Shown: one piece after another, positions 1 to 41,651 of the stretch
Numbering within the stretch: the stretch's first letter is position 1
Layout of the letters: each line of letters starts with the position of its first letter
Source of the DNA: Bacilli bacterium
GTDB taxonomy: Bacteria; Bacillota_I; Bacilli_A; RFN20; CAG-826
Direction of reading: 5' to 3'
DNA length: 41,651 nucleotides
NCBI GenBank assembly: GCA_024683495.1
Contig: JAIKYF010000021.1
Location: 1 to 41,651 of the forward strand
The notes under the pieces: model-generated
The model's database searches: none
The model's input: only the letters and a program-made list of their open reading frames with translations
What the model was told of the DNA's origin: nothing
Program-made: the position numbers and the translations under genes

Positions 1-36
1 TCGTAAAACAAATCCTTTCTCAACAGGAGGAAGAAC

Positions 37-876
37 ATGAGAAGGCTAAGAAAATATAAGCCGTTTGTTCGTGCCTCAGCCATTGATATGATGGCGTATC
101 GTTTTAATATTTTGACATGGGCGATAGTTACTGTTGCGGAAGTTGCTTGTCTAGTTTTCTTATGGCTCGCTGTTTATCAAAGCAGTGAGGGTGGGATTAA
201 TGCTTCTATTAATGGATTTACATATAAGGAAATGATTTCCTATGTTGTCTTAACAACGATATTTGGATTCGTCACTTTTAACGACGATACTATGTGGTAT
301 ATCAATCGAGACATTAGACAAGGAACAATAGGTAATTTCTTAATCAAGCCCATTTCATATCGAGGTAAGTTCATCGCATCAAACATTGGGGCGTTTTCAA
401 TGATGTCGCTTGTGTTTGGTATCCCTCTATATGCAGCTGGTTTAGGAACACTCATCGGAATTGGGTTTTTACCTGTACCATCTGTTTGGGATTTCATTGC
501 CCATTTCGGTTTATTCTTGATCGCTAGTGTTCTCGCTTGTTTATTAAATGGGGCTATTTCTTATTTATTTGGGATATTGTGTTTCTATACCACCGCGGCG
601 TGGGGACTTAATTCATTGAAGACAACAGTGATTTCGTTCTTGTCTGGTACGTTATTGCCTATCGCTTTCTTTCCAAATGTCTTCCGTGAAATTGTCTCTT
701 ATATGCCCTTTGCAGGCATGAGTCAAAACCCAATATTAATATTGATGATGAAATATAGTTATTTGGAATGTGCTAAAGTGCTTCTAATATCTTTCGTTTG
801 GCTAGTTTTATTGGAACTACTTGGCAAACTACTTTTCAATCACGCGATAAAACTCGTCACGGTGCAGGGAGGATAA
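37..876 (+). CDS. ABC-2 type transporter permease subunit (COG4587-like)
   Basis: 279-aa ORF with multiple hydrophobic segments, SD aggagga upstream; directly followed by a second permease of similar type. Confidence 0.8.
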   Translation: MRRLRKYKPFVRASAIDMMAYRFNILTWAIVTVAEVACLVFLWLAVYQSSEGGINASINGFTYKEMISYVVLTTIFGFVTFNDDTMWYINRDIRQGTIGNFLIKPISYRGKFIASNIGAFSMMSLVFGIPLYAAGLGTLIGIGFLPVPSVWDFIAHFGLFLIASVLACLLNGAISYLFGILCFYTTAAWGLNSLKTTVISFLSGTLLPIAFFPNVFREIVSYMPFAGMSQNPILILMMKYSYLECAKVLLISFVWLVLLELLGKLLFNHAIKLVTVQGG

Positions 877-877
877 T

Positions 878-1669
878 ATGAGATATATCAAACTTTATTT
901 CACCTGTATCAAACGTAGCGTGATGTCCAGACTGGAATACAAAAGGGACTCGATTATTTCTATTCTTTCCTTCTTGATTTCTAACGCTTGTTCGCTTTGT
1001 TCTATCTACTTTATTTTGCAAGCAATTCCTTCATTAAAAGGCTATACCACTGCAGAAGTCGGCTTTTTTTACGGATTTTCAATGCTTCCTATAGCAATAG
1101 ACCATTTGTTCAGCGATGAATTTTGGTTAGTAGCTTACCGCCGCGTTCAACTAGGAGATATGGACCGTCACTTCTTACGTCCTGTTCCAGTTATTTTCCA
1201 AATGTTTGCGGAAACATTCCAACCAGATGGATTTGGTGAGGTTATTGTTGGCATCACAATGATTGTCATCTGTGGATTGAATTTACAGGTAGCAGTTTCC
1301 TTTGGTGCAATACTCGTTTTAAGTATTGGTGCGATCTTTGGCGCAATAATTATCACTTCATTTAAAATCGCTATTTCATCTTTAGCGTTTATCTTCAAAC
1401 GCAGTGGACCACTACTTCAAATCATTTATAACTTCACTATATATGCAAAATATCCGATTGCTATTTACCCGTATGCAATCCGCTTTATTTTGATTTTTAT
1501 CTTACCGTTTGGATTATTTATTTCCTTACCAGTTGATACATTGCTTTATGGAACTTATAACCCATACTTATTAAGTTTGATCATTGTTGGTGCATCGATC
1601 GCATTCTTTACGCTTGCTACATTTATATGGACATTATGCGCGAGACGATACGAATCAACAGGATCTTAA
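878..1669 (+). CDS. ABC-2 type transporter permease subunit (COG3694-like)
   Basis: 263-aa multi-TM ORF one base after the preceding permease; the cognate ATPase is probably left of the window. Confidence 0.8.
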   Translation: MRYIKLYFTCIKRSVMSRLEYKRDSIISILSFLISNACSLCSIYFILQAIPSLKGYTTAEVGFFYGFSMLPIAIDHLFSDEFWLVAYRRVQLGDMDRHFLRPVPVIFQMFAETFQPDGFGEVIVGITMIVICGLNLQVAVSFGAILVLSIGAIFGAIIITSFKIAISSLAFIFKRSGPLLQIIYNFTIYAKYPIAIYPYAIRFILIFILPFGLFISLPVDTLLYGTYNPYLLSLIIVGASIAFFTLATFIWTLCARRYESTGS

Positions 1670-1677
1670 TTGATATT

Positions 1678-1701
1678 AAAAAAGTCGCCCGGATGGACGA
1701 G
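1678..1701 (-). terminator. Rho-independent terminator, minus strand (A1)
   Basis: minus-strand RNA CUCGUCC-AUCC-GGGCGAC-UUUUUU. Confidence 0.6.
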
Positions 1702-1793
1702 TTAATTTACATTGATCTTAGCCTTAATTCAGGCCTTGTCATATGTGTCGACTAATTGTCGTGCTAGGAGAGTGCCTTTTGTCTCATTGAAGA
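1702..1793. repeat. 92-bp direct repeat, copy 1 (identical copy at 3285-3376)
   Basis: ttaatttacattgatcttagcc...gtctcattgaaga identical at both sites by direct reading. Confidence 0.95.
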
Positions 1794-1952
1794 GAATGGG
1801 TTTCGTCCTGCGACAAGATGTGCCAAGACGACGCCAATTCTCCGAAGAAGAACAAACTCCGCTCTCTCCGACAAAGCTCACATTCGACCCGTGGGACACG
1901 GTTTCGACGACGTCTATATTTCGCTCACTTCATCACATATCGTGAGACGTGA

Positions 1953-2121
1953 ACTGACCGGGGGCTAGCCAGAACGCGTTATATCCAGATATATAAAGTA
2001 GCTTCGACGTCGATGGTTTCTGATAGTTCCAGGACGAGGGACGGACGAGCATGAAAAAAACCGCCCACGAGGGACGGTCTAATTCGCTTTTGCTTCGTGC
2101 GTCGGGGAGAACGATCTTCGT
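1953..2121. repeat. 169-bp repeat block R, copy 1 (near-identical to 4973-5139)
   Basis: actgaccggggg ctagccagaacgcgttatat...gaacgatcttcgt; differs from the second copy by about 2 substitutions and 2 single-base indels. Confidence 0.95.
2054..2078 (-). terminator. Rho-independent terminator, minus strand (A2)
   Basis: minus-strand RNA ACCGUCC-CUCGU-GGGCGGU-UUUUUU. Confidence 0.7.
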
Positions 2122-2319
2122 ATGAATGAGGAGAATTGCTCTCGTCCTGACACATTTGCTGTAATCATCCAAACCCAGTTTTCCTGATTCGTCCAAATTT
2201 CGCTTTCCCCGAAAAGAGCCTCCGCCAGTTGTCTAATTTTGCCACGACTACTTCGACGATATGCAAAAAACACTTGATATAGTTCTACATGCTATAATAA
2301 TGGTTATAGGAGCATCTAT

Positions 2320-3243
2320 ATGAAGACATATTGTGGAGACTGCAAAAAAGCATTAGATCAAGGCGATCGTTTTTGCCGTTATTGTGGATCTAGCAGGATC
2401 ATAATTGAAAAGGACGAGGAAGCACCTTCTTTTGAAATTAACGGAGATACCTTAGAAACGTACAATAGTGGCTATAGCCATGCATTCAAGGATATACGCT
2501 TATATTTATTTCATTGCCTTGACCATACTTTAGAAAAAAGTGAATTTTTTGATACCATGAAAAAGATAGAAAGGGATGACCTTTCTTCATGGAAACGAGA
2601 GTTATCGGACACTTGGAAACAAATGACTGCATTAGTTATCCCACAATCGGTTAAACGGATTGATATTGAGAGAAAATTTAGCGATTTTTCTATTTTCTAT
2701 AGTATCTCAATCCATCCTGATGTCCATTTTTTTAATTTCTGGCCCTCTCATCAGACTTATATCGGATACATTAATATCCCTCCTAAAACAGAAATAAAGA
2801 AAGTCGGCCAAATCATCGCATACGAATTAAAAATAGATGAGGGGCGTACAGTGTATGATATTGGTAACTACTATGATACTTTGGTTAACAGAATTGTGCT
2901 TCCTAAAACACTTAAACAATTGTTATGCAAAGAACCTCATTATATGCAAATTAATAGTACTTGTGAGATAAACATACCAAGTAGCGTTGATTATATTGAT
3001 ATTGAAATGTTTTCGTGTTGGAGCATTGGAAAAGTGTTCTATGATGGAACGAAGTATAAATTTAAAAGTATATTACATTTTACTGAATTACCGTTTAATT
3101 CGTTTGATTTGCAAGAATTTACTCCAAATGTCGTAATACATTGCACTGATGGTGATTTAAGATTAAGGATTATTAGAAAAGAAGATAAAATGAAAAAAAT
3201 TGAACCACTTAATAAAAGCAATAGTATTGTCGAATTTTATTAA
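2320..3243 (+). CDS. Zinc-ribbon protein with possible BspA-type (LRR_5-like) repeats
   Basis: N-terminal CGDC-x(11)-CRYCG zinc ribbon; C-terminal IPQSVKRI / IVLPKTLKQL / INIPSSVDYI repeats; SD ggag before ATG. Confidence 0.65.
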   Translation: MKTYCGDCKKALDQGDRFCRYCGSSRIIIEKDEEAPSFEINGDTLETYNSGYSHAFKDIRLYLFHCLDHTLEKSEFFDTMKKIERDDLSSWKRELSDTWKQMTALVIPQSVKRIDIERKFSDFSIFYSISIHPDVHFFNFWPSHQTYIGYINIPPKTEIKKVGQIIAYELKIDEGRTVYDIGNYYDTLVNRIVLPKTLKQLLCKEPHYMQINSTCEINIPSSVDYIDIEMFSCWSIGKVFYDGTKYKFKSILHFTELPFNSFDLQEFTPNVVIHCTDGDLRLRIIRKEDKMKKIEPLNKSNSIVEFY

Positions 3244-3259
3244 GTTAGTATCTTGCGGT

Positions 3260-3284
3260 AAAAAAGCCGCCCATTATGGACGAC
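3260..3284 (-). terminator. Rho-independent terminator, minus strand (B1)
   Basis: minus-strand RNA GUCGUCC-AUAAU-GGGCGGC-UUUUUU. Confidence 0.65.
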
Positions 3285-3376
3285 TTAATTTACATTGATC
3301 TTAGCCTTAATTCAGGCCTTGTCATATGTGTCGACTAATTGTCGTGCTAGGAGAGTGCCTTTTGTCTCATTGAAGA
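3285..3376. repeat. 92-bp direct repeat, copy 2 (identical to 1702-1793)
   Basis: exact match by reading; continues into a right-TIR-like end ...attgctctcgtcctgacac at 3397. Confidence 0.95.
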
Positions 3377-3528
3377 TAATTGCTCTCGTCCTGACACAAC
3401 AGAGTTATCTCACGATAGGCTCACATATCCCGCTTGGGGCAAGGATTCGCATCCTCCCTCCGAAGCCGTTCCATCCCCTGCCGCCACGTCATCGGCGCCG
3501 GGTCCGAGGAAATCCTTTGTATAAATAC

Positions 3529-3552
3529 AAAAGACGCCTCTTTCGAGACGCC
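3529..3552 (-). terminator. Rho-independent terminator, minus strand (B2)
   Basis: minus-strand RNA GGCGUCUC-GAAA-GAGGCGUC-UUUU. Confidence 0.65.
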
Positions 3553-3588
3553 TGATGTGTTTGCGTTTGCCGTTGCGCCCAGGTTACT

Positions 3589-3721
3589 GTGCCAAGACGA
3601 CGCACATTCTCTCCGAAAGGACGAACTTCGCTCTCTCCGTCGAAGCCCATATTCGACCCGTGGGGTGCGATTCGGAGGACGCCTAACATTTGCCAGCCAA
3701 AACTACGATCGTGCGACGTGG
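3589..3721. repeat. 133-bp repeat block Q, copy 1 (near-identical to 4840-4972; diverged relative at about 1820-1952)
   Basis: gtgccaagacgacgcacattctctccgaaagg...gtgcgacgtgg; about 5 mismatches to the copy at 4840. Confidence 0.92.
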
Positions 3722-3828
3722 GCCAGATTGTTTAACTCTTCTAAATAAATACATACAATTTTAATGTCATTTTTATCTGGACATAAAATTAACTCTCGAA
3801 TTTAGATAGAAAACAAGCCCGAATTCTT

Positions 3829-4629
3829 TTATCTGGATGTGGTTCGAATTCTATTTAATAATTCGCTGTACTTGCTAATTGCATTGTTTGCTATTTCGAT
3901 AACACGAAATAATTCATTAACCAAATCAGGTTCAAAAACAAATTCAATAAATCTTTCTTTAGGTTGTGTATTTTCCACTCTAGCACATAAATCAACAAAC
4001 AATTTATCAATCGTTTCTATGTCTTTTTTTAGTAACGGTACAGCTTCAACAGCAAGATGTCTTAAAGGATAGCAACTTCCATAGTTAGCAATACCACGTA
4101 ACTCGTCAAGATAATATTTTAATTTATCTTTAACCTTACGGTTTTTTTGTCGCAAAATTTGGGGGTCATCAAAACAAAAGAAATGATCCCATAAATAGAA
4201 ATTATAAAATTTGTTTTCGAAAAGATGATAGTAATGCTCTAATCTATGCTCGCACTCTTGTTTAATTTTATAAAGATTTTCTTTATTGTCTAATAGTTTT
4301 TTGATGTACTCACACTCGCGTTCAACTTCATCGATAATTCTTTTAACACCATACTCACCTTCAAAACGACGATATTTAGAAATTAGTAAATTCACTTTTT
4401 CGACAAGCTCTTTTTTTGCTGAATAATAGTCTGATGCAGAATAAGTTCTTTCGTAAAGCTCTTTTTGACGTTCCAATTCTTCTTGCTCTTTTAATTTTTG
4501 ACGTTTCAATTCTTCTTGCTCTTTTAAATATATAGGGTTATCTACTAAAGGAGTGCCACAAAAAGAACAATATAAATGATCTATATCATACTCTTTTTGA
4601 CATTTTGGACACATCTTAGGTTTGCTCAT
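3829..4629 (-). CDS. Zinc-ribbon protein with coiled-coil region
   Basis: N-terminal CPKC-x(11)-CSFCG zinc ribbon followed by an E/K/Q-rich helical segment. Confidence 0.7.
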   Translation of the reverse strand: MSKPKMCPKCQKEYDIDHLYCSFCGTPLVDNPIYLKEQEELKRQKLKEQEELERQKELYERTYSASDYYSAKKELVEKVNLLISKYRRFEGEYGVKRIIDEVERECEYIKKLLDNKENLYKIKQECEHRLEHYYHLFENKFYNFYLWDHFFCFDDPQILRQKNRKVKDKLKYYLDELRGIANYGSCYPLRHLAVEAVPLLKKDIETIDKLFVDLCARVENTQPKERFIEFVFEPDLVNELFRVIEIANNAISKYSELLNRIRTTSR

Positions 4630-4635
4630 AATATC

Positions 4636-4664
4636 ATAATAGTATTAACTATTTTTTTATGCAA
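4636..4664 (-). promoter_or_regulatory. Putative promoter of the 3829-4629 zinc-ribbon gene
   Basis: minus strand TTGCAT-N17-TATTAT; -10 ends 6 nt before the ATG. Confidence 0.5.
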
Positions 4665-4691
4665 TACGCTGACAAAAAGATAACAAAGAAG

Positions 4692-4716
4692 AAAAAAGAC
4701 GCCCATCAAGGACGCC
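4692..4716 (-). terminator. Rho-independent terminator, minus strand (C1)
   Basis: minus-strand RNA GGCGUCC-UUGAU-GGGCGUC-UUUUUU. Confidence 0.7.
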
Positions 4717-4839
4717 TAATTTTACTTCATAGAATATCTGCTAGTTCCTAGCCAACTAGATAATCTTAATTAATGCTCTGTCGAGGGAAGTCGTTTTTGT
4801 CCAACTGAGGGAATCAACGACTGTCCAACAACAATATCT

Positions 4840-4972
4840 GTGCCATGACGACGCCCATTCTCTCCGAAAGGACGAACTTCGCTCTCTCCGTCGAAGCCCA
4901 TATTCGACCCGTGGGACGCGATTCGGAGGACGCCTAGCATTTGCCAGCCAAAACTACGATCGTGCGACGTGG
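4840..4972. repeat. 133-bp repeat block Q, copy 2
   Basis: near-identical to 3589-3721. Confidence 0.92.
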
Positions 4973-5139
4973 ACTGACCGGGGCTAGCCAGAACGCGTTA
5001 TATACAGATATATAAAGTAGCTTCGACGTCGATGGTTTCTGATAGTTCCAGGATGAGGGACGGACGAGCATGAAAAAACCGCCCACGAGGGACGGTCTAA
5101 TTCGCTTTTGCTTCGTGCGTCGGGGAGAACGATCTTCGT
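4973..5139. repeat. 167-bp repeat block R, copy 2
   Basis: near-identical to 1953-2121. Confidence 0.95.
5073..5096 (-). terminator. Rho-independent terminator (C2), probably terminates rpsF-ssb-rpsR
   Basis: minus-strand RNA ACCGUCC-CUCGU-GGGCGGU-UUUUU, about 85 nt after the rpsR stop. Confidence 0.7.
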
Positions 5140-5179
5140 CTCGTTGGAGAGAATTGCTCTCGTCCTGACACACAAGAGT

Positions 5180-5410
5180 TTATCTTTGTCCAGGTTCTGG
5201 GAGAAGAGCCATGAAACGAGCATTTTTGATCGCTCTGGCGAGTTGTCTTTGATACTTCGCAGAGGTTCCAGTGACGGAACGTGGGGTGATCTTCCCATCA
5301 GCATTGATATACTTTTTGAGAAGTTCAACGTCCTTGTAGTCAATATATTTGACTTTGTTCTTAGTGAAGTAGCAGACCTTCTTCCTGGGTCTCATTTTCT
5401 TGAAAGCCAT
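5180..5410 (-). CDS. rpsR: 30S ribosomal protein S18
   Basis: [52 protein letters not shown] is diagnostic of bS18; next to ssb and rpsF. Confidence 0.98.
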
Positions 5411-5425
5411 TGTTGATTATCCTTT

Positions 5426-5896
5426 CTATTCAAAGTCTGGAAGATCGTCGTCGAGAGTATCGATGGTGTCCATATTGGACGAAGATTCAGGCTGAACTTG
5501 GCTGGTGACGCCTGGCGCTGGACGATCGGGGCGGAAATCATTTCCACCTTCATTAGCGCGGGGTGTAGTGTCTTTTGGATCGAGGAAATAGAAATTATCG
5601 ATAATCGTTTCGATTGTGGTCATTTCGATGCCGTCGGTCTGACGGATATATTTTCTCTGACTCAAACGTCCTTCAACAGCGACGCGAGTTCCTTTATGGA
5701 GACTGGCTCTAGCAAGTTCTGCTTTTTGTCCAAACGTAACACACCTCATATACAAAGGCGGGTTCGAAGTGCCGTCGGAATTTTTCTTATAATCATTAAC
5801 CGCAATGGTGAAGTTAGTGATTGTGAGCTCAGGTGAAGGTTTTCTGGTCTCTGGCTCACGGGTAAGATTCCCAATAAGGATTACACGGTTCAACAT
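5426..5896 (-). CDS. ssb: Single-stranded DNA-binding protein
   Basis: MLNRVILIGNLTREPETR OB-fold; between rpsR and rpsF; acidic C-terminus DDDLPDFE. Confidence 0.97.
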   Translation of the reverse strand: MLNRVILIGNLTREPETRKPSPELTITNFTIAVNDYKKNSDGTSNPPLYMRCVTFGQKAELARASLHKGTRVAVEGRLSQRKYIRQTDGIEMTTIETIIDNFYFLDPKDTTPRANEGGNDFRPDRPAPGVTSQVQPESSSNMDTIDTLDDDLPDFE

Positions 5897-5926
5897 AGTT
5901 TAGATCCTCCAATTAATTGTCGTTGC

Positions 5927-6211
5927 TTAGTCTTGATCGACAGTGATCAAGTGACGAAGAACGTTGTTATCAAGTTTCGCTAAACGATCAAATTCGTTGA
6001 GAGCTTCTTCGGCAGTCACTTTGAGAATGACATAGTAGCCTTTGCTCTGCTTTTTGATCGGGTAAGCCAACTCTTTGACGCCCCACTCCTCGGTCTTGGT
6101 GACCTTAGCCTTGTTGTCTTCAAGGATCTTCTGGAGTTTGGCGATTTCATCTTTACGGGCAGCCTCGTCGAGGTTGGCGTTTAAGATGTACATGAGTTCG
6201 TATTTCTTCAT
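5927..6211 (-). CDS. rpsF: 30S ribosomal protein S6
   Basis: MKKYELMYILNANLDE...WGVKELAYPIKKQSKGYYVIL typical of bS6. Confidence 0.97.
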   Translation of the reverse strand: MKKYELMYILNANLDEAARKDEIAKLQKILEDNKAKVTKTEEWGVKELAYPIKKQSKGYYVILKVTAEEALNEFDRLAKLDNNVLRHLITVDQD

Positions 6212-6258
6212 ATACTTACACCTCCTAATTTGGTCTCAGGATCATATCGAATTGCACG

Positions 6259-6304
6259 TATGACCATAAGAGTATGTGCTTCTACCTTCACAGAAGCGGT
6301 CATA
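6259..6304 (-). ncRNA. Putative S6:S18-binding leader (rpsF leader motif)
   Basis: minus-strand RNA UAUGACCGCUUCUGUGAAGGUAGAAGCACAUACUCUUAUGGUCAUA: 7-bp outer stem UAUGACC/GGUCAUA, inner stem GCUUCU/AGAAGC, ACCG in the junction, about 50 nt upstream of rpsF. Confidence 0.55.
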
Positions 6305-6333
6305 ATTATATTATGAAGCTTGAGTATAATCAA
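6305..6333 (-). promoter_or_regulatory. Putative promoter of rpsF-ssb-rpsR
   Basis: minus strand TTGATT-N17-TATAAT. Confidence 0.5.
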
Positions 6334-6455
6334 TGAAGAATCCACTTTTTCATTGTCATCTCCCATCTAAGCCTGGGAGTTCAATGGCTTTATCTGCCCC
6401 CACTATATAAATGGAGGTTTTCCGCAATTTTGTTCAAAAATTCTCAAAATAAATG

Positions 6456-6486
6456 AAAACTGCCCTCGCTTATTGGAGGGCAGTTT
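6456..6486 (-). terminator. Rho-independent terminator of lysS
   Basis: AAACTGCCCTCC...GGGCAGTTTT hairpin just after the lysS stop. Confidence 0.85.
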
Positions 6487-6510
6487 AAGAAAATCACTGG
6501 CAAATCCCGC

Positions 6511-7998
6511 TTATTTTTCGTCTTTCATCGTTGGGAAGAGCAAAACTTCGCGGATGTTATCTTGCTCGGTCAAGAGCATGCAAAGACGGTCAATGCCAAC
6601 GCCAATGCCCCCAGCGGGAGGCATGCCATACATCAAGGCATCGATGAAAGAGAAATCGATATCCGCCGCTTCTTCATCGCCACGATTTCTCGCAGCAAGC
6701 TGGGCTTCGAATCTTTCCTTTTGGTCGAATGGATTGTTGAGCTCGCTATAGGCGTTGCCGAATTCGGTTCCGGCAATGAAGAGCTCAAATCTATCGACGA
6801 ATCTTGGATCATCGGTCTTCTTGGTTAATGGGGAGACCTCAATTGGATAGGTATGGATGAAAGTTGGGTTGACTAAGGTTGGCTCGACGAGTTCATCGAA
6901 GAAAGCCTGCATGATGTAGCCGGTGGAATTCCAAGATTGTTGGAGAGGAACATTATGTTCCTTGGCTAACTTCACCGCTTCTTCAAAAGGGATATCCTGA
7001 GTGAAATCAACGCCACAGACATTCTTGATGGCTTCGGCCATTGAGATGTCGGCGAATGGCTTAGAGACATCGATGGTCTTTCCATTCCATTCGAAGACTT
7101 CCTTCTTTACGACGTTCGCGCAAAGATATCTGAATAACCCTTCGAACCATTCTTTCATCGATTGGAGATCGCCATAAGCCTGATATAACTCAATCGTGGT
7201 GAATTCGGGGTTATGCTTGGCATCGATACCTTCGTTTCTGAAGATGCGGCCGATTTCATAGACTCTATCAATCCCGCCGACCATGCACTTCTTCAAGTTC
7301 AATTCGGTCGCGATACGGAGATAGAAATCCTTATCTAAGGCATTATGATGGGTGATGAAAGGACGAGCCGAGGCTCCGCCGGCGATTGGGGAGAGAATCG
7401 AAGTCTCAACTTCGACGAATCCCATGGAGTCGCAGTAATTACGGACGCCTTTGATGATGGCAGGTCTCATTAAGGCCACTTTTCTTGATTCGTCGTTGAC
7501 GATTAAATCGAGATATCTCTTTCTATAACGGTCTTCGATATCGGTTAAGCCATGGAACTTCTCAGGGAGAGGTTTCAAGCACTTGGTGATATGGGTGAAT
7601 TTGGTGGTGCGGATGGTGAGTTCGCCAGTTCTAGTGTACATCAATGTGCCCTGTAACCCGACGATATCGCCTAAATCGGCTAACTTGAAGACTTCATAGT
7701 CATGCTCACCGACGACGTCTCTACCAAGCCAAGCCTGGATGACGCCATGCTCATCTTTGAGGTTGACGAAAGAGGCCTTACCCATTCTTCTGATGGAGAT
7801 AAGACGTCCCGCCACATCGCAGCTAGAGTCGACTTTCTCTAATTCCTCAGGGGAAAGGGAACCGAACTTCTCGCGGAGATCGACGATACGATCTTTCCAG
7901 TCGTAACGTTTGCCAAAAGGATCGACGCCTAATTCGACGTACTTAGGAAGCTTATTTTGACGTGCTTCTTCTTGGTCATTCAGTTTGACTTCTTCCAT
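6511..7998 (-). CDS. lysS: Lysine--tRNA ligase (class II)
   Basis: class II signatures FRNEGIDAKHNPEFTTIELYQAY and GGIGVGIDRLCMLLTEQDNIREVLLFPTMK. Confidence 0.97.
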   Translation of the reverse strand: MEEVKLNDQEEARQNKLPKYVELGVDPFGKRYDWKDRIVDLREKFGSLSPEELEKVDSSCDVAGRLISIRRMGKASFVNLKDEHGVIQAWLGRDVVGEHDYEVFKLADLGDIVGLQGTLMYTRTGELTIRTTKFTHITKCLKPLPEKFHGLTDIEDRYRKRYLDLIVNDESRKVALMRPAIIKGVRNYCDSMGFVEVETSILSPIAGGASARPFITHHNALDKDFYLRIATELNLKKCMVGGIDRVYEIGRIFRNEGIDAKHNPEFTTIELYQAYGDLQSMKEWFEGLFRYLCANVVKKEVFEWNGKTIDVSKPFADISMAEAIKNVCGVDFTQDIPFEEAVKLAKEHNVPLQQSWNSTGYIMQAFFDELVEPTLVNPTFIHTYPIEVSPLTKKTDDPRFVDRFELFIAGTEFGNAYSELNNPFDQKERFEAQLAARNRGDEEAADIDFSFIDALMYGMPPAGGIGVGIDRLCMLLTEQDNIREVLLFPTMKDEK

Positions 7999-8139
7999 TG
8001 TTTGGACCTCCTGCGTAAAACTCGCCTTGATAGTCTATAACAAGAAAAGGGAAATAGATAGTTAAATCAATAATGATTTATTTTTCCTCTAGATTATCTA
8101 GTGAAAACAAATGTTTTCAAAAAGCAAATAAAATCAGCG

Positions 8140-8204
8140 TTGTTTTTCCGTTTCAAAATGTATGGCAAAAACGAAAAATATATCGTTTTTGCACGGAAAA
8201 ACAA
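8140..8204. repeat. Nested inverted repeat (65 bp) between lysS and the ABC exporter operon
   Basis: outer arms ttgtttttccg / cggaaaaacaa (11 bp), inner arms gcaaaaacga / tcgtttttgc (10 bp). Confidence 0.85.
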
Positions 8205-8227
8205 AAAATCCCAGATCACTCTGGGAT
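8203..8227 (-). terminator. Rho-independent terminator of the ABC exporter operon
   Basis: minus strand ATCCCAGA-GTGA-TCTGGGATTTTTTG just after the stop of the 8235-10199 ORF. Confidence 0.85.
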
Positions 8228-8234
8228 TTGGATT

Positions 8235-10199
8235 TTATTTGATGGAGTTGCCAGTGTAGAGTTGATAGTATTTGCCTTTTTTGGCAATCAACTCATCGTG
8301 ATTACCCCTTTCGATAATCTCACCATCGTCGATGACCATGATGACATCGGAGTCTTTGACGGTCGATAGACGGTGGGCGATGACGAAGACCGTGCGGCCT
8401 TTCATAATCGCATCCATGCCTTCTTGGACCAACTTCTCCGTACGGCTATCGATTGAGGAGGTCGCTTCATCAAGAATCATCGCGGGAGGATTGGCGATGG
8501 CCGCTCTAGCGATAGATAGAAGCTGACGCTGACCTTGAGAGAGATTCATGCCCGCTTTGTCTAAGACGGTGTCATAGCCATTGGGCAATTGCCTGATGAA
8601 GGAGTCAGCGTTAGCGAGTTTCGCAGCGGCTTCCACTTCTTCATCCGTGGCATCTAATCGGCCATAACGGATGTTCTCTTTGACGGTTCCGGTGAATAAG
8701 ACGGTATCCTGCAAGACCATGCCGAGAGATCTTCTTAGATCCTTCTTCTTGATCTTGTTAATGTTGATTCCATCATATCTGATCTTTCCATCCTCGATAT
8801 CATAGAAACGATTGATGAGGTTGGTGATGGTGGTTTTTCCCGCCCCAGTAGGACCGACGAAGGCTACCTTCTGACCTGGCTTAGCATATAGGCTGATATT
8901 CTTGAGGATCGGCTTACCTGGGACATAGGAGAAGTCGACATCGGTGAAAGTGATATCGCCTTTTAGCCAAGTATAGGTGATGGTTCCATCTCCATGAGGA
9001 TGCTTCCAAGCCCACTTGCCAGTGGTCTCTTGGCATTCGATGGGTTCCCCATCCTTGCCTTCGATGGCATTGCAGAGCTCGACATAGCCTTCGTCTTTTT
9101 CGGCAGGGGTGTCGATAAGAGCGAAGATACGGGCAGAGCCGGCCATCGCCATGAAGACGGAGGAGGCTTGCTGGGCTAAGTTGCCGATTGGCTGAGTGAA
9201 TTGCTTGGATAAGGATAAGAAGGTGACGATGGTCCCAACGGTGATGTTGGTCCAGCTAGCACCTCCGGAGACGATGATACCGGCTCCGATGATGGCGATG
9301 ATGACGTATTGGAGATTGCCTAACTGATTGACGATTGGCATTAGTAAGCTAGCGTATCTACTGGCTTTTGTCGCGTGGTAGCAAAGCTCATCATTGACTT
9401 TGTCAAACCCGGCTTTGGCCCGCTTCTCATAGTTGAAGACCTTGATGACTTTCTGGCCGTTGATCATCTCTTCGACATACCCATTGGTTTTGGCCATCGC
9501 GGCTTGGCGGGAGATGAAGTATTTTCCAGATTTTCCCGAAACAGTCTTAGAGATTAAGACGGTGGGGATAACCAAGACAATTACGGCGATCGCAAGGGCC
9601 CAAGATCTAATGAACATCGAGACAAGGACGACGATCATCGTGAAGGAGGACTGGACTAACATCGGCAAGGATCTCGAGATGGCTTCACGGAGAGTGTCGA
9701 CATCGTTAGTGTAGATTGACATCAAGTCTCCACGCGTCCTCGTATCGAAATACGATAAGGGGAGATCTTGCATGTGATTGAAGAGGTCATCTCTGATTTT
9801 CTTCATGGTCCCCTGCCCTAATTTGGACATGAGGATCTGATAGAAATAGTTGCAGGTAAGACCGACTAAGATAATCCCGACAACGATGAGGATCTCGATT
9901 CCAATATAGGCGAGGGCCTCATTCATGGTGTTGGTCGCGGCGATTTGGTTACCTGCTTTGATATATTCATTCATGGTTTTCAAAGCGGTATCCAACTGGT
10001 CGACGATTTGACCAGTCAATAAAGCGGGGATAACACCGGTGATGGTGGAGACCAAAATGCAGGTGATACCCATCCAGAACTCGAATTTGTAATATTTGAA
10101 AATATAAGAGAATAGACGTTTGAGAGTGCCTTTGCTTTCTTTGGCGCTCAAAGGTTTACGTGCCATTGCTTTTCCTCTACTCGGCGGCATCGAAATCAC
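8235..10199 (-). CDS. ABC exporter (fused TMD-NBD), half of a heterodimeric multidrug-type transporter
   Basis: Walker A GPTGAGKTT, signature LSQGQRQLLSIARA, Walker B MILDEATSSID; overlaps the partner ORF. Confidence 0.93.
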   Translation of the reverse strand: MISMPPSRGKAMARKPLSAKESKGTLKRLFSYIFKYYKFEFWMGITCILVSTITGVIPALLTGQIVDQLDTALKTMNEYIKAGNQIAATNTMNEALAYIGIEILIVVGIILVGLTCNYFYQILMSKLGQGTMKKIRDDLFNHMQDLPLSYFDTRTRGDLMSIYTNDVDTLREAISRSLPMLVQSSFTMIVVLVSMFIRSWALAIAVIVLVIPTVLISKTVSGKSGKYFISRQAAMAKTNGYVEEMINGQKVIKVFNYEKRAKAGFDKVNDELCYHATKASRYASLLMPIVNQLGNLQYVIIAIIGAGIIVSGGASWTNITVGTIVTFLSLSKQFTQPIGNLAQQASSVFMAMAGSARIFALIDTPAEKDEGYVELCNAIEGKDGEPIECQETTGKWAWKHPHGDGTITYTWLKGDITFTDVDFSYVPGKPILKNISLYAKPGQKVAFVGPTGAGKTTITNLINRFYDIEDGKIRYDGININKIKKKDLRRSLGMVLQDTVLFTGTVKENIRYGRLDATDEEVEAAAKLANADSFIRQLPNGYDTVLDKAGMNLSQGQRQLLSIARAAIANPPAMILDEATSSIDSRTEKLVQEGMDAIMKGRTVFVIAHRLSTVKDSDVIMVIDDGEIIERGNHDELIAKKGKYYQLYTGNSIK

Positions 10200-12003
10200 C
10201 TCCTCCGATCTGCGAGATATAAAGATCTCTATAGACCTCTGATTTTTCCATCAATTCCTCATTATTTCCCATCTCGGTGATGATGCCTTTGTCCATGACA
10301 AGGATCAAATCGCAATCTTTGACGGAGAGGATTCTCTGGGCGACGATGAAGGTCGTCGTGCCAGGGATGACTTCCTTGATGCCCTGACGGATTAAACTAT
10401 CCGTGTGGGTGTCGACCGCTGAGGTCGAGTCATCAAGAATGAGGATTTTAGGTTTCTTCAATAAAGCACGGGCGATGCAGATACGTTGTTTTTGCCCACC
10501 CGAAACATTGGTGCCGCCTTCATCGATCATGGTCTGATAACCGTCTTTGAAGGAGGAGATGAAACCGTCGGCCTGAGCGATTTGACAGGCTTGCTTGATT
10601 TCATCCATCGAGGCATTTTCATCGCCCCATCTTAAGTTCCATTCAATCGTTCCGGTGAAGAGGGTGTTCTTCTGAAGGACCATCGAGACGGCTTCGCGGA
10701 GAGATTCGATGTCATATTCTCTGACATCAACCCCACCGACTTTGACGGTGCCTTCATTGACGTCATAAAGCCTTGGGATCAAGGACATCAAGGTCGTCTT
10801 GCTTGAACCAGTCGAGCCGATGATGCCGACCGTCTGGCCGGATTTGATGTGAAGGTTGATATTTTGAAGGACTTTACCTCCATTGCCATAGGCAAAGGAG
10901 ACATTCTCAAAGTCGATCGAGCCATCTTTGACTTCCTTAAGAGCATTCTCAGGCTGATTGATTTCCGGAGTTTCCTTCAAGAGTTCGACGATACGTTCGG
11001 CCGAATTTCTGGAGATGATGGTCATGACGTAGATCATCGAGATGAACATGCAGGCCATCATGACTTGCATGACATAAGAGAATAAGGTGGTAAGGCCAGA
11101 GGTATTCATCTCCGCCGAATTGGATTTAAGGATGATATTCGAGCCAAACCAGGCAATCGCGATGATTGAGCCATAGATAAGCAAGGAGAATCCAGGGCTT
11201 TGGAAGGCCATGATTTTCTCAGTCTTCAAGAAGTTCTTATATAAGAAGTCGGAAACCGCGTTGAATTTCTCTTTCTCCTCTTCTTGACGTCCGAAGGCTT
11301 TGACGACGCGGATGCCGGTGATATTTTCCTGAACCGCTTCATTTAAGTCATCGTATTTACGGAAGATTCTCTCAAAGATTGGGTGAACAACCGTGGCTAA
11401 GAGGATAAGTAAGACGATAAGGACTGGGACAACTGCGACGAAGACAAAGGCTAACTTCCAAGAAGTGATGAAGCTCATGATGATCGCAAAAATGAGGGTG
11501 AAGGGGGCGCGGATGACGCCTCTAATGGCCATCTGGAAAGCGAATTGGACATTTTGGACATCGGTGGTAGTTCTAGTAACGATCGATGAAGTTGAGAATT
11601 TATCGATGTTATTGAAGGAGAATCTTTGGACTTGATAATACATATCGTGGCGAAGATTCTTCCCTAAACCCGCCGAAGCGCTGGAAGACCAATAACCGGC
11701 CGCGATACCACACATCGCCGCTAAAGCCGCCATGACGGCCATAATTCCGCCATAGATAAATGGTGAGGCAACGCCAGTTTGGTTGATGGCATCAACGAAC
11801 CATTGGACCAATGGTCCGAAGGTTCTAAGCGAACTGGCGTCCGCCACGCCAGAAACGATCTGGATGGACTGGACTAAAAATTGCATCAAGAATGGAACGA
11901 GAATTTCGCAGAAAGTCTCAAGTAACACGAATAACCATGTCAAAGCGACATCTTTTTTGTATTCACGCAGACTCTTTAGCAAATATTTGAACGTTGCAAT
12001 CAT
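10177..12003 (-). CDS. ABC exporter (fused TMD-NBD), partner half-transporter
   Basis: Walker A GSTGSSKTT, signature VSGGQKQRICIARALL, Walker B ILILDDSTSAVDT (degenerate catalytic Glu to Asp, common in heterodimers). Confidence 0.93.
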   Translation of the reverse strand: MIATFKYLLKSLREYKKDVALTWLFVLLETFCEILVPFLMQFLVQSIQIVSGVADASSLRTFGPLVQWFVDAINQTGVASPFIYGGIMAVMAALAAMCGIAAGYWSSSASAGLGKNLRHDMYYQVQRFSFNNIDKFSTSSIVTRTTTDVQNVQFAFQMAIRGVIRAPFTLIFAIIMSFITSWKLAFVFVAVVPVLIVLLILLATVVHPIFERIFRKYDDLNEAVQENITGIRVVKAFGRQEEEKEKFNAVSDFLYKNFLKTEKIMAFQSPGFSLLIYGSIIAIAWFGSNIILKSNSAEMNTSGLTTLFSYVMQVMMACMFISMIYVMTIISRNSAERIVELLKETPEINQPENALKEVKDGSIDFENVSFAYGNGGKVLQNINLHIKSGQTVGIIGSTGSSKTTLMSLIPRLYDVNEGTVKVGGVDVREYDIESLREAVSMVLQKNTLFTGTIEWNLRWGDENASMDEIKQACQIAQADGFISSFKDGYQTMIDEGGTNVSGGQKQRICIARALLKKPKILILDDSTSAVDTHTDSLIRQGIKEVIPGTTTFIVAQRILSVKDCDLILVMDKGIITEMGNNEELMEKSEVYRDLYISQIGGGDFDAAE

Positions 12004-12455
12004 GACTCTTCCTCCTTTCTTGAAATATTCTTTTGGATTTTTTCTAGCATCTCCCGAAGAAGATTTTCTTCTTCTTCAGTGATGCCTTGGGAAATGACTT
12101 TTCTAATGTCTTGGAAGACATAGCGGCATTCAGCCTGGGCCTCTCTTCCTCTTTCGGTCAGCTGAATGATTTTCACTCGCTTATCCTCTTCTGAGGGCCC
12201 CATTGTTATGAAGCCCTTCTTCTCTAACCCGGTTAAGGATTGGGAAGTCGTGGATTTTGAGGCTTTCGAGGATTTCATGACATCTCTAGCGGTCACGATC
12301 CCCTTATCTTCTAGTCGGAAGATGTAGCTAAGGATCATTCCTTCAATGCCTGTTAAGCCAAAATCTAAGCGTTCGGAAAGAATCTGATCAATATAGCATT
12401 TGATCATGTTGGAAGTCGTTCTGATTTCTACTCCAATAGGTTTTTTGTCGCTCAT
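12000..12455 (-). CDS. MarR-family transcriptional regulator
   Basis: winged-helix DVMKSSKASKSTTSQSLTGLEKKGFITMGPSEEDKRVKIIQLTERG; start at MSDKKPIG preferred over the 12494 ORF start because the latter lies in the operator region. Confidence 0.88.
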   Translation of the reverse strand: MSDKKPIGVEIRTTSNMIKCYIDQILSERLDFGLTGIEGMILSYIFRLEDKGIVTARDVMKSSKASKSTTSQSLTGLEKKGFITMGPSEEDKRVKIIQLTERGREAQAECRYVFQDIRKVISQGITEEEENLLREMLEKIQKNISRKEEES

Positions 12456-12467
12456 GAGATTAAAAAC

Positions 12468-12492
12468 TATGCGAAATCGTTCGCATACGAAC
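12468..12492 (-). promoter_or_regulatory. Putative MarR autoregulatory operator (overlapping palindromes)
   Basis: tatgcgaa-atcg-ttcgcata (8-bp arms) overlapping gttcg-cata-cgaac, immediately downstream of the -10. Confidence 0.65.
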
Positions 12493-12520
12493 ATTTTAAT
12501 CTTTTGGCTTATTTTGTCAA
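12493..12520 (-). promoter_or_regulatory. Promoter of the marR-ABC exporter operon
   Basis: minus strand TTGACA-N16-TAAAAT. Confidence 0.7.
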
Positions 12521-12563
12521 TTGCTTTAGATAGATTGCAACAAAAAGAATGATGTTGTCTAAT

Positions 12564-13544
12564 TTAGAGTTTTTGGCGGTTTCTGATTCCAGCAAAAATC
12601 TTGCGCAAATCCTCAACGGTTTTGATTTCCATGCTGATTTCCGCTCTTATTTTCTTATAGCCAGGGAAGCCAGAGAAGAAATGGGGAATCAGGCCTCTAA
12701 GCTGCATAACCGCGGTTCTCTCCCCAACATAATCGATGAGCATATTGGAGAATTCCTCAGCCCAAGTGACTTGATCTAATAAGGTAGGCTCTGGCTCAAG
12801 AGGTTCTCCCCTATCGAGATGGACGATATTGGAAACTAGACGGGGATTACCTAATCCACCGCGGGCTACCATGATGTAAGAAGCGCCGGTTATCTCTTTG
12901 GCCTTCATGGCCTCTTCAGCCTCAAAGATGTCGCCTGAGATACATAAAGGAATGGAAATTTCTCTTCCAAACCCCCTTAGAATTTCATAATCGGCCTTTC
13001 CGCTATAAAGTTGGGCGGTCGTGCGCGCGTGTATAGATAATAAGGATATACCAGCGTCCTCAAGCATCTTGCTGACTTCTCTATAATTAATCATCTTCTC
13101 ATTCCAGCCAAGACGGATTTTCGCCGAGACTGGCTTATGGGAAGCGAGAACGATGCTATGGACATAATCATAGAATTCATCCATCGGACGTTTAAGCCAA
13201 GCGCTTCCGGCTCCGGTTTTGGTGACTTTCTGAACGGGGCAGCCGAAATTCAAATCGAGGATATCGTATTCGGCATTGTTCTCAAGAATCTCCACTGCTT
13301 TGAGTGAATTATTCTTATCGAAGCCGAATAACTGCAGCCCGACCGGATGATCGATTTTGGAGGTCTTGTAATAATTCATGGTCATTTTATTGCCATAGAA
13401 TAAACCACAGTCGGAGATCATTTCAGAAAAGGAAAGACCGACCCCAAAGGGCTTCATGAAGTCGCGATATGCTAAAGTCGTGACTCCAGCCATCGGGCCG
13501 AGAACAACCGGGGTGGAGATTTCGATATCCTTAATAAAACTCAT
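12564..13544 (-). CDS. dus: tRNA-dihydrouridine synthase
   Basis: PVVLGPMAGVTTLAYRDF, LDLNFGCPVQKV, SAKIRLGW, SIHARTTAQLYSGKADY; start at MSFIKDIE because the longer ORF start reads through the ftsH terminator. Confidence 0.93.
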   Translation of the reverse strand: MSFIKDIEISTPVVLGPMAGVTTLAYRDFMKPFGVGLSFSEMISDCGLFYGNKMTMNYYKTSKIDHPVGLQLFGFDKNNSLKAVEILENNAEYDILDLNFGCPVQKVTKTGAGSAWLKRPMDEFYDYVHSIVLASHKPVSAKIRLGWNEKMINYREVSKMLEDAGISLLSIHARTTAQLYSGKADYEILRGFGREISIPLCISGDIFEAEEAMKAKEITGASYIMVARGGLGNPRLVSNIVHLDRGEPLEPEPTLLDQVTWAEEFSNMLIDYVGERTAVMQLRGLIPHFFSGFPGYKKIRAEISMEIKTVEDLRKIFAGIRNRQKL

Positions 13545-13628
13545 ACGCGTTAGTTTACTGTCATTATCTTCTTTATTCAATTTAAAAGCGATGGAAAAGA
13601 AATCCATCGGGGTTTTGCCCGCAAAAAT

Positions 13629-13658
13629 AAATGGATGCAGGGTTAACTGCATCCATTT
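13629..13658 (-). terminator. Rho-independent terminator of ftsH
   Basis: minus strand AAATGGATGCAG-TTAACC-CTGCATCCATTTATTTTT. Confidence 0.85.
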
Positions 13659-13663
13659 GGTGA

Positions 13664-15883
13664 TTATTTATCGCCTTCGTCAGAATCGCCTTCAGGCTTT
13701 TCTTCCTTTGGCTCCTCTACTGGGGCTTCTTCCACGGGCTTTTCAACCTTCTTCTTTCTTGGAGCGGCCTTTTTCTTTGGGGCTTCTTCAGAAGCGGGTT
13801 TTTCTTCCGCGGGTTTTTCCTCAGCGGGCTTATCCTCTTTTAAGACATCGGTCTCTTGGACGGTTTGGACTTCCTTAGCGGGAAGGGCGCCGCTCTTGAT
13901 AAGAGCGTCGATCTCTTCAGCGGTGATGGTTTCTTGCTTCAAGAGGGTCTCAGCGATGAGTTGGACATCCTTCTTATGCTCAAGGAGGATTTCCCTAGCT
14001 TGGATATGGGCCGCCTCGATGATATCGCGGATGGCCTTATCAATCTCGTAAGCGACTTCTGAGGAGAAGTTCCTTTGAGTGTTCGCATAATCTCTTCCAA
14101 GGAAGACGGAACCGGTCGCCGATTCATATTGGATAGGCCCAAGCTCGGACATACCGAGTTCGGTAACCATCATACGGGCGATTCTCGTCGCTTGTTGGAT
14201 ATCGTTTTGGGCGCCGGTGGAGACATCATCAAAGAAGATTTCTTCGGAGGTTCTACCACCAAGTAAGCCAGTGATTTGGGCTAGGAGCTCTTTCTTAGTG
14301 AGCAAGAAGCGATCATCTTCAGGGGTCATAAGGACATGACCACCGGTCTGACCACGAGGAATAATCGTGATTTTCTGGACTTTTTCAGCGTGTGGGAGAA
14401 CAAGTCCGATGACGGCATGGCCACTTTCATGGAAAGCGACTTGGCGTCTTTCACGCTCATTGAGTCCCTTGTTGGATTTAGCAGGTCCGGCGATTCTTCT
14501 ATCGATGGCTTCATCGATTTCCGCCATCGAGATGTCATCCTTATGGAATCTGACGGCTAGGATGGCCGCTTCATTGAGGATGTTCTCAATATCCGCGCCA
14601 GAGAATCCGACGGTTCTTTGGGCTAAAGCCTTGAAGTCGACATCGGCACCGATTTTCTTATTTCTTGCATGGACTTTGAAGATGGCTTCTCTGCCTGCGG
14701 CATTTGGTAGGGAGACGGTGATGATTCTGTCGAAACGACCAGGTCTAAGCAAGGCTGGGTCGAGGACATCGTCACGGTTGGTAGCGGCCATGACGAGAAT
14801 ACCGGCATTATGCTCAAAGCCATCCATCTCAACGAGAAGTTGGTTAAGAGTCTGTTCTCTTTCGTCGTTGCCTCCGCCTAAGCCAGCGCCTCTTTGACGA
14901 CCGACGGCATCGATTTCATCGATGAAGACGATACATGGTGCGCTTTGCTTGGCTTTTAAGAATAAGTCACGGACACGTCCGGCACCGACACCGACGAACA
15001 TTTCGACGAAGTCTGAGCCAGAGATGCTGTAGAATGGGACCCCAGCTTCACCGGCCACGGCCTTAGCAAGGAGGGTCTTACCAGTACCTGGGTTACCGAT
15101 CAACAAGACACCCTTAGGCAAACGGGCGCCATATTTAGAATATTTCTTCGGTTCTTTGAGATATTCGACCATTTCGACCATCTCGGCCTTTTCTTCGTCA
15201 CAACCCGCCACATCGGCGAATTTGACTTTGGAGGTCTCTCTTCTGGCGGTTGACTTATTAAAGTCCATCGCCTGACGATTGGCTCCACCGACTGAACGGT
15301 TGAGGAAGAAGGAGAAGAAGACGGCCACGCCAATCAACAAGATGAATTGGATGATGGTCGGTCCCCAGGTATCCCAGAAGGAAACCTGATAGGGATTATC
15401 GATATTTTCCAAGGCTCTTTCATTCACTGGGGCTTTGCTGGTGGCATAAAGTTCATTCCACTCAGCGATGGCGCCTTTGAATAAGGAAGAATAAGAAGGA
15501 TGCTTTTCGATGGTGACAACGCCATTGCTATCAATGCGGGAGACTTCGAAAGTCTCATTCCATTGGGTATTCAAAACGTTAACTGTGTAAGAGATGCGGC
15601 TAGAATTGGATTTTCTAGTGTAGGCTGTGCCCGAAACGATGGTGGTCGTTGGGTTTTGCGAAACATAAACTGACTGAATATAGACCGGTTCGACCTTATC
15701 AGCCGGTTGAGTCGTGCTAGTTTGGTTGTAATTAAGAAGCGCGTCGAGTTGGCTCACATTCCACGTGGTTGTGGGATTGATGAGGCTTCTGATGCTGAAG
15801 AAGACAATCAAACCGACGCCTACTAAAACTAGCAAGTAGACGAGGTAACTGCCTAAGCCACGGCGTGGCCTTTTTTCGTTCAT
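13664..15883 (-). CDS. ftsH: ATP-dependent zinc metalloprotease FtsH
   Basis: [43 protein letters not shown] zinc motif; E/K/P/A-rich C-terminal tail. Confidence 0.98.
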
Positions 15884-15999
15884 GGGTGTTTCCTCCTATA
15901 TGAATTTAGTTGAGTGTGTGGTTTTGTTTGGCTAACAAGGTGCCATAGAATGCAAGTTACACCATAAATGGTGAAACTTCAAGAATTATGCGCTTTTGG

Positions 16000-17250
16000 C
16001 TAGTCTAAATGGATATGTAGGCTCGAAGTGTGATATTCCACGAACCCTTTCTTGAATCTTGGGACGTAGATGATCTTGCCATCTTTATTGAGGAAGACGG
16101 GCCAAATCGAGAGATATTTGGGATCGATTCCGTTTTCAAGGAGCATTCTCTTAATCGGCTCAAGGTAGCCGCCATAATTGAAGACGTCCTGAGGAAGAAC
16201 GCTTCTGACGGTCAAAGGATAGTCGTCTTCATGGATATTTCTATCTTCTGCCCCATTGGAGAAATCGAAATCAAAGGCATCGCACTCGAATTTGCAGGGT
16301 TTTTCGATGACGTAGGTATAAGGCATATCGTTTCCGGTCGGATTGACATAGATGACGTCATAGGCCTTGACGAGATAGACGTCTCCCTTTAAATGAAGCG
16401 AGGCATTGGGGACTTTATTGAGGCAAAGCTCTCTAATGTCTTTCAGCATCTTTTCATTCACCCTGATGTGAACTGGGGATTTATCGTTAAGGAAGGAGAC
16501 GATGGTTTCGGCGAATTCATCGGAGGATAAGGCGATGATTGAGCGGATATTAAGCTCGTTGAGCTTTTTGGCGTTATCGTCAATCGCCTCAATCAAGCCT
16601 TCTTTTTCGGCGTTTTCTTTCTTCATTTCCACCAAAAGGGCATCTCTTTCGATTTCGTTCATGCCCTCAATTTCGCGGCGGATCTCGCTTTTTTCTTTAT
16701 TGAAAGTCGATTCGGAGAGGTCATCGCTAAATGGGACATTATTCTCCAAGCAATATTCGCGGAGGTCTTCTTTAGAGTAGGAAAGCAATGGCCTAACAAT
16801 CATGATGCCATGGCGAGTGGAGATTTTGTTATAGCCATATTTGGCATTTTTGATGCCGCTCCGCTTAGTGACCAAATAAGTCTCTAAGACATCGTCTTGG
16901 GTATGGGCGATGAAAGTGGCCGCAAGGTCGTATTTCTCCGAGATTTCTTTGAAGAAGTCGTAACGGATTTTTCTCGCCCACTTCTCATAATCGGTGGTTT
17001 TCCCAGCCTGAGGGAGGAACTGCGTGTCGCAGACTTCAAGGCATAGCTGATGCTCAGCGCAGTATTCACGGATGTTGGATTCAATGTTATTGGTGTTATC
17101 CATGTGATAGTTGATATAGCAAACAATCGGGTGGATGCCCTTCTTCAAAAGCATATCCATCAGAGCCATCGAGCTCGATGAATAGGTGGCGGCGATCATA
17201 TAGACGCCGTCTTTGTCAAATTTGAAATTCAGTGTGTCTTCACTCCACAT
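16000..17250 (-). CDS. tilS: TilS-like tRNA(Ile)-lysidine synthetase homologue with degenerate PP-loop
   Basis: AHTQDDVLETYL, RPLLSYSKEDLREYCLENNVPFSDD; position between rqcP and ftsH typical of tilS; SGGxDS motif reads TYSSSS. Confidence 0.8.
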   Translation of the reverse strand: MWSEDTLNFKFDKDGVYMIAATYSSSSMALMDMLLKKGIHPIVCYINYHMDNTNNIESNIREYCAEHQLCLEVCDTQFLPQAGKTTDYEKWARKIRYDFFKEISEKYDLAATFIAHTQDDVLETYLVTKRSGIKNAKYGYNKISTRHGIMIVRPLLSYSKEDLREYCLENNVPFSDDLSESTFNKEKSEIRREIEGMNEIERDALLVEMKKENAEKEGLIEAIDDNAKKLNELNIRSIIALSSDEFAETIVSFLNDKSPVHIRVNEKMLKDIRELCLNKVPNASLHLKGDVYLVKAYDVIYVNPTGNDMPYTYVIEKPCKFECDAFDFDFSNGAEDRNIHEDDYPLTVRSVLPQDVFNYGGYLEPIKRMLLENGIDPKYLSIWPVFLNKDGKIIYVPRFKKGFVEYHTSSLHIHLD

Positions 17251-17261
17251 ACGTATCTCCT

Positions 17262-17522
17262 TTACGCATCGCTAGTTTGGTCATCGATAATCTCATACAT
17301 GGCTTTGGCCTGATCTTTGGTCGCGAATTCCTTGACTTGAAGAATCTTCGCGGTAATCGTGTTTTTACCGATTTGGAGGACGAGGATATCCCCTTCTTTT
17401 ACCTCACTCATCGGCTTAGCGATTTTGCCATTGATCGAGATATCGCCATCATCGCAGAGGTTCTTGGCAGTCTCCCTCCGTTTGATGATTCTGCTCACTT
17501 TCAGAAATTTATCGATTCTCAT
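17262..17522 (-). CDS. rqcP: S4-domain RNA-binding protein (RqcP/YabO-like)
   Basis: MRIDKFLKVSRIIKRRETAKNLCDDGDISINGKIAKPMSEVKEGDIL; adjacent to mfd. Confidence 0.85.
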   Translation of the reverse strand: MRIDKFLKVSRIIKRRETAKNLCDDGDISINGKIAKPMSEVKEGDILVLQIGKNTITAKILQVKEFATKDQAKAMYEIIDDQTSDA

Positions 17523-17542
17523 GCTAATAATCGTATCACAAA

Positions 17543-20500
17543 TTAGCCTTCAAGGTGCTTTAAATAAAGCACATGTATCAAATTTGTGATTTCTTCGAGG
17601 TGGTCAAGCCACTTCTCTTGCTTGTAATAACGGATTCTTAATCTCTTTTCGACGAAAGAAACGCGGATGAATTTTAGATATGGGGTCATCCTCTCAAATA
17701 GAGAAACCCCAATCCCGTTTATCCTCGAGAAAGTGTCCGATAAGTTGATGTCGACATAGGTATCGTAGTCTTCGACCGAAGTGAATTCCTCGCTTTCGGT
17801 AAAGATATCGATGCTCTTTTTCTTAATCAAAAGCTTAACCTCTTCTGGCATTTTCCCATACATATCCCGCATATGTTTGCTGAAAGCGCGCAATTCTTTC
17901 TCATCTTTGACCGCGTCTAATTCCTGATATAAACCAACCTTATCGGAGTTAATCGCATAGCCTTGAGGGATATAGGCATCGATCTTGAAAAGCTTCTTCG
18001 GCTTAGGAGGCTCCTTAGGCTTCCCAGCCTTTTTCTCCTCAATCGCATCATTAAGGAGCTTCATATATAGATCTAAGCCAATCGTATCGATGAAGCCTGC
18101 TTGCTCAGAACCCAAAATATCTCCCGCGCCTCTAATCATCAAGTCGCGTTGGGCAATCTTGTAGCCAGAGCCTAATTCGGTGAATTCCTGAATGGCTTTT
18201 AGTCTCTTCTGGGCCTCATCATTAAGGTCTTTATAGGGCTTATACATCAAATAGGCATAGGCGATTTTATCACCTCGGCCGACTCTGCCCTTAATCTGAT
18301 AGAGTTGGGCTAAACCAAATCGGTCGGCATCTTCCACGATAATCATATTCGCGTTAGGGATGTCGATTCCATTTTCGACGATGGAAGTGCAGACCAAAAC
18401 GTTAATTTCCTTATCATAGAATTTCGCCATGACGTCTTCGATTTCTTCCTTTTCCATCTGGCCATGGACCACCCCCACTTTCGCGGATGGGACATTTCTA
18501 GCGATATAAGACGAACGGGAATAAATGCTGGCGATTTTGTTATGGACATAGAATACCTGCCCATCTCTTGCCAATTCTCGAGAGATAAGCTCATAAGCCA
18601 CATCTTCTGAATAAGGGGTGACATAAGTTTGGATCGGCATTCTGGCTTCCGGGGCCGTATTGATCTGCGATAAAGGTCTAATGCCGACCAAAGACATCTG
18701 CATGGTTCTAGGTATTGGGGTGGCCGATAAAGTCAAAACATCGACGGAGGATTTCAATTCTTTGATCTTCTCTTTTTGCTCGACTCCGAATCTTTGTTCT
18801 TCATCCACGATCAATAGGCCTAGATCCTTAAAGTGGATTTCTTTCGATAATAGGCGATGGGTCCCGATAACTAGATGAATCTTTCCTTCATCGATTTCCT
18901 TAATCGCCACCTTCTGAACGGCAGTCGGGACTAATCGAGATAACTGGGCGATATGGACTCCGAAATTCGCGAATCTTTGAAGGGCCACTTCATAATGTTG
19001 CCTTGCTAATAAGGTCGTCGGGCAGAGCAAGGCCACTTGCTTGCCCGCTGAAATCGCTTTGAAGGCCGCTCTAAAAGCGATTTCAGTTTTGCCAAAACCC
19101 ACGTCTCCGCATAATAGACGGTCCATGATTTCCGGCTTTTCCATATCCTCTTTGATTTCATCGAGGGATTTTTGCTGGTCTAGCGTTAATTGATAAGGGA
19201 ATTCTTGCTCAAATCTTTCTTGGAATTCATCGTCGGGTGGGAAGGCAAATCCTTCGATTTTCGTCCTCTCCCCATATAAAGAAATCAAACGGTCGGCAAG
19301 ATCAGACATCTTCTCTTTGATCTGCTGCTTCTTCTTTTTCCATCCGTTGCCGAATAAAGAGGATAATTTTGGGGCATAGCCTTCTCGGCCTGAATATTTC
19401 CTGATGAGATGGAGCTGCTCTAAAGGGACGTAAAGGACTTGGTTATTCGCATAGATGATCTTGATATAGTCGCGATGAAGGCCGTCGACTTCCATCGTCA
19501 TGATCTCGGCGAATTGACCGATGCCTTTATATTCGTGGACGACATAATCGCCAGGCTGAAGATCTTCGTAGGTTTTAAGGATCGTGGCTTCTTTGAACCT
19601 AGAGGAGAAACGGGAGTTCGCGACTTTTTGGCCAAAGATCTCGCTTGAAGAGATATAGGCAACCTTGATGTCGGGAATCTCAAATCCGGAGTTTAAGGGG
19701 GTGGTCGCAAGACCGAGTTTTCCTTCTGGAAGAGTAAATCCATCCACGATTTGATAGGGAATTTGAGAATTTTCCAAGAAACTCTTAACCGTCTCTAATT
19801 GACGATTATCATTAAGGGAAATCACCAATTTATCGGTGCTGGCCAAGTAGTTATTGACCGTCGGAACCAAGGAAGCGATGCCAGTTCCGGCCGAGATGAT
19901 CTTTCGGACATTGAAGAAAGAATCGTCAGGGCCTTTCACATATCTTTGCCCAAAGAAGACCTTGCTCATCTTCGCTAAGGCTTTATCGATGCCCATATAG
20001 ACTTCTAAATGAGAGGGAATCAATTGATTTTGATGGAGTTCATTGAGGAAGGCTCTTGATTCCTGATCTAAAAGTTGGGTGGAGGCCGTGAAAGCTTCTT
20101 TAGAAGAGACGAAACAGAGTTTGTAATCAAAATAACTGGTGATGGAATAAGGCTCTCCGACCGCGAAGCCCATATATTTATAAAGTCCTGGGCGGTAGTT
20201 TCTTCCGACGATATTCTCAAGGTCCACCATCGTGTGCTGCTTGAGGATCTCCCGTTGGCTGTCATTAAGGAAGGATAGATCGACGTCTAATTGATCATTT
20301 ATTCTCATGACAAAGGAATTGATTTCATCATCGTCGAGGAATAAATCGGTAGCAGGCAAAATATCGATTTCTTCGATTTCTTCAACCGAGGATTGAGTGG
20401 CGATATCGAAGAATCTAATCGATTCGATGTCCGTATCGAAGAATTCGATTCGGATGGGTTTTAGATAATTGACCGAATAGATGTCGAGGATATCTCCCCT

Positions 20501-20989
20501 AGAAGCGAATTCGAGAGATTGGTCGATCTTATTGACCTTCTTATAGCCCATCTCTAAAAGAGAGGACTTTAGATCTTCGAGCTTATAATTCCCATTTTTC
20601 TTCAGATGAATGGTGTGGGATTTAAATTTCTTGGGGTTGGGGAGATAACGGAGAAGGGCCGCAGGATGGGTGACGAGGATTTTCTTTTTCTCGTTTTGCA
20701 ATTGCCCCATGGCATAGAGCCTTTGCGACATCAATTCATTAGAGGAAGAGAGGGATTCTGCCCGCAATAATTCATCGGCTGGAAAGAAAACCACTTCCTC
20801 CTCTTTTAGGAAATTAAGCAAAAACTCATAGGTCTTCTGAGCCCCATAAAGGTTATTGGAGACGATGACGTAATTATCGGGTTGTTCCTTATATAAAGCT
20901 GCGAAAAGTAGACCCGTTCCAATCGTTTCATCCACGACCAAATTCCCCTTCTTCTTCAAGAGGGGGGAGGTTGAAATTAAGTTTTGCAA
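17543..20989 (-). CDS. mfd: Transcription-repair coupling factor
   Basis: 1148 aa; RID YVVHEYKGIGQF, helicase motifs LLCGDVGFGKTEIAFRAAFKA, DEEQRFGVEQKEKIK, IRGAGDILGSEQ. Confidence 0.98.
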   Translation of the reverse strand: MQNLISTSPLLKKKGNLVVDETIGTGLLFAALYKEQPDNYVIVSNNLYGAQKTYEFLLNFLKEEEVVFFPADELLRAESLSSSNELMSQRLYAMGQLQNEKKKILVTHPAALLRYLPNPKKFKSHTIHLKKNGNYKLEDLKSSLLEMGYKKVNKIDQSLEFASRGDILDIYSVNYLKPIRIEFFDTDIESIRFFDIATQSSVEEIEEIDILPATDLFLDDDEINSFVMRINDQLDVDLSFLNDSQREILKQHTMVDLENIVGRNYRPGLYKYMGFAVGEPYSITSYFDYKLCFVSSKEAFTASTQLLDQESRAFLNELHQNQLIPSHLEVYMGIDKALAKMSKVFFGQRYVKGPDDSFFNVRKIISAGTGIASLVPTVNNYLASTDKLVISLNDNRQLETVKSFLENSQIPYQIVDGFTLPEGKLGLATTPLNSGFEIPDIKVAYISSSEIFGQKVANSRFSSRFKEATILKTYEDLQPGDYVVHEYKGIGQFAEIMTMEVDGLHRDYIKIIYANNQVLYVPLEQLHLIRKYSGREGYAPKLSSLFGNGWKKKKQQIKEKMSDLADRLISLYGERTKIEGFAFPPDDEFQERFEQEFPYQLTLDQQKSLDEIKEDMEKPEIMDRLLCGDVGFGKTEIAFRAAFKAISAGKQVALLCPTTLLARQHYEVALQRFANFGVHIAQLSRLVPTAVQKVAIKEIDEGKIHLVIGTHRLLSKEIHFKDLGLLIVDEEQRFGVEQKEKIKELKSSVDVLTLSATPIPRTMQMSLVGIRPLSQINTAPEARMPIQTYVTPYSEDVAYELISRELARDGQVFYVHNKIASIYSRSSYIARNVPSAKVGVVHGQMEKEEIEDVMAKFYDKEINVLVCTSIVENGIDIPNANMIIVEDADRFGLAQLYQIKGRVGRGDKIAYAYLMYKPYKDLNDEAQKRLKAIQEFTELGSGYKIAQRDLMIRGAGDILGSEQAGFIDTIGLDLYMKLLNDAIEEKKAGKPKEPPKPKKLFKIDAYIPQGYAINSDKVGLYQELDAVKDEKELRAFSKHMRDMYGKMPEEVKLLIKKKSIDIFTESEEFTSVEDYDTYVDINLSDTFSRINGIGVSLFERMTPYLKFIRVSFVEKRLRIRYYKQEKWLDHLEEITNLIHVLYLKHLEG

Positions 20990-21020
20990 CGACTCGAATA
21001 AATCTATAAAAGGACCTCAA

Positions 21021-21587
21021 CTACTTTTGGTTGTACTTATTCATGGCTTTGGTGAATCCATGGATGGCGATTTCTTTTAAGGCTTCGGCGGCCTTGGTTG
21101 TGGCATCATCGATCTTAGTCAAAGATTCGCCCGTTGGCTTAGATAAAACATAGTCGATGGCATTGTGGAACTCAGGCTCTCCAATCCCGACCCGGATGCG
21201 CTTAATTTCATCTTTTCCGAGCAAATCGATGATATTTTGCATTCCTTTTTGACCGCCGCTGGAGCCAGATAAGCGGAGACGGATGGTCCCTTCTGGTAAG
21301 GCCATATCGTCATAGATTATGACAATATCCTCGATATCGATCTTAAAATAAGCGGCCAAGGGTTGGACGAAAGTGCCAGAGAGATTCATATAGGTCATCG
21401 GCTTAGCGATGATGATCGGCTCAGGGAAAACGGGGTTCTTGATGATGGTATAGACCCCTTTGAATTCGTTGCGGTCGAAATCCACCCCCGCCATATCCGC
21501 GAATTTATCGATAGTGATAAAACCCATGTTATGACGGGTGTTTTCGTATTCTTTGCCGTAGTTGCCTAATCCGACGAATAGTTTCAT
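21021..21587 (-). CDS. pth: Peptidyl-tRNA hydrolase
   Basis: MKLFVGLGNYGKEYENTRHNMGF, KPMTYMNLSG, IIYDDMALPEGTIRLRLSGSSGGQKGMQNI. Confidence 0.98.
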   Translation of the reverse strand: MKLFVGLGNYGKEYENTRHNMGFITIDKFADMAGVDFDRNEFKGVYTIIKNPVFPEPIIIAKPMTYMNLSGTFVQPLAAYFKIDIEDIVIIYDDMALPEGTIRLRLSGSSGGQKGMQNIIDLLGKDEIKRIRVGIGEPEFHNAIDYVLSKPTGESLTKIDDATTKAAEALKEIAIHGFTKAMNKYNQK

Positions 21588-21595
21588 GAGTAAAG

Positions 21596-22144
21596 TTATT
21601 TATCTCCATCAGGAGTGACGTCGACAACTGCTAAAGCGCGGACGACGGAACAAATCTTGTCGACACCTTCGTGGTCATAGTATTCGACTGGGTGATCAAG
21701 GATTTGCAAAATGGCTGATCCCGCGGGGTTATCGGGAGAGTCAACGCTGGAATTCAAGCCTCTCTTTAATAACATCTTCTCGATGGGGTTGAGTTTGGAG
21801 AAATCGAAGGAGCCTCTAAGCTGATAGTAACGGATATGATACATATCAAGGAGGTTCTGAGAGATTAAGTCTCTTCTGCCTTCGCGGCTTGGGATGGCCA
21901 TGCCGACGGAATAGACGATGACATTTTTATCTTCGATTGCCGACCAGGATTGGAGGAAATCATCAATACCCATGATGACGCCTGCTCTGATCCAGCCACC
22001 GAAAATAATGGTGTCGTAATCTGCCAATTTCTTTTTGCGGAATTTCTTTAACGCGCAGCATTCCGCGCCAACGTTCTTGGCGATTTCTTCGGCATAGGCC
22101 TGAGCGCAGCCGGTTTTTGAGGTATAAAGGACAATGGTTTTCAT
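21596..22144 (-). CDS. Flavodoxin-domain protein (HemG/Flavodoxin_5-like)
   Basis: MKTIVLYTSKTGCAQAYAEEIA FMN-binding loop, DTIIFGGWIRAGVI. Confidence 0.8.
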   Translation of the reverse strand: MKTIVLYTSKTGCAQAYAEEIAKNVGAECCALKKFRKKKLADYDTIIFGGWIRAGVIMGIDDFLQSWSAIEDKNVIVYSVGMAIPSREGRRDLISQNLLDMYHIRYYQLRGSFDFSKLNPIEKMLLKRGLNSSVDSPDNPAGSAILQILDHPVEYYDHEGVDKICSVVRALAVVDVTPDGDK

Positions 22145-22235
22145 AGTGGGTTTATTCTATCATTCTTTTCAAGAAAAGAAGAGCAAAAGAAACTCTGTGA
22201 AATAAGAAAAGACGAAAGTTTTCTTTTTGTTATGG

Positions 22236-22281
22236 AATTGTAATGGCTACAATTGAAGATATTCTGGAAAATATCTAAAAT
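22236..22281 (+). promoter_or_regulatory. Promoter/operator region of the VWA gene
   Basis: TTGAAG-N17-TAAAAT (22253-22281) with palindromes aattgta-atggc-tacaatt (22236-22254) and agatatt-ctggaa-aatatct (22257-22276). Confidence 0.6.
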
Positions 22282-22307
22282 ACTTCTATAAGGAATTTAA
22301 AACGAAT

Positions 22308-23039
22308 ATGGATGTAGAATTTGAGCCGATTAGCAGGAAAGTTTTACCTGTCATTTACGTCATCGATACCTCAGGTTCGATGAGAGGGAAAAAGATCAAG
22401 CAAGTCAATGAGGCCATGTCTCAAGTTGGCGAATTGATGAAAGACGTCGCTGATAATAACGCCGATGCAGACATCAAAATCGGGGCGATGACTTTCTCTA
22501 ATGAGCCAACCTGGATTACCGAAAATGGATTGGTCGACTGCGAAGATTTCGTGTGGCCGAATGTCGAAGCGAAACTAGGGACCGGATTAGGAAGGGCCAT
22601 CGAAGAACTCGACAAGAAATTATCTAGAAGCGAATTTCTTAAATCAGATACCGGCTTTGCCGTCCCTATCATAATTTTCATGTCTGATGGCCGCCCGAAT
22701 AACGGATGGAAGAAAAAAGCCGAAAAAGCCCATGAGAACAATTGGTACGACATGGCAAGAAGAATCGCCATTGCCATCGGCGATGAAGCCGACCGCGAGG
22801 TCCTCGCGGAAATCACTGGCAATGATGAGCTTGTCATCGGCCTTTCCGATAAGGATATCGACGTCTTGAAAAAACTAATCGTCGCCGTGACTGTCTCCGC
22901 CACCAAAATCGGAACTAGAACGCACTCATCGGAAGAAAAAGATCCCTCAGTTCAGATTGTCGCCCAGACCATTAGAGAGATCGATCCTGATAGAAAGCAG
23001 ATCCAATCCACCATCGATACAATCGATGAAGATTGGTGA
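22308..23039 (+). CDS. von Willebrand factor A domain protein (TerY-like)
   Basis: MIDAS motif DTSGSMRGKK, later MSDGRPNNGWKK. Confidence 0.85.
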   Translation: MDVEFEPISRKVLPVIYVIDTSGSMRGKKIKQVNEAMSQVGELMKDVADNNADADIKIGAMTFSNEPTWITENGLVDCEDFVWPNVEAKLGTGLGRAIEELDKKLSRSEFLKSDTGFAVPIIIFMSDGRPNNGWKKKAEKAHENNWYDMARRIAIAIGDEADREVLAEITGNDELVIGLSDKDIDVLKKLIVAVTVSATKIGTRTHSSEEKDPSVQIVAQTIREIDPDRKQIQSTIDTIDEDW

Positions 23040-23075
23040 CAATATTTGCCATTCTGTCTAATATTTGAAAAATTT

Positions 23076-23115
23076 CCCGTGCAAAACGCGCCTAAAATTG
23101 CACGGGACTTTTTTA
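23076..23115 (+). terminator. Rho-independent terminator of the VWA gene
   Basis: CCCGTGCAA...TTGCACGGGACTTTTTT. Confidence 0.9.
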
Positions 23116-23134
23116 TGGGTAGAAACAAAATTAA

Positions 23135-24124
23135 ATGACTACTACAATAATTTCCATGAAATTCAAAACCTTTGTAAAAGACACATTCCTCGGCGCCACA
23201 ATGGGGCTAGGTATGGTTCCTGGCGTCTCTGCCGGCACCATGGGGGTTATTTCTGGCATCTACGATAAACTCATCGATAACGTAAATACCCTGAGGAAAG
23301 ATTTCAAAAGATCGTTTTTGACCCTCTTGCCGATAGGCATCGGTTTCGTTCTTTCTTCGATCTTCTTCCTTTTGCTTACCCATAAGCTTTATGGTTATGC
23401 GCCGATCGCTATCTCTTGCGCTTGCGCTGGCATCATCATCGGCTCTCTCCCCACTATCACAAAGGAAGTCAAAGGAGAGAAAATCGATTGGAAATTCATC
23501 TTGCTCTTCTTAGCGGGATTTATTGTCTCTGCTGGACTAGGAATCTTGAGCGCTTTGGCTGAATTATATTGGCATTTCGATTTAAGCGCTCCATTCGCCA
23601 ATCCGACTTGGTGGGTATATCTTCTCTGCGTTTTAGCAGGTTTTATCGCCGCCGTCGCCATGGTTATCCCTGGCATCTCCGGCTCGATGATTCTCTTCCT
23701 ATGCGGAATGTATCTCCCTATCGTCAACTATTTCTCCCTCTCCTATCCTGGAAGCATGTTCAACGACAGCAGCAAAATCGTTCCGGGGATTCTTATCATC
23801 ATCTCCATTGTTATCGGCGTTTTAATCGGAGTCCTGACGGTCGCTAAAGCGATGAAAGTGTTGCTAGTGAGACAACGTGCCAACACTTTCAAAGTCGTCT
23901 TGGGCTTTGTTATCGGCTCCATCATCTCGATGTTCATCTCAAACAACATGATTATCGATGCCACCAGCACCACTCCGGCGACCTGGGTTTACGCCAAGAC
24001 CCCACTTTGGGAATGGGTAGTTTCACCCATCCTCTTAATCGCCATGACCGCCTTATTCTTCTATCTCACTTACCTTCGTCCTAAGGCTAAGGCCAAGAAG
24101 ATGGAAACGAATATAGAGAATTAA
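23135..24124 (+). CDS. DUF368 membrane protein (PopT-type polyprenyl-phosphate translocase)
   Basis: GATMGLGMVPGVSAGTMGVISGIYDKLI and AMVIPGISGSMILFLCGMY are DUF368 signatures; true start may be MKFKTF (23156). Confidence 0.88.
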   Translation: MTTTIISMKFKTFVKDTFLGATMGLGMVPGVSAGTMGVISGIYDKLIDNVNTLRKDFKRSFLTLLPIGIGFVLSSIFFLLLTHKLYGYAPIAISCACAGIIIGSLPTITKEVKGEKIDWKFILLFLAGFIVSAGLGILSALAELYWHFDLSAPFANPTWWVYLLCVLAGFIAAVAMVIPGISGSMILFLCGMYLPIVNYFSLSYPGSMFNDSSKIVPGILIIISIVIGVLIGVLTVAKAMKVLLVRQRANTFKVVLGFVIGSIISMFISNNMIIDATSTTPATWVYAKTPLWEWVVSPILLIAMTALFFYLTYLRPKAKAKKMETNIEN

Positions 24125-24167
24125 AATCCCTAGCAAAACCATAATATTTTTAGACGAAAGGAGTTTT

Positions 24168-24767
24168 ATGCCGCGGACAAAAGAACAAAATGAACAAATC
24201 AAAGAGAAGCGCAAGACAGAGATTCTTGACGCTGTCTTGGACTTATATTTGACCCATGGGTTTGATGAGGTGAACGTCACTGACGCCACTAGAGAGGCCA
24301 AGTGTTCAAGAAGCCTCTTCTACTTCTATATCAAAGATATGGATGAGGCTCCGAAAATCATCGCCGAAGCCTATAAAGACTCCTTGGAGAAATTGAACTT
24401 CTTCGCCATCTTAGAAAAAGCCAAAGCCCTTGGGGGAAGAGATGGAATCGAATTAATCATCGATCACTTCGTTTCCACCTTGAATAGGGCCGCCAAAAAT
24501 CCGAAAGAAGACTTCCGCTTTGCCCGCTTAGTCCTCTTATCTCTTTTCTCGAAAAGCGAGAATGCCGCTCCATTAAGAAAATTATCAGCCAAAGAGCCAT
24601 TGATGGAATTAATCAAGCAGGCTCAAGCCGAAGGCAAGGTCAGAATGAATGACCCAGAAGATGTCGCGAATGATATCTTGATAATCCTTCTTTGCGCACA
24701 TCAAAACATTGCCATCGGGCATCGGGATAATATTCCTACTAGAAATAGCTTCTTGCTTCTACTCTAA
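24168..24767 (+). CDS. TetR/AcrR-family transcriptional regulator
   Basis: ILDAVLDLYLTHGFDEVNVTDATREAKCSRSLFYFYIKD HTH; SD aaaggag. Confidence 0.88.
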   Translation: MPRTKEQNEQIKEKRKTEILDAVLDLYLTHGFDEVNVTDATREAKCSRSLFYFYIKDMDEAPKIIAEAYKDSLEKLNFFAILEKAKALGGRDGIELIIDHFVSTLNRAAKNPKEDFRFARLVLLSLFSKSENAAPLRKLSAKEPLMELIKQAQAEGKVRMNDPEDVANDILIILLCAHQNIAIGHRDNIPTRNSFLLLL

Positions 24768-24770
24768 TCG

Positions 24771-26474
24771 TTATTTCGATTTATTAGGCTTCTTCACGGG
24801 AGCCTTTTCTTTTTTGTCTTTAGGCTGTTTGTCTTTCTTTGGGGCCGGTTTCTTTTGCTTTTTGGATTTAGTTTCGAGGATTTTAGCGGCTCTTTCTTTG
24901 ATAAGCTCTGCCAAAGGTTTTCTTTCTCTGGTGTTGAAATCGTTGATGTCTTTATAGATCCTTCCAAGACGGGGATACATCTTTAGATAAGCGTTCTTAT
25001 AGAGATATTCATAGATTTCGGCGTCTTTCTTTCTTGGGGTAAAGGTGTCCTTTAGGTGGACCATCGCCTCAATCGCTTCTTCGGGGGTGGAGAATCTCTT
25101 GATGGCTAAGAACCCGGCGATCGCGGCGCCTAAAGAAGAGGTCTCTGAGGTCTGGACTCTAGTAACTGGACGGTTAAAGATATCCGCGGTGATTTGGCAA
25201 GCGGCATCGCTTTGGGATCCGCCACCCGAAACACGGAGCTCATTGATCTTATGATGAATTCTCTTTTCGAAATTCTTCTCTAAGCCTTCTCTAAGGGCAT
25301 AGCCGATGCCTTCGATGATGGCCCGGTAAAAATGGAGTTGGGTGATGGAATCGGAGAAGCCGATGATCGCCCCTTTGGCGAAGGGTCTAGATAGACCTGG
25401 GCCCCAATAAGGTTGTAAGACTAGTCCATCGCAACCAGGAGGAACTGAATCGATGACCCCATCTAATTCAGCCGCGGAGATGTCGGTGATCATGTCATCG
25501 ATTTTCTTTCCGCCGAATTCTTTTAAGAACCAGTTAATCATCCAATATCCACGATAGATTTGGATATCCATGTTGTAATAGCCAGGGATGCAAGACGGAT
25601 ATGGAGGGATGAATTTCTCGGAGACGGTGTATTTCTTTCTCGTGGTTTCGATACTTGAGGCGGTTCCGTAGGAAATCGCGGCGATTGAATCGTCGATAAC
25701 GCCTAAGCCAAGGGTTTCGCAGGATTTATCGGAGCCACAGGCATAGACCTTTAATCCAGCGGGCAAGCCGGTGATTTTGGAGGCTTCTTCGGTGATGCCT
25801 CCGATGCACGAGCCTTCAGGAACGATTTCACATAGATAATCGCGGGTGACGCCGAAAATCTGGCCCGTCATGTTCTTTTCTGGACGCTTATACCAATCGC
25901 GATGTTTGGCATCGTTTGGATAGTGACCAGCCTGCGAAGAGGCAGAATCTTTCATCTCGCCCGTTAATCTAAAAATGAAATAGGTTGAGACATTGAGATA
26001 TTTTTTGACCTTCGCCCAATTCTCTGGCTCATTTTCCTTGACCCAGTTGGCGACGGTTTTCTTCTGATTGACGATCAAAGCGTTTCTCATTCCGACTAAA
26101 TCGAGGACGAGACGATGAGCAAGAGGGAGTTTCTTGGGGTGTTCCGCCATCCTTTGGTCAAGCCAAAGAATCATCGGGCGGACGACTTTGTTATCTTTAT
26201 CTAGAAGAACGGCTGAATCTCTGAAGCAGGAGATAGTGGCTCCGGCGACCTTACTTAATAAATCTGGGGTATTCCCTGCTAATTTATTCGTGCATCTAGC
26301 CATGCATTCGAAATAATAGTCCGGGTCTTGCTCGGCGTAGTTGGGCAACTCCGAAAAATAAGCGGGCGAATATTTTTCTTTCTCCGAGGCGATGATCTCG
26401 CCTTTGTCATTGAAGATCGCGACTTTGACACTTTGGGTGCCGAAGTCAATCGTTAGAATATACTGTTCTTCCAT
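24771..26474 (-). CDS. FGGY-family carbohydrate kinase
   Basis: ILTIDFGTQSVKVAIFNDKGEIIA phosphate-1 motif, ISYGTASSIETT, VSGGGSQSDAACQITADIFNRPV; Lys/Pro-rich C-terminal tail. Confidence 0.92.
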   Translation of the reverse strand: MEEQYILTIDFGTQSVKVAIFNDKGEIIASEKEKYSPAYFSELPNYAEQDPDYYFECMARCTNKLAGNTPDLLSKVAGATISCFRDSAVLLDKDNKVVRPMILWLDQRMAEHPKKLPLAHRLVLDLVGMRNALIVNQKKTVANWVKENEPENWAKVKKYLNVSTYFIFRLTGEMKDSASSQAGHYPNDAKHRDWYKRPEKNMTGQIFGVTRDYLCEIVPEGSCIGGITEEASKITGLPAGLKVYACGSDKSCETLGLGVIDDSIAAISYGTASSIETTRKKYTVSEKFIPPYPSCIPGYYNMDIQIYRGYWMINWFLKEFGGKKIDDMITDISAAELDGVIDSVPPGCDGLVLQPYWGPGLSRPFAKGAIIGFSDSITQLHFYRAIIEGIGYALREGLEKNFEKRIHHKINELRVSGGGSQSDAACQITADIFNRPVTRVQTSETSSLGAAIAGFLAIKRFSTPEEAIEAMVHLKDTFTPRKKDAEIYEYLYKNAYLKMYPRLGRIYKDINDFNTRERKPLAELIKERAAKILETKSKKQKKPAPKKDKQPKDKKEKAPVKKPNKSK

Positions 26475-26656
26475 TCTTATACTCCCGATAAGATATCATT
26501 CGTAATAGACCCCTAAATCTTATCTAATTATTGCCGAGAAATCAAAACAGAGGCACTCCATAAACATTAGTTACACTAAAATCTAGCGAAATATTAACAA
26601 TTTTAGCCGTTTTTGTTGTTTCATTCTTGTTATATAATGGGCACAGGTAAAAACAT

Positions 26657-27637
26657 ATGATCATTTCTCGTGCACCATTCAGAGTCAGCTTCTGCGGCGG
26701 CGGAAGCGACATTCCTTCGTTCTATGAAAAGTATGGCGGCTGCGTCCTTTCGACGAGCATCCGCAAATACTGCTATCTAGCCTTGAACCCCGCCTTCAAC
26801 AAGGATGATATCACCCTTAAATATTCCAAGACCGAATCCGTCAAAGATCCTTCTTTAATCGAGCATAGGATCTTTAAGCAAGTCTTGACCGATTTTAACG
26901 TCAAAGGAATCGAAATCACCTCTATGGCCGATATCCCTTCCGGGACTGGCTTAGGATCATCTAGCTCTTTCACCGTCGCCTTATTGAAGTTGATGTATAC
27001 CTACATTGAAAAGGCCGCCTCCTCTTATAAAATCGCCAAAGAAGCCTGCGAAGTGGAAATCGAAGAGCTCCATAATCCGATTGGTAAACAAGACCAATTC
27101 GCCGCGGCTTTCGGTGGCCTCCGTTATTATGAATTCTGCCCCGATGGATTCGTGAAAATCGAACCTGTCATCATGAAGCACGAATCCTATGTCAAACTTC
27201 AGAATAACCTTTTGATGTTCTACACCGGGGAAGTTAGGGACGCCAATAACATCTTAGGAGTCGAAACCAAGAATCTTGCAACCGACTTAGATAAGATTGA
27301 ATCCACCAAAAAACTCTGCCTCATGACTAAGGAACTAAAGGCCCATTTAGAAGAGAATGATGTCGATTTCCTTGGCAAAACCCTTATGGATGGCTGGATG
27401 ATCAAAAAGAGCCTAGCCCATGGCATCTCCAATCCCTTGATCGACGAAGCCTTCGAAAAAGGAATCGTCGGCGGAGCAACGGGCGGCAAACTCTTGGGTG
27501 CCGGCGGAGGCGGATTCCTCCTCTTCTATGTCCCAACTGAAGAAGCCAAAGCCGAAGTCAGAAGGAATTTATCTTATTTGACCGAGATGAAGTTTGAATT
27601 GGATCAAGCCGGATGCTCGATCATCTTCACCGAATAA
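26657..27637 (+). CDS. hddA: GHMP kinase, D-glycero-D-manno-heptose 7-phosphate kinase-like
   Basis: MIISRAPFRVSFCGGGSDIPSFYEKYGG, PSGTGLGSSSSFTVALL, GGKLLGAGGGGFLLFYV. Confidence 0.85.
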   Translation: MIISRAPFRVSFCGGGSDIPSFYEKYGGCVLSTSIRKYCYLALNPAFNKDDITLKYSKTESVKDPSLIEHRIFKQVLTDFNVKGIEITSMADIPSGTGLGSSSSFTVALLKLMYTYIEKAASSYKIAKEACEVEIEELHNPIGKQDQFAAAFGGLRYYEFCPDGFVKIEPVIMKHESYVKLQNNLLMFYTGEVRDANNILGVETKNLATDLDKIESTKKLCLMTKELKAHLEENDVDFLGKTLMDGWMIKKSLAHGISNPLIDEAFEKGIVGGATGGKLLGAGGGGFLLFYVPTEEAKAEVRRNLSYLTEMKFELDQAGCSIIFTE

Positions 27638-27639
27638 CC

Positions 27640-28947
27640 ATGAAAGCCTTAATTCAAGCCGGAGGAGCCGGGACTAGACTTCGTTCCATCACCGGGGATA
27701 ACCTTCCAAAGCCGATGGTCCCAATCAACGGGAAACCCATCCTCCAATATCAAATCGAAAACTTATTAGAAAATGGTGTCGCTGAGATCACCATCGTCAT
27801 TTCCAAAAACGGCCAACCAATCGTCGATTATTTTGGCGATGGCTCAAAATTCCGTGCAAAAATTGACTATATTGAAGAAAATGAGCCATTAGGAACCGCC
27901 GGGGCGCTTGGCTATTTTGCTAAAAAATGCCACGAGGATTTCTTGCTTCTTTTCGGCGACTTGATGGTTGATATCGATTGGCATAGGTTCATAAATTACC
28001 ATAACGAAAAGAAATCTGGATTGACCGCCTTCGTTCATCCAAACGCCCACCCCTTCGATTCTGATTTGCTCGTTGCTGATCCAACTGGCAAAATCCTCAA
28101 AATCGATTCGAAAAATAACGTTCGTGACTATTTCTATAAGAATGTCACCAATGCTGGCCTCTATGTCGTCGGCGAAGAAGTCCTCGATTATATCGGAGAA
28201 CCTCATAAGTCCGATTTCGAAAAAGAGGTTCTTAAGCACTTTATCGAAATCGGAAAGGCATACGCCTATTCTTCTTCTGAATACGTCAAAGACTGCGGCA
28301 CCCCCGATCGTTATGAATCGGTCGGGAAAGATGAAAGAGAAGGAACCGTCAAAGCCAAGAATCTCTCTCACAAACAAAAAGCCATCTTCTTAGATAGAGA
28401 TGGGACGATCAATGTTTTCAATGAATTCGTCAATAACCCCGATAAATTCGTTCTTCAAGAAGATGCCGCCGAGGCGATAAAACTGATTAACGCCTCCAGT
28501 TATCTTGCTATCTGCGTCACCAATCAGCCCGTTATCGCTAGAGGTGAGGCATCTTTTGAGACAGTCGGGGAAATTCACGATAAAATGGAGACTCTCCTTG
28601 GAAAAGGAGGGAGCTATCTAAATGGCATCTACTTCTGCCCTCATCATCCGGACAAAGGTTTCCCTGGCGAAAGACCAGAACTGAAGTTCGACTGCGATTG
28701 CAGAAAGCCCAAGATTGGCATGTTGCTTCAAGCCGCTAGAGAACACAATATCGATTTATCATCCTCTTGGATGGTCGGAGACACCAAAATGGATGTCCAA
28801 ACCGGCATCAACGCTGGATGCAAGACGATTCTTCTCACCTGTGGGGATCATCGTCCTCTCCCTAAATACGATAATGCTCAGCCGACTTTGACTTGCTCAA
28901 GCCTCTTAGAAGCCATCAAAACGATTCTCGAAATAGAAAGGAAATAG
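27640..28947 (+). CDS. Fusion: nucleotidyltransferase (HddC-like) + HAD-IIIA heptose-bisphosphate phosphatase (GmhB-like)
   Basis: N-term MKALIQAGGAGTRLRSITGDNLPKPMVPINGKPIL; C-term KAIFLDRDGTINV, CVTNQPVIARG, CPHHP...CDCRKP, WMVGDTKMDVQTGINAG. Confidence 0.9.
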   Translation: MKALIQAGGAGTRLRSITGDNLPKPMVPINGKPILQYQIENLLENGVAEITIVISKNGQPIVDYFGDGSKFRAKIDYIEENEPLGTAGALGYFAKKCHEDFLLLFGDLMVDIDWHRFINYHNEKKSGLTAFVHPNAHPFDSDLLVADPTGKILKIDSKNNVRDYFYKNVTNAGLYVVGEEVLDYIGEPHKSDFEKEVLKHFIEIGKAYAYSSSEYVKDCGTPDRYESVGKDEREGTVKAKNLSHKQKAIFLDRDGTINVFNEFVNNPDKFVLQEDAAEAIKLINASSYLAICVTNQPVIARGEASFETVGEIHDKMETLLGKGGSYLNGIYFCPHHPDKGFPGERPELKFDCDCRKPKIGMLLQAAREHNIDLSSSWMVGDTKMDVQTGINAGCKTILLTCGDHRPLPKYDNAQPTLTCSSLLEAIKTILEIERK

Positions 28948-28950
28948 CCT

Positions 28951-29565
28951 ATGGAAGAAATTGATTTCGTCAAATCCATCGAGGAATATTACGAAAAAGA
29001 GATGGAAGTTGTCCGCTCTTTGAATAAAGAGGAACTCAACGCCGCGATGAATTGCATTATGCGTCATTATGAAGCCGGCACCAATATCTATGTCCTCGGA
29101 AATGGAGGCTCCTCCGCCACCGCTAGCCATATGGTTTGCGATTTTAATAAAGGTATATGCGGAGAATTGGAAAAGAAATTCCGCGTCATCTGCCTTAATG
29201 ACAACATCCCGATGCTCATGGCGGTCGGAAATGATATCTCCTTCGAAAACGTTTTCTATGAGCAGATGGTTGGAAGAATCAATAAAGATGAATTGGTCAT
29301 TGCCATCTCCGGTTCTGGAAATTCCCATAACGTCATCAAGGCCGTCAACTATGCAAAAGAAGTCGGCTGCGAGATCATCGGAATGACTGGCTATGCCGGA
29401 GGAAAGCTCATGGGTTTATCCGACTATAAGATGCATGTCCCCGTCGATGATATGCAAATCGTCGAAGATATCCATATGAGTTTCGACCATATGATTATGA
29501 AAATCTTCTGGCGTTACCTGATGGCCAAGGAGGGTAAGGAAGCCATCTATAAAATCAATCAATAA
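28951..29565 (+). CDS. gmhA: SIS-domain phosphoheptose isomerase
   Basis: IYVLGNGGSSATASHMVCDFNKGI, VIAISGSGNSHNVIKAVNYAKEVGCEIIGMTGYAGG. Confidence 0.88.
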   Translation: MEEIDFVKSIEEYYEKEMEVVRSLNKEELNAAMNCIMRHYEAGTNIYVLGNGGSSATASHMVCDFNKGICGELEKKFRVICLNDNIPMLMAVGNDISFENVFYEQMVGRINKDELVIAISGSGNSHNVIKAVNYAKEVGCEIIGMTGYAGGKLMGLSDYKMHVPVDDMQIVEDIHMSFDHMIMKIFWRYLMAKEGKEAIYKINQ

Positions 29566-29580
29566 GCCTCAAACAAAAAA

Positions 29581-29609
29581 TGCCTCGAGTCAGTGATTCG
29601 AGGCATTTT
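29581..29609 (+). terminator. Rho-independent terminator of the heptose operon
   Basis: TGCCTCGA-GTCAGTGAT-TCGAGGCATTTTC. Confidence 0.9.
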
Positions 29610-29625
29610 CTATTGCAAAACCGCA

Positions 29626-30558
29626 CTATTTTAAATCTTTGAGCCAGATTTTCAATCCTTCTAAAGCGTATTTTGACCAACTGTCTTCATGATGAGGAAG
29701 GGCAGTATCTATATCGAAGTGAATCAAGTCTTTATAGCCAATCTTACACATGTGGTTATAAAGCCAGATATTACCTTTGGTGAAACTCTTCTCAAAATCC
29801 TTTCCGCCGACGAACATCGCCATTTTCCTTTTCTCATCAGGAGAGGCGCCCCACTCCTTGATGAGTTTCTTCCACTTCCACTTATGATAGAAGAAGGTGG
29901 GTATCGAATAGGCTAGAGAGAATCCAAAATAAGAGTCGTAGGCATTGTAGGCATAAAAGGCCATGATGCCACCCATCGATGAACCGCCGATGCCAGTATG
30001 CTCGCGGTCTGGATTCGTATTAAAAGTCTTATCTATCTCAGGTTTTAATGTCTTGACAATATAATCGATGAACCTATCCCCATGGGGTTTGTCGATGAAC
30101 TTCTTGAATCTCCATCTCACTTTATATGGAGGATTTAGCTCATTGGAACGTTCCTTATCATCATCTTTTGGGCATGGAATACCCACTAAAATAACAGGAG
30201 GGTATCCTTCTTCCATCAATTGATGGATGACGCGATCTAAATGCCAATCGCCATATTTGGTGAATCTCTTATCGACGAGATTCTGACCATCGGACATATA
30301 GATAACGGGGTATCTTTTGGTTTTATCTCTTTGATTGTAAGTGGGAGGAAGCCAAACCCGGATATCTCTTTTTTCATTAGAAAAAGGAAGCGAAGCTCTC
30401 TTATGAAGATGATGACCATACTTCATCGTTGATTTTGGATCAGGGTAGTGTTCTTTGAATTCTCCAATTTTGAGCAAAGATACCTTATCTTGGGTTTTGG
30501 TTTTTCCTTTGTTTTTCTTCATATCCCTAATTGTAAACTCTAGAGCCTCCTCTCGCAT
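29626..30558 (-). CDS. Esterase-D/enterochelin-esterase-like alpha/beta hydrolase
   Basis: REVWLPPTYN-like RVWLPPTYNQ, HTGIGGSSMGGIMAFYAY nucleophile elbow GSSMGG, C-terminal HHEDSW; start may be MKKNKGK (30522). Confidence 0.85.
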   Translation of the reverse strand: MREEALEFTIRDMKKNKGKTKTQDKVSLLKIGEFKEHYPDPKSTMKYGHHLHKRASLPFSNEKRDIRVWLPPTYNQRDKTKRYPVIYMSDGQNLVDKRFTKYGDWHLDRVIHQLMEEGYPPVILVGIPCPKDDDKERSNELNPPYKVRWRFKKFIDKPHGDRFIDYIVKTLKPEIDKTFNTNPDREHTGIGGSSMGGIMAFYAYNAYDSYFGFSLAYSIPTFFYHKWKWKKLIKEWGASPDEKRKMAMFVGGKDFEKSFTKGNIWLYNHMCKIGYKDLIHFDIDTALPHHEDSWSKYALEGLKIWLKDLK

Positions 30559-30716
30559 TTAAAAAATGGCAATTTTTGAAAAACCCTAGCAAACCCCCAT
30601 TATTTTGTTTTAAATCGATTTTTAAGTTATGTTTCTTCTTTTAAGAAGAATGAGTACGTGATATATTTACTCCGTCAGGGCATAATGCCCCTAAGTTTGT
30701 CATTAAGGAGGACAAC

Positions 30717-33371
30717 ATGGCAGAAAAACAATACGTTTTCTCCTTCAAGGAAGCCCATGAAATGAAATTGGGCAAGGACATCCTTGGTGGAAAAGGCGCA
30801 GGTCTCGCTGAGATGACCGCCGCTGGAATCAGAATTCCTTACGGCTTCACCATCTCCACCGAAGCTTGCACACTCTACTACGAATCCGGAAAGCAAATCC
30901 CAGATTTCGTGTGGAACCAAATCGTCGACCATCTTCATGAGGTCGAAAAATTAAACGACAAAGAATTTGGCGGTACCGAAAAGACCCCATTACTCGTCTC
31001 CGTCCGTTCCGGCGCTCGTCAATCCATGCCAGGTATGATGGATACCATCCTCAACCTTGGTTTGAATGATGAAACCGTTGAAACCCTCGCCAGAGTCAGC
31101 GGCAAAGAAAGATTCGCTTATGACTCCTATCGTCGTTTCATCTTGATGTTCACCAACATCGCCAAAGGCCATCCAAGAACTGAGATGGACCGTATGCTCG
31201 ACGAACTCAAGGAATCGAGAGGCTACAAGCTCGATACCGAAGTCACCACCGAAGAACTTAAAGTTCTCGTTGGCAAGTACAAGGACTACTACAAGAAAGT
31301 GTTCGGCGAAGAATTCCCAGCCGATCCATATGTCCAGTTAAAAGAAGCGGTCGCTGCCGTCTTCCGTAGCTGGGACAACCCACGTGCGAACGTTTATCGT
31401 CAGATGAACGGCATCCCATATGAATGGGGAACCGCCGTCAACGTTCAATCCATGGTCTTCGGTAACCTCAACTCCAACTCTGGTACTGGTGTTGCCTTCT
31501 CCCGTAACCCATCCACCGGTGAAAAAGGCATCTACGCCGAATTCCTTCAAGAAGCTCAGGGTGAAGACGTCGTTGCTGGCGTTCGTACCCCAATGCACAT
31601 CGATGAGTTGAAGAAACTCATGCCTGAAGTCTATGAAGAATTCACCAAGACCATTAAGAACATGGAACACTACTTCCGTGATATGCAGGATATGGAATAC
31701 ACCGTCGAAAACGGCGAACTCTACTTCCTCCAGACCCGTAATGGTAAGAGAACCGCTCGTGCGGCCCTCAAGATCGCTTGCGATTTAGTCGACGAAGGAC
31801 TCATCGACGAAGAAGAAGCTACTTTGAGAGTTGAGCCAAAGCAATTAAATGACTTGCTCCACCCAACCTTCGATCCAGCCGAACTTAAGAAACACACTCC
31901 AGTTCTCACTGGCCTCCCCGCTTCACCAGGCGCTGGCACCGGACATCTCGTCTTCACCGCCGAAGAAGCCAAAGAACAACATGATAAGGGAATCAAAGTC
32001 GTCCTTTGCCGTGCTGAAACCTCCCCAGAAGATATCATCGGTATGGTCAATGCCGAAGCTATCATCACTGCCCGTGGTGGCATGACCTCCCACGCTGCTG
32101 TCGTTGCCCGTTCCATGGGTAAGTGCTGCACCGCCGGTTGTACCGCTGCCATCATCAATGAAGAAGCCAAGACCATGACCATTGGTGATAAAGTTTATAA
32201 AGAAGGCGATGTCGTCTCCGTCGACGGCAACACCGGTAACGTCTATGATGGCGCCATCAAGATGATCGAAGCCGACCTCGGTGGTGACTTCGGCAGAATG
32301 ATGGAGTGGGCCGATAAGTATCGTACCCTCAAGATCCGCGCCAACTGCAACACCCCACTCGATGCTGAAAATGCTCGTAAGTTCGGTGCCGAAGGCATCG
32401 GTCTCTGCCGTACCGAACGTATGTTCTTCGCTGACGATCGTATCTTGAATATGCGTTCCATGATTCTCTCTGACACCCCAGAACAAAGAGAAGCTGCTTT
32501 AGAGAAGATCCGTCCATTCTTGGCCGGTGACTTCTACGCCATGTATATGGCCAACCCAGATTCCTTGGTTAACATCCGTTTACTCGATCCACCTCTCCAT
32601 GAGTTCTTACCAGAAATTCACGAAGACGAAAAGATCGCTGGTATTGCCAAGAACCTCGGTATCTCCGAACAAAAAGTTCGTGACAGAATTGACCAACTCC
32701 ACCAGGCCAACCCAATGATGGGCTTCCGTGGCGTCCGTCTCTGCGTCGCTTACCCAGAAATCTATGCCACCCTCGCTCGTGCCATCATCGAAGCTGCCGT
32801 CAAGGCTAGCAAAGAACTCGGCCACGATGTCGAACCAGAAATCATGATTCCTCTCGCTGGCGAAGTCAAAGAGCTCAAGTGGGCCAAGAACGTCGTCATC
32901 AAAGCGGTTGAAGATGAAATGGCCAAGGAAGGCAAGAAACTCCACTACCACGTCGGTACCATGATTGAAATCCCGAGAGGCGCTCTCCGTGCTGGGGACC
33001 TCGCCAAAGAAGCTGAATTCTTCTCCTTCGGTACTAACGACCTCACCCAGCTCACCATGGGCTTCTCCCGTGATGACTCTGGCCAATTCTTGCCATACTA
33101 CTACGACAAGAAGATCTACGAATTCGATCCATTCCAAACCATCGATAAAGAAGGTGTTGGCGAACTCGTCAAGATCGCGGTTGAACGTGGACGTGCCGTC
33201 CGCCCAGAACTCCTCATTGGTGTTTGCGGCGAAACCGGTGGCGACCCAGCCTCCATTGAATTCTACAATGAAGTTGGCCTCGACTACGTCTCCTGCTCTC
33301 CATTCCGTGTCCCTCTCGCTAGATTAGCTGCTGCTCAAGCCGCCATCAAAGCCAAGAGAGCCAAGAAATAA
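30717..33371 (+). CDS. ppdK: Pyruvate, phosphate dikinase
   Basis: LGGKGAGLAEMTAAGIRIPYGFTI, catalytic-His region TARGGMTSHAAVVARSMGKCCTAGC, C-terminal GVCGETGGDPASIEFYNEVGLDYVSCSPFRVP. Confidence 0.98.
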   Translation: MAEKQYVFSFKEAHEMKLGKDILGGKGAGLAEMTAAGIRIPYGFTISTEACTLYYESGKQIPDFVWNQIVDHLHEVEKLNDKEFGGTEKTPLLVSVRSGARQSMPGMMDTILNLGLNDETVETLARVSGKERFAYDSYRRFILMFTNIAKGHPRTEMDRMLDELKESRGYKLDTEVTTEELKVLVGKYKDYYKKVFGEEFPADPYVQLKEAVAAVFRSWDNPRANVYRQMNGIPYEWGTAVNVQSMVFGNLNSNSGTGVAFSRNPSTGEKGIYAEFLQEAQGEDVVAGVRTPMHIDELKKLMPEVYEEFTKTIKNMEHYFRDMQDMEYTVENGELYFLQTRNGKRTARAALKIACDLVDEGLIDEEEATLRVEPKQLNDLLHPTFDPAELKKHTPVLTGLPASPGAGTGHLVFTAEEAKEQHDKGIKVVLCRAETSPEDIIGMVNAEAIITARGGMTSHAAVVARSMGKCCTAGCTAAIINEEAKTMTIGDKVYKEGDVVSVDGNTGNVYDGAIKMIEADLGGDFGRMMEWADKYRTLKIRANCNTPLDAENARKFGAEGIGLCRTERMFFADDRILNMRSMILSDTPEQREAALEKIRPFLAGDFYAMYMANPDSLVNIRLLDPPLHEFLPEIHEDEKIAGIAKNLGISEQKVRDRIDQLHQANPMMGFRGVRLCVAYPEIYATLARAIIEAAVKASKELGHDVEPEIMIPLAGEVKELKWAKNVVIKAVEDEMAKEGKKLHYHVGTMIEIPRGALRAGDLAKEAEFFSFGTNDLTQLTMGFSRDDSGQFLPYYYDKKIYEFDPFQTIDKEGVGELVKIAVERGRAVRPELLIGVCGETGGDPASIEFYNEVGLDYVSCSPFRVPLARLAAAQAAIKAKRAKK

Positions 33372-33391
33372 ATAACTTAATTTAAGTTATT

Positions 33392-33417
33392 GAGGCATCC
33401 TTAGGGGTGCCTCTTTT
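33392..33417 (+). terminator. Rho-independent terminator of ppdK
   Basis: GAGGCA-TCCTTAGGGG-TGCCTCTTTT. Confidence 0.88.
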
Positions 33418-33523
33418 CTATTTCTTTGGCATAATATAAAGGTGCGTTTCAAAGGGTAACCTCTTTACAAGCAAATAGATATTGGTCTTTACTTATATCT
33501 AACGAAAGGAACAGGCGAAGGAA

Positions 33524-36500
33524 ATGGGGATTAAGATTTTCTATGATGTCGACACCTATTTTTCTTTCGTGAATTTTTTCCTCGGGGCGAAATTCCTTTC
33601 CTTATCTCAGAATAAGAAAATCAATCCCTTCGCCTTCATCAATTCCTTATCAATTGAGAATGATTCGGATGATGAAATAATCGATGTTCAGATAAGGGTG
33701 GATTTCGATGAGCCATCCATCCAAATCAGCCCAATAAAAGTACCTTATTTCGCCCCTCACGATATCATCTCCCCTACCCTTGAAATGAATGTCGATTATG
33801 CTGAATTTTCAAAAATCACACGCAATTCTCAATCGAAATTAGCGGTCTCCGTGGTTGATGGAGATGGGAACATCCTTGGAAAGGAAGATATTAGTTTCAC
33901 CTTGTGTTCCGTCGAAGGAAGCTTCGATAGAATTATCGATAAAACCATCTTAGCTTCATTCTCGATTCCATCTGACGAAGACGTTAAGGCCTATTTGGCT
34001 GGGGCGGCTGGCATGCTATATGAAGTTATCGGTGAGGAAGAAGATGAATTAGGTGGCTATCTTTATAACGACAAAGAAAGAGTGAAAGAAGAAGTGAAAG
34101 CTATCTATCTTTTACTAAAGAATCATCGAATTTCCCGTCAAATCCCACCTGATTTATTATCTAGAGTCCGTTTGCCTCACTCGATATCAATGGAAGGAGA
34201 GGCTTCCTCTATAGATATTGCCCTTCTATTCTCATCAATTATTGAAGCGGACGACTTACATCCATTGCTGATCATTCTTGAAGATAAGACTCCTTTAGTG
34301 GGGGTTTGGCTGAATGCGAGTGGTGCCACATCCCAAATCGAAGACCTAAGCGATTTATTAGACGTCGAAATCCAAAAGGATGGGAACATTTTTATATTCG
34401 ATCCAAGCGGAGTTTTTCCGGAATCATCCGTCTCTTTTGAAGATGCAAACGAATTAGCCAAAAAGAAACTGAAGGATGTGGGTTTAGATTACTTCCTTGA
34501 TATTAACATCTGTCACCAAGAAGGAATCGCCTCCCTTGATATTGATTCAATCAAGAAGGCCGATAAGGCTGTAAACAATAATCTTCCCGACCTAGAAAAT
34601 GGGCCAAAGGAGAAAGATAAGTTCTCCCTATGGGAAGAAAAACTCTTGGATTTGGATATGAGGAATAACCTCATAAATTACCGTTTAGGCGGGAATTGCC
34701 TGCAATTTTTGTTTAAAGACAGTTCTTCATTCCATTATGGGATATCAAGCGGAACAAATTTTTCCATCGAGACTCTTCAATCTCAAGTCATTCATGGAGG
34801 AGACTTCTTGGCTAATCGCGACTATTCCTCTTTGATCGGCGATTCCGAAAAGCGTCTAGCAAGCCGGACCCTCACAGCGATCAGCGCCAACGGGAAAAGC
34901 GAAGACAACATCATCAATCTTGCTAGAAAGATCAACACCGAAATAGAAGAAAGCGGCGTTAACCCCTGCTTCTTGACTATTGGTTTAATCAAATGGTTTC
35001 CGAACGAGAAAGCCGCCAAGAAGAAAAGAGGAGCGTGTTATGCCCCAATCATCCTCATGCCTGTATCAATTCCCCGTCATAAACAAGGGAACAAATATAA
35101 AATCGAAATCGATGCAGACCAAATTCAGTTCAACACAACATTCATCGAATATCTAAATCAAGAATTCCATCTCGATATCTCTAAATACGCCAATCCAGAT
35201 TTAATCAGCGCCTTAGGTATCAAGGGTGTTTTTGCGATGTACCGCAAGGAGATATCTATTTTTGAAAATTGGGAAATCATTGATAATTTCTCTTCTTTGG
35301 GCCATTTCTCCTTTGCCCACTATGTTATGTGGTCGGATATGAAGAATAATCATGATTTGTTCCTTAAAAACCCCATCATTTCCGCGTTGGTTAATAAAGA
35401 AACGTTCGTAACTGATGATTCTATTAACGTGGATTTGAGCGAGACCAAACTAGAAGATGTCGCAATTCCTCTTGATATCGATTCATCGCAGCTTAAGGCA
35501 GTAATCGCTTCCGAGAAAGGGGAATCTTTCGTTCTCGACGGCCCTCCAGGCACGGGAAAGAGCCAAACTATCGCTAACATGATCGTCAATTTCCTCTATC
35601 ACAAAAAGAAAGTCCTTTTCGTTGCCCAAAAGGAAGTTGCTTTAGATATCGTCAAAAGCAAACTTGAAGAGATTGGCTTAGGAGTCTTCTGCTTACAGGT
35701 GGCTTCAGCCAAAGCCAATAAAGGCGATGTCCTTCGCCAAGTCGGCAGAGCAAAAGAGTTCGGGACCGTCAAAGAATACTCCAAACTAAAAGATCTATCT
35801 AAGAATGTTTCCGATAAAACCTCGAATATTAATAAGAATCTCGAGATACTTCATAAAGAGAACTATTGTTTTTCCCTCTATGCCGCCATCTATAAATATT
35901 TGAGCACTGAGTCATATCATTCCTCCCTATCATTCGAAAAGAAATATATCAACACCTTAACCAAAGAAAAATATGAGCAGGCTATTCTATATTTAGAACG
36001 GTTAATTCCGGCCTATACAAATGCCGGCGGCTATAAAGATAACATCTTTGCCCCATTCACCTATGATTCATATGGCTTTGGGATTAAGGATGAGATGTTT
36101 GCCCAAATCGACTCCTTAAGAAGATCTCTGAAAGAACTAAGAAATCAAATAAACCAAATAAACAAATTTACCAATCTGCCAATTGATTTTGGGAAGGAAG
36201 GGTTGGTCAGTTTGGATAGGATTGCTTTAAAAATACCTGACAAATCCCGCTTAGATTATGATTTTCTTAGAAATGAGGAAGCCTTCAAAAACTATAATAT
36301 ATTGATGACCTTCCTTGAAAAATCCATCAAGATTGCGGAATTTAGGGAATCGACATTTTCAAGAATAAGCATCGATTGCTTGGATGATTATGAAATCGAT
36401 ACCATCACCCATCGTTGCACTTTGGCAGATGGTAAAATAGACAATATTTTCGTAAGGCTCAAAACGAGGGCCCTAGCCAAAAAATTCATTAAACGATATA

Positions 36501-39202
36501 GCCTAGGAAAACCAATCAAAGATGAGATCAAGATGCTCTCTCAAATTGGGGTTTATCGTTGTAATGTCGCTGATAATAAATTCCCTGGATATGACAATAT
36601 ATGTTTGAAAGAGTCATCATATATTAAGGGTTTATCAGAAAGAATTGAGTATTCTTATGCTTTCTTCAAGAAAGTGCTTTCGAAATACGGGTTAAAAATA
36701 AATGATTTAACAAGCGTCATTAGCCAATTTATTTCTTCTTACGAGAATGATGTTCATTTAGATGATATATTTGCTTCATTCCATGAGAAATATCTCGAAA
36801 CGAAAGGTTTATTTGAAAACCTAAATAAAAATTACGGCTTCGTATATCCAGAGTTAAATGACGAAAACCAATACGATAGAGTAGTAGACTCATTAGAAGA
36901 AATCCTTAACAACAAGAACGATTTAGACAAATATACTTTACTCTCAAGGGTTTTAAATGAAGGCGAAAAATTCGTCCCCAAATCACTAATCCATGCTGTA
37001 AAAGACGGGGATTTTGCTATTTCTGATATTGTTAATATCTATGTTAATGCCGTTGCCTATAAATTAATAACCGTCATAGCAAACGAAGAAGGATTAAATA
37101 ATTTCGATAAATACTCTTTCGATCAATTGATTGAAGAATATCGAAAGAAAATTGACGAAGGTAAGAAAGCTTCTATAACCCAAACTGCCGCAATAGTCAG
37201 TGCCAATTTCCCCAATGTGAATGCCCATTACTCCAAAAACACGAAGATCGCTTCCTTATTTAAATATATAAGCAGCACTCCTAGGAATAAGACCCTCAGA
37301 AAAATCTTCGAAGAATGTGGGGAGATGATTGCCAATTATTGCCCATGCTTCTTGATGTCGCCTTTGTCTTTGGCCCAATACATCGCTCCTGGGACCATGG
37401 AATTTGACGTTGTCATTTTCGATGAGGCTTCTCAGATTCCGACTCGTGAAGCAATCGGGGCTATCGCTAGAGGAAAATCTGTTATCATCGCCGGCGACCA
37501 AAAACAGATGCCACCAACCAATTTCTTCAGCAAGCAATTCGATATTGATGATAATGCCTCTTACTACAATGTCGCAGACGATTTGGAGAGCTTATTGGAT
37601 GACGCAATCGCCTTAAACCTCCCCCGCCGTCAATTGCTTTTCCACTACCGTTCTAATCATGAATCTTTAATCGCATTCTCAAATAAGAACTTCTATAACA
37701 ATCATCTTCTGACCTTCCCGTCGATCGATAATTCAGTTTCGCGTCTTAAATATGTCTATGTTGATGGCTTATATGAAAGAAAGAAGGCAATCAATAGAGC
37801 TGAAGCCGACGCGATAGTAAATGAAACAATTAGGAGATTGTCAGATCCTGAACTATCCAAGAAATCGATTGGGATTATCACTTTCAATGAATCTCAGCAG
37901 AATCTCATAGACGATATGCTCTCCACTGCCGCTTCCTTCCATCCTGATATCGCCCCCTTATTAGAAAACGTGTTCGTCAAAAACCTCGAAAATGTTCAGG
38001 GCGATGAAAGAGACGTCATTCTCTTCTCTATTTGCTATGGACGCGACCCCAAATCAGGAAAAGTCTCATTAAACTTCGGCCCTTTATCCAAATTCAACGG
38101 AGAGAGACGTCTAAATGTTGCGATCACGAGAGCAAGAGATGAACTTATCGTCTATGCTTCGATATTACCTGAAGAAATCAGAGCTTCTGAAGCGTTGAAT
38201 CAGGGCGCTACCTATTTAAAGAACTTCCTTTCGTATGCTCAGAACTATAACTTGTTTGATTGGCATCACTCAATACATACCCCATCTATTGCCGATTTCG
38301 TCGCCAATGACATAAAGGCCAGAGGTTTTGAAGTAGAGCAAAGCATTGGAGTATCAACTTTCAGAGTGGATTTAGCCATTAAGAGAAAGGGTGCTTCTAA
38401 CTATATTCTTGGGGTGATGATAGATAAAGATCCCGAACAGAGAACTTGCCGAGATAGAAACGTCATCGAACCTAAGATGCTGAAACGTCTTGGTTGGAGA
38501 TTGTATTATCTTAATAGTCTTGACTATCTATACCGAAAAGTAGATGTCATCGATGAAATATGCGCCGAGATTGAAAAAGAGGAAAACAATAACATCGAAC
38601 AAGACGCACCGGTTACGGCTGAATTCGAGAAAAAAGAGATAACTTTGTGGGATACCTATCCGCACGCTCAAATGATGCGTAAACACAAGAGGGTTCCTAA
38701 GGAAAAATTAGAGGACACCATTCGATTAATTATCGAAAAAGAGGGCCCCATTTCGGAGAATGCGTTATTCGAACGATATGCTGAAGAAATCGAAATGGAT
38801 AAATTGACCTCTAAACTCAAGAATGCCATTCTAAAATTTATAAATTACGACAGTAATGTTTTAATCTCCGAGCATGTTTGCGGGAAAACATTCTACTGGA
38901 GAAAGAATAAGCCATTTATTACATGCGACTTCTTTAGATTTAACGTTCCATCTCAGAAGATCGTTAGAAAACTAACTAATCTCCACCCACGTGAGATTGG
39001 TTGTTTAATCTATGATATTTTGAATGTTGAGGGGCGTTTGCTCGACACTCAATTATATGAATCAATAAGAGCTGTTTTTAACCTCGACGCCATACGTAAA
39101 CCAGATAAAGAATATATTGATGAAGTCTACACATATTTAATGTCGATAGGCTTTATGGGATTAAATAAAGTCGGCACCGTATTTATGATTGGAGAACCCT
39201 AA
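33524..39202 (+). CDS. Large DUF4011-type superfamily 1 helicase with C-terminal Vsr/MTES_1575-like nuclease fold and DUF3320-like tail
   Basis: 1892 aa; Walker A VLDGPPGTGKSQTIANMI, Walker B VVIFDEASQIPTREAIGAI, IIAGDQKQMPP, ENVQGDERDVILFS, motif VI RRLNVAITRARDELIVYAS; FRVDLAIKRKGASNYILGVMIDKD...RDRNVIEPKMLKRLGWRLYYLNSLDYL. Confidence 0.85.
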   Translation: MGIKIFYDVDTYFSFVNFFLGAKFLSLSQNKKINPFAFINSLSIENDSDDEIIDVQIRVDFDEPSIQISPIKVPYFAPHDIISPTLEMNVDYAEFSKITRNSQSKLAVSVVDGDGNILGKEDISFTLCSVEGSFDRIIDKTILASFSIPSDEDVKAYLAGAAGMLYEVIGEEEDELGGYLYNDKERVKEEVKAIYLLLKNHRISRQIPPDLLSRVRLPHSISMEGEASSIDIALLFSSIIEADDLHPLLIILEDKTPLVGVWLNASGATSQIEDLSDLLDVEIQKDGNIFIFDPSGVFPESSVSFEDANELAKKKLKDVGLDYFLDINICHQEGIASLDIDSIKKADKAVNNNLPDLENGPKEKDKFSLWEEKLLDLDMRNNLINYRLGGNCLQFLFKDSSSFHYGISSGTNFSIETLQSQVIHGGDFLANRDYSSLIGDSEKRLASRTLTAISANGKSEDNIINLARKINTEIEESGVNPCFLTIGLIKWFPNEKAAKKKRGACYAPIILMPVSIPRHKQGNKYKIEIDADQIQFNTTFIEYLNQEFHLDISKYANPDLISALGIKGVFAMYRKEISIFENWEIIDNFSSLGHFSFAHYVMWSDMKNNHDLFLKNPIISALVNKETFVTDDSINVDLSETKLEDVAIPLDIDSSQLKAVIASEKGESFVLDGPPGTGKSQTIANMIVNFLYHKKKVLFVAQKEVALDIVKSKLEEIGLGVFCLQVASAKANKGDVLRQVGRAKEFGTVKEYSKLKDLSKNVSDKTSNINKNLEILHKENYCFSLYAAIYKYLSTESYHSSLSFEKKYINTLTKEKYEQAILYLERLIPAYTNAGGYKDNIFAPFTYDSYGFGIKDEMFAQIDSLRRSLKELRNQINQINKFTNLPIDFGKEGLVSLDRIALKIPDKSRLDYDFLRNEEAFKNYNILMTFLEKSIKIAEFRESTFSRISIDCLDDYEIDTITHRCTLADGKIDNIFVRLKTRALAKKFIKRYSLGKPIKDEIKMLSQIGVYRCNVADNKFPGYDNICLKESSYIKGLSERIEYSYAFFKKVLSKYGLKINDLTSVISQFISSYENDVHLDDIFASFHEKYLETKGLFENLNKNYGFVYPELNDENQYDRVVDSLEEILNNKNDLDKYTLLSRVLNEGEKFVPKSLIHAVKDGDFAISDIVNIYVNAVAYKLITVIANEEGLNNFDKYSFDQLIEEYRKKIDEGKKASITQTAAIVSANFPNVNAHYSKNTKIASLFKYISSTPRNKTLRKIFEECGEMIANYCPCFLMSPLSLAQYIAPGTMEFDVVIFDEASQIPTREAIGAIARGKSVIIAGDQKQMPPTNFFSKQFDIDDNASYYNVADDLESLLDDAIALNLPRRQLLFHYRSNHESLIAFSNKNFYNNHLLTFPSIDNSVSRLKYVYVDGLYERKKAINRAEADAIVNETIRRLSDPELSKKSIGIITFNESQQNLIDDMLSTAASFHPDIAPLLENVFVKNLENVQGDERDVILFSICYGRDPKSGKVSLNFGPLSKFNGERRLNVAITRARDELIVYASILPEEIRASEALNQGATYLKNFLSYAQNYNLFDWHHSIHTPSIADFVANDIKARGFEVEQSIGVSTFRVDLAIKRKGASNYILGVMIDKDPEQRTCRDRNVIEPKMLKRLGWRLYYLNSLDYLYRKVDVIDEICAEIEKEENNNIEQDAPVTAEFEKKEITLWDTYPHAQMMRKHKRVPKEKLEDTIRLIIEKEGPISENALFERYAEEIEMDKLTSKLKNAILKFINYDSNVLISEHVCGKTFYWRKNKPFITCDFFRFNVPSQKIVRKLTNLHPREIGCLIYDILNVEGRLLDTQLYESIRAVFNLDAIRKPDKEYIDEVYTYLMSIGFMGLNKVGTVFMIGEP

Positions 39203-39975
39203 TCTTGGAGCTTTTCCTCATAAAGAGGATAATCTTCATCCGAAGGAGCGAAAACAACTGCGGGAGCGTTGTCGTGAGTAGCTAGGTAAAAGTCCACTTC
39301 TCTTATCGCTATTTCAACCGCGCTCTTTCTTGGAAACCTTTCTTCTCCTGTCGAGATTGAAGGAAACACAATCGCTTTCATTCCTAGAGATGTGGCTCTA
39401 TCCAAAGCATTTATATAACACTGTTCCAATTTCTTCTCATACAAGAAAGTTATATTGTCATGAATTGGTCTAGGGCCAACTATGTGAATCACATATTTAG
39501 AAGGTAGATTGTATCCATTTGTAACTAGAGCCTCGCTTACTTCGAGGTTCTTTTTTCTTTTCTTAATTACTTGGTGACATTCGTAGCGTAATCTAAGCCC
39601 CGCATACGAATGAATTAAATTGTCGAGGCTCTTATTAAGGGGCGCTAAGTCACCAGTCAATTCAGGATTAGTTGGATTAACGACTGCGTCAGCTTGGATA
39701 AGATACGGAGGAACCTTGGTAAGAGCAATTTTAGGATATGAGGTAGAAGGCAGTGTAAAAGCTGAAACTACACCTTCAGAATAAAGTTTGTCGTTCAAAT
39801 AAGAGGCTTCTAATCGAATAAATTCGTCAGTTAAAGGGGTTTCTAAATTATCGTGAAGGTTCTCTAAAGCCCGAAATCTATTTTTTAAGGAATGCTCCTT
39901 TTCTAATATCCATTTATGATCCGGACAATAACTAAGAAGGATCTGAACAAGCCGTTTTAATTCAATGTCGCTCAT
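39199..39975 (-). CDS. Divergent macrodomain protein (SauMacro/protein-ADP-ribose hydrolase-like architecture)
   Basis: RFRALENLHDNLETPLTDEFIRLEASYL N-terminal region; QADAVVNPTNPELTG, SLDNLIHSYAGLRLRYEC, GYNLPSKYVIHIVGP, AIVFPSISTGEERFP. Confidence 0.82.
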   Translation of the reverse strand: MSDIELKRLVQILLSYCPDHKWILEKEHSLKNRFRALENLHDNLETPLTDEFIRLEASYLNDKLYSEGVVSAFTLPSTSYPKIALTKVPPYLIQADAVVNPTNPELTGDLAPLNKSLDNLIHSYAGLRLRYECHQVIKKRKKNLEVSEALVTNGYNLPSKYVIHIVGPRPIHDNITFLYEKKLEQCYINALDRATSLGMKAIVFPSISTGEERFPRKSAVEIAIREVDFYLATHDNAPAVVFAPSDEDYPLYEEKLQD

Positions 39976-39977
39976 AT

Positions 39978-40250
39978 TTATAAATTATCGATAGCATCTT
40001 TGAGGGATTTAAGATCAGAGAGTTCATCTGCGTGATTGTCAAAAGGTTCGTCTAATTTCAATTTGAGGCCTTTTGATTCTTTCTTAGTTGGTTTAACGAC
40101 AACAGGGAAAGGGAGCCCTTTTTCACGAACTAATGCTTTTAAAAAGAGAGTTATTGCCGTAGACATAGGTAAACCTAATTCCTTTGCTACTTTTTCAGCA
40201 TCATTTTTTAGTTTGCTATCAATTCTCAAATTCAAAGTAGTTTTCGGCAT
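39978..40250 (-). CDS. RelB/DinJ-family antitoxin-like protein
   Basis: MPKTTLNLRIDSKLKNDAEKVAKELGLPMSTAITLFLKALVREKGLPF typical RelB/DinJ RHH; 2 bp upstream of the macrodomain gene. Confidence 0.85.
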   Translation of the reverse strand: MPKTTLNLRIDSKLKNDAEKVAKELGLPMSTAITLFLKALVREKGLPFPVVVKPTKKESKGLKLKLDEPFDNHADELSDLKSLKDAIDNL

Positions 40251-40277
40251 AATATGAAATAATCTCCTTGTAATTTT

Positions 40278-40299
40278 GTAACGTAAAAGTAACGCAAAT
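40278..40299. promoter_or_regulatory. Tandem 11-bp direct repeat, putative RHH operator
   Basis: gtaacgtaaaa|gtaacgcaaat between the promoter and the relB-like start. Confidence 0.55.
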
Positions 40300-40314
40300 T
40301 ACTTTACATAAATT

Positions 40315-40343
40315 AATATAAGGCTTTTTAATAGAGAAAACAA
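40315..40343 (-). promoter_or_regulatory. Putative promoter of the relB-like/macrodomain operon
   Basis: minus strand TTGTTT-N17-TATATT. Confidence 0.5.
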
Positions 40344-40540
40344 CGAAATCATTCGATAACATCTAAAATTTATGAACTTTACGTTGTTAATATGTGCAAA
40401 ATGCACAAATATATCTAGAAATAGTTATATTGCTTAAGCATCTCATGTAGTAATTGGACAAGAGAATAATTTGCATTGATCGATATACCTATCAAATTCG
40501 GCTAAACAGGGGGTGGAACGCACAAAACCTTAAAGGGACC

Positions 40541-40561
40541 AAAAAAGGCCCGAAATGGGCC
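40541..40561 (-). terminator. Rho-independent terminator of the orphan relB-like gene
   Basis: minus strand GGCCC-ATTTC-GGGCC-TTTTTT. Confidence 0.8.
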
Positions 40562-40583
40562 GATTAGAGGGGAATTTAGGGTT

Positions 40584-40862
40584 TTATTTGAATAACTCCG
40601 AGAAGGCTTTATCGACAGATTGATTCGTGGATTTTTTAGTCGTTTTCTTAATAGGTTTATTCTTTTTCGATTCTTTCGATTCGGGTGTGGAGCCACTTCC
40701 TCCATTAAGATCAACAGCAAAAGGGATTCCGTTCCTTAAAACGACCTGTTCAAGGTAAATGGAAATTGCGGAGGAGAATGAAATTCCCAATTTTTTGAAA
40801 ATTGCCTGAGCTTCATCTTTGGTTCTTTTGTTGACTCTTATATTGACGGTTTGACTTGTCAT
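40584..40862 (-). CDS. Second RelB/DinJ-family antitoxin-like protein (no adjacent toxin seen)
   Basis: MTSQTVNIRVNKRTKDEAQAIFKKLGISFSSAISIYLEQVVLRNGIPF; SD taggagg before MTSQ. Confidence 0.8.
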   Translation of the reverse strand: MTSQTVNIRVNKRTKDEAQAIFKKLGISFSSAISIYLEQVVLRNGIPFAVDLNGGSGSTPESKESKKNKPIKKTTKKSTNQSVDKAFSELFK

Positions 40863-40892
40863 AATTTTTCCTCCTAAAAACATTATATACCA

Positions 40893-40923
40893 TTGTGTAT
40901 TGTTTGTGTATTATTATAATACA
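40893..40923. promoter_or_regulatory. Tandem repeat plus palindrome upstream of the second RelB-like gene
   Basis: ttgtgtatt repeated with 11-bp period (40893-40901, 40904-40912), overlapping palindrome TGTATTAT-T-ATAATACA (40907-40923). Confidence 0.55.
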
Positions 40924-41156
40924 TATTGAAAATTTCTAAACAAAATTATAATTGATTTTTTATTGAAATTTAGAACACGATTTTTAAAATGTAAAAATCG
41001 TATCACTTATTGATTATTATGATATTTCGATATATTCATTTTATTATATTCAGGTATATGACAATCAATAATTGACACATTACGTTGTGATAATCGTTCA
41101 ATAACAAGACATTTAAAAATTACTTAGGCTCAGTCACTTGGTTTTCTTAATATATA

Positions 41157-41211
41157 AAAAACCATCTTATGCACTCATCTCACTAAAATGAGAGATACTT
41201 AAGATGGTTTT
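41157..41211 (-). terminator. Terminator downstream of sbcC
   Basis: long hairpin aaaaccatctta...taagatggtttt with inner tctca/tgaga stem. Confidence 0.8.
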
Positions 41212-41227
41212 ATTCGTAAAAGACGAT

Positions 41228-41651
41228 CTAGAATTCGATTTTGAGTTTAGACCCTTTGTCTGTTTTTTCGATAGTGATCTGAGAATCGATTCTTTCTTTT
41301 ATGGTTTCGACATGAGAAATAATGCCAGTCAATCTATGACTTTGGGTTGATAGATCGGACAGTATCTTAACTGCCTGGCTCAAGGAATCAGAATCTAGCG
41401 TGCCGAAGCCCTCATCAATAAACATACTATCAAGCTCGACACCACCGTTTTTCGCTGTGACGACTTCCGATAATGATAAAGCCAAGGCAAGGGATGCCAT
41501 AAACGATTCGCCACCAGATAGAGTATTGGCGGATCTCTCTTTACCAGTGTGATAATCGGTTACGTCAATCTCCAAACCAGCTTTTGCGTTCCCTTTGAAT
41601 CCATCCTTTTTCCTGCTTAAGGTATATCTTCCAGAACTCATGCCATTGAAT
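41228..41651 (-). CDS. sbcC: SbcC exonuclease subunit, C-terminal part (truncated by window edge)
   Basis: ANTLSGGESFMASLALALSLSEVV signature, MFIDEGFGTLDSDSL Walker B; ORF continues past position 41651. Confidence 0.88.
   Translation of the reverse strand, partial: FNGMSSGRYTLSRKKDGFKGNAKAGLEIDVTDYHTGKERSANTLSGGESFMASLALALSLSEVVTAKNGGVELDSMFIDEGFGTLDSDSLSQAVKILSDLSTQSHRLTGIISHVETIKERIDSQITIEKTDKGSKLKIEF

Follow-up and report, generated by a model that had tools for sequence, protein, structure and literature searches.

Genes at the locus and the region upstream of relB

The window, the whole 41,651-nucleotide stretch of DNA analysed here, belongs to a MAG of 1.59 Mb in 172 contigs that is 85% complete. 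Its features of interest are collected in Table 1. As the original prediction described, a gene for a RelB/DinJ-type RHH protein (relB) is followed after 2 bp by a macrodomain gene (macro). Both open reading frames were recovered at the positions given, and both products matched their families above the profile cut-offs. The relB product scored 43.1 bits against PF04221 (RelB; curated cut-off 22.4) and 67.1 bits against TIGR02384 (RelB_DinJ; curated cut-off 45.65). The macro product scored 92.5 bits against PF01661 (macrodomain; cut-off 22). Across the genomes that carry the pair, the two genes are usually 1-3 bp apart or overlap, and they are probably translationally coupled. RelB comprises an N-terminal RHH, a variable acidic linker and a conserved C-terminal helix; the helix spans residues 77-88 in a model of low confidence (pLDDT 64).

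Table 1. Features of the relB-macro locus and its neighbours, in window coordinates.
Feature	Coordinates	Strand	Basis
relB/dinJ-like RHH gene, 90 aa	39978..40250	-	PF04221 and TIGR02384 above cut-off; same-locus orthologues across the genus
RelB C-terminal motif SLKDAIDNL (S[LIF][KR]xAI[DE]KL in orthologues)	39981..40007	-	Alignments; low-confidence modelled helix
Zn-Macro-family macrodomain gene, 258 aa, N-terminal helical region plus macrodomain	39199..39975	-	PF01661, NF003163, PDB matches, AlphaFold model
Former zinc loop, residues 109-116, DLAPLNKS replacing Cx4HxC	39628..39651	-	Alignments including 8rsi
Putative palindromic operator, 2 mismatches to GTAACGC-N5-GCGTTAC, GTAACGCAAATTACTTTAC	40289..40307	.	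Motif matching
Extra direct half-site ACGTTAC, 11 bp from the first	40278..40284	-	Motif matching; 11-/22-bp phasing also in relatives
Anti-phage-like helicase-nuclease gene	33524..39202		Best models NCBIfam ProA and PADLOC PDC-S37; under the NCBIfam cut-off
PPDK gene	30717..33371		

The operator-like repeats predicted upstream of relB were also present, as an imperfect palindrome and an additional half-site. Taken alone, the palindrome of the window is a weak match, with 0.53 matches of up to three mismatches expected by chance; its support comes from relatives. Upstream of relB in these genomes, GCGTTAC half-sites form either the GTAACGC-N5-GCGTTAC palindrome or direct repeats 11 or 22 bp apart. 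Thirty relB upstream regions, which are related loci and not 30 independent observations, held 58 exact half-sites compared with 0.9 expected from first-order Markov resampling. Searching all 37 genomes of the genus gave 12 perfect palindromes, every one of them before relB. The same was true for 15 of the 18 direct-repeat matches; the other three (G181:C25, G191:C14 and G194:C6) had unrelated spacers and were set aside. A regulon beyond relB was rejected, since the genome-wide search returned essentially relB promoters only.

Two genomes depart from this arrangement. The GCGTTAC motif is absent before relB in G211 and G213, and their promoters carry TGTATATACA-like repeats. Both RelB proteins also have Ile or Val in place of Thr at residue 5 of the DNA-reading strand. 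Repressor-operator co-evolution would look like this, in two cases. Because the phased half-sites concentrate before relB, and because promoter and protein change together in G211 and G213, RelB is most likely a dedicated autorepressor. Autorepression by RHH proteins is also typical of toxin-antitoxin operons. Hence, the putative autoregulatory operator before this antitoxin-type gene, recognised by its motif, cannot by itself separate a toxin-antitoxin pair from an autoregulated unit of another kind.

Distribution and neighbourhood of the pair

We searched 224 genomes of the family with each protein and then read the surrounding DNA. The genus, which consists of uncultured gut bacteria, accounts for 37 of these genomes. 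The pairing is not peculiar to the window genome, a point on which the original prediction depended: it was found in 18 of the 37, at one chromosomal locus (G000, which contains the window, G179, G180, G188, G189, G190, G193, G199, G200, G202, G203, G206-G209, G211, G212 and G213). For G180, linkage was inferred, as relB and macro lie on separate contigs, both of which break off within a DUF362 gene. The macro of G200 consists of two overlapping frames; the gene is either a pseudogene or misassembled. Elsewhere in the family and order the relB-macro pair was not found; Zn-Macros there mostly lie beside sirtuin-like genes. RelB was present at none of 23 Zn-Macro loci from the class Bacilli. The tree sets the RelB-linked macros on one side of a branch with 99/95 support, apart from SirTM-linked and all other macros. 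It thus supports a single origin of this group.

The usual gene order is mnmE-tatD-rnmV-ksgA-ispE-glmU(-like), then relB-[DUF362]-macro, then PPDK, or a rearrangement of it, and macro faces PPDK. In the window PPDK is still near the pair, and the anti-phage-like helicase-nuclease gene lies between PPDK and macro. No such gene was found at the corresponding place in relatives, and PADLOC returned no match for the relB-macro pair. In five genomes (G180, G200, G202, G208 and G212), a gene for a DUF362 protein with 4Fe-4S motifs sits between relB and macro. Since these genomes fall in two distant branches of a concatenated tree, relB-DUF362-macro was probably the ancestral order of the operon in the genus.

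A further ten species (G181, G183, G184, G185, G191, G192, G196, G197, G198 and G204) carry relB at this locus but lack macro throughout the genome. They group in one clade (100/100) that lies among species with macro, and a single loss of macro is thus the simplest reading. These species keep the operator and the C-terminal motif (SLLSALNKL in G191), and their relB genes have dN/dS values of 0.015-0.13. In G194 and G195, relB is also preceded by the operator and lies away from any macro. Because relB, the sequence encoding its C-terminus and the operator survived loss of macro in ten species, the role of RelB would not be confined to neutralising macro. Were RelB there to neutralise macro, it would be expected to decay after the loss; its C-terminal helix must have another use.

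We also looked for the usual partners of each gene. The gene that follows relB is macro, and not an RNase toxin of the RelE, YafQ or ParE type. Neither a YafQ (PF15738) nor a ParE/RelE-type (PF05016) match was found in the window genome, in which, at 85% completeness, a partner in trans could be missed. DarT (PF14487) was found in 0 of the 37 genus genomes. A canonical toxin in trans was therefore rejected for the window genome, as far as this incomplete assembly shows, and a DarTG-like reading for the genus. SirTM, to which Zn-Macros are usually linked by operon or fusion, was found neither at the locus nor elsewhere in the genome of the window. Of the 18 genomes with the pair, 17 lack it. 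Strong SirTM matches in the genus are confined to G182, G194 and G213; the last also has a separate SirTM-linked Zn-Macro.

The macrodomain and its former zinc loop

The best model for the macro product was NF003163, at 170 bits, below the equivalog cut-off of 272. By sequence, the nearest solved structures are 8rsi, 8rsm and 5kiv, which match over nearly the whole length. Among solved proteins, the Zn-Macros MorMacro (Methanobrevibacter oralis), SpyMacro (Streptococcus pyogenes) and SauMacro (Staphylococcus aureus) are the closest. An AlphaFold model (pLDDT 87.7, pTM 0.86) was nearest in fold to 8rsj, the ADP-ribose-bound M. oralis structure, with a TM score of 0.91. The PDB matches and the model agree on a MacroD-type macrodomain with an N-terminal three-helix bundle.

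The Cx4HxC loop is the defining feature of Zn-Macros. In the window copy the three zinc-ligand positions are occupied by D109, N114 and S116. Residues expected to hold ADP-ribose are retained, namely the Asp118/His122 dyad, Asp96, Asn103, the Ser-Thr-Gly loop (208-210) and Phe214. Hence, the window macro is a Zn-Macro descendant by sequence, profile and fold and, as far as its sequence indicates, is not a zinc enzyme. Because all three ligands are replaced and the expected binding residues are kept, we predict that it should bind ADP-ribose without hydrolysing it. Loss of the ligands may allow use of another metal or another activity.

The Cx4HxC motif is missing from 8 of 17 RelB-linked macros, including that of the window, compared with 0 of 20 other members of the family tree. 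The remaining nine RelB-linked macros keep it, as do all 23 class-level loci. Mapped on the species tree, the losses belong to three lineages: that of the window; G199, G207 and G209, in which the last Cys of the motif is Ser; and G202, G208, G211 and G212 (plus G200). Values of dN/dS for macros with impaired motifs were 0.11-0.17 (G207 against G209, 0.16; G208 against G212, 0.11) and refer to relatives, not to the window copy. Zinc-less macros that can be compared among relatives are, by this measure, under purifying selection. The pocket is highly variable among species and is decaying or diversifying in the RelB-paired lineage. The original prediction mentioned neither that the macro is a Zn-Macro family member in which all three zinc ligands are replaced, nor that half of the genus has the pair, nor that RelB occurs alone in many species.

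Function of the relB-macro unit

We favour, at a probability of about 0.58, a small autoregulated unit that is not a toxin-antitoxin pair, in which an RHH autorepressor would control the gene for an ADP-ribose reader or eraser. The RelB/DinJ-fold protein would bind 11-bp-phased GCGTTAC half-sites before its own gene and repress the operon. The macro, as a Zn-Macro descendant outside the usual SirTM operon, would read ADP-ribose or an ADP-ribosylated ligand. Macros that keep the zinc motif may still cleave such a ligand; that of the window would bind without hydrolysis. The operon probably has a role in redox or NAD stress, because SirTM/Zn-Macro operons are induced by oxidative stress (PMC4518038) and because the 4Fe-4S DUF362 gene accompanies the pair in five genomes. 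The former argument is by analogy and the latter is indirect.

The original prediction had proposed a new type of pair linked to ADP-ribose signalling. A genuine, recurrent pairing of single origin with a predicted link to ADP-ribose stands; its toxin-antitoxin role is weakened by the clade of ten RelB-only species. In a type II-like pair of this new kind, macro would be toxic, for instance because it titrates or cleaves molecules that derive from NAD or are ADP-ribosylated, and the RelB C-terminus would neutralise it. The antitoxin-first order, the 1-3 bp spacing or overlap, membership of the RelB/DinJ family, the autoregulatory operator and the single-origin linkage are all consistent with such a pair. 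However, RelB persists in the macro-less species with its C-terminal motif, its operator and the low dN/dS values given above. In addition, DUF362 intervenes between the genes in five genomes, the macro pocket is highly variable, and the locus, a chromosomal one between housekeeping genes, is inherited vertically. Zn-Macros are a family of enzymes or readers, and toxicity is not known among them. We consider a toxin-antitoxin function distinctly improbable. The other original proposal, an antitoxin captured by an immunity gene, comes closer if it is read as the capture of an RHH repressor by a Zn-Macro gene; there was no sign of immunity.

Retention of RelB after macro loss also bears on a reading in which the two proteins form a complex. 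Here, macro would act as co-repressor or sensor and ADP-ribose binding would alter operator occupancy, giving an ADP-ribose- or NAD-responsive transcription switch. Tight coupling of the genes, their shared history and the constraint on non-catalytic macros fit this reading. Yet RelB and its operator are kept where macro has been lost, and the C-terminal helix shows no decay in those species, so its function is not limited to binding macro. We regard such a switch as unlikely. If true, it would place an antitoxin-derived repressor under the control of a pseudo-enzyme reader, a type of regulator not yet described.

RelB could instead be an orphan that protects against YafQ or RelE toxins of incoming elements, with macro an unrelated passenger. 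Orphan antitoxins are common and have been proposed as anti-addiction factors (PMC7354431), and canonical dinJ-yafQ pairs do occur elsewhere in the family (L100 and L101). However, the C-terminus of those YafQ-linked DinJ proteins differs from that of RelB at this locus, and the window genome lacks the toxin matches sought above. Nor would a passenger macro account for the fact that both deep branches have kept the pair. We give this explanation very little weight. The preferred reading therefore remains an autorepressor of the RHH type that controls the gene for an ADP-ribose reader or eraser.

The unit is built from known kinds of protein, Zn-Macro and RelB/DinJ, and is not a new class. DarTG pairs the ADP-ribosyltransferase DarT with DarG, a macrodomain protein that serves as its antitoxin. 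The locus resembles DarTG in placing a macrodomain in a two-gene unit that looks like a toxin-antitoxin pair, and differs in having no DarT and a macro of MacroD/Zn-Macro type. With RelB/DinJ-RelE/YafQ type II systems it shares a RelB/DinJ RHH protein, the antitoxin-first order, tight spacing and a palindromic operator at its own promoter. Unlike those systems, it has a macrodomain and not an RNase toxin, a different conserved C-terminus, and a RelB that outlasts its partner. Compared with SirTM/Zn-Macro operons (Rack 2015, PMC4518038; Ariza 2024, PMC11490716), the macro agrees in fold, length and N-terminal helical region, and 4Fe-4S redox genes lie nearby in both contexts. Conversely, a RelB-type RHH gene takes the place of SirTM here, and the zinc motif has been lost in three lineages. 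In the open-access literature we found no description of a RelB-macrodomain pair and no paper joining DUF362 with macrodomains.

The locus is a warning that tightly spaced, RelB-first operons need not be toxin-antitoxin systems; the 'antitoxin' here has persisted, together with its operator, after the loss of its partner gene. It also offers a Zn-Macro lineage that has split from its sirtuin writer and repeatedly lost the catalytic metal under selection, a natural test of macros as readers.

Genes beside relB and the macrodomain gene

In the window, PPDK and the macrodomain gene are separated by a gene for a helicase-nuclease that resembles anti-phage ProA and PADLOC PDC-S37. Against the ProA-type model, its product scored under the NCBIfam cut-off. 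Since most relatives have PPDK and the macrodomain gene as immediate neighbours in facing orientation, the gene looks like a lineage-specific insertion. In several genomes, a gene encoding a small repetitive protein with GYIDDGGDV-like repeats is flanked by glmU and relB; the copies tested gave no Pfam matches.

Coordinates of accessory features (L, loci from the genomes compared)
Feature	Location	Strand	Length (aa)
DUF4011 helicase/MTES_1575 nuclease	window, 33524-39202	+	1892
Second RelB/DinJ-type RHH gene	window, 40584-40883	-	
Third, orphan RelB-like ORF	L002 1492-1704 (window genome, G000:C75)		70
Small repetitive protein	L081 1994-2260; L076 7153-7407; L075 5166-5420; L072 7595-7870		84-91
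PNPOx-N/4Fe-4S protein	L102 3097-3717		

SirTM-type/Zn-Macro pairs

The PNPOx-N/4Fe-4S protein, assigned using Pfam at L102 only, is a possible redox partner of SirTM-type/Zn-Macro operons. As in L102, comparable Fe-S matches adjoin such pairs at L177, L180, L182 and L183.

Further RelB-like genes and altered operators

No toxin gene adjoins either the second or the third RelB-like gene of the window genome. Upstream of the second is a perfect 17-bp palindrome, TGTATTATAATAATACA. In genomes G211 and G213 (L074 and L071), TGTATATACA-like repeats replace the usual operator upstream of relB, and this replacement is accompanied by an altered RelB residue 5. Identical TGTATATACA was found between operator half-sites in the RelB-only species.
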